Assembly: GCF_001880325.1 (NCBI RefSeq)
Contig: NZ_CP016312.1
Location: 1,178,001 to 1,242,000 of the forward strand
DNA: 64,000 nt
Direction: 5' to 3'
From: Thermus brockianus
Lineage (GTDB): Bacteria > Deinococcota > Deinococci > Deinococcales > Thermaceae
Both the position numbers and the translations under genes were made by a program. The notes beneath the pieces are model-generated. The model searched no databases. It was given only the letters and a program-made list of their open reading frames with translations, and was not told the origin of the DNA. Shown piece after piece: positions 1 to 64,000 of this stretch. Numbering within the stretch: position 1 is the first letter of the stretch; every line of letters begins with the position of its first letter.

Positions 1-2490
1 GGCCTCCCCATAGCCCCCGCCCCGGGCCAAGGCCTCGGCGTAGCCCAGGCGGGCCTGGGCGCGGAGGTAGGGGTTTTCCAGGGCTAAGAAGGGCTTGAGT
101 AGGGGAGCGCCTTCCTCAGGAGGAAGGAGAAGGGCCAGGAGGCTTGCCGTGTCCAGGCGCAGGGCGGTGTAGCGGTCCGTGGCCTCCTCGGGGATTTCCT
201 GAAGGAGGTCCTTTAGGAGCCGCAAGGCGGTGGGGGCGGAAAGCCCCCCTAGGAAAGGTGCCCGGTAGGGTTGGCCCGCTTCCAGGAGGAGGTAGGCTGC
301 CCCCAGGCGGAAAAGGGTGCGCAGGTGCCGGTAGCGGGCCTCCTTGGGCCTTTCCCGGGTGGTGCGGAAGTAGGCTTCGGCCCGCCTGAGGTAGCCCAGG
401 GCCTCAAAGGCCCGGCCCCGGGCGGCCTCGAGGATCCCCGCCTCGCTTTCCACCCGGGCCCGGGTGAAGGGGTCCTCCGCCTCCGCCAGGGCTTTTTGGA
501 TGACGGCCTCGGCCTCGCCGTAGCGGCCGAGGCGCCGCAGGAGGGTAGCGTAACGGGCCCGCACCCGGGCCACCTCGTCCTTGGGGGCTCCCGCCTCCTC
601 CAAAAGCCGAAGCCCTTCCCCCATGCGGGCCTCCGCCTCGAGGCGGCCCAAGCGCATGAGGAGGTCCCCCATCTGGTACCGGGCCCGGCCCAGGAGAAGG
701 GGGTCGTGCCCCACCTGGGCCAAGGCGGCCAGGGCCTCCTCGTAGCGGCCCAGGTCCTTGGCCACCAGGCCCCGCCAGAGCTGCACCCGGTCCCGGAGAA
801 AGGGGGCCACGGGCAAGGCCTCCGCCTCCTCCACGAGCACGGCCGCCCTTTCGTAATCCCCTTTCCAGCGCTCCACCGCCGCCATCACCAAAAGGCCCTC
901 CGCCTGGGCGGTTTCGTCCAGGTGGAGGAGATCCTCCTTGGGCGGAAGAAGCTCCTCCGCCTCCCGGTAAAGGGCGGCGTCCGCCTTGGCCTCCGCTCCC
1001 TTGATGCGGGCCCAGGTGCGCAGGGTGGGGTTGTCCGCCTGGGAGAGGACCCTGAGGGCCTCTTCCGCCTCGGGGTGGGCGTACTGGCCTAGGACCGCCC
1101 GGTAGCGCACCACCACCGCCGCCAGGGCTTCCAGGTCCTCCTTGGGCCAGGTTTGGGCCTCCTGCCAGAGGCCCGGGAGGAGGGCGAGGCGGGCGGGATC
1201 CTCTTGAAGCAAGTCCAAAAGTATCCGGCGCTCCCCTGCCTTGTGGGCGTGGTAGAGCTTCCGGAAGAGGTTTTCCTTGGGAAAATATCCCAAGGCCAGG
1301 CGGTGGAGTTCCTTGGGCGCCTCCTCGGGGAGGAGGGTGCGCAAGGAGGGGCGCACCAGCCCTTCCCCCACCCAGTCCAAAAGGGCCCGTTCCGCCTGGG
1401 AAAGCCTTTCCAAGGGGCGGCCCAGGGCCCTTTCCAGGAGCTCTAAGGGGAAGGCGGGGTCGGCCTCGGGGCTGAAGGCGGCGAGGGCCTGGAGGAGGGG
1501 CCTTAGGGTGGGGTCGTCGTGGATGGGCGTCTTGGGGTCGTGTTTGGCCGCCTCTAAGAGGACGAGCCGGGAAAGCTCCCCGAAGTTCCGGCCCGCCTGG
1601 TTTACCAGGGCCTCGAGGCGCTCCGGGGGCAGGTGGGGAAGCCTCTCCCGCACGAAGCGCCTGGCTTCCTCCCGGCTCGGGGGGGAAAGGGGCTGGTAGG
1701 GGAGGGTGGGGGGCGGCTCGGAAAGGGCGGCCAGGTAGGGGATCTGCAGGGCTTTGAGGAAAGGTTCCAGCCAAGCCCCCAGGCTCCGCTTGCTCCCGTC
1801 TGGGCCCCTTAGGGGGAGGCCCTCTAGGGTGCCTTCGGCCTCGGCCCGCAACAAAAGCGGGCGGCCCTTCCCGTTTAAGGCCCGCGCCAGGAGGGTCAGG
1901 ACCTCTTGGGCCAAGGCCCCTTGGAGGATGTAGGGCTGGGTGGGGGAAAGCTGGGCCAAAAGCCCCCGCACCTCCTCTCCTACCCCTAGGTTTTCCGCCA
2001 AGGGCACCAGGGCCTGGGCCAGCTCGCCCCCCAGGTTGAGGAGCACGGGCTCCCGGCCTGGCAGGGCGGAAAGGGCCCGGGCCAGGGCGGAGAGGAGCAC
2101 CCCCTTGCCCGTGGCCGGCCCCCCCACCACCACCATCTGCGGCCTGCCTCCCGCCTCCAGCTCCTTGAGGAAGCGGCGGAAGATGCGCCGCTTGTCCCGG
2201 CCCAGGGCCTTGCGGGCGCTTTCCAAAAAGAGCTCCGCCGGCGGGGGTGGAGGGGTTAGGCCCGCTTCCCGGTAGAGGTCGGCGATGACCCCGTAGAGGC
2301 GCTCCTTCTCCTCGGGGCTTCCCAGGTCCTTGTAGAGGATGTTGCGCACGGTACCGGCGCGGCCGCCCCGTTCGCTCATGAGGGCTTCCAGCCAGCGCAA
2401 GGAACCCCGCTTGCCCCGGTGGTCCCGGCCCCGAAGGTGGGGCCTCAGTTCCTCCAGGTAGCGGAGCCAGAGTGTAGGCGCTTCGGCCAT
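1..2490 (-). CDS. P-loop ATPase with long TPR-like C-terminal region (3' end outside window)
   Basis: From the ATG at 2488-2490 the minus frame stays open for 830 codons and leaves the window, so the C-terminus is missing. Residues 1-100 are a charged helical head. Residues 119-130 read MVVVGGPATGKG, a P-loop-like motif in which the usual magnesium-binding Ser/Thr after GK is Gly. LLLRAE at about 212-217 is only a weak Walker B candidate. From about residue 430 the protein is Ala/Leu/Glu-rich with regular helix pairs, as in TPR superhelices. The layout resembles STAND-type signalling ATPases. I see no clear DNA-binding domain, so a regulatory role is inference. It lies downstream of isocitrate lyase with its own promoter region. 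Confidence 0.72.
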   Translation of the reverse strand, partial: MAEAPTLWLRYLEELRPHLRGRDHRGKRGSLRWLEALMSERGGRAGTVRNILYKDLGSPEEKERLYGVIADLYREAGLTPPPPPAELFLESARKALGRDKRRIFRRFLKELEAGGRPQMVVVGGPATGKGVLLSALARALSALPGREPVLLNLGGELAQALVPLAENLGVGEEVRGLLAQLSPTQPYILQGALAQEVLTLLARALNGKGRPLLLRAEAEGTLEGLPLRGPDGSKRSLGAWLEPFLKALQIPYLAALSEPPPTLPYQPLSPPSREEARRFVRERLPHLPPERLEALVNQAGRNFGELSRLVLLEAAKHDPKTPIHDDPTLRPLLQALAAFSPEADPAFPLELLERALGRPLERLSQAERALLDWVGEGLVRPSLRTLLPEEAPKELHRLALGYFPKENLFRKLYHAHKAGERRILLDLLQEDPARLALLPGLWQEAQTWPKEDLEALAAVVVRYRAVLGQYAHPEAEEALRVLSQADNPTLRTWARIKGAEAKADAALYREAEELLPPKEDLLHLDETAQAEGLLVMAAVERWKGDYERAAVLVEEAEALPVAPFLRDRVQLWRGLVAKDLGRYEEALAALAQVGHDPLLLGRARYQMGDLLMRLGRLEAEARMGEGLRLLEEAGAPKDEVARVRARYATLLRRLGRYGEAEAVIQKALAEAEDPFTRARVESEAGILEAARGRAFEALGYLRRAEAYFRTTRERPKEARYRHLRTLFRLGAAYLLLEAGQPYRAPFLGGLSAPTALRLLKDLLQEIPEEATDRYTALRLDTASLLALLLPPEEGAPLLKPFLALENPYLRAQARLGYAEALARGGGYGEA

Positions 2491-2531
2491 AGTGTCTACA
2501 CTATCTTAACTTGGTGTCTTTGTTTTCTACA
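2490..2531 (-). promoter_or_regulatory. Promoter region with TAGTGT/ACACTA palindrome before the ATPase gene
   Basis: A perfect inverted repeat, TAGTGT-CT-ACACTA, occupies 2490-2503 and touches the start codon. On the minus strand a -10-like TAAGAT lies just upstream of it, so the palindrome would cover the transcription start. GGTGTC (2513-2518) and a TTCTAC stretch (2525-2530) add related half-sites. Similar CTACACC/GGTGTAG elements occur before aceA and sucA. Confidence 0.45.
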
Positions 2532-2538
2532 AGCAAAA

Positions 2539-2560
2539 GCCGCCCCACCAAGGGGGCGGC
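2539..2560 (-). terminator. Intrinsic terminator of aceA
   Basis: Arms GCCGCCCC and GGGGCGGC (8 bp) enclose a 6-base loop. On the minus strand the hairpin is followed by TTTTGCTTGT. It lies directly after the aceA stop codon. Confidence 0.75.
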
Positions 2561-2575
2561 TGGGGGAAGGCCTCT

Positions 2576-3892
2576 TCAGTGGACCGGCTCGTTGAACTGG
2601 GCCTCCTCCGTGGAGCCCTTGAGGGCCAGGGTGGAGGCCTGCCCCTGGGTCAGGGCCAGGACCACCTCGTCAAAGTAGCCGGCCCCCACCTCCCGCTGGT
2701 GCTTCACGGCGGTGAAGCCTTGGGCCTGGGCCAGGAACTCCTTCTGCTGGAGCTCCACGAAGGCGGGCATGCCCCGGGCCTTGTACCCCTTGGCCAGCTC
2801 CCAGGTGTAGTAGTTCACGGTGTGCCAGCCGGCCAGGGTGATGAACTGGAACTTGTACCCCATCTCCCCCAGTTCCCGGTTGAACTTGGCGATGGTCTCG
2901 TCGTCCAGGAACTTCTTCCAGTTGAAGGAGGGGGAGAGGTTGTAGGCGAGGAGCTTGTCGGGGAACTCCCGCTTCACCGCTTCGGCGAACCTGCGGGCCT
3001 CTTCCAGGTCGGGCTTGGAGGTCTCCATCCAGATGACGTCGGCGTAGGGGGCGTAGGCCAGCGCCCGGGCGATGCCCGCTTCAATCCCGTTTTTCACGCG
3101 GTAGAAGCCCTCGGGGGTGCGCTCGTCCGTGAGGATAAAGGGCCGGTCCCGCTCGTCAATGTCGCTGGTGATGAGGGTGGCGGCCTCGGCGTCGGTGCGG
3201 GCGATGATCACCGTGGGCACCCCCATGACGTCCGCCGCCAGGCGGGCCGCCTGCAGGGTGCGGATGTGCTGGGAGGTGGGCACCAGGACCTTGCCCCCCA
3301 GGTGGCCGCACTTCTTTTCCGAGGCCAGCTGGTCCTCGTAGTGGATGCCGGCAGCCCCCGCCTCAATCATGGCCTTGGTGAGCTCAAAGACGTTGAGGGC
3401 GCCGCCAAAGCCGGCCTCGGCGTCGGCCACGATGGGCACGTACCAGTCCCGGGTCACCTTGCCCTCGGAGCGCTCAATCTGGTCGGCCCGCATGAGGGCG
3501 TTGTTGATGCGCTTCACGATTTGGGGCACGGAGTTGTAGGGGTAGAGGGACTGGTCGGGGTAGGTCTGCCAGGCCAGGTTGGCGTCCGCCGCTACCTGCC
3601 AGCCGGAGAGGTAGATGGCCTCGAGGCCCGCCCGCACCATCTGCACCGCCATGGCCCCGGTGTAGGCGCCGAAGGTGTGCACGTAAGGGCGCTCGTGGAG
3701 GAGCCGCCAGAGCTTTTCCGCTCCCCGCTTGGCCAGGGTGTACTCTATGGGGATACTGGGCCTAAGGCGCACCACGTCCTCGGGGCGGTAGTCCCGCTTC
3801 ACGCCCTTCCACCGAGGGTTCGTCTCCCACTCCCGCCGGAGGGCCTCCGCCTCTTCCCGCATCTCGGGGGTCAGCATGCTGAGGGGTTCCAC
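2576..3892 (-). CDS. aceA: Isocitrate lyase
   Basis: The 438-aa protein cleaves isocitrate to glyoxylate and succinate, the first step of the glyoxylate bypass used for growth on acetate or fatty acids. The catalytic signature KKCGH is at residues 193-197 with C195 as the active-site cysteine, and the metal/substrate segment DAEAGFGG is at about 157-164. Length and motifs are typical of bacterial isocitrate lyases. The GTG at 3890-3892 is chosen because a GGAGGT lies about six bases upstream; an ATG at 3875-3877 is the alternative. No malate synthase is in the window. The upstream region carries CTACACC/GGTGTAG elements, so it is probably regulated. Confidence 0.96.
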
Positions 3893-3934
3893 GCTTCCAC
3901 CTCCAAGGGCCAGTCTGGAGCCTGGAGGCGTTTC

Positions 3935-3998
3935 GGTGTAGTGTGTAAGGCCTGGAGGCCCACACGGGGCTTTGGTGTGAGCCGCCCTTTTCTACACC
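3935..3998 (-). promoter_or_regulatory. aceA upstream region with CTACACC/GGTGTAG elements
   Basis: The 107-bp gap between aceA and the upstream flavoprotein holds GGTGTAG at 3935-3941, directly followed by TGTGTA, a GGTGTGAG at 3974-3981, and the inverted CTACACC at 3992-3998. The same heptamers form a spaced palindrome before sucA. They are proposed operator sites. No -10/-35 pair stands out. Confidence 0.4.
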
Positions 3999-3999
3999 G

Positions 4000-5330
4000 C
4001 TAGCGGGCCTGCTGGGCGGCGATGAGGAGGGGGTCCCAGACGGGGCTATAGGGCGGGGCGTAGGCCAGGTCCAGGGCCAGGAGGTCCTCCAGGGTGCCCC
4101 TGCGGTGGAGGAGGGCGGCGAGGACGTCCACCCGTAGCGCCCCGTGGCCGTGGGCCACCACCGCCCCGCCAAGGAGCCGGTCCGTGCCCTCCTCGTAGAC
4201 CAGCTCCACCCAAAGGGGGGCACTTCCCGGGTAGTAGTGGGCCCCGTCCCGGCTTTGGATGAAGGCCTTTTTGGCCCGGTATCCCTCCCTTAGGGCAGCT
4301 TCCCAGGAAAGCCCGGTGGTGGCCACCGCCAGACGGAAGGCTTTGAAGATGGCCGTGCCCACCACCCCGTGGAAGCGGGCCTCCTTGCCGGCGATGACGC
4401 TGCCCGCCGTGCGGCCATGCTTGTTGGCCACATCCCCCAAGGGGAGCCAGTAGGGGCGCCCAAGCACCCGGTGGAAGCTTTCCGCCACGTCCCCGGCGGC
4501 GAAAACCCCTTCCAGGTTGGTGCGCATCCTTTCGTCGGTGGCGATGGCCCCCGTGGGCCCGAGGGCCACCCCCATGGCCTGGGCCAGTTCGGTGTTGGGC
4601 CTTACCCCCGTGGCGATGAGGACCAGGTCCGCCGGCACCACCCCCTCGGAGGTCTCCACCGCCTCCACCCGGCCCGAGCCCCTCAGGGCCAGGACCCGCA
4701 CCCCGGTCCAGACCTCCACCCCGTGGCGTTCCAGCTCCCCCCTTAGAAGGGTCCCTACCTCCTCGTCCCAGTGGGGCAAGGGGCGGTCCTTGGCCTCCAG
4801 GAGGGTGACCTCGAGGCCCCGTTTGCGGAAAGCCTCCGCCACCTCCAGCCCGATGTACCCCGCCCCCAGGATGGCGGCCCGCCGGGCCCCCTCCAGGGCC
4901 CTGAGGAGCCTTTCCCCGTCTTCCATGCTCCGTAGGGTGTAGACCCCCGCCTGTTCCGTCCCCGGGATGGGGGGAGGGTGGGCCTCGCCCCCGTGGCCAG
5001 GACCAGGTAATCGTAGCGGTCCTGGAAGGTGCGCCCTTCCCCGTGGTCAAACACCGTGAGGACCCGCTCTTCCGGGTTGATGTCCACCACCTCGTGGTGG
5101 GGGTGGACCCCAATGCCCTGCTTGCGGAACTCCTCCGGGGTGCGGGCGATGAGCCGTTCTAGGCTAGGGATTTCCCCGGAGAGCACGTAGGGCAGGCCGC
5201 AGGCCCCGTAGGAGACGAAGCCGGATTTTTCGTAGACCACCACCTCGAGGTCCGGGTTTTCCCGCTTGGCCTTGGCGGCGGCGGAAGCACCCCCCGCCAC
5301 CCCGCCCACCACCACCATGCGCTTGCCCAT
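4000..5330 (-). CDS. CoA-disulfide reductase-like FAD/NAD(P)H oxidoreductase, interrupted by a -1 frameshift
   Basis: Two overlapping frames (5330 to about 4970, then about 4970 to 4000) together make one flavoprotein of the pyridine nucleotide-disulfide oxidoreductase class, 443 aa once one base is restored. The N-terminus has the FAD-binding fold VVVGGVAGGASAA and the single redox cysteine in SYGACGLPY, typical of CoA-disulfide reductases and NADH oxidases. The second half has the NAD(P)H-binding AILGAGYIGLEVAEAF and the flavin site AAGDVAES. The break is at the G run 4969-4974 (C run on the coding strand), where one more C joins LATGARPTLPP to the downstream frame. No in-frame stop lies before the break, which favours a sequencing error. 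Confidence 0.88.
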
Positions 5331-5373
5331 GGGGGGTATTTTGCCACAAGGGCCCTAGGCCAAGTGTCCCGGT

Positions 5374-6057
5374 CTAGGGCGCCTTCTCGGGTACCTCTTC
5401 CCGCCAAAGCCTGCCCCCCTTCAGGTGGAGGATCCGCTCTGCCCGGGCGGCGAGCTCCAGGTCGTGGGTCACCAGGATTAGGGTGCGGGCCTGCCCCGCC
5501 TGGAAGAGGAGGGCTGCCACCTCCTCCTTGGCCTCGGCGTCCAGGTTGCCCGTGGGCTCGTCGGCGAAGAGGATGGGGGGGTCCAGGGCCAGGGCCCGGG
5601 CCAGGGCCACCCTCTGCTGCTCCCCCCCGGAGAGGCGGCTTGGCAGGTGGTGGGACCGCTCCCCAAGCCCCACCTTCTCCAGAAGCTCCAGGGCCCGGGC
5701 CCGCCTCCTTGCGGGGGGCCAGCCTGCCAGGAGGAGGGGAAAGGCCACGTTTTCCCAGGCGGTGAGGGTGGGGATGAGGTTCCACTGCTGGAAGACGAAA
5801 CCCATGTGCTTGAGGCGCATGCCCGCCCGCTCGTCCTCGGAGAGGCGGTGGAGGGGGGTTTCCCCCAGGTAGACCCCGCCCTCCGTGGGCAGGTCCAGCC
5901 CGGCGAGGAGGTTTAAAAGGGTGGTCTTGCCGCTTCCCGAGGGCCCCACCACCGCCGTGGCCCCAGGGGGAAAGGCGTAGGTGAAACCCTGGAGGCCCAC
6001 CACCTCCTTCTCCCCTTGCTGGTAGCGCTTGGTCAGGTTCTCGGCCCTCAGCATCAC
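5374..6057 (-). CDS. ABC transporter ATP-binding protein (LolD/MacB-type)
   Basis: This 227-aa nucleotide-binding subunit powers the FtsX-like permease encoded just upstream. It has Walker A GPSGSGKTT (about 39-47), the Q-loop in FVFQQWNL, the signature LSGGEQQRVALARAL, Walker B ILFADEPTGNLDAEA and the switch His in LVTHD. The ADEPTGNLD form marks the MacB/LolD family, which acts on envelope or efflux substrates rather than classic import. Its ATG overlaps the permease stop by four bases, so the two are translationally coupled. The substrate is unknown. Confidence 0.93.
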   Translation of the reverse strand: MMLRAENLTKRYQQGEKEVVGLQGFTYAFPPGATAVVGPSGSGKTTLLNLLAGLDLPTEGGVYLGETPLHRLSEDERAGMRLKHMGFVFQQWNLIPTLTAWENVAFPLLLAGWPPARRRARALELLEKVGLGERSHHLPSRLSGGEQQRVALARALALDPPILFADEPTGNLDAEAKEEVAALLFQAGQARTLILVTHDLELAARAERILHLKGGRLWREEVPEKAP

Positions 6058-7193
6058 ACCCTCCCCAGGGCTTCCACCACGGGGATGCGGCTTGCGTGGT
6101 GGGCGGGCAGAAGCCCGGCCAAAAGCCCCAAGCCCAAGGCCACCAGGAGGGCGAAGAGGGAGAGCCTGGGCGTCACGGCGGAAAGGGCGAGGCCCACCTC
6201 GCTTAGGGTGTAGAGGTTGATGGCCTGGGAAACCATACCCCCCAGGGCGAGCCCCCCTATGCCCCCTAGGAGGGCCAGGAGGAGGGCTTCCAGGACCACC
6301 AAACGGAAGATAAAGCCCCGTTTGGCCCCCAGGGCCCGCATGACCCCAAACTCCCGGGTGCGCTCGTAGACGGACATCATCACCGTGTTGGCCACCAGGA
6401 GGCCGCCCACCACCAGGGCCACCAGGCTGATGCCAAAGCGCACCAGGTCGCTGATCCTGAGGGCCCGCTCGGCGAAGCGCATCACCTCGCCCGTGGTCTG
6501 GGCTTTGAGGCCGGGCACCGCCCGCTCCAGCGCCCGGGCTACCTCCTCCGCCCTCTGCCCCGGGCGCAGGGCCACGAGGAGGGCGCCCACGTTTTCCGTG
6601 CCCAAGACGGCCTGGAGGGCAGCGAGAGGGGCGAAGATGAGGTTATCCGCTAGCCCTCCGCTCTCCTCCAGAATGCCCTCCACCCTAAGCGTCACCTTGG
6701 GGGAGAGGCGCAAGGGGCTTCCCAGGCTAAGCCCGGCCCGTTTGGCCAGCTTGGCCCCCACCACGGCCCCCCCTTCCGAGGGGGTGAGCCGGCCCTCCTT
6801 GGCCTTTAGCCCCGGGTACAGGCGGTCGGGGCCCACCCCTTGGGGAAGGCCTTGGAAGAAGAAGCTCGTCTGGGGGTCAAACCCTCCGCGGACGAGGAAA
6901 AGGGTGGGCACCACCTCCGCCCCTAGGGCCTTGGCCGCCCTTTCCAGGGCTTGGACCTGGGCGGGGGTGATTTCCGGGTAGGTGCTAAAGCTAAGGCCCT
7001 CGGCCCCTTCCGGCACCACCTGGATGGCGGGGCCTACCCGGGAAAGCTCTTGGAAAAGAGAGCGCCTTAAGCCTTCGCCAAAGGAGAGGAAGAGGACCAT
7101 GCTGGCGGTGGCGATGAGGACCCCAAGCAAGGTGAGGAGGCTCCGCACGGGGCGGGAGAGGAGGTTGCGCAGGACCAGGTGAAAGACTTCCAT
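6054..7193 (-). CDS. ABC transporter permease, MacB/FtsX family
   Basis: The 379-aa permease has an N-terminal membrane helix (LLTLLGVLIATASMVLFL), a large extracytoplasmic MacB-type domain, and three C-terminal helices from about residue 260. The conserved MSVYERTREFGVMRALGA loop before the last helices is diagnostic of FtsX/MacB permeases. The ATG at 7191-7193 is preferred over a TTG at 7211 because a TAGGCT box ends seven bases upstream, a common leaderless layout here. It pairs with the overlapping ATPase gene. No membrane-fusion protein accompanies this pair, unlike the 18-22 kb efflux operon. Confidence 0.9.
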   Translation of the reverse strand: MEVFHLVLRNLLSRPVRSLLTLLGVLIATASMVLFLSFGEGLRRSLFQELSRVGPAIQVVPEGAEGLSFSTYPEITPAQVQALERAAKALGAEVVPTLFLVRGGFDPQTSFFFQGLPQGVGPDRLYPGLKAKEGRLTPSEGGAVVGAKLAKRAGLSLGSPLRLSPKVTLRVEGILEESGGLADNLIFAPLAALQAVLGTENVGALLVALRPGQRAEEVARALERAVPGLKAQTTGEVMRFAERALRISDLVRFGISLVALVVGGLLVANTVMMSVYERTREFGVMRALGAKRGFIFRLVVLEALLLALLGGIGGLALGGMVSQAINLYTLSEVGLALSAVTPRLSLFALLVALGLGLLAGLLPAHHASRIPVVEALGRV

Positions 7194-7237
7194 CCCCCTA
7201 AGCCTACCCAAGGGAGGCGAGAGGGGGGTGGCGGGGG

Positions 7238-7510
7238 CTACAGGAGGCGTTCCACGAACTGGGTTTCCACTTCCTCCAGGAAGGCCTGGGGGTTCACCTT
7301 CTGCCTCTCGGGGTGGCTGTAGTAGGCCTCCTCCGCTTGGGCAAAGTTCTCGTGGGCCACAAACCAGAGGAAGTCCCGCTCGGAAAGCCAGTAGGCCCCA
7401 AGGATTTCAAAGCCCAAGGCCTGGCGCAAGGGGACGATGGTCTCTAGAAAGACCTTTTGGAAGGCTTCCTTGGCCCCCTCTTTTAGGCGGTAGCGGCGCA
7501 TCTGGACCAT
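7238..7510 (-). CDS. NIPSNAP-like (dimeric alpha/beta barrel) protein
   Basis: This 90-aa protein has the NIPSNAP pattern: an initial MRRYRLKEG strand, a helix (AFQKVFLETIVPLRQALG), a second strand FEILGAYWLS, a third FLWFVAHEN and a final helix. Such small ferredoxin-like proteins form dimeric barrels. Most lack a known reaction, and some relatives are monooxygenases. It starts about 10 bases after the stop of the GlcD-like oxidase gene, so the two are probably co-transcribed. No metal or cofactor site is recognisable. Confidence 0.72.
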   Translation of the reverse strand: MVQMRRYRLKEGAKEAFQKVFLETIVPLRQALGFEILGAYWLSERDFLWFVAHENFAQAEEAYYSHPERQKVNPQAFLEEVETQFVERLL

Positions 7511-7519
7511 AGGGGAAGT

Positions 7520-8869
7520 CTAAACCACCTTGCCCGGGTTCAGGAGGCCCTGGGGGTCCAAGAGGGCCTTGAGCTTTCGCATCCAGTCCAGGGCGGGGCC
7601 GTGCTCTAGGGGGAGGTACTTCCGCTTCCGCAGGCCCACCCCGTGCTCGGCGGTGCAGGTGCCCCCCAGTTCCAGGGCTTTATGCACCAGCCTTTCCGCA
7701 TAGGCCTCCGCCTTGCCGTAGTCCTCGGGGAGCACGGGGACCAGAGTGTGGAAGTTCCCGTCCCCCACATGGCCCAGGATGTTCCCGACAAGGCCCATTT
7801 CCTCCAGGAGCCCCTGGGCGAAGCGCACCATCTCGGGAAGGCGGGAGAGGGGGACGGCGGTGTCGGTGATCATGAAGCGGTGGCCGGGAAAGAGGTGGAC
7901 CAGGGCCCAGTAGGCCTGGTGGCGGGCCTCCCACTGCTTCTTCCGCTCCTCCTCCGTCTTGGCGGCCTCCACCTCCAGGGCCCCGGCCTCCTCCATGAGG
8001 CTTAGGGCCAGGGCGCTTTCCGCCTCGAGGGCCTCCTTGGTGGAGGAGTGGAACTCCACAAAGAGGGCCGGGCGTTCGGGGAAGCCCGCCCCCAGGTACC
8101 GGTTGAGCGCCCTTAAGGCGAGCTCGTCCAAAAGCTCCAACCGGGCCACGGGGAGGCCCGTGGCCATCACCCGGTAGCTGGCCTCCGCCGCCTCCTCCAC
8201 CCCGGGGAAGAAGACCCTTAGGGTGTGCACGTGCTCGGGCAGGGGGTGGAGGCGCAGGGTCAGGCGGGTGATGACCCCCAAGGTCCCCTCGGAGCCGATG
8301 AAGAGGTCCTTTAGGTCGTAGCCGGCGCTCGTCTTGCGCACCCCCCGCCCGAGCTCCAGGACCTCGCCGCTCGCCAGGACCACCTGGAGGGCCAGGACGT
8401 TGGCCCGCATCCCCCCGTAGCGCACCGTGGTGGTGCCGCTGGCGTTGGTGGCGGCCATCCCCCCCAGGGTGGCGTCGGCCCCGGGGTCCACGGGGAAGAA
8501 GAGGCCCGTGCCCTTGAGGGCCTCGTTCAGGGCCTTGCGGGTGAGGCCGGGCTCCACCACGGCCAGGAAGTCCTCGAGCCGGACCTCGAGGACCCGGTTC
8601 ATCCGGGACAGGTCCAGGCTGATGGCCTCGCCCACGGGGAGAAGCGCCCCTTCCAGGCTCGTCCCCGCCCCGAAGGGGATGACCGCCACCCCCGTTTCCC
8701 GGGCCCAGGCGAGGGCTTTTTGCACGTCCTCTACCCCTTCCGGGTAGACCACGGCCAGGACCTCCCCTTCCCCCGGGTAGCCCTCGTCCTTGCCGTGGCG
8801 CCGCCTCTCCGAGGGGGAGGTGTCCACCTTGCCGGGCAGGAGGCGCTTTAGGGCTTCCAGCCTGTCCAT
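7520..8869 (-). CDS. glcD: FAD-linked D-lactate/glycolate dehydrogenase (GlcD family)
   Basis: The 449-aa flavoenzyme oxidises a 2-hydroxy acid such as D-lactate or glycolate. The N-terminal FAD_binding_4 domain contains PFGAGTSLEGALL and the FAD-contact stretch ADATLGGMAATNASGTTT. The C-terminal FAD-oxidase domain has GHVGDGNFHT and ends CTAEHGVGLRKRKYL...LDPQGLLNPGKV, the usual family ending. Length fits single-subunit bacterial D-lactate dehydrogenases. The gene lies between an MFS exporter gene and a NIPSNAP-like gene on the same strand with gaps of about 10 bases, so one operon is likely. The exact substrate cannot be decided from sequence. Confidence 0.9.
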   Translation of the reverse strand: MDRLEALKRLLPGKVDTSPSERRRHGKDEGYPGEGEVLAVVYPEGVEDVQKALAWARETGVAVIPFGAGTSLEGALLPVGEAISLDLSRMNRVLEVRLEDFLAVVEPGLTRKALNEALKGTGLFFPVDPGADATLGGMAATNASGTTTVRYGGMRANVLALQVVLASGEVLELGRGVRKTSAGYDLKDLFIGSEGTLGVITRLTLRLHPLPEHVHTLRVFFPGVEEAAEASYRVMATGLPVARLELLDELALRALNRYLGAGFPERPALFVEFHSSTKEALEAESALALSLMEEAGALEVEAAKTEEERKKQWEARHQAYWALVHLFPGHRFMITDTAVPLSRLPEMVRFAQGLLEEMGLVGNILGHVGDGNFHTLVPVLPEDYGKAEAYAERLVHKALELGGTCTAEHGVGLRKRKYLPLEHGPALDWMRKLKALLDPQGLLNPGKVV

Positions 8870-8878
8870 GGGGAAAGT

Positions 8879-10123
8879 TTAGTCCGCCTTGGCGTCGGGG
8901 AGGAGGGTTTCCGCCTCCCGCACCGCTCGGAAAAGGTAGCCCGAAAGCCCCCAGAAGACCCCAAGCCCTCCGAAGAGGAGGAGCATCAGGGCGATCCCCT
9001 CCCCCTGCCCCCAGCGGGGCCCGAAGACCCGGTCGGCCAGGGGCCCGGAAAGGAGCATGGCCAAGGGGGTGGCCAACCAGGCGATCATGCGCCGGGCGGC
9101 GAAGACCTTGCCCTGGACCTCAAGGGGCACCTTGGCTTGCCAGATGGCCTGGTTGGAGCCGTTGAGGAGAGGGATAAAAAACGCCTCCAGGAAGGCCAGG
9201 GCCGCCCAGGCCCAAGGCCCCTCCACCGCCCCCATGAGGGCCAGGGCCAGGCTGGAGAAGGCCATGCCCAGGAAGACCCCGTGGACGCGCCGCTTGGGGC
9301 CGCCCCAGAGGGAGAGGAAAAGCCCTCCCGCCACCCCGCCCAGGCCCGAGGCGGAGCGCACCAGGGCCAGGGCGCTCTCGGAAAGCCCCGTTTTGGCCAG
9401 GACCATGGCGGGCATTACCGTGGCCGCCAGGGTGGTGAGGAAGTTGACGCCGAAGAACATGAGCTGGAGGCCGAGGAGGGGCGGCCTTTGCAGGATGAAG
9501 CGGAAGCCAAAGAGGGCCTCTCCCAGGAGGGAGGTCTTTTCCTGGGCCTGGGGTTTGGGGTTGGGGATGGGCACGAGGAGGAGGGTGGCCACCGCCGTGG
9601 CGGTGCCCAGAAGGTCCAAGGCGAAGATGCCCTGGAGGCCCAGGGGCTTGAGGAGGGCCGCCGCCAGGACCGGGGCCCCCACCCCGGCCAGGGACTCCGC
9701 CAGGCTCATCATGCCGCTGGCCCGGGCGTAGTCCTTCTTGTCCAACAGGGCGGAAAGGGCGGCGGAGAGGGCGGGCCAGTGCAGGCTGGATAGGGCCCCG
9801 GTGAAGGCGGAGGCCAGGTAAAGGTGCCAGACCTCGAGGCGGCCCAGAAGGGCTAGGAGGAGGAGAGCCCCCGTGGCCACCCCCCCCGCCAGGTCCGAGG
9901 CCAGCATGGCCCATTTCCGGGGATACCGGTCCACCAGGGCCCCCGCCAGGGGGGAGAGGAGGATGAGGGGCAGGAAGTGGAAGAAGCCCAAGAGGGAGAG
10001 CGTGGTGGCGAGGCCCGTCTTCTGGTAGGCGAAAAGGGTGAGGGCGAACCAGGTCATCTCCCGGCCCACCAAGGCCAGGGCCTGGCCCGCCCAGAGGAGG
10101 CGGAAGGCGGCGAAGCCCGCCAT
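8879..10123 (-). CDS. Major facilitator superfamily transporter (MFS_3/enterobactin-exporter type)
   Basis: The 414-aa protein has about twelve hydrophobic segments. The loop between helices 2 and 3 reads PLAGALVDRYPRKWAM, the MFS signature of the EntS/MFS_3 branch, and a related GPLADRVFG repeats in the second half. It is therefore a proton-driven exporter-type carrier; the substrate is not predictable. The gene begins on the base after the aldo/keto reductase stop and ends nine bases before the GlcD-like gene. Confidence 0.9.
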   Translation of the reverse strand: MAGFAAFRLLWAGQALALVGREMTWFALTLFAYQKTGLATTLSLLGFFHFLPLILLSPLAGALVDRYPRKWAMLASDLAGGVATGALLLLALLGRLEVWHLYLASAFTGALSSLHWPALSAALSALLDKKDYARASGMMSLAESLAGVGAPVLAAALLKPLGLQGIFALDLLGTATAVATLLLVPIPNPKPQAQEKTSLLGEALFGFRFILQRPPLLGLQLMFFGVNFLTTLAATVMPAMVLAKTGLSESALALVRSASGLGGVAGGLFLSLWGGPKRRVHGVFLGMAFSSLALALMGAVEGPWAWAALAFLEAFFIPLLNGSNQAIWQAKVPLEVQGKVFAARRMIAWLATPLAMLLSGPLADRVFGPRWGQGEGIALMLLLFGGLGVFWGLSGYLFRAVREAETLLPDAKAD

Positions 10124-11082
10124 CTAAGCCTCGCCCTTCAGGATGGCCTCTATCCGCTCCAAGGCCTCTTGGGGCAGGTCCACCCCGGCCGCCCCCAGGC
10201 TTTCTCGGATCTGCTCGGGCCGGGTAGCCCCGGTGATGGCGCTGGAGATGCCGGGAAGCCGGAGCACCCAGGCCAGGGCCAGCTGGGTACGGGTGAGGCC
10301 GAGCTCTTCCGCCACGGCCTTGAGCTTCAGCACCTTCTTGCGGTTCTCCTCCGTCAGGTAGCGTTCCCGGAACTGGTCGTAGCGGGCGAAGCGGCTACCC
10401 TCGGGAATGCCCTCGTCGTACTTGCCCGTGAGCATCCCCTGGGCCAAGGGGCTCCAAACCACCAGGCCCAGGCCAAACCGCTCGGCCTCGGGCAGAATCT
10501 CGCCTTCCACCCGCTCCCGGTAGAGCATGGAGTACTGGGGCTGTTCCACGATGGGCGGGTGGAGGCCGTTTTCCTTGGCGAAAGCCACCGCCTCGGCGAT
10601 GCGGGCTGCGGGCCACTCGGAGGTGCCCCAGTAGAGGGCGTAGCCCTTCTCCACGATGGTGTGCATGGCGTAGACGATCTCCTCCATGGGCACCTCGGGG
10701 TCGTAGCGGTGGGCGAAGAAGAGGTCCATGTAGTCGGTCTTCAGCCGCTTGAGGCTTTTGGTGATGCTCTCCAGGAGGTGCTTGCGGCTTAGGCCGCGGT
10801 CGTTGGGGTCCTCGGACATGGGCCAGTAGGCCTTGGTGGAGAGGACCAGGGTGTGCCGGGGGAACTCCTGGAGCACCTCCCCATGATCTCCTCCGCCAGG
10901 CCCCGGGCGTAGACGTCGGCGTTGTCAAAGAAGTTTACCCCGCCTTCATAGGCGATTTTCACAATCTCCCGGATCGTCTCCTTGTCCTTGACCACGTCCC
11001 CGAAGGTCACCCAAGCCCCCAGGGAGATCTCGGACACCTTCAGGCCCCACTTGCCCAGTTTCCGGTAGCGCATCTCGCCCAT
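10124..11082 (-). CDS. Aldo/keto reductase (potassium-channel beta-subunit-like), interrupted by a -1 frameshift
   Basis: Two frames join into a 319-aa (beta/alpha)8 NADPH-dependent oxidoreductase. The first has MGEMRYRKLGKWGLKVSEIS and the catalytic Asp/Tyr segment FFDNADVYARGLAEEIMG. The second carries LKTDYMDLFFAHRYD, the GTSEW strand-5 motif, VEQPQYS and the cofactor-binding SAITGATRPEQI. The break lies at the C run 10879-10882, where one extra base gives EIMGEVLQEFPRHTLV. The start at 11080-11082 follows a TAGACT box (plus-strand AGTCTA, 11093-11098) by ten bases, matching other leaderless starts here. The physiological carbonyl substrate is unknown. Confidence 0.88.
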
Positions 11083-11126
11083 GGCAAGAGGCAGTCTACC
11101 CCTTGCCCCCGCGGTTGACCAGCGGG

Positions 11127-11336
11127 TCAGTCCCCTTCCACCTCCAGGACCCCGCCTTCCGCCTGGAAGCCGATCCGCTTGTGGGTGCCGTCGCAGAAGG
11201 GCTTGTTGGCCGAGCCCCCGCAGCGGCAGAGGAAGATCCGGGGCTTTTCCAAAACCTCTTCCTTCTCCCCCAGGCGTATCCGGAAGCGGGCCCCCTCGAG
11301 GCGGATGGGCCCGTTTTCCAGAAACTCCAGCCGCAT
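11127..11336 (-). CDS. CDGSH-type iron-sulfur protein
   Basis: The 69-aa protein contains one complete CDGSH motif, CRCGGSANKPFCDGTH (about residues 37-52), with the three Cys and one His that bind a labile 2Fe-2S cluster in the mitoNEET family. There is no membrane anchor, so it is a small soluble bacterial type suited to electron or cluster transfer. It is transcribed divergently from the ChdC gene 52 bases away and may serve haem or iron metabolism; that link is inference. Confidence 0.88.
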   Translation of the reverse strand: MRLEFLENGPIRLEGARFRIRLGEKEEVLEKPRIFLCRCGGSANKPFCDGTHKRIGFQAEGGVLEVEGD

Positions 11337-11375
11337 GCCTCCATGCTACCCGAGGTTTCCCGAGGCCAGCGTGGG

Positions 11376-11381
11376 TATAGT
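11376..11381 (+). promoter_or_regulatory. -10 box of a leaderless promoter for chdC
   Basis: TATAGT is followed by seven bases (gggaggc) and then the ATG. This spacing puts the transcription start at or next to the start codon. Confidence 0.5.
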
Positions 11382-11388
11382 GGGAGGC

Positions 11389-12141
11389 ATGGAAGGCCAC
11401 GTACCCGAGCCCACCTTTACCCTCGAGGGCTGGCACGTCCTGCACGATTTCCGCCACCTGGACTTTGGGGCCTGGCTGGGCGCACCCCAGGAGGAGCGGC
11501 TCGCCGCCTGGGAGGAGCTAAAGGCCATCCTCGCCGAGTGGAGGGCGGTGGAGGCCGAGGGGAAGGGCAGTTACGGCGTCTACCAGGTGGTGACCGCCAA
11601 GGCGGACCTCCTTTTCCTAAACCTAAGGGAGAGCCTGGACGCCCTTTTGGCCGTGGAGGAACGCTTAAACAAAAGCCGCTTTGCCCGCTACCTCCGCCCC
11701 GCCTACGGCTTTTACTCCGTGGTGGAGCTGGGGAGCCAGACCGGCCCCCTGGACCCCGAGGCCCCCTACGTCAAGCCCCGCCTCACCCCTAGGGTGCCCA
11801 AGGGGGGCTACGTCTGCTTCTACCCCATGAACAAGCGCCGCCAGGGGCAGGACAACTGGTACATGCTCCCCGCCCGGGAAAGGGCTTCCCTCATGAAGGC
11901 CCACGGGGAGACGGGGAGGAAGTACCAGGGGAAGGTGATGCAGGTGATCAGCGGGGCCCAGGGCTTGGACGACTGGGAGTGGGGCGTGGACCTCTTCAGC
12001 GAGGACCCCATCCAGTTCAAGAAGATCGTCTACGAGATGCGCTTTGACGAGGTTTCCGCCCGCTTTGGCGAGTTCGGGCCCTTCTACGTGGGCAGGTACC
12101 TCCCGGAGGAGGCCCTCGCCCGCTACCTGGAGGTGGGCTAG
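11389..12141 (+). CDS. hemQ: Coproheme decarboxylase (chlorite dismutase family, HemQ/ChdC)
   Basis: This 250-aa enzyme removes two propionates from coproheme III to give haem b, the last step of the coproporphyrin-dependent pathway. The family core MQVISGAQGLDDWEWGVDLF contains the region of the proximal haem ligand, and QFKKIVYEMRFDEVSARFGEFG follows, as in Firmicute and Thermus ChdC proteins. The ATG at 11389 is chosen because a TATAGT box ends eight bases upstream; longer in-frame versions would run into the divergent CDGSH gene. A half-size homologue begins on the next base after the stop. Confidence 0.95.
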   Translation: MEGHVPEPTFTLEGWHVLHDFRHLDFGAWLGAPQEERLAAWEELKAILAEWRAVEAEGKGSYGVYQVVTAKADLLFLNLRESLDALLAVEERLNKSRFARYLRPAYGFYSVVELGSQTGPLDPEAPYVKPRLTPRVPKGGYVCFYPMNKRRQGQDNWYMLPARERASLMKAHGETGRKYQGKVMQVISGAQGLDDWEWGVDLFSEDPIQFKKIVYEMRFDEVSARFGEFGPFYVGRYLPEEALARYLEVG

Positions 12142-12627
12142 ATGGTATGGGGCTTCGCCCTCTTCCGCCTCCTCCCCGAGTTCCGCCGCCTGGAGGCGGA
12201 GCACCAGGAGCACCTCAAGGAGGAGTTCGCCGCCCTGCTCGCCCGCTGGCAGGAGCGGGAGGGGTTTTTGGCCGTGTATAGCCTGGTAGGGCTGGCGGCG
12301 GAGGCGGACCTCCTCCTCTGGCAGGGGGCGGAAAGCCCCAAGGCCCTCCAGGCCTTCCGCCGCGAGGCCAACCGCACCCGCTTCCTGGGCTATTTGGAGC
12401 CCACGGGGCTCTACCTGGACCGGGGGGAAGGGCTGCCCCAAGGGGAGGCCTTGGCCCTCTTTCCCTATGGCCTCGAGGCCGCCCTTCCCGAGGGGCTTCG
12501 GGTTTTGCGGGGAGAGAACCTCCTGGCCCTGGAAGGCCCCTTGGAAGCCCTTTTGTCCTTGGTTTTGAGGGAAGGGGGGTACCTGGGCGTGCGCCGTACC
12601 CCCAGGGAGGCCTTGGACGAGCTATAG
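12142..12627 (+). CDS. Truncated chlorite dismutase-like protein, tandem to ChdC
   Basis: This 161-aa protein starts on the base after the hemQ stop. Part of it aligns by eye with ChdC: LVGLAAEADLLLW against VVTAKADLLFLN, and ANRTRFLGYLEPTGLYL against LNKSRFARYLRPAYGFY. It therefore looks like the N-terminal half of the chlorite dismutase fold. Nothing in it matches the C-terminal haem-ligand block of ChdC, so it probably cannot bind haem in the usual way. The rest, Leu/Glu/Gly-rich, is unassigned. It may partner ChdC or be a decayed duplicate, but the frame is fully open. Confidence 0.7.
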   Translation: MVWGFALFRLLPEFRRLEAEHQEHLKEEFAALLARWQEREGFLAVYSLVGLAAEADLLLWQGAESPKALQAFRREANRTRFLGYLEPTGLYLDRGEGLPQGEALALFPYGLEAALPEGLRVLRGENLLALEGPLEALLSLVLREGGYLGVRRTPREALDEL

Positions 12628-13236
12628 GGCCGCCCAAAGGGCCAGGCCCCCAAAGAGGAGGAGGCCCAAAAGGAGGGTGAGGAGGGCCGCCTTCCGGGTC
12701 TTGCGGAAGAAAAGGCTCAGGAGAAGGCCGGTCAGGCTCACCAGGGCCAGGAAGAGGGCGGAAAGGTCCAGGACCCACCGCCAGGCCCCCGGGGTGTCCC
12801 GCCCCTTGTGGAGGTCGTTTAGAGCCGCCACCAGGCCGGCTTCCGTGACGCTTAGGGTGTAGGCGCCGGTCTTCAGGTCCACCTGGGCATCGGCCCCGTA
12901 GCCGGGGGCCCGGAAGGAAAGCCAGGCCATCCCCCCGCTTTCCCCGTGGTCCGCCACCCGCCCCCTAAGCCCCAAGGCCCTCAGGTCCTCGGCCAAAAGG
13001 AGCCAGTCCACGCCTTCCCCTTGGAGGTAGGGGGCGTGGGGGAGGGTGCCGGAAGCCTTTTGCACCCGCCCTTCCCCGAACCACTCGGGGTGGTTCAGGG
13101 TGAGGCCGGTCACGGCGAAGAAGAGGATGGAGAGGAAGGCCAGGAGGGAAAGGTAGAGGTGGAGGGTCCGGGCCCAGGCGTAAAGCCGGGCCCGTAAGGG
13201 GTTCGCCCCGCTTCTAGGCCTTCCGGCCGTAGTCAA
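12622..13236 (-). CDS. PepSY-associated transmembrane protein
   Basis: The 204-aa protein has an N-terminal helix with a His pair (RTLHLYLSLLAFLSILFFAVTGLTLNHPEWF), a PepSY-like extracytoplasmic domain with a HKG segment (LNDLHKGRD), and C-terminal helices from about residue 155. The HLYLSLL...TGLTLNHP arrangement is typical of PepSY_TM proteins, in which histidines may bind haem in flavin or iron reductase systems. It is third after an ApbE-type and a DUF2271 gene with overlapping ends. The start is taken as a TTG inside the preceding gene's end; no better start exists before the first helix. Confidence 0.8.
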   Translation of the reverse strand: MTTAGRPRSGANPLRARLYAWARTLHLYLSLLAFLSILFFAVTGLTLNHPEWFGEGRVQKASGTLPHAPYLQGEGVDWLLLAEDLRALGLRGRVADHGESGGMAWLSFRAPGYGADAQVDLKTGAYTLSVTEAGLVAALNDLHKGRDTPGAWRWVLDLSALFLALVSLTGLLLSLFFRKTRKAALLTLLLGLLLFGGLALWAAL

Positions 13237-13753
13237 GGCGCACCTCCCTCAGTTCCCCGTTGAGGGGGTAGGTTTGCTGGAAAGGCTTGTCGGCGAGCTC
13301 CACCTTCTCCCGGAAAAGCTCGTAGGGCCCGTGCTCCCGGGCGTACTCCACGCAGATGGAGTAGGTTCCCTGGGCCACGGTGCGGCCCCCCTCGTCCTTC
13401 CCGTCCCAGGCCAGGGTGTAGCGCCCCGGGGGACGGGTGGGGCCGGAGAGGGTGCGCATGCGGGCGGGGTCGCCCAGGGCAAAGTAGCGCCGAAGCTCGT
13501 TCCACCACCTCTCCCCCTTGCCGGGCATCAGGAAAAGCCCCAGGGTGCGCACCAGGTGGCCCCGCTCGTCCTCCACGTACACCGCCACGTAGGGGGCGCG
13601 GTAGCGGAAGCCCCCGCCCTCGTAGGCGAAGCTCACCCGAAGCTCCATCCCTTGAGGCCAGGGCTTCCCCTGGGCCCGGACCATCCCTAAGGCCAAAACC
13701 CCACCCAAAACCCGCCTGAAAAAGCTCCTCCGGCTATAGTAGCGCTTGAGCAT
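13214..13753 (-). CDS. DUF2271 domain secreted protein
   Basis: The 179-aa product begins with a twin-arginine-like export signal (SRRSFFRRVLGGVLALGMVRA) and continues as a beta-rich domain with RAPYVAVYVEDERGHLVRTL and TPPGRYTLAWDGKDEGGR-type strands, matching DUF2271. The family has no assigned reaction but commonly sits with ApbE and PepSY proteins. Here it overlaps the apbE-like gene by about 20 bases and the PepSY gene by about 23, so the three are translationally coupled. A role in periplasmic flavin-dependent electron transfer is inferred from context. Confidence 0.8.
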   Translation of the reverse strand: MLKRYYSRRSFFRRVLGGVLALGMVRAQGKPWPQGMELRVSFAYEGGGFRYRAPYVAVYVEDERGHLVRTLGLFLMPGKGERWWNELRRYFALGDPARMRTLSGPTRPPGRYTLAWDGKDEGGRTVAQGTYSICVEYAREHGPYELFREKVELADKPFQQTYPLNGELREVRLDYGRKA

Positions 13754-14519
13754 CCTTCCCTCCCTCTGGGCCGGTTACGGGGCCTTCCCCGGTGAGGAGC
13801 ACCCCTCGGGCCTGGAAGCGGGCGAGGACCGGGAAAGCCTCCCGTCCCAGGACGAAAAGGGCCTTGGCAAGCCCGTCCGCCAGGCAAGCGGAGGGGGCCA
13901 GGACCGTGGCCTGGAGCCCGGAGGCGGGCCTCCCCGTGCGGGGGTCCAGGAGGTGGGCCCCCTTGTGGCGCACGCCGCTTGTGGCCACCCCGCCTTGGGC
14001 GAGGGGGAGGCGGAAAGCGGGCGGGGCGTTGTCGGGGCCTAAGGGGTCTTCCACCAGGACCACCGCTTCCCCTCTCCCCCGGCGGGCCAGGTCCCCGCCC
14101 AGGTTCACCAAGGCCGCCCGGGCCCCCGCTTTCAGGGCCGCCTCCGCCGCCTTGTCGGCGATGTAGCCCTTGGCGAGGCCGTCCAGGTCTAAGGGGGCGA
14201 GGACCTCCACCGCCTCGCCCAGGAAGCGCAGGGCCTCGCCCCCGTGGCGGGGGGCGGGGTGGAAGGCGCCCCCTGTGGCCTCTTGGAGATGGTGGGCCAG
14301 GAGGAGGACCTCCCGCATCTCGGGGCTGGGCCTGCCCCCGCCCTGGCGCACCAAAAGGGTGAGTTCGCTTTCCCGGTGGCGGCTGAAGATCCCTTCCAGG
14401 CGGCGCACCTCCCTGAGGATGGCCGTAAAGGCCCTTTCCCTAAGGAACCAGGGGGCTTCCAGTTGCACCTCTAAGAAGCTTCCCAAGACCCCTTCCCACC
14501 TGGCCCCGTACCGGCCCAT
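13734..14519 (-). CDS. apbE: FAD:protein FMN transferase (ApbE family)
   Basis: The 261-aa protein transfers FMN from FAD to a Thr of target proteins. Family marks are the DLDGLAKGYIADKA segment, LVNLGGDLA, GVATSGV with the following HLLDPRTGRPA, and the metal-binding ADGLAKALFVLG near the C-terminus. No clear signal peptide is seen, so its location is uncertain. It heads a three-gene minus-strand group with DUF2271 and PepSY-TM proteins. No obvious flavinylation acceptor (S/T-G-A-T type) is encoded nearby. Confidence 0.9.
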   Translation of the reverse strand: MGRYGARWEGVLGSFLEVQLEAPWFLRERAFTAILREVRRLEGIFSRHRESELTLLVRQGGGRPSPEMREVLLLAHHLQEATGGAFHPAPRHGGEALRFLGEAVEVLAPLDLDGLAKGYIADKAAEAALKAGARAALVNLGGDLARRGRGEAVVLVEDPLGPDNAPPAFRLPLAQGGVATSGVRHKGAHLLDPRTGRPASGLQATVLAPSACLADGLAKALFVLGREAFPVLARFQARGVLLTGEGPVTGPEGGKDAQALL

Positions 14520-14580
14520 GCCCTAAAGGGTAGGAGTGGGCGGTTAGGCGGGCGTTAACCTTCGGGGCCCGGCCTTGCGG

Positions 14581-14613
14581 GGTAACCCCCGGCTAACCCC
14601 TTTGGGCCATACT
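14581..14613 (+). promoter_or_regulatory. Promoter with tandem 10-bp repeats before the response-regulator gene
   Basis: GGTAACCCCC (14581-14590) and GGCTAACCCC (14591-14600) are adjacent direct repeats in the usual -35 zone. A CATACT -10 box (14608-14613) lies six bases before the GTG start. A further GTTAACC is at 14554-14560. Ten- to eleven-base direct repeats are the normal target of OmpR/PhoB-type regulators, so autoregulation is likely. Confidence 0.5.
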
Positions 14614-14619
14614 GGGGGC

Positions 14620-15279
14620 GTGCAGGTGCTCCTCTTGGAGGACGAGCCCCACCTGGGCCGGGCGGTGGCGGGGGCCTTGGCCGCCCAGGGGTATGGGGTG
14701 CGTTGGGCCAGGGGCCTCGAGGAGGCCCGGGGGGCCTTCTTGGAACTGGAGCCCGACCTCATGGTTCTGGACGTGCGCCTGCCCGAGGACCCCGATGGGG
14801 GCTTCCGCTTTGCGGAGGAGGTGCGGGAGGCGGGCTACAAGGGGCCCATTCTCTTCCTCACCGCCCGGGATGCCTTAGGGGACCGCATCCAGGGCCTGGA
14901 TCTAGGGGGGGACGATTACCTGGTGAAGCCCTTCCACCTAGAGGAGCTCCTCGCCCGGGTGCGGGCCCTGTTGCGCCGGGTTTCCGAGGTGAAGGAAAGC
15001 CGGGTGCGCCTGGGGGGCTTGGAGGTGGACCTGGCGGGGCGGGCGGTCTTTTGGGAGGGCAGGCGGGTGGACCTATCCCTGAAGGAGTTCGCCCTTTTGG
15101 AGCTTTTCCTCCTCCATCCGAGCCGGGTCTTCTCCCCGGAGGAGGTGGCGGAGAGGGTGTTTGGGGATGGGGAAAAGGTGGGGGCGGTAAAGGTCTACGT
15201 GCACTACCTGCGGCAGAAGCTCTACCCTGGGGTGGTGCGCACCGTGCCCGGGGGGTACCGGCTTGGGGATGAGCCTTAG
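14620..15279 (+). CDS. OmpR/PhoB-family response regulator
   Basis: The 219-aa two-domain regulator has an N-terminal receiver with acidic pair ED (LLLEDEPHLG), phosphoacceptor Asp in LMVLDVRLPED, the switch Thr in LFLTARDA and Lys in LVKPFH. The C-terminal winged helix has LSLKEFALLELFLLHPSRVFS and ends VYVHYLRQKL...RTVPGGYRL. The GTG at 14620 is chosen because the receiver fold begins at once and a -10 box ends six bases upstream. It overlaps the histidine kinase gene and probably controls the efflux operon that follows. Confidence 0.94.
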   Translation: MQVLLLEDEPHLGRAVAGALAAQGYGVRWARGLEEARGAFLELEPDLMVLDVRLPEDPDGGFRFAEEVREAGYKGPILFLTARDALGDRIQGLDLGGDDYLVKPFHLEELLARVRALLRRVSEVKESRVRLGGLEVDLAGRAVFWEGRRVDLSLKEFALLELFLLHPSRVFSPEEVAERVFGDGEKVGAVKVYVHYLRQKLYPGVVRTVPGGYRLGDEP

Positions 15280-16471
15280 GACCCGGCTTGCCCTCTTCTT
15301 CGCCCTGGCCATCGGGCTTGCCCTTCTCTTCCAGGGGGCCCTGAGCTACCTGGCCTTTAAGCGCCTGGTGGAGGCGGATTTGGACCAGTCCCTCCTCTTC
15401 TACGTCCAGGCCCTGGCGGAGGGCCGGCGGCCCCCAAGGGGGGAGTTCGCCTTCCGCCTGGTGCAAGGGGAAGCCCGGCAAGCGAGCGCCAACTTCCCCG
15501 ATCTCCCCGAGCTTCCCCCAGGAGCCTACTGGCGGGAGGGTTGGCGGGTTCTGGTCCTGGAGGTCCCAGGGGGGACCCTCGCGGTGGCCCGCTACGACCC
15601 GGGGGCTGCCTTCGCCCTAAGCCGCTTCCGCCTGGCCCTTTTCGGGGTGGGGGGGCTCCTTACCCTCCTTTTCGCCCTGCTGGCGGGGGGCCTGGCGGGG
15701 GCTGCCCTGAGGCCCCTGGCCCGGCTCACGGGGGTGGCAAGGCGGGTGGCGGATTCCCAGGACCTCTCCCTGCGGGTGGTCCCCGAGGGCGGGGGGGAGC
15801 TTAAGGCTTTGGCCGAGGCCTTCAACCACATGCTGGAGCGCCTCGAGGCCTTCCTGGACCGGGAAAGGCGCTTCACCCGGGACGCCGCCCACGAGCTCAG
15901 GACCCCCGTGGCCGCCGCCCTCGCCCAGGTGGAGGCGGCGGAGAAGGGCTACCTTTCCCAAGAGGAGGTCCTCCCCGCGGTCAAGGAGGAGCTTCTCCGC
16001 ATGAAGCGCCTGGTGGAGGCCCTGCTCATCCTCGCCCGGGAAGGGCGGGTAGAGCGGGTGGGGCTGGACCTGGCCGCTCTGGCGCGGGAAGAGGCGGAGG
16101 CCTTCGGCGTGCCCTACGAGGGGCCGGAAAGCCTGCCCTACCGGGGCAACCCCCTCCTCCTCGCCCAGGCCCTGAGGAACCTCTTGCAAAACGCCCTCCT
16201 CCACGGGGAGGGGAAGGGGGTGCGGGTGGTCTTGGAGGTGGCGGGGAAGGAGGCCTTCCTGGGGGTGGTGGACCAGGGCCCGGGGATGCCGGAGGAGGCC
16301 CTGAAGGAGGCAGGCCGCCCCTTTTTTAGGGCCTCGAGGGCCCCCGGGGAGGGCCTGGGCCTTTCCGTGGCCCAAAAGGTGGCGGAGGCCCACGGGGGGA
16401 GGCTGGAACTCCTTCCCAATACCCCTTCGGGCCTCCGGGCCCGGTTGGTCCTCTCCCTAACTGCGGACTAA
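15269..16471 (+). CDS. Sensor histidine kinase
   Basis: The 400-aa kinase has two membrane helices (about 8-30 and 125-150) around a roughly 90-aa extracytoplasmic sensor, then a HAMP linker (LRPLARLTGVARRVAD), the H-box DAAHELRTPVAAAL with the phosphorylated His, the N-box NLLQNALLHG, the G1 box DQGPGMP and the G2 box GEGLGLSVAQKVAEAHGG. Start ATG 15269 overlaps the regulator gene by 11 bases. The efflux operon starts 26 bases after its stop, so the signal may be an exported or envelope-stress compound. Confidence 0.94.
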   Translation: MSLRTRLALFFALAIGLALLFQGALSYLAFKRLVEADLDQSLLFYVQALAEGRRPPRGEFAFRLVQGEARQASANFPDLPELPPGAYWREGWRVLVLEVPGGTLAVARYDPGAAFALSRFRLALFGVGGLLTLLFALLAGGLAGAALRPLARLTGVARRVADSQDLSLRVVPEGGGELKALAEAFNHMLERLEAFLDRERRFTRDAAHELRTPVAAALAQVEAAEKGYLSQEEVLPAVKEELLRMKRLVEALLILAREGRVERVGLDLAALAREEAEAFGVPYEGPESLPYRGNPLLLAQALRNLLQNALLHGEGKGVRVVLEVAGKEAFLGVVDQGPGMPEEALKEAGRPFFRASRAPGEGLGLSVAQKVAEAHGGRLELLPNTPSGLRARLVLSLTAD

Positions 16472-16497
16472 CCTCAGGACGCTAGTTTGGGCTTGGG

Positions 16498-17766
16498 ATG
16501 CCAAGGATATGGAGTGTTTTCCTCCTTTTCCTTCCCGCCCTGGCCCAGGGGATGGACCTTAAGACCTGGGTGCGGGAAAGCCCAAGCTACCAAGCCCTCC
16601 TCCTGCAAAGGGCCCAGGCCGAGGCCACCTGGGAGGCCGCCCAAAAGGGCCTTGCCCCTACCCTTACGCCTCAAGGGAACTATAGCCGAAGCCTTTTGGG
16701 GCAGGAAAGCCTGGCCCTGGGCCTAGGGGGAAGCATGGCCCTGCCCTGGGGGCAGGCCCAGGATAACCTTAGGGGAGCAGAAATCACCTACAAGAAGGCC
16801 CTTTTGGACCTCCTCTCCCAGGGAAACCTCCTCTTCCAGACAGCCCTTTCCCAGTACCTGGACACCTACCTGGCTGCTTTGGACCAGGCCTTGGCGCAAA
16901 AGCGCCTGGCTTGGCGGGAGGCCCAGCTCAAGGCAGTGCGGGACCAGCGGGAGAAGGGCCAGGCCACCTTCCAGGATCTCCTGGATGCGGAGGGTAATCT
17001 GGCGGAGGCTCAGGCGGAGGCCCTGCGGGCGCAACTGGCCCTCAGCCTGGCCCAGGCCCGGCTCCAGGCCACCTTGGGTCGGGCGGTGGCGGTGGAGGCC
17101 TTGCCCCCCTTGCCCCAAGAAACCCTCTCCCTGGAAAGGGTTTTGACCTTCCTGGAGGAGCGGCCCGATGTGCAAAAGGCCAGGCTTGCCCTGGAGGAGG
17201 CGGAGGAGGCCCTGGCTCAAGCCCGGCGGGAGCGGGCATGGCCAGAGGTTTCCGTAAGCCTCACGGCCCAAGAGGGTAATGCCGCCCTAAGCCTCGGGCT
17301 TAATCTGAAGACGGGGGTTTTAAACTACGGGGCTCAGTACACCGTCCTAGGCACGGGCGGAAATGGGGGGGTGGCTTTCCAGGTGCAGGCGGGTATTCCC
17401 CTCTTAAGCCCCGTCCAGGATGCGGGAGTCGCCCTTCAGGAAAAGGCCTTGGCCCAAGCTCGCTTGGCCCTGGAAAGTGCAAGAAGGGCGGCGGAATTGG
17501 ACCTCCGCGCCAAGTACCAAGCCCTTCTCCAGGCCCAAGCCCAGGTGGAGGTTGCAGCCAAGGCCCTGGCGGGGGCGGAGAACTCCTTGGCGGTGGCGCA
17601 AAAGCGCCTCGAGGCGGGGACGGGTACCGTCCTGGAAGTTATGCAGGCCGAGGTGGGCCTCCTGCAGGCCCGCCGCACCCTGGAGGGGGCCAAGGCCGCT
17701 CTCCTCCAGGCCTACTACGCCTTATGGGATGCCATGGGGCAGGATCTCGTGGGAGGTGAACGGTGA
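16498..17766 (+). CDS. TolC-family outer membrane efflux protein
   Basis: The 422-aa protein has a signal peptide ending ALAQG and two TolC-type repeats. Each repeat has an outer-membrane strand pair (around GLAPTLTPQGNYSRS and AWPEVSVSLTAQEGN...GVAFQVQAGIPL) followed by long Ala/Leu/Gln coiled coils. It should trimerise as the outer channel for the MacA/MacB-type pump encoded downstream. Its GTGA stop overlaps the start of the second TolC-like gene. Confidence 0.88.
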   Translation: MPRIWSVFLLFLPALAQGMDLKTWVRESPSYQALLLQRAQAEATWEAAQKGLAPTLTPQGNYSRSLLGQESLALGLGGSMALPWGQAQDNLRGAEITYKKALLDLLSQGNLLFQTALSQYLDTYLAALDQALAQKRLAWREAQLKAVRDQREKGQATFQDLLDAEGNLAEAQAEALRAQLALSLAQARLQATLGRAVAVEALPPLPQETLSLERVLTFLEERPDVQKARLALEEAEEALAQARRERAWPEVSVSLTAQEGNAALSLGLNLKTGVLNYGAQYTVLGTGGNGGVAFQVQAGIPLLSPVQDAGVALQEKALAQARLALESARRAAELDLRAKYQALLQAQAQVEVAAKALAGAENSLAVAQKRLEAGTGTVLEVMQAEVGLLQARRTLEGAKAALLQAYYALWDAMGQDLVGGER

Positions 17767-18797
17767 GGCGAACCCTAGCGTTTCTTTTTACGGCAACCTT
17801 GGCCCTTGCCCAAGGGAACCTGAGCTTCCAAGAGGCCTTACAGCAAGCCCTGAAGCAAAACCCCTCGTACCAGAACGCCCTCTTGGCCCGGGAAAGCGCC
17901 TTAACAGAACTCAAGGCCCTGGAGGCGGACCCGAGCACCCTGGTTCTTCCCCTTACCCAGGCCCGGCAAGCCCTGGTCCTAGCGGAAGCGCAGGTGGGGG
18001 CAAGCCGCCTGAGCCTCCTGCAAAGCTTCCTTTCGGCCTACACCGCCCTTCTGGAGGCCCAGGCCAACGAGGGGGTGCTCCAAGCCAACCGCGCCTTGGC
18101 CGAGCGTAACCTGCAGATTGCCCGGGCCCGCCGCCAAGCGGGCAACGCCACCGAACTGGACGTGGCCAAAGCGGAAACCGCCTTGAGGTCGGCGGAAATC
18201 GCCCTGAAGAACGCCGAGGCCCAGGGCCCTGCCCTCCTTAAGGCCCTAGAGGCAGCCTTGGGATCTTCCTTGCCGAGGGAGCCGCAGCTTGCCCCCCTGC
18301 CCCAGCCCAAGGCCCTAGGGGTGGACCTGGCCGCTTTGCGGGAGGGGCTTGAGGAAAGGCTTCCGAGTCTGGTCCAGGCTCGGCAGGCCCTGGAACTGGC
18401 TGAGCTCCAGGTGCGCCTTTCCGACAACGACTATACCCCCCGCCTCACCCTGGAAAAGGCCAAGGCCAGCCGGGATAACGCCCAAAAAGCTTTGGAGAAC
18501 GCCAGAGCTCAAGCGCTTTCCGCCCTGGAAGCAGCCTATGCCCAGGCCCAAGCCGCTTGGGGCCAGGTGCTCACCGCCCGGGAAAACCTCGCCAACCAGG
18601 AGAGGACCCTGGAGGTGGCCCGCAAGGCATTCCAGGCTGGGACCATCAGCCGCGTGGAGTTGGAGCAGGAGGAGGTGAATCTGGCCCAGGCCCGCTACAA
18701 CCTGTTGGTGGCCCAAAACGCCTACTGGAAGGCTTTGGCCGCCTTAAGCGTGGCGGCAGGGCAGGATCTTACCGGGCTTTTGGAGGTGGGACCATGA
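17763..18797 (+). CDS. Short TolC-like protein lacking the beta-barrel segments
   Basis: The 344-aa product has a signal peptide (FLFTATLALAQG) and TolC-type coiled coils in two repeats, but is about 80 residues shorter than its neighbour. The places where the strands should insert are only LEADPSTLVLPL in repeat one and SDNDYTPRLTLEKA in repeat two, too short to cross the outer membrane twice. It seems to be a periplasmic helical tube or adaptor related to TolC. A GGAGGTGA precedes its GTG start, and its stop overlaps the membrane-fusion gene. Confidence 0.82.
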   Translation: MRRTLAFLFTATLALAQGNLSFQEALQQALKQNPSYQNALLARESALTELKALEADPSTLVLPLTQARQALVLAEAQVGASRLSLLQSFLSAYTALLEAQANEGVLQANRALAERNLQIARARRQAGNATELDVAKAETALRSAEIALKNAEAQGPALLKALEAALGSSLPREPQLAPLPQPKALGVDLAALREGLEERLPSLVQARQALELAELQVRLSDNDYTPRLTLEKAKASRDNAQKALENARAQALSALEAAYAQAQAAWGQVLTARENLANQERTLEVARKAFQAGTISRVELEQEEVNLAQARYNLLVAQNAYWKALAALSVAAGQDLTGLLEVGP

Positions 18798-20083
18798 GGC
18801 GTTGGTTTCTCCTTCTAGTCCTCCTCGGACTTGGGGTAGGGGGCTACTTTCTCTTGCGCCCCAAGCGGGTGGCCCAGGTAGTGGAGGCCCCCGAGGTCTA
18901 CACCGTGGTCCGGGGGGAGGTGCGGGTGACGGTTTCGGGTTCGGGGAGTCTCGCCCCTTGGCAAACCTTGGACGTGCGCCCCGAGGTGCAGGGCCTCCTT
19001 CGTTCCGTGGTGGAGGAAGGTACCTGGGTGGAGAAGGGCCAGGTCCTGGCTGAGCTGGATCCCACTTCTTTCCGGCAGGCCCTGGAGGAGGCCCAGGCCG
19101 ATCTGGCCAAGGCCGAGGCCGCTCTTGCCAACACTCGGGCGCAAGGGGAAAGTGCCCTTGCTTCCCTCAAGGCTTCCCTGAAGAGCGCCGAGGTGGCCTA
19201 CGCCAACGCCCAGGCGAGCCTGTCCACCGCCCAGAGGAACCTGGAGGCTACCCGTCTCCTCTACCAGGCCGGAGGCGCAAGCCAACAGGCCCTTCTGGAA
19301 GCGGAGGCGGCCTATGCAAGCGCCAGGCGTTCCCTGGAAAACGCCGAGGTGAGCGTCAGGGCACAGCAGGAAGCCTTGGCCCTGCGGGAAGCCCAGCTGC
19401 GGGAGGACCTCCGCATCCAGGAGGCGGCCTTAGTCCAGGCGCGCTTGGCCGTGGCGGAAGCCCAAAGCAATCTGAACAGGACCCGTGTGCGGGCACCCTT
19501 TAGCGGGGTGGTCCTCTCCGTGGCGGCAAGTCCGGGGGTCCAGGTGGGACCCACCTCTACCCTCCTCACGTTGGGCGATTCTTCGCGCTACCGCTTGGTT
19601 CTGGAAGTGGATGAAACGGAGATCGCCCAGGTCAAGGTAGGTCTTCCGGTGAGGGTGAGCCTCGAGGGTCTCCCAGGTCAGACGTTCCAAGGGAGGGTGG
19701 AAGCCATTAGCCCCCAAGGGGAAACGGTGAACAACATCCCCGTTTTTAAGGTTGCTGTAAGCCTTGCTCCGGATCCCCGCTTCCGCTCGGGGATGAGCGC
19801 TGATGGGGAGATCGTGGTGCGGGAGGCTAAGGACGTCTTGGTCATTCCCAAACGGGCAGTGGAACGGGGGCAGGGTGGGGCCTATGTCACCCGTCTCCTT
19901 CCCGATGGCTCTACCGAAAGGGTGCCCGTGACTTTGGGTCTTGAGGACAACACCCGGGTTGCGGTCCTCGAGGGACTAAAGGAAGGGGACCAGGTGATCC
20001 TCTCCAGGAGAGGGGCTACGGGTTCCAATAGCCAGCAGCAACGGCCTCCGGAGCCATTGCCCCTTATGGGGCCTGGGAGGTAG
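18794..20083 (+). CDS. macA: MacA-type membrane fusion protein (RND/HlyD family)
   Basis: The 429-aa adaptor has one N-terminal helix (FLLLVLLGLGVGGYFLL), a lipoyl-type half-motif (RPEVQGLLRSVVEEGTWVEKGQVLAELD), an extended coiled-coil hairpin (about 75-215), the second lipoyl half (RTRVRAPFSGVVLSVAASPG) and C-terminal beta-barrel and membrane-proximal domains. It should bridge the MacB-type ABC pump to the TolC channel. The ATG is chosen because it overlaps the preceding TGA and starts directly at the membrane helix. Confidence 0.92.
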   Translation: MRRWFLLLVLLGLGVGGYFLLRPKRVAQVVEAPEVYTVVRGEVRVTVSGSGSLAPWQTLDVRPEVQGLLRSVVEEGTWVEKGQVLAELDPTSFRQALEEAQADLAKAEAALANTRAQGESALASLKASLKSAEVAYANAQASLSTAQRNLEATRLLYQAGGASQQALLEAEAAYASARRSLENAEVSVRAQQEALALREAQLREDLRIQEAALVQARLAVAEAQSNLNRTRVRAPFSGVVLSVAASPGVQVGPTSTLLTLGDSSRYRLVLEVDETEIAQVKVGLPVRVSLEGLPGQTFQGRVEAISPQGETVNNIPVFKVAVSLAPDPRFRSGMSADGEIVVREAKDVLVIPKRAVERGQGGAYVTRLLPDGSTERVPVTLGLEDNTRVAVLEGLKEGDQVILSRRGATGSNSQQQRPPEPLPLMGPGR

Positions 20084-20085
20084 GC

Positions 20086-20763
20086 GTGCTTCTGGAGCTT
20101 AGGGCGGTGAGGAAGGTTTACCAGATGGGGGAGGAAGTTTTCCCCGCTCTTAAGGGGGTGGACTTGCAAGTGGAGGCTGGGGAGATGCTCGCCATCATGG
20201 GGCCTTCGGGGAGCGGCAAGAGCACCCTCCTCCACATCTTGGGCCTCCTGGACCGGCCCACCGAGGGAGAGTACCGCCTCCTAGGTAAGCCTACCCAAAA
20301 CCTTTCCGAAGGGGAGCGAGCCTACCTGCGCAATCGTTTTTTAGGTTTTGTCTTTCAGGCTTTTTTCCTACTCCCCCGGCTTACTGCTTTGGAGAACGTA
20401 GAGGTACCCTTGACCTACGCTGGCTTCTCTCCTAAGGAGAGGAGACGTAGGGCTTTGGAACTTCTAGAGCGGGTGGGACTTTTGGAAAAAGCCCACAACT
20501 TTCCCAACCAGCTCTCCGGTGGGCAACGGCAGCGGGTAGCCATCGCCCGGGCCCTAGCCCTCAAGCCCCCCCTTCTCCTTGCCGACGAGCCCACGGGGGC
20601 GTTGGACACCAAGACGGGGGAGGAGATCCTTGTCCTTTTTCAGGAGCTAAACCGGGAGGGTACCACGGTTATCGTGGTCACCCACGAGCCTTCGGTGGCG
20701 GAGAAGACAACGAGGGTGATCCGGGTACGAGATGGCGAGATCGTGGCGGACGAGAGGAGGTGA
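20086..20763 (+). CDS. macB: MacB-type ABC transporter ATP-binding protein
   Basis: The 225-aa ATPase starts with GTG two bases after the macA stop. It has Walker [11 protein letters not shown]-loop FVFQAFFLL, signature [15 protein letters not shown], Walker [16 protein letters not shown] and switch His VVTHEPS. The ATPase and permease of this pump are separate genes, rather than fused as in Enterobacteria. It probably drives efflux through the adjacent MacA- and TolC-like proteins. Confidence 0.93.
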
Positions 20764-20766
20764 GGA

Positions 20767-22046
20767 ATGAGGCGGGATGATCCCCAGGAGGTGGTTGCAG
20801 GCCGGGTAGGACTTTCCCTTTCGGAGATGGCCCGTGTGGCGTGGCGGGCTATCGCTGCCAATCCCCTGCGCTCTGCCCTTACCGCCTTGGGAGTGGTGAT
20901 CGGGGTGGCAGCAGTGGTGGCCCTTACCATGGTGGGCCAGGGGACCACCCAGCGGGTTACCCGCTTGCTAGAGGGTCTGGGCACCAACCTCCTCACCGTA
21001 GGTCCTGCCCAAGGGGGAAGGGGGCCAGGGGGAGGCTTGGTGCGTGGGGGCGGACCTGCTACCCTCCCCCTTGCCGACGCCTACGCCATTCAGGAGGCCT
21101 TTGCCGGGGAGGTGGTGGGGGTGGCCCCTGTGGCCCAGGCCAACTTCCAGCTAAAGTACGGGGCCCAAAACCTCCGGGCCACGGTGGTGGGTACCTGGCC
21201 CGACTTTGCCCAAGTCCGCAACGCAGAGCCTGACAGGGGTGGCTTCTTCACTTGGGAAGACGTGGAGGCCCGGCGACGGGTGGCGGTGATCGGTTACGGC
21301 ATCGCCCAGGACCTTTTCGGCGGAGAGGATCCTTTAGGCCAGCGCCTGCGCATTGCCGGCATTCCCTTCACCGTGGTGGGGGTGTTGCCAGATAAGGGCG
21401 ACCAAGGCTTCGTAAGTACCAATTACCAGGTCTATGTCCCCCTTTCCACCTATCTGCAGCGCCTTTCCCGTCCGGAGGCGGGGGGGCTAAGGTGAACACC
21501 ATCTACCTCCAAGGTGCTGACCGCGACCGCCTTAAGGACCTTCAGGAGCACCTTACCCAGTTCCTGGCGCAGCGGCATGGCCTATGGGATCCCCAAAGCT
21601 ACGATTTCTCCGTCACCAACCAGCAAGATGCTTTGGAGAGTGTGAACCAAACTACCAGGGCCATGACCCTTTTCCTAGGAGGGGTGGCAGGCATCAGCCT
21701 CCTGGTGGGGGGCATCGGCATCATGAACATCATGCTGGTTTCCGTTACCGAGCGGACCCGGGAGATCGGAGTACGCAAGGCCCTGGGGGCAAGGCCTCAG
21801 GACATTCTGGGTCAGTTTTTGGCGGAGTCTGTGGTTTTAAGCGTGGGTGGGGGGCTTTTAGGTGTGGCCGTGGGCCTTTTAATGGCTCGGTTTGTGGGCC
21901 AAGCTATCTCGGTAACCCCCGTCTTTTCCCCTACAAGCATCGTTGTTGCCTTCTTTTTTGCCGTGGTGGTGGGGGTCTTCTTTGGGCTTTATCCCGCTTG
22001 GCGGGCAGCCAGGTTGGATCCCGTGGAGGCCCTTCGGTATGAGTAA
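20767..22046 (+). CDS. macB: MacB-type ABC transporter permease, interrupted by a -1 frameshift
   Basis: Two frames (20767-21495 and about 21486-22046) join into a 426-aa MacB permease. The N-terminal helix reads [20 protein letters not shown], a periplasmic domain follows, and three C-terminal helices include the conserved [20 protein letters not shown] loop. The break is at the G run 21480-21486; one extra G turns the false ending EAGGLR into [14 protein letters not shown]. The gene closes the efflux operon of response regulator, kinase, two TolC-like genes, macA and ATPase. Confidence 0.9.
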
Positions 22047-22089
22047 GAAGGGGAGGCTTCCGCCCTCTTCCTAACCCCTGGGACAGGCG

Positions 22090-22665
22090 CTAGCGTAACC
22101 GCTTCAGGGCCTCCTTGATGAGCTCCTGGGCCTTGGCCTTGGGGTTTCGGGCGAGGAGGTCCAGGACCACGCCTCGGGCCTGCCCTTCCTTGAAGCCCAA
22201 GGCGGCGAGGGCCAGGACGGCTTCCTCCGCCGCCTCGCTGGCCACCTTCTCCCCGGTGAGGAGGTGGGGGGGAAGCTTGCCCTTGAGCTCCAGGGCCAGG
22301 CGCTCGGCCAGTTTCCGCCCCACGCCGCTTGCCGAGGTGAGAAGCCTGAGGTCCCCTTCCGCCAGGGCCCGGGCCAGGAGCTTGGGGGTGAGGGCGGAGA
22401 GGAGGGAGAGGGCCACCTTGGGCCCCACCCCGCTTACGGAGAGGAGGAGTTCAAAGAGCGCGAGGCTTTCCTCGTCGGGGAAGGCGTAAAGGGCAAGCCC
22501 CTCCTCCTTGAGCTGCAGGTGGGTATGGACCGCCACCTCCTGGCCCTCCTTGAGGCTTGCCAGGAAGGGGCCCGGGGCCTGGAGGAAAAACCCCACCCCG
22601 CCCACCAGGAGGAGGAAGCCCCCTTCCTCCTTCTTCAGGACGAGGCCTTTGAGGTAGCGGATCAT
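22090..22665 (-). CDS. ruvA: Holliday junction branch migration protein RuvA
   Basis: The 191-aa protein binds four-way DNA junctions as a tetramer and loads the RuvB helicase. It shows the N-terminal OB-fold (MIRYLKGLVLKKEEGGFLLL), two helix-hairpin-helix motifs (LLSVSGVGPKVALSLLSAL and LLTSASGVGRKLAERLALEL), and the C-terminal RuvB-binding domain after an acidic linker (AALGFKEGQARGVVLDL). Its ATG overlaps the stop of the enoyl-CoA hydratase gene. Confidence 0.96.
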   Translation of the reverse strand: MIRYLKGLVLKKEEGGFLLLVGGVGFFLQAPGPFLASLKEGQEVAVHTHLQLKEEGLALYAFPDEESLALFELLLSVSGVGPKVALSLLSALTPKLLARALAEGDLRLLTSASGVGRKLAERLALELKGKLPPHLLTGEKVASEAAEEAVLALAALGFKEGQARGVVLDLLARNPKAKAQELIKEALKRLR

Positions 22666-23426
22666 CGGCCCTGGAAGCGGGGCGGGCGCTTTTCCCGGAA
22701 GGCCCGCACCCCCTCCTCGTGGTCCAGGGTGCGGCCCGCCTCGCCCTGGAGGATGGCCTCGAGGCCCAAGGCCTCCTCCAGGGAAAGCCGGTAGGTTTCC
22801 AAAAGGAGCTTCCGCGTGAGGACATAGGCCCGGGTGGGGCCTTGGGCGAGGGTTTGGGCCAGGGCCAAAGCCTCCTCCATAAGCCTTTCCGCCGGCACCA
22901 CCTTGTGCACCAGGCCCAGGGCCAGGGCCTCCTCCGCGGAGAGGCGGGGGGAGAGGAGGAGGAGTTCCTGCGCCTTGGCAAGCCCCACCAAACGGGGTAG
23001 GAGGAAGCTCATCCCCGAGTCCGGCACCAATCCGATGCGCACGAAGGCGGTGGTGAAGGTGGCCCCAGGGGCGGCGAGGCGCACATCCCCCCAGAGGGCG
23101 AGGCTCATGCCCGCCCCCGCCGCCGGCCCGTTCACCGCCACCACCAGGGGCTTTTCCAGCCCGCTCATGGCCGCTACCACCTTGTTGTAGCGGCGGAGGT
23201 GGGCCTCGTAGTCAGGCTTTTCCTCGCCAAACTCCGTGAGGTCCTGCCCGGCGGAGAAGGCCCGCCCCGCCCCCGTGAGGAGGACGGCCCGCACCCCGGG
23301 GTCCTGGTTGGCCTCGGCCAAGGCCTGGTAGAGCTCCTCTAGGAGGGCGCCCGTGAGGGCGTTGAGCTTTTCTGGCCGGTTTAGGGTGAGGAGGAGGACG
23401 CCTTCGCGCTTTTCCTTCAGGACCAT
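22662..23426 (-). CDS. Enoyl-CoA hydratase/isomerase family protein (PaaG-like)
   Basis: The 254-aa crotonase-fold protein has the N-terminal LTLNRPEKLNAL, the oxyanion-hole segment GAGRAFSAGQDLTEFG and the second segment GPAAGAGMSLALWGDVRLA. GQDL and the Asp-containing VPDSGMSFLLPRLVG resemble PaaG-type ring-opened phenylacetyl-CoA isomerases more than simple enoyl-CoA hydratases; the exact substrate is open. It is coupled to ruvA by an ATGA overlap and divergent from sucA. Confidence 0.88.
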   Translation of the reverse strand: MVLKEKREGVLLLTLNRPEKLNALTGALLEELYQALAEANQDPGVRAVLLTGAGRAFSAGQDLTEFGEEKPDYEAHLRRYNKVVAAMSGLEKPLVVAVNGPAAGAGMSLALWGDVRLAAPGATFTTAFVRIGLVPDSGMSFLLPRLVGLAKAQELLLLSPRLSAEEALALGLVHKVVPAERLMEEALALAQTLAQGPTRAYVLTRKLLLETYRLSLEEALGLEAILQGEAGRTLDHEEGVRAFREKRPPRFQGR

Positions 23427-23452
23427 GGCCCCATTGTAAAGGGTGGGGGCAC

Positions 23453-23492
23453 CTACACCGCTTTTTGGTGTAGCGTAGATAGGGGGTATACA
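23453..23492 (+). promoter_or_regulatory. sucA promoter with CTACACC-N7-GGTGTAG operator
   Basis: Perfect 7-bp inverted arms lie at 23453-23459 and 23467-23473. A TTGGTG -35 box (23465-23470) overlaps the right arm, and a TATACA -10 box (23487-23492) follows with 16-bp spacing. A protein bound here would block RNA polymerase. The site could also affect the divergent enoyl-CoA hydratase/ruvA transcript. Confidence 0.6.
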
Positions 23493-23510
23493 ACCCCCTT
23501 AGGAGGCAGG

Positions 23511-26195
23511 ATGGAGCTCACGCTGGAAAGCCAAGGCTACCTGGAGGCCCTCTACCGGGCGTACCTGGAGGACCCCTTTTCCCTGCCCGAGGAGTGGCGG
23601 CGCTACTTCTCCGCCCTTACCCTGGAGGATGGCCGACGAGAACGCCCCGCCCCGAGTGTCTCCGTGGCCGAGGCCGTGGACCTAGGCTTCCTCCTCAAGG
23701 TGGAGCGCCTGGTCCAGGCCTACCGGGAGCTCGGGCACCTGGCGGCCCAGATAGACCCCTTGGGCCAGGAAAGGCCGAGGCCGAAGGCCCTCACCCTCGA
23801 GGCCCACGGCCTTTCCTCCCAGGACCTTCCTCGGCCCCTTCCCCCCTTCTTCGGCGCCCCCACCCTGGGGGCTCTCCTGGAGCGCCTTCAGGCCACCTAC
23901 CTCGGCCCCATCGGCTTTGAGGTGGCCCACGTGGAGCCCGAGGAGAGGGAGTGGCTCCTCGCCCGCATAGAGGCCCCTTGGGAAAGGCCTCCCCAGGAGG
24001 TGCGCCGCCGCATGTTGGAAGCCCTGATGCAGGCGAGCCTCTTTGAGGCCTTCCTGCAGCGGAAGTACCTCGGGGCCAAGACCTTCAGCGCCGAGGGCCT
24101 GGAAAGCCTCATCCCCCTCCTCAAGGAGGCGGTGGTGGAGGCGGCCCGGCACGGGGTTAAGGAGGTGGTCCTGGGCATGGCCCACCGGGGCCGGCTCAAC
24201 GTCCTGGCCCACGTGGCGGGGAAGCCCTTTGAGCGCATCTTCCGCGAGTTTGAGGAGATTTTCCCCGAGGGCTACGCCGGGGACGTGAAGTACCACCTGG
24301 GCTTTTCCAGCGACCAGGAAACCCCTTACGGCAAGGTCCACGTTTCCCTGAACTTCAACCCAAGCCACCTGGAGTTCGTGAACCCCGTGACCCTAGGGCG
24401 GCTTCGGGCCAAGCAGGACCGCTTCGGGGACCGGGAGAGGCGGCGGGGCCTTGCCATTTTGGTCCACGGGGACTCCGCCTTCATCGGCGAGGGCATCGTG
24501 CAGGAAACCCTAAACCTCTCCCAGCTTCCCGGCTACCGGGTGGGGGGGACCCTGCACGTGGTGGCCAACAACCAGCTGGGCTTCACCACCCTCCCCTCGG
24601 AGTACACCTCCTGCCGCTACCCCACGGACATCGCCAAGATGGTGGGGGCCCCCATCTTCCACGTGAACGCCGAGGCGGTGGATGCCCTCTGGTTCGCCCT
24701 ACGCCTGGCCTTGGAGTACCGGAGCCGCTTCGGCAAGGACGTGGTTCTGGACCTGGTGGGCTACCGCCGCCGGGGGCACAACGAGACGGACGAGCCCACC
24801 TTCACCCAGCCCACCATGTACGCCCTCATCGCCAAGAAGCCGGAGCCTTGGAAGGCCTACGCCGAAAGGCTCCAGGCCGAGGGGGTGGTGCGGGAGGAGG
24901 AGCTTAAGGCCCTGGAGGGGGCCTACCTGGAGCGGCTGGAGAGCGAGTTCGCCCGGGTCAAGGCCGAGCCCGGCCCCGTGGTGCCCCACGGGCTTTCGGG
25001 CCTTTGGCAGGGGTACGTGGGGGGGCCTGACCACCTGGTGCCCGAGGTGGAGACCGGGGTGCCGAAGGAGGTCCTGCGCAACCTTTTGGTGCGGCTCGCC
25101 ACCGTGCCCGAGGGCTTCCAGGTCCATCCTAAGCTGAAGCGTTTCCTCGAGGCCCGCCTGGAGATGGTCGAGGAAAAGCGGCCCCTGGACTGGGCCACCG
25201 CCGAGGCCCTGGCCTTCGCCACCCTGGCGGCGGAGGGCCACCGGGTGCGCCTCACGGGCCAGGACGCCCTAAGGGGCACCTTCACCCAGCGCCACGCCGC
25301 CCTGTACGATTACCGCACGGGGGAAAAGTACATTCCCTTAGCGCACCTGGCGGAGGGGCAGGCCCCCGTGGAGATCCACAACTCCCCCCTTTCCGAGGCC
25401 GGGGTCCTGGGGTTTGAGTACGGGTACAGCCTGGACTACCCGGAGGGCCTCATCCTCTGGGAAGCCCAGTTCGGGGACTTCGCCAACGTGGCCCAGGTCT
25501 ACATAGACCAGTTCCTGGCCAGCGCCGAGGCCAAGTGGGGCCGGCTTTCCGGCCTCGTGCTCCTCCTGCCCCACGGCCTGGAGGGCCAAGGCCCCGAGCA
25601 CTCCTCGGCCCGGCTGGAGCGCTTCTTGCAACTGGGGGCCAAGGACAACCTCCAGGTGGCCTACCCCACCACCCCCGCCCAGTTCTTCCACCTCCTCCGC
25701 CGCCAGGTGAAAAGGTCCATCCGCAAGCCCCTGGTGGTCATGACCCCCAAAAGCCTCCTCCGCCACCCCGAGGTGGTCTCGGGCCTCGAGGAGCTCGCCC
25801 AGGGCCGCTTCCAGAAGGTGATCCCCGAAAGGGTCAAGGGGGCGAGGAAGGTTCTCCTCACCTCGGGCAAGGTCTACTACGAGCTTCTCGCCAAGAGGCG
25901 GGAGCTTGGGGCGGAGGACGTGGCCATCCTGCGCCTAGAACTCCTCTACCCCTTCCCCGAGGCGGAGCTTCAGGAGGCCCTTTCTCCCTACCCCAAGAAG
26001 GTCCCCGTGGTCTACGTGCAGGAGGAACCCATCAACCAAGGGGCCTGGTGGTACCTCTCCGCCCGCTTCTGCGGGGAGATCTTCGGCCACCCCTTGAGCG
26101 TGGTGGCCCGGCCCGAGTCCCCAAGCCCCGCCGTGGGCTCCTCCAAGGTCCACCGGCTAGAGCAGGAAGCCCTTTTGGAAGAAGCCTTCAAGTGA
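23511..26195 (+). CDS. sucA: 2-oxoglutarate dehydrogenase E1 component
   Basis: The 894-aa thiamine diphosphate enzyme decarboxylates 2-oxoglutarate and passes the succinyl group to E2, in the citric acid cycle. The N-terminal E1-binding helix (YLEALYRAYLEDP) is followed by the active-site VLGMAHRGRLNVLAHV, HGDSAFIGEGIVQETLNLS with the cofactor/Mg2+ Asp, GHNETDEPTFTQP and a C-terminal transketolase-like domain with NSPLSEAGVLGFEYGYSL. Length is typical. A GGAGG precedes the ATG. It is first in sucA-sucB-lpd with an operator-like palindrome upstream. Confidence 0.96.
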   Translation: MELTLESQGYLEALYRAYLEDPFSLPEEWRRYFSALTLEDGRRERPAPSVSVAEAVDLGFLLKVERLVQAYRELGHLAAQIDPLGQERPRPKALTLEAHGLSSQDLPRPLPPFFGAPTLGALLERLQATYLGPIGFEVAHVEPEEREWLLARIEAPWERPPQEVRRRMLEALMQASLFEAFLQRKYLGAKTFSAEGLESLIPLLKEAVVEAARHGVKEVVLGMAHRGRLNVLAHVAGKPFERIFREFEEIFPEGYAGDVKYHLGFSSDQETPYGKVHVSLNFNPSHLEFVNPVTLGRLRAKQDRFGDRERRRGLAILVHGDSAFIGEGIVQETLNLSQLPGYRVGGTLHVVANNQLGFTTLPSEYTSCRYPTDIAKMVGAPIFHVNAEAVDALWFALRLALEYRSRFGKDVVLDLVGYRRRGHNETDEPTFTQPTMYALIAKKPEPWKAYAERLQAEGVVREEELKALEGAYLERLESEFARVKAEPGPVVPHGLSGLWQGYVGGPDHLVPEVETGVPKEVLRNLLVRLATVPEGFQVHPKLKRFLEARLEMVEEKRPLDWATAEALAFATLAAEGHRVRLTGQDALRGTFTQRHAALYDYRTGEKYIPLAHLAEGQAPVEIHNSPLSEAGVLGFEYGYSLDYPEGLILWEAQFGDFANVAQVYIDQFLASAEAKWGRLSGLVLLLPHGLEGQGPEHSSARLERFLQLGAKDNLQVAYPTTPAQFFHLLRRQVKRSIRKPLVVMTPKSLLRHPEVVSGLEELAQGRFQKVIPERVKGARKVLLTSGKVYYELLAKRRELGAEDVAILRLELLYPFPEAELQEALSPYPKKVPVVYVQEEPINQGAWWYLSARFCGEIFGHPLSVVARPESPSPAVGSSKVHRLEQEALLEEAFK

Positions 26196-26206
26196 GGAGG
26201 TAAAAG

Positions 26207-27412
26207 GTGGAAGAGCTCAAGGTGCCCTCCGTGGGCGAAAGCATCGTGGAAGTGGAAATCGGCGCTTGGCTTAAGCGGGAAGGGGAGAGCTTCGCCCAGG
26301 ACGAGCCTTTGGTGGAACTCATCACCGACAAGGCCACCCTGGAACTCCCTGCCCCCTTCGCCGGCACCCTAAGGCAAATCCTCAGGAAGACCGGGGAGAC
26401 GGCGCGGGTGGGCGAGGCCATCGCCCTCCTGGAAAGGGGTGTGGGGGCGGAAGCCCCCAAGGCGGAAGCGCCCCAGGCCGAGGCGGTGCGGGAAACCCCC
26501 TTGGCCATGCCCGCCGCCGAGCGCCTCCTAAGGGAGAAGGGGGTTTCCCCGGAGGCGGTGGAGGGCACGGGCCTAGGGGGGCGCATCCTGAAGGAAGACG
26601 TGGAGCGTTACCTGGAGGTGGCCCAAGCGAAGCCCGCCCCCGAGCCCGCCCGCCCCGTCCCCGAAACCCGCCCTGCCCCTACCCCCCTTCAGGCCCCCTC
26701 GGACAAGCCCTGGCGGGTGAGCGAGGCGGTGCCCATGACCCCCTTGCGCCGCCGCATCGCCGAGCGCCTCCTTTTGGCGCGGCAGACCACGGCCATGCTC
26801 ACCACCTTCAACGAGGCGGACATGTCCGCCGTCATCGCCCTGCGCAAGGAGCTGGGGGAGGCCTTCCAGAAGAAGCACGGGGTGAAGCTCGGCTTCATGA
26901 GCTTCTTCGTTAAGGCCGTGGTCCAGGCCCTCAAGGAGATCCCCGAGCTCAACGCCGAGATCCGCGACAACACCATCGTCTACCACCGCTACTACGACAT
27001 CGGCATCGCCGTGGGCGGGGGCGAGGGGCTGGTGGTGCCCGTGATCCGGGACGCCGACCGCCTCTCCTTCGCCGAGATTGAGCGGCAGATCGCCGACTTC
27101 GCCGAAAGGGCCCGCACCAAGAAGCTCAAGCCCGAGGAGCTCATGGGGGGCACCTTCACCATCACCAACGGGGGCATCTACGGTTCCCTCAACTCCACCC
27201 CCCTCCTCAACCCACCCCAGGTGGGCATCCTGGGCATGCACGCCATCCAGGAGAGGCCCGTGGCCCGGGAGGGCCAGGTGGTGGTCCGGCCCATGATGTA
27301 CCTGGCCCTCTCCTACGACCACCGCATCGTGGACGGGCGGGAGGCGGTGACCTTCCTCCGGCGGGTGAAGGAGCTCATTGAGAACCCGGTGCGGCTCCTA
27401 CTGGAGGTGTGA
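26207..27412 (+). CDS. sucB: Dihydrolipoyllysine-residue succinyltransferase (E2 of 2-oxoglutarate dehydrogenase)
   Basis: The 401-aa E2 core has one lipoyl domain (lipoyl Lys in TDKATLEL, about K42), a peripheral-subunit-binding domain ([31 protein letters not shown] region), Pro/Ala linkers, and the catalytic domain with [18 protein letters not shown] and the active His in [13 protein letters not shown]. The GTG start follows a GAGGAGGT by five bases. It transfers succinyl groups to CoA within the complex and lies 11 bases after sucA. Confidence 0.95.
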
Positions 27413-27413
27413 G

Positions 27414-28781
27414 GTGTACGACCTCCTGGTTATCGGCGCGGGCCCGGGCGGGTATGTGGCCGCCATCCGGGCGGCCCAGCTGGGCATGAAGGTGGGGGTG
27501 GTGGAGAAGGAGAAGGCCCTGGGGGGGACCTGCCTTAGGGTGGGGTGCATCCCCTCCAAGGCCCTCCTGGAGACCACCGAGCGCATCTACGAGGTGAAGA
27601 AGGGCCTTCTGGGAGCCAAGGTGGAGGGCTTGGGCCTAGACCTCCCCGCCCTCCTCGCCCACAAGGACAAGGTGGTCCAGGCCAACACCCAGGGGATTGA
27701 GTTCCTCTTCAAGAAAAACGGCGTCGCCCGCCACCAGGGCACGGCCCGCTTCCTTTCGGACCGCAAGGTCTTGGTGGAGGAAACGGGGGAGGAGCTAACC
27801 GCCCGCTACATCCTCATCGCCACCGGCTCCGCCCCCCTCATCCCCCCTTGGGCCCAGGTGGACTACGAGAGGGTGGTGACCTCCACCGAGGCCCTTTCCT
27901 TCCCCGAGGTGCCGGGCCGCCTCATCGTGGTGGGGGGCGGGGTCATCGGCCTGGAGCTTGGGGTGGTTTGGCACCGCCTGGGGGCGGAGGTCACCATCCT
28001 GGAGTACATGGACCGCATCCTCCCCACCATGGACGCCGAGCTTTCCCGGGCGGCGGAGAGGGTCTTTAAGAAGGAGGGCCTTACCATCCGGACCGGGGTG
28101 CGGGTCACCGCCGTGGTCCCCGGGGCCAAGGGGGCGCGGGTGGAGCTGGAGGGGGGGGAGGTCCTCGAGGCCGACCGGGTCCTTTTGGCCGTGGGCCGCA
28201 GGCCCTACACCGAGGGGCTCGGCCTGGAGAACGCCGGCCTCTCCACGGACGAGCGGGGCCGGATCCCCGTGGACGAGCACCTGAGGACCCGCATCCCCCA
28301 CATCTACGCCATCGGGGACGTGGTCCGGGGCCCCATGCTGGCCCACAAGGCAAGCGAGGAGGGCATCGCCGCCGTGGAGCACATGGCCAAGGGCTTCGGC
28401 CACGTGGACTACCAGGCCATCCCCAGCGTGGTCTACACCCACCCCGAGGTGGCGGGCGTGGGCTACACGGAGGAGGAGCTAAAGGAGAAGGGCATCCCCT
28501 ACAAGGTGGGGAAGTTCCCCTACTCTGCCTCGGGCCGCGCCCGGGCCATGGGGGAGACGGAGGGCTTCATCAAGGTCCTGGCCCACGCCAAGACCGACCG
28601 CATCCTGGGGGTTCACGGCATCGGGGCACGGGTGGGGGACGTCCTGGCCGAGGCCGCCTTGGCCATCTTCTTCAAGGCGAGCGCCGAGGACCTAGGCCGC
28701 GCCCCCCACGCCCACCCTTCCCTTTCGGAGGTCCTCAAGGAAGCCGCCTTGGCGGCGTGGGAGAAGCCCATTCACTTATAG
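27414..28781 (+). CDS. lpd: Dihydrolipoyl dehydrogenase (E3)
   Basis: The 455-aa flavoprotein reoxidises dihydrolipoamide with NAD+. It has the FAD fold LLVIGAGPGGYVAA at the start, the redox pair in GGTCLRVGCIPSK (Cys 40 and 45), the NAD fold IVVGGGVIGLELGVVW, AIGDVVRGPMLAHKA, and the C-terminal catalytic HAHPSLSEV. The GTG at 27414 follows a GGAGGT and the E2 stop by one base; an earlier in-frame start would add residues overlapping E2 with no homology. Confidence 0.96.
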   Translation: MYDLLVIGAGPGGYVAAIRAAQLGMKVGVVEKEKALGGTCLRVGCIPSKALLETTERIYEVKKGLLGAKVEGLGLDLPALLAHKDKVVQANTQGIEFLFKKNGVARHQGTARFLSDRKVLVEETGEELTARYILIATGSAPLIPPWAQVDYERVVTSTEALSFPEVPGRLIVVGGGVIGLELGVVWHRLGAEVTILEYMDRILPTMDAELSRAAERVFKKEGLTIRTGVRVTAVVPGAKGARVELEGGEVLEADRVLLAVGRRPYTEGLGLENAGLSTDERGRIPVDEHLRTRIPHIYAIGDVVRGPMLAHKASEEGIAAVEHMAKGFGHVDYQAIPSVVYTHPEVAGVGYTEEELKEKGIPYKVGKFPYSASGRARAMGETEGFIKVLAHAKTDRILGVHGIGARVGDVLAEAALAIFFKASAEDLGRAPHAHPSLSEVLKEAALAAWEKPIHL

Positions 28782-28798
28782 CCTAGGTTGCAAGCCAT

Positions 28799-28824
28799 CG
28801 GGGCGCGGTAGCGCCCCGGTTTTG
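28799..28824 (+). terminator. Terminator of sucA-sucB-lpd
   Basis: Arms CGGGGCGC and GCGCCCCG with a GGTA loop, followed by GTTTTG, lie 18 bases after the lpd stop codon. Confidence 0.8.
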
Positions 28825-28858
28825 TATACTTATGCACACCCCCACCCGGGGGTAGACT
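28823..28858 (+). promoter_or_regulatory. argG promoter with putative ARG box
   Basis: TGTATACTTATGCA (28823-28836) resembles the ArgR operator consensus TGAATWWWWATTCA. It overlaps a TTATGC -35 candidate (28830-28835), 17 bases before a TAGACT -10 box (28853-28858). The ATG follows ten bases later. Repression by ArgR with arginine is the expected logic; no argR gene is in the window. Confidence 0.5.
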
Positions 28859-28868
28859 GGGAGCTGGC

Positions 28869-30068
28869 ATGAAGATCGTCTTGGCATACTCCGGCGGGTT
28901 GGACACCAGCATCATCCTCAAGTGGCTGAAGGAGACCTATAACGCCGAGGTCATCGCCTTCACGGCGGACATCGGCCAGGGGGAGGAGGTGGAGGAGGCG
29001 AGGGAGAAAGCCCTAAGGACCGGGGCCTCCAAGGCCATCGCCCTGGACCTCAAGGAGGAGTTCGTGCGGGACTTCGTCTTCCCCATGTTCCGCGCCGCTC
29101 CCCTGTACGAGGGGTACTACCTCCTGGGCACCTCCATCGCCCGGCCCCTCATCGCCAAGTACCTGGTGAAGATCGCCGAGGAGGAGGGGGCGGAGGCCGT
29201 CGCCCACGGGGCCACGGGGAAGGGCAACGACCAGGTGCGCTTTGAGCTCACTGCCTATGCCCTGAAGCCGGACATTCGGGTCATCGCCCCTTGGCGGGAA
29301 TGGCGCTTTAAGGGGCGGCAGGAGATGATCGCCTACGCCGAGGCCCACGGCATCCCCGTGCCCGTGACCCAGGAGAAGCCCTATTCCATGGACGCCAACC
29401 TCCTGCATATTTCCTACGAAGGGGGGGTCCTCGAGGACCCCTGGGCCGAGCCCCCCAAGGGCATGTTCCGCATGACCGTGGACCCCGAGGAGGCCCCCGA
29501 CACCCCCGAGTACGTGGAGGTGGAATTTTTTGAGGGGGACCCCGTGGCGGTAAACGGGGAGCGCCTTTCCCCGGCGGCCCTCCTGCAAAGGCTCAACGAG
29601 ATCGGGGGGCGGCACGGGGTGGGCCGGGTGGACCTGGTGGAGAACCGCTTCGTAGGCATGAAGTCCCGGGGGGTTTACGAGACCCCGGGGGGCACCCTCC
29701 TCTACCACGCCCGGCGGGCGGTGGAAAGCCTCACTCTGGACCGGGAGGTCCTGCACCAGCGGGACATGCTCTCCCCCAAGTACGCCGAGCTCGTCTACTA
29801 CGGTTTCTGGTACGCCCCGGAGCGGGAGGCCCTCCAGGCCTACTTTGACCACGTGGCGAAAAGCGTCACCGGGGTGGCCCGGCTCAAGCTCTACAAGGGC
29901 AACGTTTACGTGGTGGGGCGGAAGGCGGAGAAAAGCCTCTACCAGAAGGACCTGGTGTCCTTTGACGAGCTGGGGGGCTACGACCAGAAGGATGCCGAGG
30001 GCTTCATCAAGATCAACGCCCTGCGCCTAAGGGTGCGGGCCATGGCGGAGGGGCGGCGTGGCGCATAG
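28869..30068 (+). CDS. argG: Argininosuccinate synthase
   Basis: The 399-aa ATP-dependent ligase joins citrulline and aspartate. The N-type pyrophosphatase P-loop [15 protein letters not shown] is at residues 5-19, followed by [21 protein letters not shown] and [18 protein letters not shown]. Length is normal. It opens an arginine operon and overlaps argH by 11 bases. Confidence 0.97.
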
Positions 30069-31446
30069 GACCTGGGGAGGCCGCTTCCAGGAGGGCCCGG
30101 ACGCCCTCGCCGCCCGCTTCAACGCCTCCCTTGCCTTTGACCGGGCCCTTTGGCGGGAGGACCTTTGGCAGAACCGGGTCCACGCCCGCATGCTCCAGGC
30201 GGTGGGCCTCCTTTCGGAGGAGGAGCTAAAGGCCATCCTCGAGGGGTTGGACCAGATAGAGGAGGAGATTGAGGTGGGCACCTTTCCCTGGCGGGAGGAC
30301 CTGGAGGACGTGCACATGAACCTCGAGGCCCGCCTCATGGAGCTCATCGGCCCCCCAGGGGGCAAACTCCACACCGCCCGGAGCCGCAACGACCAGGTGG
30401 CCACGGACCTTAGGCTTTTCCTGCGGGCAGCCATAGACGAGCTTTTGGCGCTCCTTTTGGAGGTGCGCCGGGTTCTCGTGCGGGAGGCGGAGAAGCACCT
30501 AGAGCCCCCCTTCGTCCTCCCCGGCTACACCCACCTGCAACGGGCCCAGCCCATCCTCCTTTCCCACTGGTTCCTGGCCTACTACGAGATGCTCACCCGG
30601 GATGCGGGCCGGCTTAGGGACGCCCGCGCCCGCCTCAACGAAAGCCCCTTGGGGGCCGCCGCCCTAGCGGGCACGGGCTTTCCCATAGACCGCCACTTCA
30701 CGGCCCAGGAACTCGGCTTTGACCGCCCCATGCGCAACTCCCTGGACGCCGTAGGGAGCCGGGACTTCGCCCTGGAGGTCCTTTCCGCCCTGAATATCGG
30801 CATGCTCCACCTTTCCCGCTTGGCGGAGGAACTCATCCTCTATAGCACCGAGGAGTTCGGTTTCGTGGAGGTCCCCGATGCCTTCGCCACGGGGTCCTCC
30901 ATCATGCCCCAGAAGAAGAACCCGGACATCCTGGAGCTCATCCGGGCCAAGGCGGGGAGGGTGCTGGGGGCCTTGGTGGGGCTTTCCACCGTGGTGAAGG
31001 GCCTGCCCCTCGCCTACAACAAGGACCTTCAGGAGGACAAGGAGCCCCTTCTGGACGCCCTCGCTACCTATCGGGATAGCCTCAAGCTCCTCGCCGCCCT
31101 TCTGCCGGGCCTGAAGTGGCGCCGGGAGAGGATGTGGCGGGCGGCGGAAGAGGGGTTTTCCCTGGCCACGGAGCTCGCCGACTACCTGGCGGAAAAGGGC
31201 CTGCCCTTCCGGGAGGCCCACCACGTGGTGGGCCGGCTGGTGCGGCGGCTTGTGGAGGAGGGGAGGGTCCTCAAGGACCTTACCTTGGAAGAACTACGGG
31301 AAGCCCACCCCCTCTTCGCCGAGGACGCCCTAAGCCTTTTGCGCCTGGAAACCGCCATCCACCGCCGCCGGTCCTACGGGGGCACGGCCCCGGAGGCGGT
31401 GCGGGCGAGGGTGTTGGAGGCCAAGGAGGAGGTGGGCCTTGCTTGA
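30058..31446 (+). CDS. argH: Argininosuccinate lyase
   Basis: The 462-aa enzyme splits argininosuccinate to arginine and fumarate. It shows the N-terminal [28 protein letters not shown], the catalytic-His stretch [11 protein letters not shown], and the fumarase/lyase signature [13 protein letters not shown] with the catalytic Ser. The GTG start lies inside the end of argG behind a GGAGGG. The next gene, an ArgA-like acetyltransferase, starts inside its last codons. Confidence 0.97.
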
Positions 31447-31972
31447 GCTGGAGCTTCCCACGGCGGCGCTCCCCGAGGTGCGCCCCCAGGCGGGCGTGGA
31501 GCTGAGGAAGGCCCGTCTAAGCGACGTGGACGCCATCTACTGGCTCATCCGCTACTGGGCGGAGAAGGGCTTGATGCTCGTACGGAGCCACAGCCATCTC
31601 TACGAGAACATCCGCGACTTCCAGGTCCTGGAGGACGAGGACGGCCACATCGTGGGCACCGTGGCCCTCCACGTCCTCTGGCGGGACCTGGCGGAGATCC
31701 GGGGCCTCGCCGTCCACCCGGCGCGGCAGGGACAGGGCCTTGGGCGCTGGCTGGTCCTCGGGGCGGAGCGGGAGGCCCGCGACCTCGGGCTTCCCCGGGT
31801 CTTCGCCTGGACGCTCCAGGTGAACTTCTTCCGCAACCTGGGCTACCAGGTGACGAGCCGGGAGGCCCTTCCCCCCAAGGTGTGGAGCGAGTGCAACGCC
31901 TGCCCCTTTTACGAGAACTGCCGGGAGATCGCCGTCATCAAGCACCTTTCCCCAGGGGCCTTTGGGAGCTAG
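31439..31972 (+). CDS. argA: GNAT N-acetyltransferase, probable short-type N-acetylglutamate synthase
   Basis: The 177-aa single-domain GNAT protein has the acetyl-CoA motif [18 protein letters not shown] and a C-terminal [20 protein letters not shown], the cysteine-containing tail seen in stand-alone ArgA-type acetyltransferases. Its place right after argH (8-base overlap) and before carA supports acetylation of glutamate at the start of arginine synthesis. The TTG start is supported by a GGAGGAGGT five to six bases upstream. A different amino-acid acetyltransferase role cannot be excluded. Confidence 0.82.
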
Positions 31973-31993
31973 AATGGCGGGGATGGAGGGGGA

Positions 31994-33169
31994 ATGGCGG
32001 GAGTGAAGGAGCGCGCCGTTTTGGTCCTGGAAGACGGCACCGTCTACCGCGGCTACGCCTTCGGCGCCCGGGGGAAGACGGTGGGGGAGGTGGTCTTCAA
32101 CACCGCCCAGACCGGCTACCAGGAGATCATGACCGACCCAAGCTACCACGGGCAGATCGTGGTCATGACCTACCCCCATCAGGGCAACTACGGGGTGAAC
32201 GTTTACGATATGCAGTCCAACCGCCCCTGGGTGCGGGGCTTCGTGGCCAAGGAGTTCAGCCGCGTGGCCTCCAACCCCCGGGCCCAGCAGACCATCGGGG
32301 AGTTCATGGAGTTCTACGGGGTAGTGGGGATTGAGGGCATAGACACCCGGGCCCTGGTGCGCAAGATCCGGGAAGGGGGGGTCTTGAAGGGGGTCATCGC
32401 CCACGCAAGCCTCTACGGTAGCCCCGACCACGCCTTCACGGAGGAAGAGCTGGAGGCGTTGCGCCAAGAGGCCAAGGCCTGGACGGACATTGACGGGCGG
32501 GATATGACCCCTGAGGTCTCCACGCCCCTGCCCTACGCCTGGCCCACCCTGAAGTCCGGGCGGCGCATCGTGGTCATGGACTTCGGCATCAAGCACGCCA
32601 TCGTGGAGAACCTGGCGGCCTTGGGTTTTGAGATCCTCGTGGTCCCGGGCAAGACCCCAGCGAGCCAGATCATGGCCCTGGAGCCCCACGGCCTCCTCAT
32701 CAGCAACGGCCCCGGCGACCCCTCCATGCCCCGCTACGCCCACGAGACCATCTGGAAGCTCATGGGGCTTTTACCCACCTTCGGCATCTGCCTGGGGCAC
32801 CAGCTTCTGGCCCTGGCGGCGGGGGGGCGCACCTACAAGATGAAGTTCGGCCACCGGGGGGCCAACCACCCGGTGAAGAACCTCCTCACGGGCAAGGTGG
32901 AGATCACCAGCCAGAACCACGGTTACGCCGTGGACATAGACTCCCTCAAGGAGTTCCGCCCCACCCACATCAACCTCAACGACGGCACCCTCGAGGGCAT
33001 GGCCCACGCCCGTTACCCCGTCTTCTCCGTGCAGTACCACCCCGAGGCGGCCCCAGGCCCCCACGACGCCCTCTACCTCTTCCGCCGCTTCCTGGAGGAG
33101 GTGGAGGCCTTCCACGGGGCCACGGGCCTCCCCGTGGAGAAAAGCCGGCCAGACGGGCACGGCATCTAG
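31994..33169 (+). CDS. carA: Carbamoyl-phosphate synthase small subunit
   Basis: The 391-aa glutaminase subunit supplies ammonia to CarB for carbamoyl phosphate. It has the N-terminal [14 protein letters not shown] and [16 protein letters not shown], the GATase core with the nucleophile in [13 protein letters not shown], the catalytic His/Glu in [10 protein letters not shown] and the HVxxD-type region around NHGYAVD. carB is not in the window. The gene follows the arginine genes by 21 bases and ends convergently on fhs with a four-base overlap. Confidence 0.96.
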
Positions 33170-34797
33170 TAGTCCATCCCCCGGATATTCCCTTCCTCGT
33201 CCACGTCAATGCGGAGGGCCTGGGGCACCTTGGGGAGGCCGGGCAGGGTCTCAATCCCCCCCATGTAGACCACCACAAACCCCGCCCCAAAGCGGCACCT
33301 TAGGTCCGTGACCCGAACGGTGAAGCCTCTGGGCCGGCCCCGGAGCTTGGGGTTATCGGAAAGGGAGGTGGCCGCCTTGGCCATGACCACGGGCAAGGCC
33401 TCGCACCCCTCCTTCTTGGCCGCTTTAAGGGCCCGCTTGGCCTCCTCGCTCCACTCCACCCCCTCGGCCCCGTACACCTCCTTGGCGATGATGGCCACCT
33501 TCTCCTCCAAGGGGGCTTCCAGGGGGTAGAGGGGGCGGTAGGCGTGGGGAAGGGAGAGGGCTTCCAGCACCTTTTCCGCTAGGGCCAAGCCCCCCTCGCC
33601 CCCCTTGGCGTACACCTCGCTTAGGGCGAAGGGGAGGCCCCTCTCCTGGGCGAAGTCCCGCACCAGGGCGATCTCCTCCTCGGCGTCCGTGGGGAAGCGG
33701 TTCAGGGCCAACACCGGGGTGTAGCCGAAAAGCCGCACGTTCTCCACGTGCTTTTCCAGGTTGGCCAGGCCCTCCTTGACCGCCTTCGGGTCGGGCATCT
33801 CGTAGGCGTCCTGCCCCCCGTGGTAGCGCAGGGCCCGGAGGGTGGCCACCAGGACCACCGCCTCGGGGATGAGCCCTGCGGTGCGGGCCACCACGTTCAT
33901 GAACTTCTCCATGCCCAAGTCCGTGGCGAAGCCCGCCTCCTGGACCACGTAGTCCGCCAGGCCCAGGGCGTAAAGGCTCGCCCGCACGGAGTTGGTGCCG
34001 TGGGCGATGTTGCCAAAGGGCCCCATGTGGACGAAGGCGGGGTTCCCCTCCGCTGTCTGCACCAGGTTGGGCAGGAAGGCCTGGCGGAGGAGGGCGGCCA
34101 TGGCCCCCACCGCCCCCAGGTCCTTGGCGTAGACCGGCTTGCCCTCCAGGGTGAAGCCCAGGCGGATCTCCCCAAGCCGCCGCTTGAGGTCTTTGAAGTC
34201 CCGGGCCAGGCTCATGAGGGCCATGACCTCGCTGGCCACGGTGAGCTCAAACCCCCCTTCCCGGGGCACCCCGTGGGCCTTGCCCCCCAGGCCCAGGACG
34301 ATGTGGCGCAGGGCCCGGTCGTTCATGTCAATCGCCCGCTTGAGCTCAATGCGCCTCGGGTCAATCCCGAGCTCGTTCCCTTGGTGCAGGTGGTTGTCCA
34401 AGAGGGCGTTGAGGAGGTTCACCGCCGAGGTCACGGCGTGGAAGTCCCCGGTGAAGTGCAGGTTGATCTCGTGCCGGGGTTCAATGCGGGCCTTCCCGCC
34501 CCCCGTGGCCCCGCCTTTCACCCCGAAGACCGGGCCCAAGGAGGGCTCCCGAAGGGCCAAGGCGGCCCGCTTGCCGAGCCGCCACAGGGCGTCCACCAGG
34601 CCGATGGCCGTGGTGGTCTTGCCCTCCCCCGCCGGGGTGGGGGTGATGGCGGTGACCAGGATGAGCCGCCCCTTGGCCTTAGGGGGCTCGCCCAGGACCT
34701 TGGCCATGTGGGGGCCGTAGAGGTAAAGCCGCTCGCGGCCTAGGCCGAGCTTGGCCGCCACCTCTTCTATGGGAAGAAGCGCTTCCTTGACAATCAC
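33166..34797 (-). CDS. fhs: Formate--tetrahydrofolate ligase
   Basis: The 543-aa ATP-dependent enzyme makes 10-formyltetrahydrofolate from formate. It shows the P-loop region [17 protein letters not shown] (about 50-66), [32 protein letters not shown] and a C-terminal [15 protein letters not shown]. Length fits the family (about 550). The start is a GTG at 34795-34797. It links to one-carbon metabolism; the neighbours carA and the dehydratase are not obviously in the same operon. Confidence 0.96.
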
Positions 34798-34819
34798 GGG
34801 GTAAGCTTACTCCTCCCTC

Positions 34820-35752
34820 CTAGGGAGAGAAGTCCCGGTTGCCCCCGGAAAGCACCAGGGCCAGGGTTTCGGGAAGGCTTGCCCCGTGTTCCAACACCGC
34901 CGCCAAGGGCAGGGCCCCCGTGGGCTCCACCACCTGCTTCGTGCGGGTGAAGAGGAGGCGTTCGGCCTCGAGGATCGCCTCCTCGCTCACGGCGAAAATG
35001 CCGTCCACCTTTTCCCGCAGGATGGGGAAGGTGAAGCGCCCCAGGCTTAGGGTGCGCACCCCGTCCGCCCGGGTCTTGGGAGGCTCGGCCAAACGCACGA
35101 TCTCCCCCTTGAGGAGGCTTTGCCGGGCGTCGTCCGCTCCCACGGGCTCCACCCCATAGACCCGGGTGGTGGGGGAGAGGGCCTTGATGGCGGTGGCGAT
35201 GCCGGCGAGGAGCCCACCCCCGCCCACGGGGGCCAGGACCGCCTCGGGGAAAACCCCCCTTTTCCCCGCTTGGGCCCAAAGCTCTAGGCCCACCGTGCCC
35301 TGCCCCGCCGCCACCAGGGGGTCGTCAAAGGGGTGGACGAGGGCGTAGCCCGTTTCCTGGAGGAGGGCTTGGGCCACCGCTTCCCGGTTCTCCACCGTGA
35401 CGCCTCGGTCCACCACCTCGGCCCCGTAGGCCCGGGCTGCCGCCTTCTTGAAGGGGCTTGCGTCCTCGGGCATGACGAGGAGGGCCTTGACCCCGAGGAC
35501 CCGGGCGGCGTAGGCCACCCCTTGGGCGTGGTTGCCGCTGGAAAGGGCCAGGAGGCCTTTGGGGTTTTCCAGGGTGAGGGCCTTGGAAAGGGCCCCCCGG
35601 GCCTTGAAGCTCCCCGTCTTTTGCAGGTGCTCGGCCTTGAGGAGGAGGCGCTTCCCCAGGAGGGCGTCCAGGAGCCTCGAGGTGAGAAGGGGGGTGCGGT
35701 GGGTGTAGGGGGCGATGCGGCGGAAGGCGGCGTGGATCGCTGCCAGGTCCAT
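34820..35752 (-). CDS. PLP-dependent threonine/serine dehydratase
   Basis: The 310-aa fold-II PLP enzyme deaminates threonine or serine to the 2-oxo acid. The PLP lysine is in KTGSFKARGA (about K49), followed by SSGNHAQGVAYAA, the phosphate-binding APVGGGGLLAGIA and the C-terminal VLSGGN. There is no C-terminal ACT regulatory domain, so it is the short catabolic or serine-racemase-like form rather than feedback-controlled IlvA. The gene ends 22 bases before the start of fhs on the same strand, so one-carbon metabolism is a plausible link. Confidence 0.88.
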   Translation of the reverse strand: MDLAAIHAAFRRIAPYTHRTPLLTSRLLDALLGKRLLLKAEHLQKTGSFKARGALSKALTLENPKGLLALSSGNHAQGVAYAARVLGVKALLVMPEDASPFKKAAARAYGAEVVDRGVTVENREAVAQALLQETGYALVHPFDDPLVAAGQGTVGLELWAQAGKRGVFPEAVLAPVGGGGLLAGIATAIKALSPTTRVYGVEPVGADDARQSLLKGEIVRLAEPPKTRADGVRTLSLGRFTFPILREKVDGIFAVSEEAILEAERLLFTRTKQVVEPTGALPLAAVLEHGASLPETLALVLSGGNRDFSP

Positions 35753-35793
35753 GCCCCCATCATGCCAGGGTGGACACCCCCGCCCAAGGGCGC

Positions 35794-35799
35794 TAAAGT
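35794..35799 (+). promoter_or_regulatory. -10 box of leaderless secG promoter
   Basis: TAAAGT is followed by nine bases and the ATG. The same hexamer serves as a proposed -10 at three other places in the window. Confidence 0.45.
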
Positions 35800-35808
35800 G
35801 GTAGGGGT

Positions 35809-36036
35809 ATGGACTTCCTCTACACCCTAGTCATCCTCCTTTACCTCGGCGTGGCCGGGCTTTTGGTCTACCTGGTCCTGGTGCAGGAGCCCAGGCAGGG
35901 GGCGGGGGACCTCATGGGCGCCTCCACCGACCTTTTCTCCGCCCGCGGCGTCACCGGGGGGCTTTACCGCCTCACCGTCGTCCTAGGGGTGGTCTTCGCC
36001 GCCTTGGCCCTTTTGATTGGCCTCTGGCCCCGTTGA
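35809..36036 (+). CDS. secG: Preprotein translocase subunit SecG
   Basis: The 75-aa protein has two membrane helices (about 4-25 and 51-72) joined by the loop QEPRQGAGDLMGASTDLFSARGV, matching SecG. It assists SecYE in protein export. Its TGA stop overlaps the -35 box of the following tRNA-Ala promoter. Confidence 0.92.
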   Translation: MDFLYTLVILLYLGVAGLLVYLVLVQEPRQGAGDLMGASTDLFSARGVTGGLYRLTVVLGVVFAALALLIGLWPR

Positions 36037-36061
36037 CAACTGGCCCTCCCCCCGGTACCAT
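36033..36061 (+). promoter_or_regulatory. tRNA-Ala promoter
   Basis: TTGACA (36033-36038) and TACCAT (36056-36061) are separated by 17 bases, and the tRNA begins 11 bases after the -10 box. The -35 overlaps the secG stop codon. Confidence 0.72.
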
Positions 36062-36072
36062 AGGCGTTGCCT

Positions 36073-36148
36073 GGGGCCGTGGCGCAGTTGGGAGCGCGCC
36101 TCAATGGCATTGAGGAGGTCAGGGGTTCGAATCCCCTCGGCTCCACCA
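36073..36148 (+). tRNA. tRNA-Ala (anticodon GGC)
   Basis: The 76-nt cloverleaf has acceptor arms GGGGCCG and CGGCTCC, D-stem GCGC/GCGC, anticodon stem CCTCA/TGAGG enclosing ATGGCAT with anticodon GGC, and T-arm AGGGGTTCGAATCCCCT. The discriminator A and CCA are encoded. Confidence 0.96.
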
Positions 36149-36150
36149 GA

Positions 36151-36172
36151 AAGCCCCCCGCAAGGGGGGCTT
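36151..36172 (+). terminator. Terminator after tRNA-Ala
   Basis: Perfect 9-bp arms AAGCCCCCC and GGGGGGCTT surround a GCAA tetraloop two bases after the tRNA. The tail is not T-rich, as often in Thermus. Confidence 0.75.
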
Positions 36173-36176
36173 CCGC

Positions 36177-36205
36177 TTGCGGGAAGCCTCCCGCTTGGGT
36201 ATAGT
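36177..36205 (+). promoter_or_regulatory. rplU-rpmA-obg promoter
   Basis: TTGCGG (36177-36182) and TATAGT (36200-36205) are spaced by 17 bases. The rplU start codon lies 43 bases downstream of the -10, leaving room for a leader with a ribosome binding site (ggggaagg). Confidence 0.6.
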
Positions 36206-36248
36206 GGAAGACCGGTAGGCCCTCTGGGGCTTCGGGAAGGGGAAGGCT

Positions 36249-36554
36249 ATGTTTGCCATCGTCAAGACGGGTGGAAAGCAGTACCGGGTGGAGCCCGGGC
36301 TTAAGCTCAGGGTGGAGAAGCTGGCCGCCGAGCCCGGCAGCCAGGTGGAGCTCCCCGTCCTGCTCTTGGGGGGCGAGGGCACGCGGGTAGGGACCCCCTT
36401 CGTGGAAGGGGCCAAGGTGGTGGCCGAGGTGCTGGCCCACGGCCGGGGCAAGAAGATCACCATCTCCAAGTTCAAGGCCAAGGTCCAGTACCGGCGCAAG
36501 AAGGGGCACCGCCAGCCCTACACCGAGATCCTCATCAAGGAAATCCAGGGGTGA
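36249..36554 (+). CDS. rplU: 50S ribosomal protein L21
   Basis: The 101-aa protein starts [20 protein letters not shown] and ends in a basic [14 protein letters not shown] segment, the standard L21 pattern. It binds 23S rRNA. It is followed by rpmA after three bases and obg, the conserved bacterial order. Confidence 0.98.
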
Positions 36555-36557
36555 GCC

Positions 36558-36815
36558 ATGGCGCATAAAAAGGGTCTAGGTTCTACCAAAAACGGCCGCG
36601 ACTCCCAGGCCAAGCGCCTGGGCGTGAAGCGCTACGGCGGCCAGGTGGTGCGGGCGGGCCACATCCTGGTCCGCCAGCGGGGCACCAAGTTCAAGCCCGG
36701 AAAGAACGTGGGCATGGGCCGGGACTTCACCCTCTTCGCCCTGGTGGACGGGGTGGTGGAGTTCCAGGACAAGGGGCGTCTAGGCCGGTACGTGCACGTG
36801 CGCCCCTTGGCGTAA
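36558..36815 (+). CDS. rpmA: 50S ribosomal protein L27
   Basis: The 85-aa protein starts [20 protein letters not shown], the N-terminal arm that reaches the peptidyl transferase centre, and continues with [19 protein letters not shown]. No N-terminal cleavage extension of the Firmicute type is present. Confidence 0.98.
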
Positions 36816-36816
36816 G

Positions 36817-38067
36817 GTGTTCCAAGACGTTCTCCTCATCACCGTCGCCGCCGGCAGGGGCGGCGACGGCGCCGTTTCCTTCCGCCGGGAAAAGTTCGTG
36901 CCCAAGGGGGGGCCGGACGGCGGGGACGGGGGGCGGGGGGGGAGCGTGTACCTGCGGGCCCGGGGGAGCGTGGACTCCCTTTCCGAGCTCCCCAAGCGCA
37001 CCTACAAGGCCGAAGACGGGGAGCACGGCAAGGGAAGCGGCCAGCACGGCCGCTCCGGCAGGGACCTTTACATTGAGGTGCCCCGGGGGACCCGGGTCTA
37101 CGACGCCGACACCGGGGAGCTTCTGGGCGACCTAACCCAGGAAGGGGAGGTCCTCCTGGTGGCCCGGGGCGGGGAAGGGGGGCGGGGGAACGTCCACTTC
37201 GTCACCCCCACCCGCCAGGCCCCCCGCTTCGCCGAGGCGGGGGAGGAGGGGGAAAAGCGCCGGCTCCGGCTTGAGCTCATGCTCATCGCCGACGTGGGCC
37301 TTGTGGGCTACCCCAACGCCGGCAAGTCCAGCCTCCTTGCGGCCACCACCCGCGCCCACCCCAAGATCGCCCCTTACCCCTTCACCACCCTAAGCCCCAA
37401 CCTGGGGGTGGTGGAGCTTTCCGAGGAGGCCCGCTTCACCCTGGCGGACATCCCCGGGATCATTGAGGGGGCGAGCCAAGGCCGGGGCTTGGGCCTGGAG
37501 TTCCTGCGCCACATCGGCCGCACCCGGGTCCTCCTTTACGTTTTGGACGCCACGGAGGAACCCAGGCGGACCCTCGCCACCTTGCGCCAGGAGGTCGGCG
37601 CCTACGACCCCGCCCTCCTCCTCCGCCCGGCCCTCATCGCCTTGAACAAGGTGGACCTCCTTACCCCCAAGGAGGTGGAGGCCAAGGTGGCGGAGCTCCT
37701 TCCCGAGGGCCTTCCCGTCCTGCCGGTGAGCGCCCTAACCGGGGAGGGGTTGGACGCCCTAAAGGAAGCCCTTTGGGGCCTGGTTCAGGCCACCCCGGCC
37801 CCCGAGCTTCCCAAGCCCGCCTTCCGCCAGGAGGTGCGGGCGGGGGTGGAGGTGGTGCCCGTGGCCGAGGGGGTCTACGAGGTGCGGGCCCCCGAGGTGG
37901 AGCGCTACCTGAAGCGGATTAAAGGCGATCTGGCCGAGGCGGCGGGGTATCTGCAGGAAGTCTTCAAGCGCCACGGGGTGGAGGCGGCCCTCCGGGCCAA
38001 GGGGGTGCGGGCGGGGGACGTGGTCCGCCTTGGGGGAATGGAGTTTGAGTACATCCCGGAGGGCTAG
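36817..38067 (+). CDS. obg: GTPase Obg (ribosome assembly)
   Basis: The 416-aa GTPase has a Gly-rich Obg fold ([20 protein letters not shown]), then the G domain with G1 [10 protein letters not shown]2 PFTTL, G3 DIPGIIEGA and G4 NKVD, and a C-terminal OCT domain (about 335-410). It acts in large-subunit maturation and stress response. A GTG start follows rpmA directly, and nadD starts just after its stop. Confidence 0.97.
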
Positions 38068-38068
38068 G

Positions 38069-38629
38069 GTGCGGATCGGCCTGTTCGGCGGCTCCTTTGA
38101 CCCCATCCACCTGGGGCACCTCCTCGCCGCCAGCGAGGCGGCGAGCGCCCTGGGCCTGGACCAGGTCCTCTTCGTGGTGGCCGCCCGCCCGCCCCACAAG
38201 ACCCCCGTGGCCCCTCCCGAGGCCCGGTACGAGATGGTCCTCTTGGCCACGGCGGAGGACCGGAGGTTTGGGGCCTCGAGGCTGGAGCTGGACCGCCCTG
38301 GGCCCAGCTACACCGTGGATACCCTGGAGGAAGCCCGGAGGCTTTTCCCCGAGGACGAGCTCTTCTTCATCACCGGGGCTGACGCTTACCGGGACGTCCT
38401 CACCTGGAAGGAAGGGCACCGGCTCCACGAGCTCGCCACCCTGGTGGCCGTGGCCCGCCCGGGGTATCCTTTGGAGGCCATGCCCGTGCCCGTGGTGCCC
38501 CTTTGGGTGCCGGAGGTGGGCATCTCCAGCACCGAGATCCGGCGGCGCATCCGCCAGGGGCTTTCCGTGCGCTACTGGGTGCCCCGGGCCGTGGAGGTGT
38601 ACCTTGAAAAGCACGCCCTTTACCGCTGA
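38069..38629 (+). CDS. nadD: Nicotinate-nucleotide adenylyltransferase
   Basis: The 186-aa enzyme adenylylates nicotinate mononucleotide for NAD synthesis. It shows GLFGGSFDPIHLGHL with the GxFxPxHxGH nucleotidyltransferase motif and the C-terminal GISSTEIRRRIRQG. The GTG at 38069 follows a GGAGG by six bases. The last codons overlap the yqeK-like gene. Confidence 0.96.
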   Translation: MRIGLFGGSFDPIHLGHLLAASEAASALGLDQVLFVVAARPPHKTPVAPPEARYEMVLLATAEDRRFGASRLELDRPGPSYTVDTLEEARRLFPEDELFFITGADAYRDVLTWKEGHRLHELATLVAVARPGYPLEAMPVPVVPLWVPEVGISSTEIRRRIRQGLSVRYWVPRAVEVYLEKHALYR

Positions 38630-39161
38630 GCTGGTGGAGAAGGTAAAGCCCTTGGTGCGTCCCGAGCGGTGGGCGCACATCCTGCGGGTGGCGGAGCTCG
38701 CCCGGGCCATCGCCGAGCGAAACGGCTTAGACCCCGAGCGGGCCTACCTGGCGGGGCTTCTCCACGACGCCGCCCGGGACCTTCCCTTGGAGGAGCTTGT
38801 GCGCCTGGCCCCCCCGGAGAACGAGGTGGAAAAGGCCCACCCCTTGGCCCTCCACGGCCGGGCGGCACGGAGGCTCGCGGAGGCGTGGGGGGTGGAGGAC
38901 CTCGAGGTCCTGGAGGCCATAGAAGGGCACGTGTACGGGGTACCTCCCGAAAACGCCCTGGGCATGGCCCTCTACGTGGCCGACGTTTCCGAGCCGGGGA
39001 GGGGGGTGAACGGGGAGATCCGGGAGCTCGCCCTTTCGGGGAGGCTTTGGGAGGCCTACCGGAAGGCGGTGGTCAACAAGGTGGACTACCTCCAGGGCAA
39101 GGGCGTTCCTGTCCATCCCAGGACCCTGGAGGTGTACGAGAGCCTCCGGCATGCGCCCTAG
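38604..39161 (+). CDS. yqeK: HD-domain hydrolase, YqeK family (probable Ap4A hydrolase)
   Basis: The 185-aa HD-domain protein has the metal ligands in RWAHILRVAELA, LLHDAARDLPLEEL and HPLALHGRAARRLAE, the YqeK pattern. YqeK proteins cleave diadenosine tetraphosphate symmetrically. A TTG start at 38604 inside nadD is favoured by the GGAGGT five bases upstream; a GTG at 38634 is the alternative. It lies in the conserved nadD-yqeK-rsfS neighbourhood. Confidence 0.9.
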   Translation: MKSTPFTAELVEKVKPLVRPERWAHILRVAELARAIAERNGLDPERAYLAGLLHDAARDLPLEELVRLAPPENEVEKAHPLALHGRAARRLAEAWGVEDLEVLEAIEGHVYGVPPENALGMALYVADVSEPGRGVNGEIRELALSGRLWEAYRKAVVNKVDYLQGKGVPVHPRTLEVYESLRHAP

Positions 39162-40248
39162 GGTTTCCTTCCTCCTCTTGGCCTTGGCGCTTTTCGCCCT
39201 TGGGGGGGTACTCTCCCTGCCCCGCCCCAAGGAGGAAGCGGCGGTGCGCCCCACAAGGGTGGGGGCGTTGCCGGAGATGGGGGTGGTGGTGGCGGCCCGG
39301 GACATAGAGTACTGCGGCTACCACACCCCTTGCGGCCCCGGCTCCCGCACGGACACCCTCTTCTACGTTCGCGTAAGGGGCCAGGAGGCCAAGGGGGTGG
39401 CCATCCCCCGGGACCTCTATAGCCCCCTGGTGGGGGGCAAGGTGAACGCCGCCTACGGCCGGGGCGGGGCGGAGCTCTTGAAGCGGGCGGTGGCCGAGGC
39501 CACGGGGATGGTGGTGGAAAGGCACCTCATCCTCACCCTGGAGAGCGTGGCCCGGGTGGTGGACGCCGTGGGTGGGGTGGAGGTTTATTTGGAAAGGCCC
39601 ATGCGCTACACCGACCGGGCGGCCAAGCTCTTCATCGACTTCCCCGCGGGCCGCCTCCACCTAAACGGGGAGGAGGCGGTGAAGTACATGCGCTTCCGCC
39701 ACGATGCCCTGGGGGACTACGCCCGGCTGGACCGCATCAAGGAGGTGTTGGTCCAGGTCTTGCGGAAAGCCCAAGACCCCCGCACCTGGCCCGCCTTAGC
39801 CTTGGCCCTGCGGGAGGCCTGGGCCCAGCTGGACACCGACCTTACCCTGGAGGAGGTCCTAGGCCACCTGCCCGCCGTCCAGGGGCTTAAGGTTTCCCTG
39901 GCCACCCTGCCCACCCGGGAGGGCCCCGGCACCTTCCTCTACGTGGACGAGGGGGCCCGGGCCCGTTTCCTCGCCGCTTTCTTTGGGGAAACCCCTCCCT
40001 TGGCCCCCCCGGACGTGCCGGTGGTGTTGCGGGGAGAGGAGGCGCTTTTGCGCTGGGGGCAGGCCCTTTTGCAAAGGGAAGGGGTGGTGCCAGGCCTAGA
40101 GGAGGCGGAGGTGGAGAGGAGCGCCGTCTACACCCGAGACCCCGTGGCTGGGGCTTACTACGCCGAGCTTTTCCACCTCCCCCTCCTCGCTCCCCATAGG
40201 CCCCTTTCGGGCGTGGTGGTGGAGTTGGGGAAGGACTTGCTACAATGA
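39151..40248 (+). CDS. LytR-CpsA-Psr (LCP) family cell-wall ligase
   Basis: The 365-aa protein has an N-terminal membrane anchor (VSFLLLALALFALGGVLSL) and an extracytoplasmic LCP domain: DTLFYVRV, VAIPRDLYSP with the conserved Arg-Asp, KVNAAYGRGGAELLKRAV, VDAVGGVEVYLERPM and MRFRHDALGDYARLDR. LCP enzymes transfer undecaprenyl-linked glycopolymers to peptidoglycan. A C-terminal region of about 110 residues is less typical and may be a LytR_C-like domain. It lies between yqeK and rsfS with an 11-base overlap at the front. Confidence 0.93.
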   Translation: MRPRVSFLLLALALFALGGVLSLPRPKEEAAVRPTRVGALPEMGVVVAARDIEYCGYHTPCGPGSRTDTLFYVRVRGQEAKGVAIPRDLYSPLVGGKVNAAYGRGGAELLKRAVAEATGMVVERHLILTLESVARVVDAVGGVEVYLERPMRYTDRAAKLFIDFPAGRLHLNGEEAVKYMRFRHDALGDYARLDRIKEVLVQVLRKAQDPRTWPALALALREAWAQLDTDLTLEEVLGHLPAVQGLKVSLATLPTREGPGTFLYVDEGARARFLAAFFGETPPLAPPDVPVVLRGEEALLRWGQALLQREGVVPGLEEAEVERSAVYTRDPVAGAYYAELFHLPLLAPHRPLSGVVVELGKDLLQ

Positions 40249-40254
40249 GGTTAG

Positions 40255-40596
40255 ATGGTGAAGACCAAGGAGGCGGTAGAGCTGGTCGGACGCATTAAGG
40301 ACCTTCTTTGGGAAAAAAAGGCGGAGAACGTGGTGGCCCTGGACCTCAGGGCTATTTCCGAGAGCTTGGACTACTTCGTGGTGGCGAGCGCCACCAGCAC
40401 CCCGCACCTCCAGGCCCTGGAGCGGCACGTTCAGGAGAGGCTGGAGGAGGAGGGTCTACGCCCTAGGCCCACGGAGGGGCAAAGCCCCCGCTGGGTGGTC
40501 CTGGACTACGGGGAGGTGGTGGTCCACCTCATGACCCCCGAGGCCCGGGAGTACTACGACCTCGAGGGCTTCTGGGCCGACGCCGAAAGGCTTTAA
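40255..40596 (+). CDS. rsfS: Ribosomal silencing factor RsfS
   Basis: The 113-aa protein matches the RsfS/Iojap family: KKAENVVALDLRAISESLDYFVVASA, HVQERLEEEG and VVLDYGEVVVHLMTPEAREYYDLEGFW. It binds L14 and blocks joining of ribosomal subunits in stationary phase. Confidence 0.96.
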   Translation: MVKTKEAVELVGRIKDLLWEKKAENVVALDLRAISESLDYFVVASATSTPHLQALERHVQERLEEEGLRPRPTEGQSPRWVVLDYGEVVVHLMTPEAREYYDLEGFWADAERL

Positions 40597-40878
40597 CTAC
40601 TTGATGCGGGGCGGGGCCAAGGGCCCCATGATGAAGCGCTGGAAGGCCAGGTAAAAGCCCAGGTAGACGAGAAGCTGGAACCAGAAGCTTTCCGCCACCT
40701 TAAGCCCCAAGGCCGCCGCCAACAGGATGAGGCTCACCGCCCCCGCCATGACCAAGGTGGTGCGCAGGAACACCCCGGGGAAATACCTTAGGGCCTCGCG
40801 GAAGGTCTTGGGCCGGCGTGCCTCCCACTCCTTTAGGGCCTTTTTCTTCAGCTTCTCCTCCCGTTTCCTCTTCCCCAC
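40597..40878 (-). CDS. Small two-helix membrane protein of unknown function
   Basis: The 93-aa product has a very basic N-terminus (MGKRKREEKLKKKALKEWEA) predicted as a cytoplasmic helix, then two hydrophobic segments (about 36-58 and 65-83). I do not recognise the family. It is convergent with rsfS, ending on the next base, and its 5' end faces the panC promoter 22 bases away. Codon use is like the neighbours. Confidence 0.62.
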   Translation of the reverse strand: MGKRKREEKLKKKALKEWEARRPKTFREALRYFPGVFLRTTLVMAGAVSLILLAAALGLKVAESFWFQLLVYLGFYLAFQRFIMGPLAPPRIK

Positions 40879-40886
40879 GGGGCAAG

Positions 40887-40892
40887 TATACT
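40887..40892 (+). promoter_or_regulatory. -10 box of leaderless panC promoter
   Basis: TATACT ends seven bases before the GTG start; TTTCCT at 40864-40869 is a possible -35 at 17-base spacing. Confidence 0.5.
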
Positions 40893-40899
40893 AGCCCCC

Positions 40900-41730
40900 G
40901 TGAACGTGGTCCGCACCGTGGCGGAACTCCGGACGGCCTTGCCCCGGGAAGGGGTGGGCTTCGTGCCCACCATGGGCTACCTTCACGCCGGCCACCTGGC
41001 CTTGGTGGAAAGGGCCCGGGCGGAAAACCCCTTCGTGGCGGTCTCCATCTTTGTGAACCCCTTGCAGTTTGGACCCGGGGAGGACTACCACCGCTACCCC
41101 CGGGACCTGGAGCGGGACCAGGCCCTTTTGCGGGAAGCGGGGGTCGACCTCCTCTTCGCCCCCAGCGTGGAGGAGATGTACCCTAAGGGCTTTTCCACCC
41201 GGCTCCAGGTGGAAGGTCCCCTCACCGCCCTTTGGGAGGGGGAGGTGCGCCCCGGCCACTTCCAAGGGGTGGCCACGGTGGTGGCCCGGCTCTTCCTCCT
41301 GGTGGGACCTGGGCGGGCTTATTTTGGCGAGAAGGACTACCAGCAACTCCTCGTGATCCGCAAGATGGTGCGGGATTTGGGCTTTCCCATAGAGGTGGTG
41401 GGGGTGCCCACGGTGCGGGAGGAGGACGGTTTGGCCCTCTCCAGCCGCAACGTGTACCTTTCCCCCGAGACCCGCAAGAAGGCCACCGTGCTCTATAGGG
41501 CCCTTTCCGCCATGCGGGAGGTGGCCCAGGGGGGTGGAAGCGTGGCCGAGGCCCTGAGGGCGGGAGAGGCGGTTTTGGCGGAGGTGCCCGAGTTTAAGAA
41601 GGACTACCTGGCCCTGGTGCACCCCGAAACCCTTCTTCCCCTTTCCGACTGGGTGAAGGGGGCTAGAGGCATCGTGGCCGGGCGTTTTCCCGAGGTGCGG
41701 CTTATTGATAACCTGGAGGTCCACCCATGA
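40900..41730 (+). CDS. panC: Pantothenate synthetase
   Basis: The 276-aa ligase condenses pantoate and beta-alanine with ATP. It has FVPTMGYLHAGHLALVERA with the HxGH motif, SIFVNPLQFGPGEDYHRYPR, YFGEKDYQQL and the R-E-x-D-G-L-A-x-S-S-R-N loop. The GTG start sits seven bases after a -10 box. It overlaps pilT by four bases, an unusual partner. Confidence 0.96.
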   Translation: MNVVRTVAELRTALPREGVGFVPTMGYLHAGHLALVERARAENPFVAVSIFVNPLQFGPGEDYHRYPRDLERDQALLREAGVDLLFAPSVEEMYPKGFSTRLQVEGPLTALWEGEVRPGHFQGVATVVARLFLLVGPGRAYFGEKDYQQLLVIRKMVRDLGFPIEVVGVPTVREEDGLALSSRNVYLSPETRKKATVLYRALSAMREVAQGGGSVAEALRAGEAVLAEVPEFKKDYLALVHPETLLPLSDWVKGARGIVAGRFPEVRLIDNLEVHP

Positions 41731-42833
41731 GCGAGGCCCTTTCCGAGGGGAAGCAAAGCCTCTTGGAGATGCTTAAGGCCATGGTCCAGGCCCGGGCCTC
41801 GGACATCCACCTGCAGGCGGGGGCCCCTCCGGTGGTCCGGGTGGACGGGAAGCTTAGGCCCTTTGGCAACCGGCCCCTTACCCCTAAGGACACCGAGGCC
41901 ATCGTCCGGGCCCTCTTAACCCCTGAGCAGCAGGAGGAGCTGGAGTACCGCAAGGAGATGGACTTCGCCTACACCATCCCCGGGGTGGCCCGCTTCCGCT
42001 GTAACCTCCTCAGGCAGCGGGGCAGTTTTGGCCTGGTGATGCGGGTGGTGGCGGAGGTCATCCCCAGCTTTGAGGCCTTGGGCCTGCCCCGGGAGGTTCT
42101 GGAAAACCTGGCGGCCAAGGAGCGGGGCCTTATCCTGGTTACCGGGCCCACGGGAAGCGGCAAGAGCACCACCTTAGCGGCCCTCATTGACCACATCAAC
42201 CTGCACTACGCCAAGAACATCATCACCATTGAGGACCCCATAGAGTTTTTGCACAAGCACAAGAAGAGCCTGGTGGTGCAGCGGGAGGTGGGGCTGGACA
42301 CGGATAGCTTCTACTCCGGGGTCAAGTATGCCATGCGCCAGGACCCCGACGTGATCCTCATCGGGGAGATGCGGGACAAGGAGACGGTGGAGGCCGCCCT
42401 GATGGCCGCCCAGACCGGGCACCTGGTCCTTTCCACCCTCCACACCCTGGACGCCTGGCGCACCATCAACCGCATCATTGAGTTCTTTCCCTTGCACGAG
42501 CACCAGCAGGTGCGCATCCTCCTGGCGGAGTCCCTCCTGGGCATCCTCTCCCAGCGCCTCCTGCCCCGGGCGGACGGGCAGGGGCGGGTGCTGGCCCTCG
42601 AGATCCTCATCGCCACCCCTTACGTGCGGGAGCTCATCAAGGACGAGGACAAGACGCCCCAGATCAAGGAGGCCATGATGGAAGGGGGCATCCACGGCAT
42701 GCGTACCTTTGACCAGCACCTGGTGGAGCTCTACACCCAGGGGCTCATCTCCCTGGAGGACGCCCTCTCCGCCGCCACCAGCCCCCACGAGTTCCGCCTC
42801 CTCCTCACCAAGGCCACGGGACAGGCCTACTAG
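41727..42833 (+). CDS. pilT: Type IV pilus retraction ATPase PilT
   Basis: The 368-aa hexameric ATPase depolymerises pilin for twitching and DNA uptake. It has the N-terminal MVQARASDIHLQAGAPPVVRVDG domain, Walker A GPTGSGKST, the Asp box ITIEDPIEFLH, Walker B VILIGEMRDKETVEAAL and the His box TGHLVLSTLHTLDA. AIREG-like ATPY/LIKD segments near the end support PilT over PilB. Confidence 0.95.
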   Translation: MSEALSEGKQSLLEMLKAMVQARASDIHLQAGAPPVVRVDGKLRPFGNRPLTPKDTEAIVRALLTPEQQEELEYRKEMDFAYTIPGVARFRCNLLRQRGSFGLVMRVVAEVIPSFEALGLPREVLENLAAKERGLILVTGPTGSGKSTTLAALIDHINLHYAKNIITIEDPIEFLHKHKKSLVVQREVGLDTDSFYSGVKYAMRQDPDVILIGEMRDKETVEAALMAAQTGHLVLSTLHTLDAWRTINRIIEFFPLHEHQQVRILLAESLLGILSQRLLPRADGQGRVLALEILIATPYVRELIKDEDKTPQIKEAMMEGGIHGMRTFDQHLVELYTQGLISLEDALSAATSPHEFRLLLTKATGQAY

Positions 42834-42839
42834 GGCTGG

Positions 42840-42875
42840 TTTCCACGCTTCCACGCCCGGGGTATAATCCCGGGC
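42840..42875 (+). promoter_or_regulatory. fba promoter embedded in an inverted repeat
   Basis: A consensus TATAAT (42863-42868) lies in the loop of perfect 7-bp arms GCCCGGG (42855-42861) and CCCGGGC (42869-42875). TTTCCA (42840-42845) is a -35 candidate with 17-base spacing. A tandem TTCCACGC repeat spans 42841-42856. Confidence 0.6.
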
Positions 42876-42885
42876 GGAGGCGTTT

Positions 42886-43803
42886 ATGCTGGTGACGGGA
42901 CTGGAAATCCTCAAGAAGGCGCGGGCCGAGGGCTACGGGGTGGGGGCCTTCAACACCAACAACATGGAGTTCACCCAGGCCATCCTCGAGGCCGCCGAGG
43001 AGCTTAGGAGCCCGGTGATCCTGGCCCTTTCCGAGGGGGCCATGAAGTACGGGGGCCGCGCCCTCACCCAGATGGCGGTGGCCCTGGCCAAGGAGGCGCG
43101 GGTGCCCGTGGCCATCCACCTGGACCACGGCTCCAGCTACGAGAGCGTCCTCAAGGCCCTCCGGGAGGGCTTCACCAGCGTCATGATTGACAAGTCCCAC
43201 GAGGACTTTGAGACGAACGTCCGGGAGACCAGGCGGGTGGTGGAGGCGGCCCACGCCGTGGGGGTCACGGTGGAGGCGGAGCTGGGCCGCCTGGCGGGGA
43301 TTGAGGAGCACGTGGCCGTGGACGAGAAGGACGCCCTCCTCACCAACCCCGAGGAGGCCCGCCTCTTCATGGAGCGCACCGGGGCCGACTACCTGGCGGT
43401 GGCCATCGGCACCAGCCACGGGGCCTACAAGGGGAAGGGCCGCCCCTTCATTGACCACCCCCGCCTGGAGCGCATCGCAAAGCTCGTCCCCGCCCCCCTC
43501 GTCCTCCACGGGGCGAGCGCCGTGCCGCCCGAGCTCGTGGAGCGTTTCCGCGCCGCCGGGGGGGAGATCGGGGAGGCGGCGGGCATCCACCCCGAGGACA
43601 TCAGGAAGGCCATCGCCCTGGGCGTGGCCAAGATCAACACCGACACCGACCTGCGCCTGGCCTTCACCGCCCTCATCCGGGAAACCCTAGGGAAAAGCCC
43701 CAAGGAGTTTGACCCAAGGAAGTACCTGGGCCCGGCCCGGGAGGCGGTGAAGGAGGTGGTGAAAAGCCGCATGGAGCTTTTCGGCTCCGTGGGCAAGGCC
43801 TAG
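42886..43803 (+). CDS. fba: Class II fructose-bisphosphate aldolase
   Basis: The 305-aa zinc-dependent aldolase interconverts fructose 1,6-bisphosphate and two triose phosphates. It shows AFNTNNMEFTQAIL, the zinc site VPVAIHLDHGSSYE, KSHEDFETNVRETRRVV, AIGTSHGAYKG with a zinc His, LVLHGASAVP and INTDTDLRLAF. Size and sequence are of the Thermus class IIB type. Confidence 0.96.
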   Translation: MLVTGLEILKKARAEGYGVGAFNTNNMEFTQAILEAAEELRSPVILALSEGAMKYGGRALTQMAVALAKEARVPVAIHLDHGSSYESVLKALREGFTSVMIDKSHEDFETNVRETRRVVEAAHAVGVTVEAELGRLAGIEEHVAVDEKDALLTNPEEARLFMERTGADYLAVAIGTSHGAYKGKGRPFIDHPRLERIAKLVPAPLVLHGASAVPPELVERFRAAGGEIGEAAGIHPEDIRKAIALGVAKINTDTDLRLAFTALIRETLGKSPKEFDPRKYLGPAREAVKEVVKSRMELFGSVGKA

Positions 43804-43988
43804 GGCCTGGCCGCCTGGGGTTTCGGCGAAGCGCCGTGCCAGCCGGGCCACGGCTACGGCGCGCTTTGGCCCTAGGGGGCGCCTTCCGGCAAGCCTCCCT
43901 TTCCAAGGGCTCCACGCCTCCTAGGGCCTGGAGGGAGCCCTCGTACTCCGCCAGGCCGAAGCGGTACCGGGGGGTCCTGGCTTTGGCG
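43804..43988 (-). other. Intergenic stretch with possible decayed coding remnant
   Basis: This 185-bp gap between fba and the nucleoside phosphorylase gene has no intact gene. On the minus strand, one frame reads [20 protein letters not shown] and then, after a shift near 43858, AVAVARLARRFAETPGG; both have coding-like composition. The first part loosely recalls the end of DDE transposases (Y-R-W-x-x-E-E-Y-H-R-x-L-K type). The call as a remnant is weak. Confidence 0.22.
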
Positions 43989-44000
43989 TAGCATGGGCCC

Positions 44001-45274
44001 ATGAACCCCGTGCTTTTCATCCGCGAGAAGCGGGAAGGAGGGAAGCACCGGGAGGAAGACCTCAAGGCCTTCCTCCTGGGCTACCTGAAGGACGAGGTCC
44101 CCGACTACCAGGTGGCCGCCTGGCTCATGGCCGCCTTCCTCCGGGGCCTGGACCGGGAGGAAACCCTTTGGCTCACGGAAACCATGGCCTACTCCGGGAA
44201 GGTCCTGGACCTTTCGGGCCTGCCCCACCCCGTGGACAAGCACTCCTCGGGGGGGTGGGGGACAAGGTGAGCCTGGTGGTGGGGCCTATCCTGGCCGCCA
44301 GCGGCTGCACCTTCGCCAAGATGTCCGGCCGGGGCCTGGCCCACACCGGGGGGACCATTGACAAGCTGGAGTCCGTGCCCGGCTGGCGGGGGGAGATGAC
44401 GGAGGCGGAGTTTTTGGAAAGGGCCCGGCGGGTGGGCCTTGTCATCGCCGCCCAAAGCCCCGACCTCGCCCCCCTGGACGGGAAGCTTTACGCCCTTCGC
44501 GACGTGACCGCCACCGTGGAGAGCATTCCCCTCATCGCCAGTTCCATCATGAGCAAAAAGCTGGCCGCTGGGGCGCGGAGCATCGTTTTGGACGTGAAGG
44601 TGGGCAAGGGGGCCTTCATGAAGACCCTGGAGGAGGCCCGCCTCCTGGCCCGGACCATGGTGGAGATCGGCCAAGGGGCGGGCAGGCGGGTGAAGGCCCT
44701 CCTCACCAGCATGGAGGCTCCCTTGGGCCGGGCGGTGGGGAACGCCATAGAGGTGCGGGAGGCCATTTTGGCCCTCCGGGGGGAAGGCCCCGAGGACCTG
44801 GTGGGGGTGGCGTTGCGCCTGGCGGAGGAGGCCTTGCGCCTCGAGGGCCTGGACCCCAGCCTCGCCCGAAAGGCCCTGGAAAGCGGGGCCGCTTTGGAAA
44901 AGTTCGCGGCCTTCCTCAAGGCCCAAGGGGGGGACCCCAAGGTGGTGGAGGACTTCTCCCTTCTGCCCCTTGGGGAGGAGCTACCCCTTTTGTGCCAGGA
45001 GGCCGGGGTGGTGCGGGAGGTGGACGCCTACCGGGTGGGCCTGGCGGTACTGGCCCTGGGGGGTGGGCGGCGCAAGAAGGGCGAGGCCATTGACCACGGG
45101 GTGGGGGTTTACCTCCTGAAAAAGCCTGGGGACCGGGTGGCCAAGGGGGAGGCCCTGGCCCTCCTCTACCACCGGGGACAGGGGGTGGAGGAGGCCTTGG
45201 ACCACCTTCGGCAGGCCTTCGTCTTGGGGGAAACGGCAAGCCCCTTGCCCCTCGTTTTGGAGGCGGTGGGATAG
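44001..45274 (+). CDS. deoA: Pyrimidine-nucleoside (thymidine) phosphorylase, interrupted by a -1 frameshift
   Basis: Two frames join into a 424-aa enzyme that phosphorolyses thymidine or uridine for salvage. The first gives [20 protein letters not shown] and [11 protein letters not shown]; the second continues [37 protein letters not shown] and [23 protein letters not shown], ending in a barrel-sandwich C-domain. The break is the G run 44249-44255, seven where eight restore the conserved KHSTGGVGD-type motif. A TAGCAT box (43989-43994) six bases before the ATG suggests a leaderless start. Confidence 0.92.
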
Positions 45275-45290
45275 GGTAAACTCTAGCGGG

Positions 45291-46190
45291 ATGAAAAGGC
45301 GGCCCGTGCGCTACACCCTCCTTCTCGCCCGAAGCGGTGGGGGGAGCCATGCCTGGAGCCTTCCCGGCTGGGTAGCCCTCCTCCTTTTGGCCTTTTTGGT
45401 GCTTTGGAGCGGGGCCAACCTTTATTTCTGGCACCGAGCCAAGGAGGCCCGGGATTTGGAGGCCAGAATGCGCTCCCTGGCCCAGGAGGCCCGGAGGCTT
45501 TCCCTGGCCCTGGAGGCGGAAAAGGCCAAAAACGGGGCGCTTTCCCAGGAGGCAGAGCGCACCAAGGCGGAACTGGCAGCCTTAAAAAAGGCCATAGATG
45601 AGCTTCGCCGCCGCGCCGGGCTTTCCCCCATCAATGCCCTTCCCGTGCGCTACCAGGAGGGGGGCAAGGGCGGGGGGGCCATGGCGGGGTGGGCGGAGGT
45701 GCGGGCCACGGTGTTGGACCTGCAGAACCAACTTCAGGAAATCGTCCCAGCCTTGGAGCGCACCTTGGAGATTGAGGCGAGCCTTCCCCGGGGGCTTCCC
45801 TTGCGGGGCTATGGGGGCATCACCTCCTACTTCGGCACCCGCAAGAACCCCTTTGGACCCGGCTGGGAGTTCCACGACGGGTTGGACTTTTCCGCTCCCT
45901 ACGGGGCGCCGGTCTACGCCCCGGGCGGCGGGGTGGTGGCCCGGGTGGGCTGGATGGGGCCCTATGGCCTTGCCGTCCTCCTGGACCACGCCCAGGGCTA
46001 CCAGACCCTTTATGGCCACCTCTCCCGTGTCCTGGTGCGGCCTGGGGAACGGGTGGAACGGGGGCAGGTTTTGGGCTACGTGGGCTCCACGGGCCGCTCC
46101 ACGGGGCCCCACCTGCACTACGGCGTCTACCGCTACGGCGTTCCCGTGGACCCCAGGCCCTACCTTTCCCCCGCTTGGGTGGGCCGGTAA
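45291..46190 (+). CDS. M23-family peptidoglycan endopeptidase
   Basis: The 299-aa protein has one N-terminal membrane helix (WVALLLLAFLVLWSGANLYF), a coiled coil of about 80 residues, and a LytM/M23 domain with the zinc motifs EFHDGLDFSAPYGAPV (HxxxD) and GPHLHYGVY (HxH). It should cut peptide cross-links in the cell wall from the outer face of the membrane. The bactofilin gene follows directly, a common pairing for cell-shape control. Confidence 0.94.
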   Translation: MKRRPVRYTLLLARSGGGSHAWSLPGWVALLLLAFLVLWSGANLYFWHRAKEARDLEARMRSLAQEARRLSLALEAEKAKNGALSQEAERTKAELAALKKAIDELRRRAGLSPINALPVRYQEGGKGGGAMAGWAEVRATVLDLQNQLQEIVPALERTLEIEASLPRGLPLRGYGGITSYFGTRKNPFGPGWEFHDGLDFSAPYGAPVYAPGGGVVARVGWMGPYGLAVLLDHAQGYQTLYGHLSRVLVRPGERVERGQVLGYVGSTGRSTGPHLHYGVYRYGVPVDPRPYLSPAWVGR

Positions 46191-46191
46191 A

Positions 46192-46563
46192 ATGGGGCGG
46201 ATGCTCGCAAGGAAGCAGAACCCCCTCACCTACCTGGGCCCCGAAACCGAGGTCCTGGGCGACCTCAAGGCCAAGGGCCAGGTGCGTATAGACGGCCTGG
46301 TCCGGGGCTCGGTGTACGTGGAAGGGGAACTGGAGGTGGGGCGCACGGGCCGCATAGAGGGGGAGCGCATAGAGGCCCAGGCGGTCCAGATCCACGGGGA
46401 GGTTAAGGCCGACATCGTGGCCGGAAAGGTGGCCCTTTCCAAAACGGCCCGCTTTACGGGGAGCGTGCGGGCCCAGGCCTTGGACGTGGAGGCGGGGGCG
46501 GTCTTCATCGGCCAGAGCCTGGCTGGGGAAAGCCGGGCCCTCGAGGCCCCCAAGGAGGCGTAG
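46192..46563 (+). CDS. Bactofilin family cytoskeletal protein
   Basis: The 123-aa protein is mostly a bactofilin beta-helix: [36 protein letters not shown]-type repeats followed by [21 protein letters not shown] and RFTGSVRA. Bactofilins polymerise without nucleotides and position wall enzymes. It starts one base after the M23 peptidase stop. ATG 46192 is used; 46201 is possible. Confidence 0.93.
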
Positions 46564-46564
46564 C

Positions 46565-47422
46565 GTGGCCTTAGAGAGGCTTTTCCGCCGCAAGCGCCCG
46601 AGCGGGGAGAACCGGGACGTCCCCGAGCTTTGGACCAAGTGCGAGGCCTGCGGGGCCCAGCTCTACAAAAAGGAGTTTAAGGAAAACCTCTACGTCTGCC
46701 CCAAGTGCGGCCACCACCACCGCATGCCCGCCGCCGAGCGGGTGGCCATGCTGGCCGATCCCGGTACCTTCCAGGAGACCACCCGCCTCGCCCCCTTGGA
46801 CCCCTTGGGCTTCGTGGACACCAAGCCCTACGCCGAGCGCCTCCAGACCTACCAGAAGGAGACGGGGCGCAAGGACGCCATCGTAGGCGGCACCTGCGCC
46901 ATCGGGGGGGTGCCGAGCGTCCTTTTGGTCATGGACTACGCCTTCGCCGGCGGCTCCATGGGGAGCGTGGTGGGGGAGGAGATCGCCCGGGGGGTGGAGC
47001 GGGCGGCGGAGGAGGGGAGGGCCCTCGTCATCGTGGCCGCCTCGGGGGGGGCCAGGATGCAGGAGGCGGCCCTTTCCCTCATGCAGATGGCCAAGACGGT
47101 GATGAGCCTGGACCTCCTGTGGGCCAAACGCCTGCCCTACGTTTCCGTCCTCACCGACCCCACCACGGGCGGGGTCACGGCCAGCTTCGCCGCCTTGGCG
47201 GACGTCATCTTCGCCGAGCCCGGGGCCCTCATCGGCTTCGCCGGGCCCCGGGTCATCCGCCAGACCATCCGCCAGGAGCTCCCCGAGGGCTTCCAGCGCG
47301 CGGAGTTCCTCCTGAAGCACGGCATGGTGGACCGGGTCACGGACCGCCGCCGGCTTAAGGCGGAGCTGGTCCAGGCCCTGCGCCACCTGCACCCTGGAGT
47401 CCCCTATGCCCCTGGAGTTTGA
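46565..47422 (+). CDS. accD: Acetyl-CoA carboxylase carboxyltransferase subunit beta
   Basis: The 285-aa subunit has the four-cysteine zinc ribbon ([13 protein letters not shown] and CPKCGHHH) and the carboxyltransferase core with [18 protein letters not shown] and [11 protein letters not shown]. With AccA it transfers carboxyl from biotin to acetyl-CoA, the first step of fatty-acid synthesis. Its end overlaps accA by 17 bases. Confidence 0.97.
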
Positions 47423-48356
47423 AAAGCCCATCCTGGAACTGGAAAAGCGCATCCAGGAACTCAAGGAAACCGCCCGCACCACGGGCGTGGACCTTGAGGC
47501 GGAGATCCGCCTTCTGGAGGAGCGCTTGGCGCGGCTTAAGCAGGAGATCTACGGCAACCTCACCCCGTGGCAGCGGGTGCAGCTCGCCCGGGCCCCAGGG
47601 CGGCCCACCACCTTGGACGTGTTGGCCAAGGCCTTCCAGGACTTCCTGGAACTCCACGGGGACCGGGCCTTCGCCGATGACCCCGCCATCGTGGGGGGGC
47701 TCGCCTACCTGGAGGGGCAGAAGGTGGTGGTGGTGGGCCACCAGAAGGGGCGGGACACCAAGGAGAACCTCCAGCGCAATTTCGGCATGCCCCACCCTGA
47801 GGGCTACCGCAAGGCCATGCGCCTCATGGACCTGGCGGACCGCTTCGGCTACCCCTTCATCAGCTTCATTGACACCCCAGGGGCCTACCCTGGGGTTTCC
47901 GCCGAGGAGCGGGGCCAGGCCTGGGTCATCGCCCAGAGCATCCAGCGCATGGGACGCCTAAGGGTGCCCGCCATCGCCGTGATCCTGGGGGAGGGGGGGA
48001 GCGGGGGGGCCTTGGCCATCGGGGTGGCCAACCGGGTGCTGATCCTGGAAAACGCCTGGTACTCGGTGATTAGCCCCGAGTCCTGCGCCGCCATCCTCTG
48101 GCGGGACGCCAAGGAGGCCCCCAAGGCGGCGGAGGCCCTTAAGCTCACGGCCCAAGACCTCTTGGCCTTGGGGGTAGTGGACGCTATTGTCCCCGAGCCC
48201 GAGGGCGGGGCCCACAAGGACCCGGACCGGGCCATCCAGAACGTGAAGGAAGCCCTTTTGCGGACCTTGGAAGAGCTGAAAGCCCTTAGCCCAGAAGCCC
48301 TTTACCAGGACCGCTACCGCCGCTTCCGCGCCCTTGGGGCCTACGCCGAGTCTTAA
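47406..48356 (+). CDS. accA: Acetyl-CoA carboxylase carboxyltransferase subunit alpha
   Basis: The 316-aa subunit starts with coiled-coil [20 protein letters not shown], then [38 protein letters not shown] and [21 protein letters not shown]. Length and order with accD are as expected. Confidence 0.97.
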
Positions 48357-48424
48357 GGGCTTTTGGCCTCTTTCCCTCAGGATTTTCACAGGAACCCTTT
48401 AGCCTGGGGCTGGAGGTGAGGGAT

Positions 48425-50032
48425 ATGCGGAAGCTCCTCTTGGCGGTGTTGGGATTGGGGGCGGCTTTGGCCCAGCAGCTAAGCCCCCAGGGCATCCTCA
48501 TCAACCCGGTGCCCACGGACTTGCAGGTCAAGGTCTGGGTGGACAAGGACCCCGGCAAGCGGGGCACGGCCCTTTACCAGGTGGGCGAGCCCATCTACAT
48601 CTATGTGAACGTCAACCAGGACGCCTACGTCTACCTCTTCAACATCAACGCCGACGGGAAGATAGACCCCATCCTGCCCAACGCCTACGAGCGGGATAAC
48701 TTCCTGAGGGCAGGGGAGACGCGGCGCTTTCCCCCGGAAGGGGCCCGTTACCGCTACACCGTGACGGGTCCGGAAGGGGAAGACCGCATCCTGGCGGTGG
48801 CGAGCCGGAGGCCCCTTTCCCTCCAGGAGATTCTGGACGTGGAGCGGAACCAGGTGAGGGTGGAAGGGACAGAGGGCTTAGCCAGGGCGCTTTCCATCGT
48901 GATTGAGCCCATTCCGGCCCGGGACTGGGTCACGGACGTGGCCCGCTACTACGTGGGCCGGGTTACCCCTACGCCCCCTTCCACCGCCACCCTGGCGGTG
49001 GACTCGAGGCCCCAAGGGGCCGAGGTCTACCTGGATGGCCGCCTCCAAGGGCGCACGCCCCTTTCCCTTGGCGTGAACCCGGGGCGGCACGAGGTGGAGG
49101 TGAGGCTTTCCGGCTACCAGCCCTACCGGGTGACGGTGAACCCGAGGCCTGGGGAGAGGGTACAGGTCTTTGCCCAGCTGGTTCCCGAGCCCCGGCAGGG
49201 CACCCTGGCGGTAACCTCCACGCCCAGCGGGGCGGAGGTCTACCTCAATGGCGCCTTGCGGGGCCGCACCCCCCTAAGCCTCGCCTTGCCCGAGGGGCGG
49301 TACGAGGTGGAACTTAGGCTTTCCGGCTACGAACCCCACCGCACCCGGGTGGAGGTGCGCCGGGGGGAGACCACCCGCTTGGACGTGCGCCTAAACCCCA
49401 TCCGCACCGGTACCCTCCTCCTGGAGTCCAGCCCCTCGGGGGCCGAGGTCTACCTGAACGGGCAGCTTAGGGGACGCACCCCCTTGCGGCTCACCTTGGA
49501 CGAGGGGACCTACCGGGTGGAGCTTAGGCTTCCCGGCTACGAGCCCTACGCCGCCAGCGTCCGGGTGGAGAGGGGGCGGGAGACGCGGCTTGCCGCCACC
49601 CTTACCCCCATCCGTACCGGGGAGCTCTCCCTGGAGGTGCGGCCCCAGGGGGCCGAGGTTTACGTGGACGGCCGCCTGGTGGGGCGGGGTGCCGTGCGGC
49701 TTAGCCTCGAGGCCGGCCTGCACGAGGTGCGGGTGGCAGCCCCCGGCTACGCCGAGTACCGGGCCCAGGTGGAGGTGCGCCCTGGGGAGAGCCTGCGGCT
49801 TTTCGTGGAGCTCGTGCCCGTGCGGGCGGTTTTGGAGCTTTACCTTAACGTGGAGGCCCGGGTCTTCCTGAACGGCGAGGAGGTGGGGCTCGCCCGGGGT
49901 GGCTACCTCCGCCTGGAGGTGTTGCCGGGGGACTACGAGCTCACCCTGGTGGCCAAGGGCTACCGCACCCTGGTGCAGACCGTGCGCCTAAGCGGCCAGC
50001 AGGTGCTAAGGCTGGAGCTTAGACCGCTTTAG
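48425..50032 (+). CDS. Secreted DUF4384/PEGA-repeat protein
   Basis: The 535-aa protein has a signal peptide (MRKLLLAVLGLGAALAQ), a DUF4384-like domain (about 30-130; VGEPIYIYVNVNQDAYVYLF and the LPNAYERDN segment), then five PEGA-type repeats of about 65 residues. Each repeat has the SGAEVYLNGxLRGRTPL and LSGYEPY motifs. The first four are clear and the fifth (YLNVEARVFLNGEEVG) is divergent. PEGA repeats are usual in surface or S-layer-associated proteins. ATG 48425 is chosen over GTG 48416 because GGAGGTGA is well placed and the signal peptide starts there. Function is unknown. Confidence 0.86.
   Translation: MRKLLLAVLGLGAALAQQLSPQGILINPVPTDLQVKVWVDKDPGKRGTALYQVGEPIYIYVNVNQDAYVYLFNINADGKIDPILPNAYERDNFLRAGETRRFPPEGARYRYTVTGPEGEDRILAVASRRPLSLQEILDVERNQVRVEGTEGLARALSIVIEPIPARDWVTDVARYYVGRVTPTPPSTATLAVDSRPQGAEVYLDGRLQGRTPLSLGVNPGRHEVEVRLSGYQPYRVTVNPRPGERVQVFAQLVPEPRQGTLAVTSTPSGAEVYLNGALRGRTPLSLALPEGRYEVELRLSGYEPHRTRVEVRRGETTRLDVRLNPIRTGTLLLESSPSGAEVYLNGQLRGRTPLRLTLDEGTYRVELRLPGYEPYAASVRVERGRETRLAATLTPIRTGELSLEVRPQGAEVYVDGRLVGRGAVRLSLEAGLHEVRVAAPGYAEYRAQVEVRPGESLRLFVELVPVRAVLELYLNVEARVFLNGEEVGLARGGYLRLEVLPGDYELTLVAKGYRTLVQTVRLSGQQVLRLELRPL
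48986..50023 (+). repeat. Five tandem PEGA-coding repeats
   Basis: Within the PEGA protein gene, units of about 200-210 bp begin near 48986, 49199, 49406, 49616 and 49829. Units two and three are most alike: both encode SGAEVYLNG followed by LRGRTPL at the same spacing, pointing to recent duplication or gene conversion. Confidence 0.75.
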
Positions 50033-50041
50033 AAGGCCCTG

Positions 50042-50065
50042 GCCCCGGCCCTTAAGGGCCGGGGC
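50042..50065. terminator. Bidirectional terminator between PEGA and SdpI-like genes
   Basis: A perfect 24-bp palindrome, arms GCCCCGGCCC and GGGCCGGGGC with a TTAA centre, is followed by TTTCC on the plus strand. It covers the convergent ends and includes the last codons of the SdpI-like gene. Confidence 0.8.
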
Positions 50066-50693
50066 TTTCCTTGCGCCAGGCCAGGTAGGAGAAGGCCACC
50101 AGGTAGAGGGCACCCAAAAGGAGCCCCAAAAGCCATAACCCAATGCCCCACCCTTCCAAGAAGGCGGCGGCCCAGGCGAGGAGGCCAAGGAGGGTGAAGA
50201 CCAGGCCCGCCCGCCCATGGGTCTTTCGCCACACCCGGGGGTTTTCCAGGGTCCAGGGGGTGCGCACCCCCGCTAGGTAGTTGGGGGGAAGCTTGGGGAG
50301 GAGGAACCCAAAGGCCAGAAAGACGAGGCCCACCCCTAGCAGGATGGCCTTCCCCACGGGAAAGGGATTTCCCTGCACCGCTTGCCAGGTGGCGTAGAGG
50401 ATGGCCCCTTGCAGGAGGAAGAAGGACCAAACCACCCCGGCCACAAGCCAGGGCCAGACCGCAGGCGCCTGGCCCTTGAGCTTGGGGTCTAGCCGGGGGG
50501 CCAAGGCGAGAAGGGGGTAGAGGAGGAAGGTGAGGATCACGGGCAGGAGGAAGATTTCCAGGCGGCTCCCGTACCGGTCCACCTCCCCTTGGGCGTTGAA
50601 GTGGGCGGGGATCCTTTCCGGCAGCAGGGCGTAGGCGTAGAGGGTGAGGCCCCAGGTGCAAAGAAGCCCCAAAGGCGCAAGGAGGCGCTTCAT
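50052..50693 (-). CDS. SdpI/DUF1648-family membrane protein
   Basis: The 213-aa protein has about six hydrophobic helices. The N-terminal LPERIPAHFNAQGEVDRYGSR is the DUF1648 signature, and the C-terminal half has the SdpI-like FLLPKLPPNYLAGVRTPWTLENPRVWRKTH. In Bacillus, SdpI gives immunity to the SdpC toxin; no toxin gene is present here, so the role is unknown. The stop codon lies inside the terminator palindrome. Confidence 0.85.
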   Translation of the reverse strand: MKRLLAPLGLLCTWGLTLYAYALLPERIPAHFNAQGEVDRYGSRLEIFLLPVILTFLLYPLLALAPRLDPKLKGQAPAVWPWLVAGVVWSFFLLQGAILYATWQAVQGNPFPVGKAILLGVGLVFLAFGFLLPKLPPNYLAGVRTPWTLENPRVWRKTHGRAGLVFTLLGLLAWAAAFLEGWGIGLWLLGLLLGALYLVAFSYLAWRKESPGP

Positions 50694-50703
50694 GCCCTGA
50701 GCC

Positions 50704-50709
50704 TATACC
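50704..50709 (+). promoter_or_regulatory. -10 box of leaderless nucleotidyltransferase promoter
   Basis: TATACC ends eight bases before the ATG at 50718. No ribosome binding site is seen. Confidence 0.42.
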
Positions 50710-50717
50710 ATGGGGGC

Positions 50718-51410
50718 ATGGAGGCCATCGTCCTAGGGGGCGGCGAGGAGGCTTGGGCCCGGAAGTACGGGGTGCGGAGCAAGGCCCTGGTGCCCTACCG
50801 GGGAAGGCCCTTGGCGGCGTGGGTGCTTTCCGCCTTGGCCGAGGCGGGGCTCTCCGCCCTCTACGTGGGGGAAAACCCTGGGCTTGTCCCTCCTCCCCGC
50901 CTCACCCTGCCGGACCAAGGGAGCCTCCTCGCCAACTTGGAGGCGGCCTTGGCCCATGTGGAGGGCCGGGTCCTGGTGGCCACCGCCGACATCCCCCACC
51001 TCACGCCGGAGGCGGTGCGCTTCGTCCTGGAGAGGGCGCCGGAAGCGGCCTTGGTCTACCCCATCGTGCCCAAGGAGGAGGTGGAGGCCCGCTTCCCCAA
51101 GACCAGGCGCACCTACGCCCGGCTCAAGGAGGGGACCTTCACCGGGGGGAACCTCCTCCTTTTGGACAAGGCCCTCTTCTTCCAGGCCCTGCCCTTGGCC
51201 AAACGGGTGGTGGCCCTGCGCAAAAAGCCTTTGGCCCTGGCCCGGCTGGTGGGCCTGGATATCCTCCTCAAGCTCCTTTGGGGGAGGCTTTCCCTGGCCG
51301 AGGTGGAGGCCAGGGCGAGCCGGATCCTGGGGGTGGAGGCGAGGGCCCTCGTCACCCCTTACCCCGAGGTGGGGGTGGACGTGGACCGGGAGGAGGAATT
51401 GGTAAGCTAG
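50718..51410 (+). CDS. MobA-like NTP transferase
   Basis: The 230-aa protein has the nucleotidyltransferase start MEAIVLGGGEEAW, a KALVPYRGRPLAAWVLSAL substrate loop and the metal-binding VATADIPHLTPEAVRF. This is the pattern of the MobA/GlmU/CofC superfamily. Which nucleotide or acceptor is used is unknown. A membrane protein gene of unknown function follows after four bases. Confidence 0.82.
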   Translation: MEAIVLGGGEEAWARKYGVRSKALVPYRGRPLAAWVLSALAEAGLSALYVGENPGLVPPPRLTLPDQGSLLANLEAALAHVEGRVLVATADIPHLTPEAVRFVLERAPEAALVYPIVPKEEVEARFPKTRRTYARLKEGTFTGGNLLLLDKALFFQALPLAKRVVALRKKPLALARLVGLDILLKLLWGRLSLAEVEARASRILGVEARALVTPYPEVGVDVDREEELVS

Positions 51411-51414
51411 ACCC

Positions 51415-51960
51415 ATGCGCACGGTGAAAGAGCTACGCCTGGCGGGGCTTTTCGCCTACCTGGCGGCCTTGGTGTTGGGGCTTCTCCTTTCCTACTTCCT
51501 CCACGTCCTTTTGGGGGGCGGGGGACGGCTTGGGTGGGGAAGCTTTAACCTGGCCGGGCTTCTGGAGGGGCTTGGGTTCGTGCTCGCCTTTACCTTCGCC
51601 CTGTATCTGGCCAAGAAGGCGGTGCGGGTACCCTGCACCACCCTGCTCACCGCCGGGCTTTTGGGGCCCGCCCCCGCTCGCCGCCTGGCCAGGCCCCTGC
51701 CCCGGGTGGAAGGCCTCGAGGCCTACGAGGGCCGGGGGGTGGCCCTTTTGGTGCAGGAGGGGAGGCCCGTGGGCGTCCTGGGCCTTGCCGACCACATCCT
51801 GCCCTTGGAGGAGGTGGCGGGCGTGGAGGGGGAGGTGGCCGTGAGCGAGCTCGCTCCCCTTTTCCTCCGCCAGCCTTTGGTGCTGGTCTTCCGGGGGGAG
51901 GAGGTCCTTGGGGCCATTCCCCGGGAGGCCTTCTTCCGCCACATGGGCTTTGGGGCTTGA
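51415..51960 (+). CDS. Membrane protein with C-terminal CBS-like domain, unknown function
   Basis: The 181-aa protein has two membrane helices (about 8-31 and 45-66), then a soluble domain. VALLVQEGRPVGVLGLADHIL and PLVLVFRGEEVLGAIPREAFF look like the strand-turn-strand parts of two CBS-type half repeats, but the family is not certain. It follows the MobA-like gene and precedes ferredoxin on the same strand. Confidence 0.6.
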   Translation: MRTVKELRLAGLFAYLAALVLGLLLSYFLHVLLGGGGRLGWGSFNLAGLLEGLGFVLAFTFALYLAKKAVRVPCTTLLTAGLLGPAPARRLARPLPRVEGLEAYEGRGVALLVQEGRPVGVLGLADHILPLEEVAGVEGEVAVSELAPLFLRQPLVLVFRGEEVLGAIPREAFFRHMGFGA

Positions 51961-52013
51961 CAGGGAGGCTTCTGGCCTAAAATAGGGGGGAGCGGTCGCT
52001 CGGGAGGTGAAGG

Positions 52014-52253
52014 ATGCCGCACGTGATCTGTGAGCCCTGCATCGGAGTCAAGGACCAGTCCTGCGTGGAGGTGTGCCCCGTGGAGTGCATCTACGACGGG
52101 GGGGACCAGTTCTACATCCACCCCGAGGAGTGCATTGACTGCGGGGCTTGCGTGCCCGCCTGCCCGGTGAACGCCATCTTCCCCGAGGAGGACGTTCCCG
52201 AGCAGTGGAAGTCCTACATTGAGAAGAACCGCAAGCTGGCGGGGCTAGAGTAA
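52014..52253 (+). CDS. Seven-iron ferredoxin (3Fe-4S/4Fe-4S)
   Basis: The 79-aa electron carrier has MPHVICEPCIGVKDQSCVEV and CIDCGACVPACPVNAIF. The cysteine spacing, with Asp/Val-rich substitution in the first cluster, matches the Thermus seven-iron ferredoxin. GGAGGTGAAGG precedes the ATG. Confidence 0.95.
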   Translation: MPHVICEPCIGVKDQSCVEVCPVECIYDGGDQFYIHPEECIDCGACVPACPVNAIFPEEDVPEQWKSYIEKNRKLAGLE

Positions 52254-52260
52254 ACCCTGC

Positions 52261-52746
52261 TTAGGGGCCGGCCTTAAGCTCGCGCACGTACCAGCTTAGG
52301 GCCGGCCCCCCGTCTTTCACGTGGCGGAAGCCCTGGGCCTTAAAGAAGGCGATGGCGCGGGCGTTGTTGCCGTAGACCACGGCGTAAAGCCGCGCCACCC
52401 CGGCCAGGTGGTCCACCAGGTGGGCCAGGGCCCGCCGCCCCAGGCCAAGGCCCTGGCGGTCTTCCCGGATGAGGAGGAGGCTCAAGGTGGCGTCCTCCGC
52501 CTCGGGGTAGTGGAGCTTGTAGTCCACATAACCCACGGCCTCCGCCTCCTGGAAGAGCAGGAAGGCGCGGCGGCGGGGGTCTTTTTCCAAGGTGGCGAGG
52601 TCGCGGGCCACGTCCTCGAGGGTGGGCATCTCCATCCCGATCAAGGCGAAGTACCCGGGGCTTTGCCGATAGACGCGGTGGAGAAGAGGGGCGTCCTCCG
52701 GGGCCGCCGGGCGGAAGGCGAGGCTTAGGGTCCGCATCCCCCCCAT
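52261..52746 (-). CDS. GNAT family acetyltransferase
   Basis: The 161-aa protein has the GNAT acetyl-CoA motif LLIREDRQGLGLGRRALAHLVD and the typical C-terminal NNARAIAFFKAQGFRHVKDG. The acetyl acceptor is unknown. It is convergent with the ferredoxin gene, eight bases apart. Confidence 0.88.
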   Translation of the reverse strand: MGGMRTLSLAFRPAAPEDAPLLHRVYRQSPGYFALIGMEMPTLEDVARDLATLEKDPRRRAFLLFQEAEAVGYVDYKLHYPEAEDATLSLLLIREDRQGLGLGRRALAHLVDHLAGVARLYAVVYGNNARAIAFFKAQGFRHVKDGGPALSWYVRELKAGP

Positions 52747-52783
52747 GTTACCCTGCCCCTTCTAAGAAGCGGGTGAAAGAAAA

Positions 52784-52806
52784 CCGCCCCGGGAAACCCG
52801 GGGCGG
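52784..52806 (-). terminator. Terminator of csp
   Basis: Perfect 10-bp arms CCGCCCCGGG and CCCGGGGCGG with a three-base loop are followed on the minus strand by TTTTCTTTC. Confidence 0.85.
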
Positions 52807-52818
52807 CGCTCCGCCCTT

Positions 52819-53040
52819 TTACCTGCGGGCCGGCTCCACCACGGTGACGTTCACCGCCTGGGGGCCCTTGCCGTTCTTGCCCGGCTCCACGTCAAAGGTG
52901 ACGATGTCGCCCTCGTTCAGGGTGCGGAACCCCTTGGCGTTGATGGCGCTGAAGTGGACGAACACATCCGTGTCCCCCTCGCGCTCAATGAAGCCGTAGC
53001 CCTTCTCCGCGTTGAACCACTTGACCCGACCCTTCTGCAT
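52819..53040 (-). CDS. csp: Cold-shock domain protein
   Basis: The 73-aa OB-fold RNA chaperone has both RNA-binding motifs, RNP1 GYGFIER and RNP2 VFVHFSAI, and starts [17 protein letters not shown]. Its long leader (about 95 bases) may itself respond to temperature. Confidence 0.97.
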
Positions 53041-53145
53041 ACCGCTCCTTCGCTTCCGGGCCCTTGCCGGGCCCGTATCCGGGGCCTTAGGGGTTGCTTT
53101 AGACCCAAGGGGCCACCCTGAAGCGACCCGGAATACCTCACTTTA
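53041..53145 (-). promoter_or_regulatory. csp promoter and long 5' leader
   Basis: A TAAAGT -10 box (minus strand, 53140-53145) predicts transcription from about 53133, leaving an untranslated leader of roughly 93 bases rich in GGCCC/GGGCC segments (GGGCCCG near 53070 and CAAGGGCCC near 53060). The -35 would fall at the end of dnaJ. Confidence 0.42.
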
Positions 53146-53157
53146 CCACAGACCGGG

Positions 53158-54207
53158 CTACTTGAGGAAGAACCCCTTAAGCCGTTCCCAAAACCCCTCG
53201 GGGGCCACCTCCTCCCCCACCTCCTCGGCGTAGGCCCTAAGGAGCTTTTGCGCCTTGGGGGAAAGCCTTTTGGGGACGGCGAGTTCCACCACCACCCTTA
53301 GCGCCCCCCGTCCCCGGCCCCCGGGGTGGGGGAGGCCTTCACCCGGTAGCTCAAACACCTCCCCATGCCCCGTGCCCGGGGGGATGTCCAAGGGGATGGG
53401 GCCGGAAAGCCCCGGCACCTCTACCCGGGTGCCCAGGGCGGCCTGGGCCAGGCCCAGGCGCAGGCGAAAGACCAGGTCCGCCCCTTGGCGCTCCAGGTGG
53501 GGGTGGGGGCGCACCCGGAGGCGCACGTAGAGGTCGCCGGGCCCCCCTGGGGCCAGGTTGCCGTAGCCTGGTACCCGGAGGACGTGGCCCTCGTCCATCC
53601 CTGGGGGGATGCGCACCGTAATCCTTTCCTCCCGGGGGATGCGCCCCCGGCCGTGGCAGGTGGGGCAGGCCTCCGCCAGGAGGTGGCCCTGGCCCTTGCA
53701 GTGGGGACAGGTGGTGCGGGTGACGAAGCCACCAAAGAAGCCTTGGCGAAAGGTTTCCACCACCCCGCGCCCCCCACAGGTGGGGCAGGTTACCCGCTTG
53801 CCCCCCTGGCCCCCGCAGGCCTCGCAGGGCACGAGCCGGGCGTAGACCACCTCCGCCTCCTTGCCCAGGAGGAGGTCTTGGAGCTCCACCTCCACCTCCG
53901 CCTCCAGGTCCTCCCCCCTGGGGGCGGCCCGGGGGGAGCGGAAGCCGAAGACCTGGGCGAAGAGGTCAAAGAGGTCCTCGGCGCGGTATTCCGGCTGCCC
54001 CAGGAGGCCCCGGTCGTACTGGGCCCGCTTTTCCGGGTCGGAGAGCACAGCGTAGGCCTCGTTGATCTCCTTGAAGCGCTCCTCCGCCGCCTTGTCCCCG
54101 GGGTTGCGGTCGGGGTGGTACTGCAGGGCGAGCTTGCGGTAGGCCCGTTTAATTTCCTCCTGGGTGGCCTCGCGGCCCACCCCCAGGATGGCGTAGTAGT
54201 CCTTCAT
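53158..54207 (-). CDS. dnaJ: DnaJ (Hsp40) with zinc-finger domain
   Basis: The 349-aa co-chaperone has an N-terminal J domain ([14 protein letters not shown] in QYHPDRNPG), a short linker, a cysteine-rich domain with four CxxCxGxG-type repeats ([32 protein letters not shown]), and the C-terminal substrate domain. It is full length, unlike the short zinc-less Thermus DnaJ. No dnaK or grpE is adjacent. The start follows a minus-strand TAAAGT box by nine bases. Confidence 0.95.
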
Positions 54208-54214
54208 CCACTTA

Positions 54215-54250
54215 GCACTTTACAGGGAGGGCGCCCTTCTGCTAAAGTGC
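54215..54250. promoter_or_regulatory. Divergent dnaJ/aminotransferase promoters in a GCACTTTA dyad
   Basis: GCACTTTA (54215-54222) and TAAAGTGC (54243-54250) are perfect 8-bp inverted repeats. Each contains a TAAAGT -10 box pointing outward. TTTACA (54219-54224) can act as the plus-strand -35, so the two promoters overlap. TTAGCACTT in the left arm resembles half of a CIRCE heat-shock operator. Confidence 0.55.
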
Positions 54251-54256
54251 CAGGCA

Positions 54257-54283
54257 ATGAGGCTCCTGCGAGCTATCCGGTAG
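54257..54283 (+). CDS. Putative leader peptide MRLLRAIR
   Basis: An eight-codon frame, ATG to TAG, begins eight bases after the plus-strand TAAAGT box, where a leaderless transcript would start. Its stop codon touches the base of a large hairpin. It is the right size and position for a regulatory leader peptide. The encoded residues do not point clearly to one amino acid. Confidence 0.4.
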   Translation: MRLLRAIR

Positions 54284-54312
54284 GGGGCCCCTTCCTTCGG
54301 GAAGGGCCCCCC
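54283..54312 (+). terminator. Attenuator hairpin before the aminotransferase gene
   Basis: A GC-rich stem of about 12 bp (left arm GGGGGCCCCTTCC, right arm GGAAGGG plus C7) closes on a TTCG tetraloop. It lies after the promoter and 43 bases before the start codon, so it must be read through or avoided. A one-base imbalance (CCCC against GGG) may be another sequencing undercall. Confidence 0.55.
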
Positions 54313-54354
54313 CGGTTTGGCTGCGGGGGCCTCGCTTCATCTAGGAGGAAGCCC

Positions 54355-55414
54355 ATGTTGCTCCTGACCCCCGGACCCACCCCCATTCCCGAACGCGTGC
54401 AAAAGGCCCTCTTGCGCCCCATGCGGGGGCACCTGGACCCCGAGGTCTTGGCGGTGAACCGGGCCATCCAAGATCGGCTCTTGAGGCTCTTTGACCCCGG
54501 GGAAGGGGCGCTGGTGGCCGCTTTGGCCGGCTCGGGGAGCCTGGGCATGGAGGCGGGCCTGGCCAACCTGGACCGGGGCCCGGTGCTCGTCCTGGTGAAC
54601 GGGGCCTTTTCCGCCCGGGTGGCGGAGATGGCGGCCCTCCACGGCCTGGACCCCGTGGTCCTGGAATTCCCCCCGGGGGAGGCGGTGGACCCCGAGCGGG
54701 TGGCCCAGGCCCTTAGAAAACGCCGCTACCGCATGGTGGCCCTGGTCCACGGGGAAACCTCCACCGGGGTTTTGAACCCGGCGGAGGCCATCGGGGCCCT
54801 GGCCAAGGAGGCCGGGGCCCTTTTCTTCTTGGACGCCGTGACCACCTTGGGGATGCTCCCCTTCTCCATGCGGGCCATGGGGGTGGACTACGCCTTCACC
54901 GGGAGCCAGAAGTGCCTCTCCGCCCCGCCGGGCCTGGCCCCGGTGGCGGTTTCGGCGGAGGCGAGGAAGGCCTTTTCCGGGAAACGGGGATGGTACCTGG
55001 ACCTCGCCCGGGTGGCGGAGCACTGGGAGCGGGGGGGGTACCACCACACCACCCCGGTCCTCCTGCACTACGCCCTCCTCGAGGCCCTGGACCTGGCCTT
55101 GGAAGAGGGCGTGGAGGCGAGGGAAAAGAGGGCGCGGGAGGTCTACGCCTGGCTTCTGGAGGAGCTAAAGGCCCGGGGCTTTAGCCCCTATCCCAAGGAA
55201 AGCCCCTTGCCCACGGTCTTGGTGGTCCGCCCCCCGAGGGGGTGGAGGCGGACCGCCTGGTCAAGGCCCTTTACGCCCAAGGGGTGGCGGTGGCCGGGGG
55301 ATTGGCCCCACCCGGGGAGAGGTCCTGCGGCTCGGCCTCATGGGGGAGGGGGCCCGGAAGGAGCTTTACCAGGCTTTCCTGGAGGCCTTGGACCGGGTCT
55401 TGGCCCTAGCGTAG
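54355..55414 (+). CDS. Class V alanine--glyoxylate/serine--pyruvate aminotransferase, interrupted by two -1 frameshifts
   Basis: Joined frames give 353 aa of a fold-I PLP aminotransferase. It has [48 protein letters not shown] and the PLP lysine in [15 protein letters not shown]. Breaks are at C runs 55230-55235 and 55306-55309; restoring one C in each yields [20 protein letters not shown] and [19 protein letters not shown] before the stop. It transfers an amino group between alanine or serine and glyoxylate or pyruvate; the pair is not fixed. A ribosome binding site (ctaggaggaa) precedes ATG 54355. It overlaps uppP convergently by nine bases. Confidence 0.9.
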
Positions 55415-56190
55415 GAAGAAGTAGGCGTAAAGGAGGGCTAGGGCCATGCGGTAGTAGGCGAAGGGGCGGAAGCCGTAGCGCTTCACGAAGCCGAGCATCC
55501 AGCGCACGGTGAGAAGGGCGGTGACCAGGGCGGCGAGGAAGCCCAGGAGGAGAAGGCCATACCCCCCTCGGGCACCGCCTGGGCGCTTTTTAGGAGGTCG
55601 TAGCCCACGGCCGCCAGCATGGTGGGGAGGGCGAGGAGGAAGCTGAACTCCGCCGCGCCCTTCCGGGATAGCCCCAACAGGAGCCCTCCCAAAATGGTGG
55701 CCCCGCTCCGGCTCGTGCCGGGGAAGAGGGCGGCCAGGCCCTGGAAGACGCCGATGAGGGCCACCCGCCCAAGGGGAAGCTCGGTGGCGTCCCGGAAGCG
55801 GGCCCTTTCCGCCAGGCGGTCGGCGAAGAGGAGGACGAGGCCCACGAAGAAGAGGAAGAAGACCACCACGTCGTCCCGTCCCAGGATGACCCCCTTGATG
55901 AAGGGGTAGAGGAGAAAGCCCATGGCCGCCGTGGGCAGGAAGGCCACCCCGATGCGGAGCCAAAGGGCCCGGTCCACCAGGAAGCGCCTCCCATAAAGGA
56001 GGAGGATGGCCAGGATGGCCCCAAGCTGGATGGCGATGAGGAAGGTCTTCAAAAAGGGATCGCTTTCCACCGGTAGGCCCAGGAGGTGGAAGAGCAGGGT
56101 CAGGTGGCCGGTGGAAGAGATGGGCAAGAACTCCGTGAGCCCCTCCACCACCCCCAAGAGAAGGGCTTCCCAAGCGCTCATGCGGCCCAT
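55406..56190 (-). CDS. uppP: Undecaprenyl-diphosphatase UppP (BacA), interrupted by a -1 frameshift
   Basis: Joined frames give 261 aa of an integral membrane phosphatase that recycles the undecaprenyl carrier. The family motifs [15 protein letters not shown] and [12 protein letters not shown] are present among about eight helices. The break is at the C run 55562-55567 (coding-strand G run); one more G turns [12 protein letters not shown] into [18 protein letters not shown] and restores the last two helices ending [17 protein letters not shown]. Confidence 0.93.
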
Positions 56191-56204
56191 GCTACCATGG
56201 GGAC

Positions 56205-56845
56205 GTGGAGGTTTCCGTCCTCATCCCCGCCGCCGGAAGGGGGAGCGGCTGGGTCTTGGGCCCAAGGCCTTCCTGAAGGTGGGGGGGAAGACCCTCTTGG
56301 AGTGGGCCCTGGGCCCCTTCGCCCAGGCGGCGGAGGTCCTGGTGGCCTTGCCCCCCGGGGTGGAGGCGCCCAAGGGCCTCAGGGCCACGTTTCTGCCGGG
56401 CGGGGAGACCCGCCAGGCCTCCGTGGCCCGGCTTCTGGAGGCGGCAAACCTTCCCTTGGTCCTGGTGCACGATGTGGCCCGGCCCTTCGTGAGCCAGGAT
56501 CTTCTGGAGAGGGTCCTAAAGGCTACCCAGGCCACGGGGGCGGCGGTGCCCGTCTTGCCCGTGCCGGACACCCTGGTCCGGCCGGAAGGGGAGGGCTACG
56601 GGGAGGTGGTGTCCCGGGAGGCCTTGCGCCTGGTCCAGACCCCCCAGGGCTTCTTCACCGCCCTTTTGCGGGAGGCCCACGCCTACGCCAGGAAGCGGGG
56701 CCTTCTGGCCACGGACGACGCCCAGCTGGTGCGGGCCTTGGGCTACCCCGTGGCCTTGGTGGAAGGGGAACGCACGGCCTTTAAGATCACCTATCCGGAG
56801 GACCTCCTCCTGGCGGAGGCCCTGGCGCGGGCATGGAACGGCTAG
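56205..56845 (+). CDS. ispD: 2-C-methyl-D-erythritol 4-phosphate cytidylyltransferase, interrupted by a -1 frameshift
   Basis: Joined frames give 213 aa. The GTG start gives [11 protein letters not shown] and, after restoring one G in the run 56239-56243, [23 protein letters not shown]. Further motifs are [33 protein letters not shown] and the C-terminal [14 protein letters not shown]. It makes CDP-methylerythritol in the non-mevalonate isoprenoid pathway and overlaps ispE by 13 bases. Confidence 0.93.
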
Positions 56846-57671
56846 CGGTGGCCAAGGTGAACCTGGGGCTTTCCCTTTTGGGGCGAAGGCCCGATGGGTA
56901 CCACGAGCTCCACACCCTCTTCGCCGCCCTCACCTTCGGGGACCGCCTCTATCTGGAGCCCATCCCCGAGGGGATTGAGTTCAGGGGCCGCTACGGCAAG
57001 CGGAACCTCGCCTACCGGGCGGCGGCTTTGTACCTGGAGGTGGCGGGCTTTCCGGGAGGAGTGCGGATCGTGCTGGAAAAGGCCTTGCCCGAGGGGGCGG
57101 GCCTGGGCGGGGGAAGCTCGGACGCCGCCCAGGTGCTTTTGGGCCTGAAGGAGCTCTATCCGGCGGAGGTGGACCTCTTCGCCCTGGCCCTTTCCTTGGG
57201 GGCGGACGTGCCCTTTTTCCTCCTGGGCGGGGGGGCGGAGGCCCGGGGGATTGGGGAGCGGCTTCGCCCCCTGGCCCTCCCCCCCTTCCCGTGGTGGTGT
57301 TTGCCCCGGGCCTGCGCCTTCCCACCCCCCGGGTGTACGGGGAGGTGAAACCCCACGACTTCGCCCCCGAGCTCCCCGTGGAGGAAATCCTGGGGGCGCT
57401 CGCCCGGGGGGAGGAGCCCCCCTATTGGAATAGCCTAGAAGGCCCCGCCTTCCGCCTTTACCCTGAGCTCAAGGAGGTAAAGGCCCGTCTCAGGGGTTTG
57501 GGGCTCAAAGGGGTCCTCATGACGGGCTCGGGGAGTGCCTTTTTTGGCCTGGCGGAAAGCGAGGAACACGCCGAGGCGGTGGTGAAGGCCCTAAGGCACC
57601 GGGGTTTTGTCCGCAAGGGTATTCTGGGAGGTCCCCATGTCCCCTCTGGAAACGGCGCTTTCCCCCTATAG
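56833..57671 (+). CDS. ispE: 4-diphosphocytidyl-2-C-methyl-D-erythritol kinase, interrupted by a -1 frameshift
   Basis: Joined frames give 279 aa of a GHMP kinase: [22 protein letters not shown], the glycine-rich ATP loop LPEGAGLGGGSSDAAQVLLGL and, in the second frame, VLMTGSGSAFFGL. The break is near 57288-57290, where a missing C changes PFPVVVFAPGLRL into PFPWWCLPRA. It follows ispD in the isoprenoid pathway. The next gene starts inside its end. Confidence 0.93.
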
Positions 57672-58206
57672 CGAGGCCTTGGCGGAGCTGAAGGCCCTGC
57701 CCATCCGCTGGGACCAGGAGCGCTTTCTTTTTTGGTTAAAGCAGGACTATCCCTTCGTGGAGGCCCTCTACCGCTTCCAGGTGGGGCTTTTGGCGGAGGC
57801 CCCCCAGGCCCACCGCTTTCCCCTGGTCCAGGCCCTCTTAGCCACGGTGGAGGAGCTGGACTGGCTCCTTTCCCAAGGGGCGGACCCCAAGGAGCCCGTG
57901 CACCCCGTGCGCCAGGAGTACGCTGCCCTCCTGGGGGAGATGGGGGGCCTGGCCTACCCTTACCGCCTCGTCCTCTTTTACTTCCTGAACCGCCTTTTCC
58001 TCGAGGCCTGGAACGCCCACGTGGAAGGGGAAGGCCCCTGGCAGGAGCTCGCCGAACACTGGTCGGCCCCGGAGTTCCAGGCGGTGCTCTACGACCTGGA
58101 GGTCATCGCCCAGGGCCAGTTGGCCGAGCTAGACCCCCATCTCCTCCAGGCCTACCTGGCCCGCATCCTGGAGATGGAGAAGAGGACCTGGAGCCTACTC
58201 CTTTAG
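57637..58206 (+). CDS. TenA/THI-4-like family protein
   Basis: The 189-aa all-helical protein resembles the TenA/PQQC superfamily: FLFWLKQDYPFVEALYRFQVGLLAEAP and RLFLEAWNAHVEGEGPWQELAEHW followed by an EMEKRTWSLL ending. TenA proteins hydrolyse aminopyrimidines in thiamine salvage using a catalytic Cys, which I do not see here, so the activity is uncertain. It overlaps the end of ispE and is convergent with carD by four bases. Confidence 0.72.
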   Translation: MSPLETALSPYSEALAELKALPIRWDQERFLFWLKQDYPFVEALYRFQVGLLAEAPQAHRFPLVQALLATVEELDWLLSQGADPKEPVHPVRQEYAALLGEMGGLAYPYRLVLFYFLNRLFLEAWNAHVEGEGPWQELAEHWSAPEFQAVLYDLEVIAQGQLAELDPHLLQAYLARILEMEKRTWSLLL

Positions 58207-58697
58207 TTGAGCTCCTCGCCCCAGGCCTCCTCAAAGAGGCGCTTGGCCTCCTGCACGGAGATTTCCAGGGTCTGGGAAACCTCTTCGGCCAAGAGGTAGA
58301 TGGCCCGCCTTAGGGCCTGGCGGTCCAGGTCGGCCAGGCCCCGCTCCAACTCCCAGGCCCGGAGCTGCCCCGCCATCTGGGCGATGCGGTAGGGGTTCCC
58401 GTCGGCCAGGATCTCGCTCGTCTTCCGGTGCCTCGCCGCCCACTGTTTGGGCAGGGGCATGCGCCCGTTTTTCAAGAGGTCCAGGATGACGGGCACCTCC
58501 TCCGGGCTTAAGGCCTTGCGCATCCCCACGCTATGGGGAGCCTCCACGGGCACGTAGGCCTTGGAGCGGGAGCCGGGGAAATCCACCTGGTAGTAGGCCC
58601 GGCTTACGCCGCTCACGCTCCGCTGGGCTATGCCCGCCACCACACCGACCCCGTAAGGGGGTAGGACCACCTTGTCGCCGGGACGAAACTCTTTCAC
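58203..58697 (-). CDS. carD: CarD/CdnL family RNA polymerase-binding regulator
   Basis: The 164-aa protein has an N-terminal RID domain (VKEFRPGDKVVLPPYGVGVV...) that binds the RNA polymerase beta subunit, then a helical C-terminal DNA-backbone-binding domain (MPLPKQWAARHRKTSEILADG). It stabilises open complexes at many promoters, including rRNA. The GTG at 58695-58697 overlaps the tetR stop; the longer frame upstream is the tetR end in another frame. Confidence 0.96.
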   Translation of the reverse strand: MKEFRPGDKVVLPPYGVGVVAGIAQRSVSGVSRAYYQVDFPGSRSKAYVPVEAPHSVGMRKALSPEEVPVILDLLKNGRMPLPKQWAARHRKTSEILADGNPYRIAQMAGQLRAWELERGLADLDRQALRRAIYLLAEEVSQTLEISVQEAKRLFEEAWGEELN

Positions 58698-59254
58698 GGC
58701 GCGACTCCTTTCCGGAGCACCAAGAGGAGGTGCTCCATGTAGGCCTCTACCTCTAGCTGGGGGGTACACCCTAAAGCCGCCAGCACGGCGGCGGTGGCCT
58801 TAGGGGAAAGCTCGGGCCGTACGGCCCCTTCCGCCTGGCCGCTTCGCACCAGTTCTTCCAGTAGGTCCAGGTAGTGCTGGTGCAGGCCCTTGAGCCAAGG
58901 GGTGGGGTCTTCCATGGCCTCCCGGGCCACGGCGGCCCAAAGGCCCCGCCACTCCTCTATCCAGGCCAGGCGCTTGCGCAAAAGGGCCTCCAGGCGCACA
59001 AAAAAGGGCGCCCGCAGGCGCACCACCTCCTCCACCTCCCGGTAAAAGGCCCAGGTCCTTTCCTCCACCAAGGAGCGCAACAGGTCCTTCTTGTCGCGGA
59101 AGTAGAGGTAGATGGTGCCCTTCCCCACCTCCGCTCTCCGGGCTACCTCCTCCATTTTGAGCCCGGAAAGCCCCATCTCCCGGAGAATTTCCAAGGTGGC
59201 CTCGAGGATGGCCCGCTTCTTATCCTTGGAAATCGCCCCCGGGGGGGATACCAT
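58694..59254 (-). CDS. TetR family transcriptional regulator
   Basis: The 186-aa regulator has an N-terminal helix-turn-helix (ILEATLEILREMGLSGLKMEEVARRAEVGKGTIYLYFRDK) and a helical ligand/dimer domain. ATG 59252-59254 is chosen; a longer in-frame version would extend into the intergenic region. A TAGACT box lies 16 bases upstream. It is translationally coupled to carD by a GTGA overlap and divergent from the cyanophycinase-like gene. The ligand is unknown. Confidence 0.92.
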   Translation of the reverse strand: MVSPPGAISKDKKRAILEATLEILREMGLSGLKMEEVARRAEVGKGTIYLYFRDKKDLLRSLVEERTWAFYREVEEVVRLRAPFFVRLEALLRKRLAWIEEWRGLWAAVAREAMEDPTPWLKGLHQHYLDLLEELVRSGQAEGAVRPELSPKATAAVLAALGCTPQLEVEAYMEHLLLVLRKGVAP

Positions 59255-59336
59255 CGCGGCCACGTGCTTGAGTCTACCACACCGCCCTTTTCCTTTCATG
59301 AGGAAGGCGCTACCCTAAGGGGCAAGGAGGCAGGGT

Positions 59337-60049
59337 ATGCGTCAGGGCTTCTTCGCCTTGCTCACCGCAGATCCTTTGCGGGGGGCTTTGCGCCCCGTGG
59401 AGGAAAGGCTTTTGGCGGAGGCCCGGGGGAGGCCCTTTTCCTCGTCCCCTACCCCTTGCGGGACGTGGCGGAGGCCTGGCGCCTGGCCTACCGCCACCTG
59501 GGGCTCAAGCGGGGGAAGGTGGTCTACTTGAGGCGCAGGGAAGAGGCCTTTGACCCCGAGGTGGCCCAGAAGGTGGCGGAAAGCCCCTTGGTGCTCTTGG
59601 CCGCCGAGGGCCTCCCGGAGTTTTTGGACCTCATACGGGGAAGCCTCCTCCTCGAGGCCCTCCTGGAGGTCCACCGCCAGGGTGGGGGCGTGGTGGCCTT
59701 GGGGGAGGCGGCGGGGATTTTGGGCGAGGCCGCCTTTTACACCCTGGAGGGGGAGGTGCGGGCCGCCTTGGGCCTGGCCCTTCTGCGGGGCCTTGCCCTT
59801 TTGCCCCGGGTGGAGGAAAGGGGCAGGTTCTTGGCCCTTTCCCGCCTGGTGGCGGACAACCCGGACCTGGTGGGCCTGGGGCTATTGGAGAACACCGCCT
59901 TGCGCCTCTTAAGGGGCCTAGGGGAGGTCTGGGCAGGGGGGGTGACCCTGGTGGACGCCGGGGGGGCGGAGTTCACGGCCAGGGGGGTGAAGGGGCTTAA
60001 GGTGGACGTGCTTGCGGCGGGGGAGCGCTTCCCTTTGCCGGCCCTGTAG
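59337..60049 (+). CDS. Peptidase S51/cyanophycinase-like protein without catalytic Ser, interrupted by a -1 frameshift
   Basis: Joined frames give 237 aa (one G restored in 59425-59429, linking VEERLLAEARG to EALFLVPYPLRDVAEAW). The core reads GGGVVALGEAAGI where cyanophycinases have G-T-S-A-G-A, so the nucleophile Ser is Glu. LLPRVEERGRFLALSRLVADNPDLVGLGLLENTALRL matches the S51 H-F-S-x-R-G-R-x-x-R-L...G-I-G-L-D-E-x-T-A region but lacks its His. It therefore appears catalytically dead. The ribosome binding site caaggagg precedes the ATG. Confidence 0.8.
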
Positions 60050-60064
60050 CCTTACCATGGCCCC

Positions 60065-60564
60065 ATGCCCTCGGGGCGCGTGCACGAGGCCGTGAACCTG
60101 ACCGTTTTGGGGGCCGGGGCCCTCGCCTACCTGGCCCAAGGGGGCTCTCCGGAGGAGCCCCGGGCCTTGGCCTTCGCCTTGGCCTATCTGGCCGGCACCT
60201 ACCTGCTTTCCCCGGACCTGGACCTGGCGGAAAAGGGGGTGCGCGCCGGACGGCGCTGGGGGGTTTTGCGCCTCCTTTGGCGGCCCTATGGCTGGCTCTT
60301 CCGCCACCGGGGTCTTTCCCACACCTGGGTGCTGGGGCCCCTCACCCGGCTCGCCTACCTGGGGGGGTGGTTTGGGTTTTGGCCTTCCCCTTGGGGAGGC
60401 TTTTGGCCTACCTGGGGGTGGATTGGGACCTTCGGCCCCCTTCCTGGCCCAAGGAAGCCTTGGGGTGGGGGCTTTTGGGTTATTACCTTTCCCAGTGGCT
60501 CCACCTGCTGGCGGACGGCATCTGGCCGGACCACGATCTCAGGCAGCTTCGGCGGCCAAGGTGA
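60065..60564 (+). CDS. DUF2227/YfhO-like putative metal-binding protein, interrupted by a -1 frameshift
   Basis: Joined frames give 166 aa with HEAVNLTVLGAGALAYL, a LSPDLDLAEKG metal-type site, HRGLSHTWVLGP and a C-terminal QWLHLLADGIWPDHDLRQLRRPR; the H/D pattern and membrane-like helices match DUF2227. The break is the G run 60361-60367, where one more G gives LGGVVWVLAFPLGRLL. No reaction is known for the family. The thioredoxin-like gene starts 44 bases downstream. Confidence 0.78.
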
Positions 60565-60607
60565 GGGGGTTTACATACCCAGCCGGGGCAGGGTAGAAAA
60601 TGAGGGC

Positions 60608-61093
60608 ATGCGCACGCGGGTGTTTTGGGCTTTGGGGGTTCTATTGGGCTTGGCCTTGGCCGTGCAGCCTGGGCAGCGCATCCCCGAGTTTGCCCTTTGG
60701 GACCCGCAGGGCAACCTCGTCACCCCCGCCACCCTGAAGAAACCGGCGGTCCTCGTCTTCTGGGCGAGCTGGTGCCCGGTGTGCCGGGCAGAGTTCCCGG
60801 GCCTCCACAAGGTGGCGGAGGAAACCGGGGTACCCTTCTACGTCATCAGCCGCGAGCCCAAGGACACCAAAGAGGTGGTTCTCGCCTACATGAAGGCCTA
60901 CCCCCGCTTTATCCCCCTCCTGGCCTCGGACCGGGACAAGCCCCATGAGGTGGCGAACCGCTTCAAGGTTTTGGGGCAGCCCTGGACCTTCGTGGTGGAC
61001 GCGGAGGCCAAGGTGGTGGCCCTTTTCGCCGGGCGCGCCGGCCGGGAAGCCTTGCTAGACGCCCTCCTCCTCGCCGGGGTGGAGGTGCCATAG
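60608..61093 (+). CDS. TlpA/ResA-like thioredoxin-fold protein
   Basis: The 161-aa exported protein has an N-terminal signal or anchor (VFWALGVLLGLALAVQ), the AhpC/TSA-like start PGQRIPEFALWDPQGN, and the redox pair in FWASWCPVCRAEFPGLHKV. The cis-Pro is in LGQPWTFVVDAEAKV. It likely reduces extracytoplasmic disulfides, for example during cytochrome c maturation; the cytochrome operon 750 bases on makes this plausible but unproven. It overlaps tsaE convergently by 39 bases. Confidence 0.9.
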   Translation: MRTRVFWALGVLLGLALAVQPGQRIPEFALWDPQGNLVTPATLKKPAVLVFWASWCPVCRAEFPGLHKVAEETGVPFYVISREPKDTKEVVLAYMKAYPRFIPLLASDRDKPHEVANRFKVLGQPWTFVVDAEAKVVALFAGRAGREALLDALLLAGVEVP

Positions 61094-61498
61094 CTCCGCT
61101 TGCCGGACCTCGCCTTGGGGGATAAGGCGTAGGAGGAAATCCGCCTCCAGGCCCTCTGGGTCGCCCCACTCCACCAAAAGAAGCCGCGCCCCCTCCCGGG
61201 CCGCCTCCAGCTGGGGCAGGAGGAGGTGGGAGTCCTTCAGGCGGTACAGGTCGGCGTGGACCAGGGGGCCTTGGGGGGTGGGGTAGGTGTGGATCAGGGT
61301 ATAGGTGGGGCTCGTCACCCGGCCCCCAAAGCCCATGGCCTCCGCCAGGAAGCGGGCGAAGGTGGTCTTCCCCGCCCCTAAGGGGCCTTCCAGGACCACG
61401 AGGGCCCCTTGGGGCAGGAGGGGGAGGACCTCCTTGGCCAGGGCCTGGGTGTCCTCGAGGCTCCCCAGGGTTCGGGTGAGGAGCAGGGTCTTCCGCAT
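61055..61498 (-). CDS. tsaE: tRNA threonylcarbamoyladenosine biosynthesis ATPase TsaE
   Basis: The 147-aa ATPase supports the TsaB/TsaD complex in making t6A on tRNAs decoding ANN. It has Walker A LEGPLGAGKTTFARFLAEAMG, VTSPTYTLIHTYPT, HADLYRLKD and LLLVEWGDPEGL. The ATG at 61496-61498 lies ten bases after a terminator that closes the tRNA-Leu gene; no ribosome binding site is visible. Confidence 0.93.
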   Translation of the reverse strand: MRKTLLLTRTLGSLEDTQALAKEVLPLLPQGALVVLEGPLGAGKTTFARFLAEAMGFGGRVTSPTYTLIHTYPTPQGPLVHADLYRLKDSHLLLPQLEAAREGARLLLVEWGDPEGLEADFLLRLIPQGEVRQAELWHLHPGEEEGV

Positions 61499-61507
61499 AA
61501 GCAGAAA

Positions 61508-61523
61508 AGGCCCCGAAGGGCCT
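61508..61523 (-). terminator. Terminator after tRNA-Leu
   Basis: On the minus strand, AGGCCC-TTCG-GGGCCT is followed by TTTTCTGC. It sits five bases after the tRNA CCA end and ten bases before the tsaE start. Confidence 0.78.
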
Positions 61524-61527
61524 CTCT

Positions 61528-61614
61528 TGGTGCCGGGAGCGGGACTTGAACCCGCACGCCCTTGCGGGCACCACCCCCTCAAGATGGCGTGTCTACCAGT
61601 TCCACCATCCCGGC
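61528..61614 (-). tRNA. tRNA-Leu (anticodon GAG)
   Basis: The 87-nt class II tRNA has acceptor arms GCCGGGA and TCCCGGC, the anticodon loop TTGAGGG with anticodon GAG, a long variable arm (GTGCCCGCAAGGGCGT) and T-loop GTTCAAGTC. CCA is encoded. Confidence 0.96.
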
Positions 61615-61639
61615 AGGGCGCGCCTCACGCGCAAGGCTC

Positions 61640-61667
61640 AGTTTAGCAAAACCCCCTTCTTTGTCAA
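61640..61667 (-). promoter_or_regulatory. tRNA-Leu promoter
   Basis: On the minus strand a consensus TTGACA (61662-61667) and TAAACT (61640-61645) are spaced by 16 bases. The tRNA 5' end is 25 bases downstream. Confidence 0.78.
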
Positions 61668-61680
61668 GGTTGGCGGGCTT

Positions 61681-61717
61681 GGGACATTTGTCCCTACATC
61701 CCTTGGGTAGATTACCC
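61681..61717 (+). promoter_or_regulatory. Paired inverted repeats upstream of the ActA-like operon
   Basis: GGGACA-TT-TGTCCC (61681-61694) and GGGTA-GAT-TACCC (61705-61717) are two perfect palindromes 10 bases apart. The rest of the 227-bp gap up to 61841 shows no clear -10/-35 pair, and GGAGG stands close before the ATG. They may bind a redox or oxygen regulator. Confidence 0.4.
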
Positions 61718-61841
61718 CTGATAAGTCCTTGCGAAGGGGTTAGGTACGGGTACGGCCGCACTCCTTATGGAATGGTCCATGGCCCCTGATGGAAACCGAG
61801 GCGGCGTGTCCCTAGCCTAAGGCCCTAAGGCCGGAGGTGGC

Positions 61842-62477
61842 ATGCGGAGACGCAACCGTTGGGTACGTACCCTGTTCTGGGGCTCGGTCTTCGGGGTGTT
61901 CGCCCTCTTGGGGGTCATCTTCTCCGGGGTGGCGGTGGGGGCCTTTGAGCAGCGCATCCTTCCCGTGGCCCAACCCATTCCCTTTAGCCACGCTTTCCAC
62001 GCCGGGGGGCTTGGCCTTTCTTGCCGTTACTGCCACCCTTCGGTGGAGCATGCCCCTTACGCCGGGCTTCCCCCCACGGAGACCTGCATGACCTGCCATA
62101 CCTACGTGAAGCCCGATAGCCCCAACCTGGCCCTGGTGCGGGAAAGTTGGGAAACGGGCAGGCCCATAGAGTGGAACCGGGTCATCAACCTGCCGGACTT
62201 CGTCTACTTCAACCACGCCGCCCACGTGGCCAAGGGGGTGGGGTGCGCCGAGTGCCACGGGCGGGTGGACCAGATGCCGGTGGTCTACCAGCCCCAGGCC
62301 TTCACCATGAAGTTCTGCCTCTCCTGCCACCGGAACCCCGAGGCCCGCTTGCGGCCCAAGGAACAGGTCTTCAACATGGCCTACACCCCCGATCCCGAGC
62401 TCGGCAAGAAGCTCAAGGAGCTTTACCAGATCCGTTCCCCCGAGGCCCTTACGAGCTGCAACACCTGCCACCGCTAG
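61842..62477 (+). CDS. actA: Pentaheme cytochrome c, ActA-like subunit of alternative complex III
   Basis: The 211-aa cytochrome has an N-terminal membrane anchor (TLFWGSVFGVFALLGVIFSGVAVGAF) and five CxxCH haem sites: CRYCH, CMTCH, CAECH, CLSCH and the C-terminal CNTCH. The PFSHAFHAGGLGLSC start is characteristic of ActA. Alternative complex III oxidises quinol and passes electrons to cytochrome c or an oxidase. The ActB-like gene follows seven bases later. Other periplasmic c-type cytochromes of this size exist, but the pairing favours ActA. Confidence 0.88.
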   Translation: MRRRNRWVRTLFWGSVFGVFALLGVIFSGVAVGAFEQRILPVAQPIPFSHAFHAGGLGLSCRYCHPSVEHAPYAGLPPTETCMTCHTYVKPDSPNLALVRESWETGRPIEWNRVINLPDFVYFNHAAHVAKGVGCAECHGRVDQMPVVYQPQAFTMKFCLSCHRNPEARLRPKEQVFNMAYTPDPELGKKLKELYQIRSPEALTSCNTCHR

Positions 62478-62484
62478 GAGGCGT

Positions 62485-64000
62485 ATGAAGGAGACGCGCG
62501 GTTTTCCCGAAGCCCTGGAAAGGGAGCTATTCCGGGAGGAGTTTCCCTTTGGCCCCGTGACCCGAAGGGGCTTTTTGGCCCTGGGCCTCTTGAGCCTTGC
62601 CGCCTGTACCCCGGTGGTGCGGCGCAAGGGGGTGCCCTATGTGCGCCAGCCCGAGTGGGTGGTGGAGGGGGGGAGGGCGGAGTTCGTCACCGCCTTTCCC
62701 CACGCCGGCTTCGCCGAGCCCGTGCGGGTGCGCCATTACCAGGAGCGGCCCCTTTTCCTCACCCCCCTCGAGGCGGCCATGAGCCCTTACCCCCTGGCCT
62801 CCCTCTACGCCCTCTACGACCCAGCCCGCAAGGGGAAAGGCCCGGACTGGGAGGGCTTCTTCGCCGCCTGGCGGAAGGCGCTTGGGGAAGGGGAAACCCT
62901 CCTCGTCCTCCCCCGGACCACCTCCCCCCGCCTCGAGGGCCTGGTGCGGGAGGCCCTGAGGCGCTACCCCAACCTGCGGGTGGCCCGGTTTGAGGCCTGG
63001 AGCTTGGAGAACGTCTACCTGGGGGCCGAGCTCGCCTTTGGGCGCGGGGCCTGGCCCGTCTACCGGCCCGAGAGGGCGGAGACCGTCCTCCTCTTGGACG
63101 TGGACCTCCACGAGCACCCCGCGGGCTACCTCTGGGGGAGCGCCCTGGCCCAAAGGCGCCTTCCCCCCATGAACCGCATCTACGCCGTGGAAAGCGGGGC
63201 AAGCCTCCTCGGGACCCTGGCGGACCACCGCCTGGCCCTGAAGCCGAGCGGGGTGGAGGCCTTCCTCCTGGACCTGGCCCGGGCCCTTGGGGTGGTCCCG
63301 GGAAGCCCCGTCTCGGACTACGGCGGCTTCCTCCCCGCCCTGGCGGAGGACCTGGGGCGGGGTGGGGTGGTCCTCCCTGGGGTCCACCTCTCCCCAGGGG
63401 CCCAGGCCCTGGCCATGGCGGTGAACGCCCACCTAAGGGCCCCCGTGGCCTACGTGCCCCCGCCCGAGGGGGAGGCGGCGACCCCCAGGGCCTTTCAGGA
63501 GGCCGAGGGGGCAAGCCGCTTGGTCTGGGCCGCGGAAGGCCCCTTGCCGAGCCTTCAGGGCAAGGCCTTCGCCGCCGTGCTCTCCCTTTACCCCAAGGAG
63601 GCCCCCTATAGCCTCCCCCTCGCCCACCCCCTGGAGGCCTCCAGCCCATGCCGGGACGCCCAGGGGCGGCTTTGGCCCGCCCAGGCCCTGGTGAAGCCCC
63701 TCTGGGGGGGAGGTCCCTGGAGGAGGTCCTGGCGGGCCTCCTGGGGGAGGAGCTTCCCGCCCTCTCCCCCGAGGAGAAGCAGGCCCTGGCGGAGGGCCGT
63801 CCCTTGGCGGAGGCGGAGGTCTTGGAGGTGGCCTTGAGGCCAGGGCTTGGGGACCGGCTTCCCCCCTTGCGGGAGGAGGCCCCCCTGGAGCTCACCCTGC
63901 GCCCGGATGCCAGCCTCTTTGACGGCCGCTACCGGCAGAACCCCTACCTCCAGGAGCTCCCCCGGCCCCTCACCCGCCTGGTCTGGGACGGGGCCCTCCT
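62485..64000 (+). CDS. actB: ActB-like molybdopterin-type subunit of alternative complex III (partial, interrupted by a -1 frameshift)
   Basis: At least 505 codons lie in the window. The N-terminus has a twin-arginine motif and lipobox-like Cys (TRRGFLALGLLSLAACT), then VPYVRQPEWVVEGGRAEFVTA and LASLYALYDPARKGKGPDW, features of the cofactor-free molybdopterin-like B1 domain of ActB. The frame breaks at the G run 63704-63710; with one more G it reads LWGGRSLEEVLAGLLGEELPALSPEE and stays open to the end (QNPYLQELPRPLTRLVWDG). No Fe-S or MoCo ligands are seen in this part; the Fe-S B2 domain would lie beyond the window. Confidence 0.85.

Follow-up and report, generated by a model that had tools for sequence, protein, structure and literature searches.

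Tripartite efflux pumps are described as a transporter, an adaptor and one outer-membrane factor. The region studied here, a stretch of 64,000 nt from Thermus brockianus (the window), carries two adjacent TolC-type genes in front of genes for a MacA-MacB-type pump, and the product of the second had been described in a first-pass annotation as a TolC-like protein missing its outer-membrane strands. This raises the question of what a TolC-type protein without a membrane barrel contributes to a pump that has a complete TolC-type protein encoded next door. The public records examined label both genes simply 'TolC family protein'.

Gene order of the locus

The features of the locus, with coordinates in the window, are:

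14575..15279, + strand, response regulator of the OmpR type (Pfam Response_reg, Trans_reg_C)
15263..16471, + strand, histidine kinase (Pfam HAMP, HisKA, HATPase_c)
16498..17766, + strand, full TolC-type OEP, the barrel-bearing partner (Pfam OEP E 1e-39; AlphaFold2 pLDDT 94.6)
17763..18797, + strand, barrel-less TolC-type OEP (GTG start, 344 aa; Pfam, AlphaFold2, VIA-align)
17763..17813, + strand, signal-peptide-like segment, residues 1–17 of the barrel-less OEP (from the sequence, by eye)
17928..17942, + strand, upper turn 1 (D56 PSTL), which replaces the first strand hairpin, with conserved D and P
18141..18164, + strand, lower tip 1 (GNATELDV), a TolC-type adaptor-docking tip motif
18423..18440, + strand, upper turn 2 (DNDYTP), which replaces the second strand hairpin; top-conserved stretch
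18639..18650, + strand, lower tip 2 (GTIS) of the barrel-less OEP
18794..20083, + strand, MacA-like periplasmic adaptor (HlyD_D23, HlyD_3, RND_mfp)
20086..20763, + strand, MacB-type ATPase (ABC_tran)
20767..22046, + strand, MacB-type permease (MacB_PCD, FtsX) in two ORFs, 20767–21495 and 21492–22046

The Pfam domains bore out the earlier reading of two TolC-type genes preceding a macA-macB-type pump. At the junction of the full and barrel-less OEP genes, stop and start codons overlap in GTGA, and at the junction of the barrel-less OEP and adaptor genes they overlap in ATGA, which suggests coupled translation of both OEPs and the adaptor. The locus co-encodes MacA, MacB and a TolC-type OEP, the gene set of MacAB-TolC, with an extra barrel-less OEP. 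Judged by sequence, the pump is MacAB-like and not MacAB proper, since the NCBIfam scores fall below the MacA and MacB equivalog cut-offs. The permease gene is split at 21470–21500 by a one-base frameshift beside a run of seven G; the MacB-type permease is a single intact ORF in four relatives, and the split may stem from a faulty assembly, from recent damage to the gene or from coupled reading. The BamA family is present in the genome.

Fold and domain content

The sole Pfam domain in the barrel-less protein was OEP (PF02321; E 5e-25, in two stretches), with the strongest stretch covering model positions 85–186, the helix-turn-helix that follows the strands. An AlphaFold2 (AF2) model of the mature protein as a single chain, based on an alignment with 38 relatives, was all-helical (pLDDT 96.5, pTM 0.90), with helices at residues 17–38, 44–108 and 114–149 (mature numbering) in repeat 1 and at 184–203, 210–274 and 280–315 in repeat 2, and without strands at the barrel positions. 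The AF2 model of the full OEP (pLDDT 94.6) has helices of nearly equal length, with strands at residues 38–47 and 53–64 in repeat 1 and at 233–242, 245–252, 257–267 and 274–282 in repeat 2. The strand hairpins are replaced in the barrel-less protein by turns of 5 and 6 residues, as opposed to 35 and 57 residues in the full OEP; the 12–14 residues previously counted at the strand sites are correct within the definition of helix ends. VIA-align superposed 319 of 327 residues of the barrel-less model on TolC (9tg4, Z 26), across 9tg4 residues 1–414, and the strong Foldseek matches of the model were TolC-family structures only (E 9e-11).

AF2, Pfam and VIA-align therefore agree with the first-pass annotation that the helical hairpins of both repeats are kept and the membrane strands are missing, and the all-helical model rules out a complete barrel formed by cryptic strands. 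Export had also been proposed, and the N-terminus MRRTLAFLFTATLALAQ is signal-peptide-like and lacks a lipobox Cys, as judged by eye. The suggestion of an adaptor role did not hold, as Pfam detected no HlyD or lipoyl/barrel-sandwich domain in the protein, and a separate adaptor gene follows it. Features of outer-membrane factors found here are the duplicated OEP domain, the TolC helical fold and encoding together with an adaptor and an inner-membrane pump; the membrane strands within the repeats are absent. On these models, the protein is a TolC paralogue with the whole helical tube, minus the barrel.

The full OEP has six predicted strands per chain (2 + 4) versus four in TolC, and its trimer would have 18 strands if every strand enters the barrel. 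Full partners from other phyla look similar by eye.

Conservation and selection

Barrel-less relatives across Thermus share 48–85% identity, and the turns standing in for the strands are near gap-free in all intact relatives. In close Thermus pairs, dN/dS was approximately 0.16, 0.23, 0.08 and 0.18 for the barrel-less OEP, and 0.29, 0.28, 0.18 and 0.22 for the full OEP. These sequence comparisons indicate that the barrel-less OEP is under purifying selection and hence neither an artefact nor a product of decay. With the conserved turns, the ratios rule out an artefact, a sequencing error or a pseudogene, and so uphold the earlier statement that no sequencing error accounts for the short form.

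Upper turn 2 is the top-conserved stretch of the protein, in the 98–99th percentile of 13-residue windows in both the MacB-linked and the RND-linked subfamilies. As this conservation lies where TolC would enter the membrane, that end of the protein probably has a function of its own, although the conservation of the upper turns could reflect helix capping alone. The motifs DP[ST]TL...LTQA and N[DE]YTP are common to Deinococcota, Dictyoglomota and one further small phylum, and NDYTP is also found in Limnochordia, where the first turn differs. At the opposite end, both lower tips retain the motif of TolC. Lower tip 1 of the Deinococcota barrel-less proteins has Gly in 46/50 and Ser/Thr in 49/50 rows, compared with just 27/48 for each in the full proteins, with many rows in both sets coming from close relatives. 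Lower tip 2 is retained by the full OEPs.

Distribution in Deinococcota and other phyla

Short and full classes were assigned by profile scores and checked by insert lengths. Barrel-less OEP matches were found in 26/27 Thermus genomes, each match examined lying between a full OEP, which it follows directly, and an adaptor, in three types of operon (MacB-linked, RND-linked and a second RND type). T. brockianus itself has a second set, consisting of a full OEP, a barrel-less OEP (321 aa), an RND adaptor and an RND pump (L009 3627–10337), and this RND-linked set is present in nearly all Thermus genomes. Gene splits were seen in T. parvatiensis RL (L133 6483–7506), where the barrel-less gene is in two ORFs, and in another Thermus locus (L019), where the full OEP gene is affected.

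The barrel-less profile matched 87 of 111 Deinococcota genomes (E ≤ 1e-20). A full OEP adjoins the barrel-less one in 20/20 loci from five families of Deinococcota, nearly all with adaptor and pump, and the whole OEP inventory of nine Deinococcota genomes with matches contained about 15 pairs, plus two OEPs without a partner. Full-type OEPs that stand alone and belong to a separate subfamily lie at L137 6255–7550 (− strand) and L138 5872–7203 (+ strand) in genomes G058 and G060; the profiles used detected neither an adaptor nor a pump gene in their vicinity, and proteins resembling them are paired in L098 and L099. Outside Deinococcota, the pair was found in Dictyoglomota, another small phylum (barrel-less protein in 3/3 genomes), one further lineage and Bacillota. 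The matches across Deinococcota, Dictyoglomota and Bacillota rule out an oddity of Thermus only.

The phylogeny of short homologues proposed in the first-pass annotation gave a divided answer. Short proteins from Deinococcota and Dictyoglomota fall into a single clade (91/87), and the full partners of both phyla into a second (93/84); these parallel clades indicate that the pairing is old compared with the separation of these operons into MacB and RND types. In Limnochordia, short and full proteins cluster together (98/92), as they do in genome G136 (99/95). Monophyly of all short proteins gave an AU p of 0.05, or 0.18 without G136; the NDYTP motif shared with the Limnochordia short proteins speaks for their homology. 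The G136 pair (L097 4170–6708) is in short-then-full order with different turn sequences. From the sequences, barrel loss in G136 may have been independent.

Pairing and the outer membrane in Bacillota

Bacillota genomes with a barrel-less OEP match numbered 197 of 398. We took 60 loci from 60 of these genomes and searched each genome for BamA (PF01103), using BamA as an outer-membrane marker and its absence as a proxy for the absence of an outer membrane. In the first classification, BamA-positive genomes had 29 paired and 3 unpaired loci and BamA-negative genomes 1 paired and 27 unpaired (Fisher p 2e-12, descriptive only, since the 60 genomes are related by descent and represent fewer than 60 independent events). 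The three BamA-positive exceptions each have a second OEP of 448–454 aa; two of these have 26–42 extra residues at both strand sites and in the third (L207) inspection by eye shows segments that resemble strands, and they were therefore counted as divergent full OEPs. After this reassignment, which followed sight of the first table, 32/32 BamA-positive Bacillota are paired. Among the BamA-negative genomes, 27/28 have the barrel-less protein alone, mostly beside an adaptor and a pump, and in the one paired genome (G569) the PF01103 search did not find BamA. No OEP match covering the strand part was found in eight BamA-negative Bacillota genomes surveyed whole, versus 7/7 BamA-positive genomes with such matches.

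In unpaired barrel-less OEPs of BamA-negative genomes (L175, L177, L180, L181, L182 and L184), the first turn is typically about 20 residues longer, and the second is often YTPN[VT][FY].Y[RK]E. These differing turns suggest that the upper end may have another partner there.

Possible roles of the barrel-less protein

We propose, with a probability of about one half, that the barrel-less OEP is a wall- or periplasm-spanning helical section in a four-component pump whose parts act in series. Three copies would form a 12-helix tube of about 10 nm (65 residues × 0.15 nm), with its lower tips docking on the adaptor hexamer in the manner of TolC. At the upper end of the tube, each chain would contribute two helix turns (DP.TL and NDYTP), and the six turns together would contact the full TolC trimer at its periplasmic tips. 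The full TolC would in turn cross the outer membrane. The order would thus be transporter, adaptor, wall-spanning barrel-less tube and outer-membrane TolC, and in cells without an outer membrane the first three would suffice. The presence of the barrel-less protein alone in BamA-negative genomes, together with its better-kept tip motif, favours such a self-sufficient tube. A counterpoint is that the full OEPs, which have lower tip 2, could bind the adaptor themselves.

For comparison with this length, TolC is 14 nm long (PMC8277102), the periplasm of D. radiodurans measures 121 nm (PMC9388160), and Thermus has a 'wide periplasm' (PMC4463427). The wide periplasm of these lineages agrees with a need for added length, but a section of about 10 nm is by itself too short for a 121-nm periplasm, which leaves room for stacking or for local approach of the membranes. 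Head-to-tail stacking of barrel-less trimers, upper turns onto lower tips, would give a tube of variable length from the adaptor to the outer-membrane TolC; we consider this extension a long shot. If true, ABC and RND pumps could in this way span the thick walls of monoderms and, in Deinococcota, a very wide envelope.

The first-pass annotation had left the choice between a mixed TolC and a periplasmic spacer, and the comparative evidence now favours the tube in series. The mixed ring is nonetheless the alternative to be taken most seriously, and we hold it to be possible if somewhat unlikely: short and full chains, for instance three of each, would stand side by side in a larger helical barrel, with the strands of the membrane barrel coming from the full chains only. 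The adjacent, translationally overlapping genes would suit such a ring, six strands per full chain instead of four could suit its greater width, and the equal helix lengths of the two proteins agree with it, although homology alone also yields equal lengths. The persistence of the short protein without any full OEP in BamA-negative genomes shows the full chain to be dispensable there. This speaks against a short protein whose sole purpose is to complete a mixed ring, although in diderms such a ring may still form. The same genomes lend something to another arrangement, that of two separate complexes with alternative exits, in which adaptor and pump would release either to the outside through the full TolC or into the wall or periplasm through the short tube. 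A short tube on its own must release into the wall in those cells, and both OEPs carry TolC-type tips; yet strict co-occurrence and gene overlap in diderms suggest joint use, and periplasmic release has no evident purpose, so that we think this arrangement improbable.

That the short protein is instead an assembly factor, serving the full OEP as chaperone or tether in its assembly or in its binding of peptidoglycan, would explain why there is mostly one short gene per full gene. We find this still harder to credit, given a complete TolC helical fold with adaptor-type tips and the retention of the short protein with adaptor and pump where the full OEP is absent. An artefact or a decaying TolC duplicate could draw on the frameshifts that some Thermus assemblies show in one gene of the pair (the short one in T. 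parvatiensis, the full one in L019), but both hairpins are removed precisely, the turns are conserved and near gap-free across phyla, and dN/dS is lower in the short protein than in its full partner, which leaves this explanation with hardly any probability.

Comparison with known systems

Barrel-bearing/barrel-less pairs account for nearly all OEPs surveyed in Deinococcota and for those of Dictyoglomota and diderm Bacillota, in ABC as well as RND pumps. Where BamA is missing, so is the barrel-bearing member, which suggests a molecular trace of outer-membrane loss, with the cap lost and the tube kept. The pairs make the crossing of unusually wide or thick envelopes by pumps testable. A search of the open-access literature, with most subscription journals lying outside it, returned no description of a barrel-less/full OEP pair.

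The closest precedent is the report of TolC-like proteins in pump operons of monoderm Firmicutes (Stubenrauch et al. 2022, PLoS Biol; PMC8809574), in which an omission in the beta-barrel domain of the C. difficile protein was noted. These proteins resemble the window protein as barrel-omitted OEPs in a pump operon, and the unpaired barrel-less proteins of Bacillota fit that report. They differ in being single, in cells without an outer membrane and with a proposed location in the S-layer (PMC8809574); the window protein, from a genome with BamA, has a barrel-bearing OEP as its partner. Barrel omission in a monoderm Firmicute has thus been known since 2022, and, within the open-access literature searched, the paired system appears to be new.

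The SlpA/OmpM connectors of Deinococcota likewise answer a wide envelope with a helical structure in the periplasm but are unrelated, being single chains of coiled coil plus barrel that act as a tether and not as an efflux conduit (PMC9388160).

With TolC and other outer-membrane factors (E. coli TolC, OprM, CusC), the window protein has in common the whole helical domain, the duplicated repeat and the tip motifs; lacking the membrane strands, it cannot cross the outer membrane alone. The operon shares with the MacA-MacB-TolC pump an adaptor, an ATPase, a permease and a TolC-type OEP, and differs from it by the extra barrel-less OEP, while the second set in the genome is linked to an RND pump. 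The window protein is a homologue of the outer-membrane factors that lacks their defining barrel and belongs to what is probably a four-component pump.
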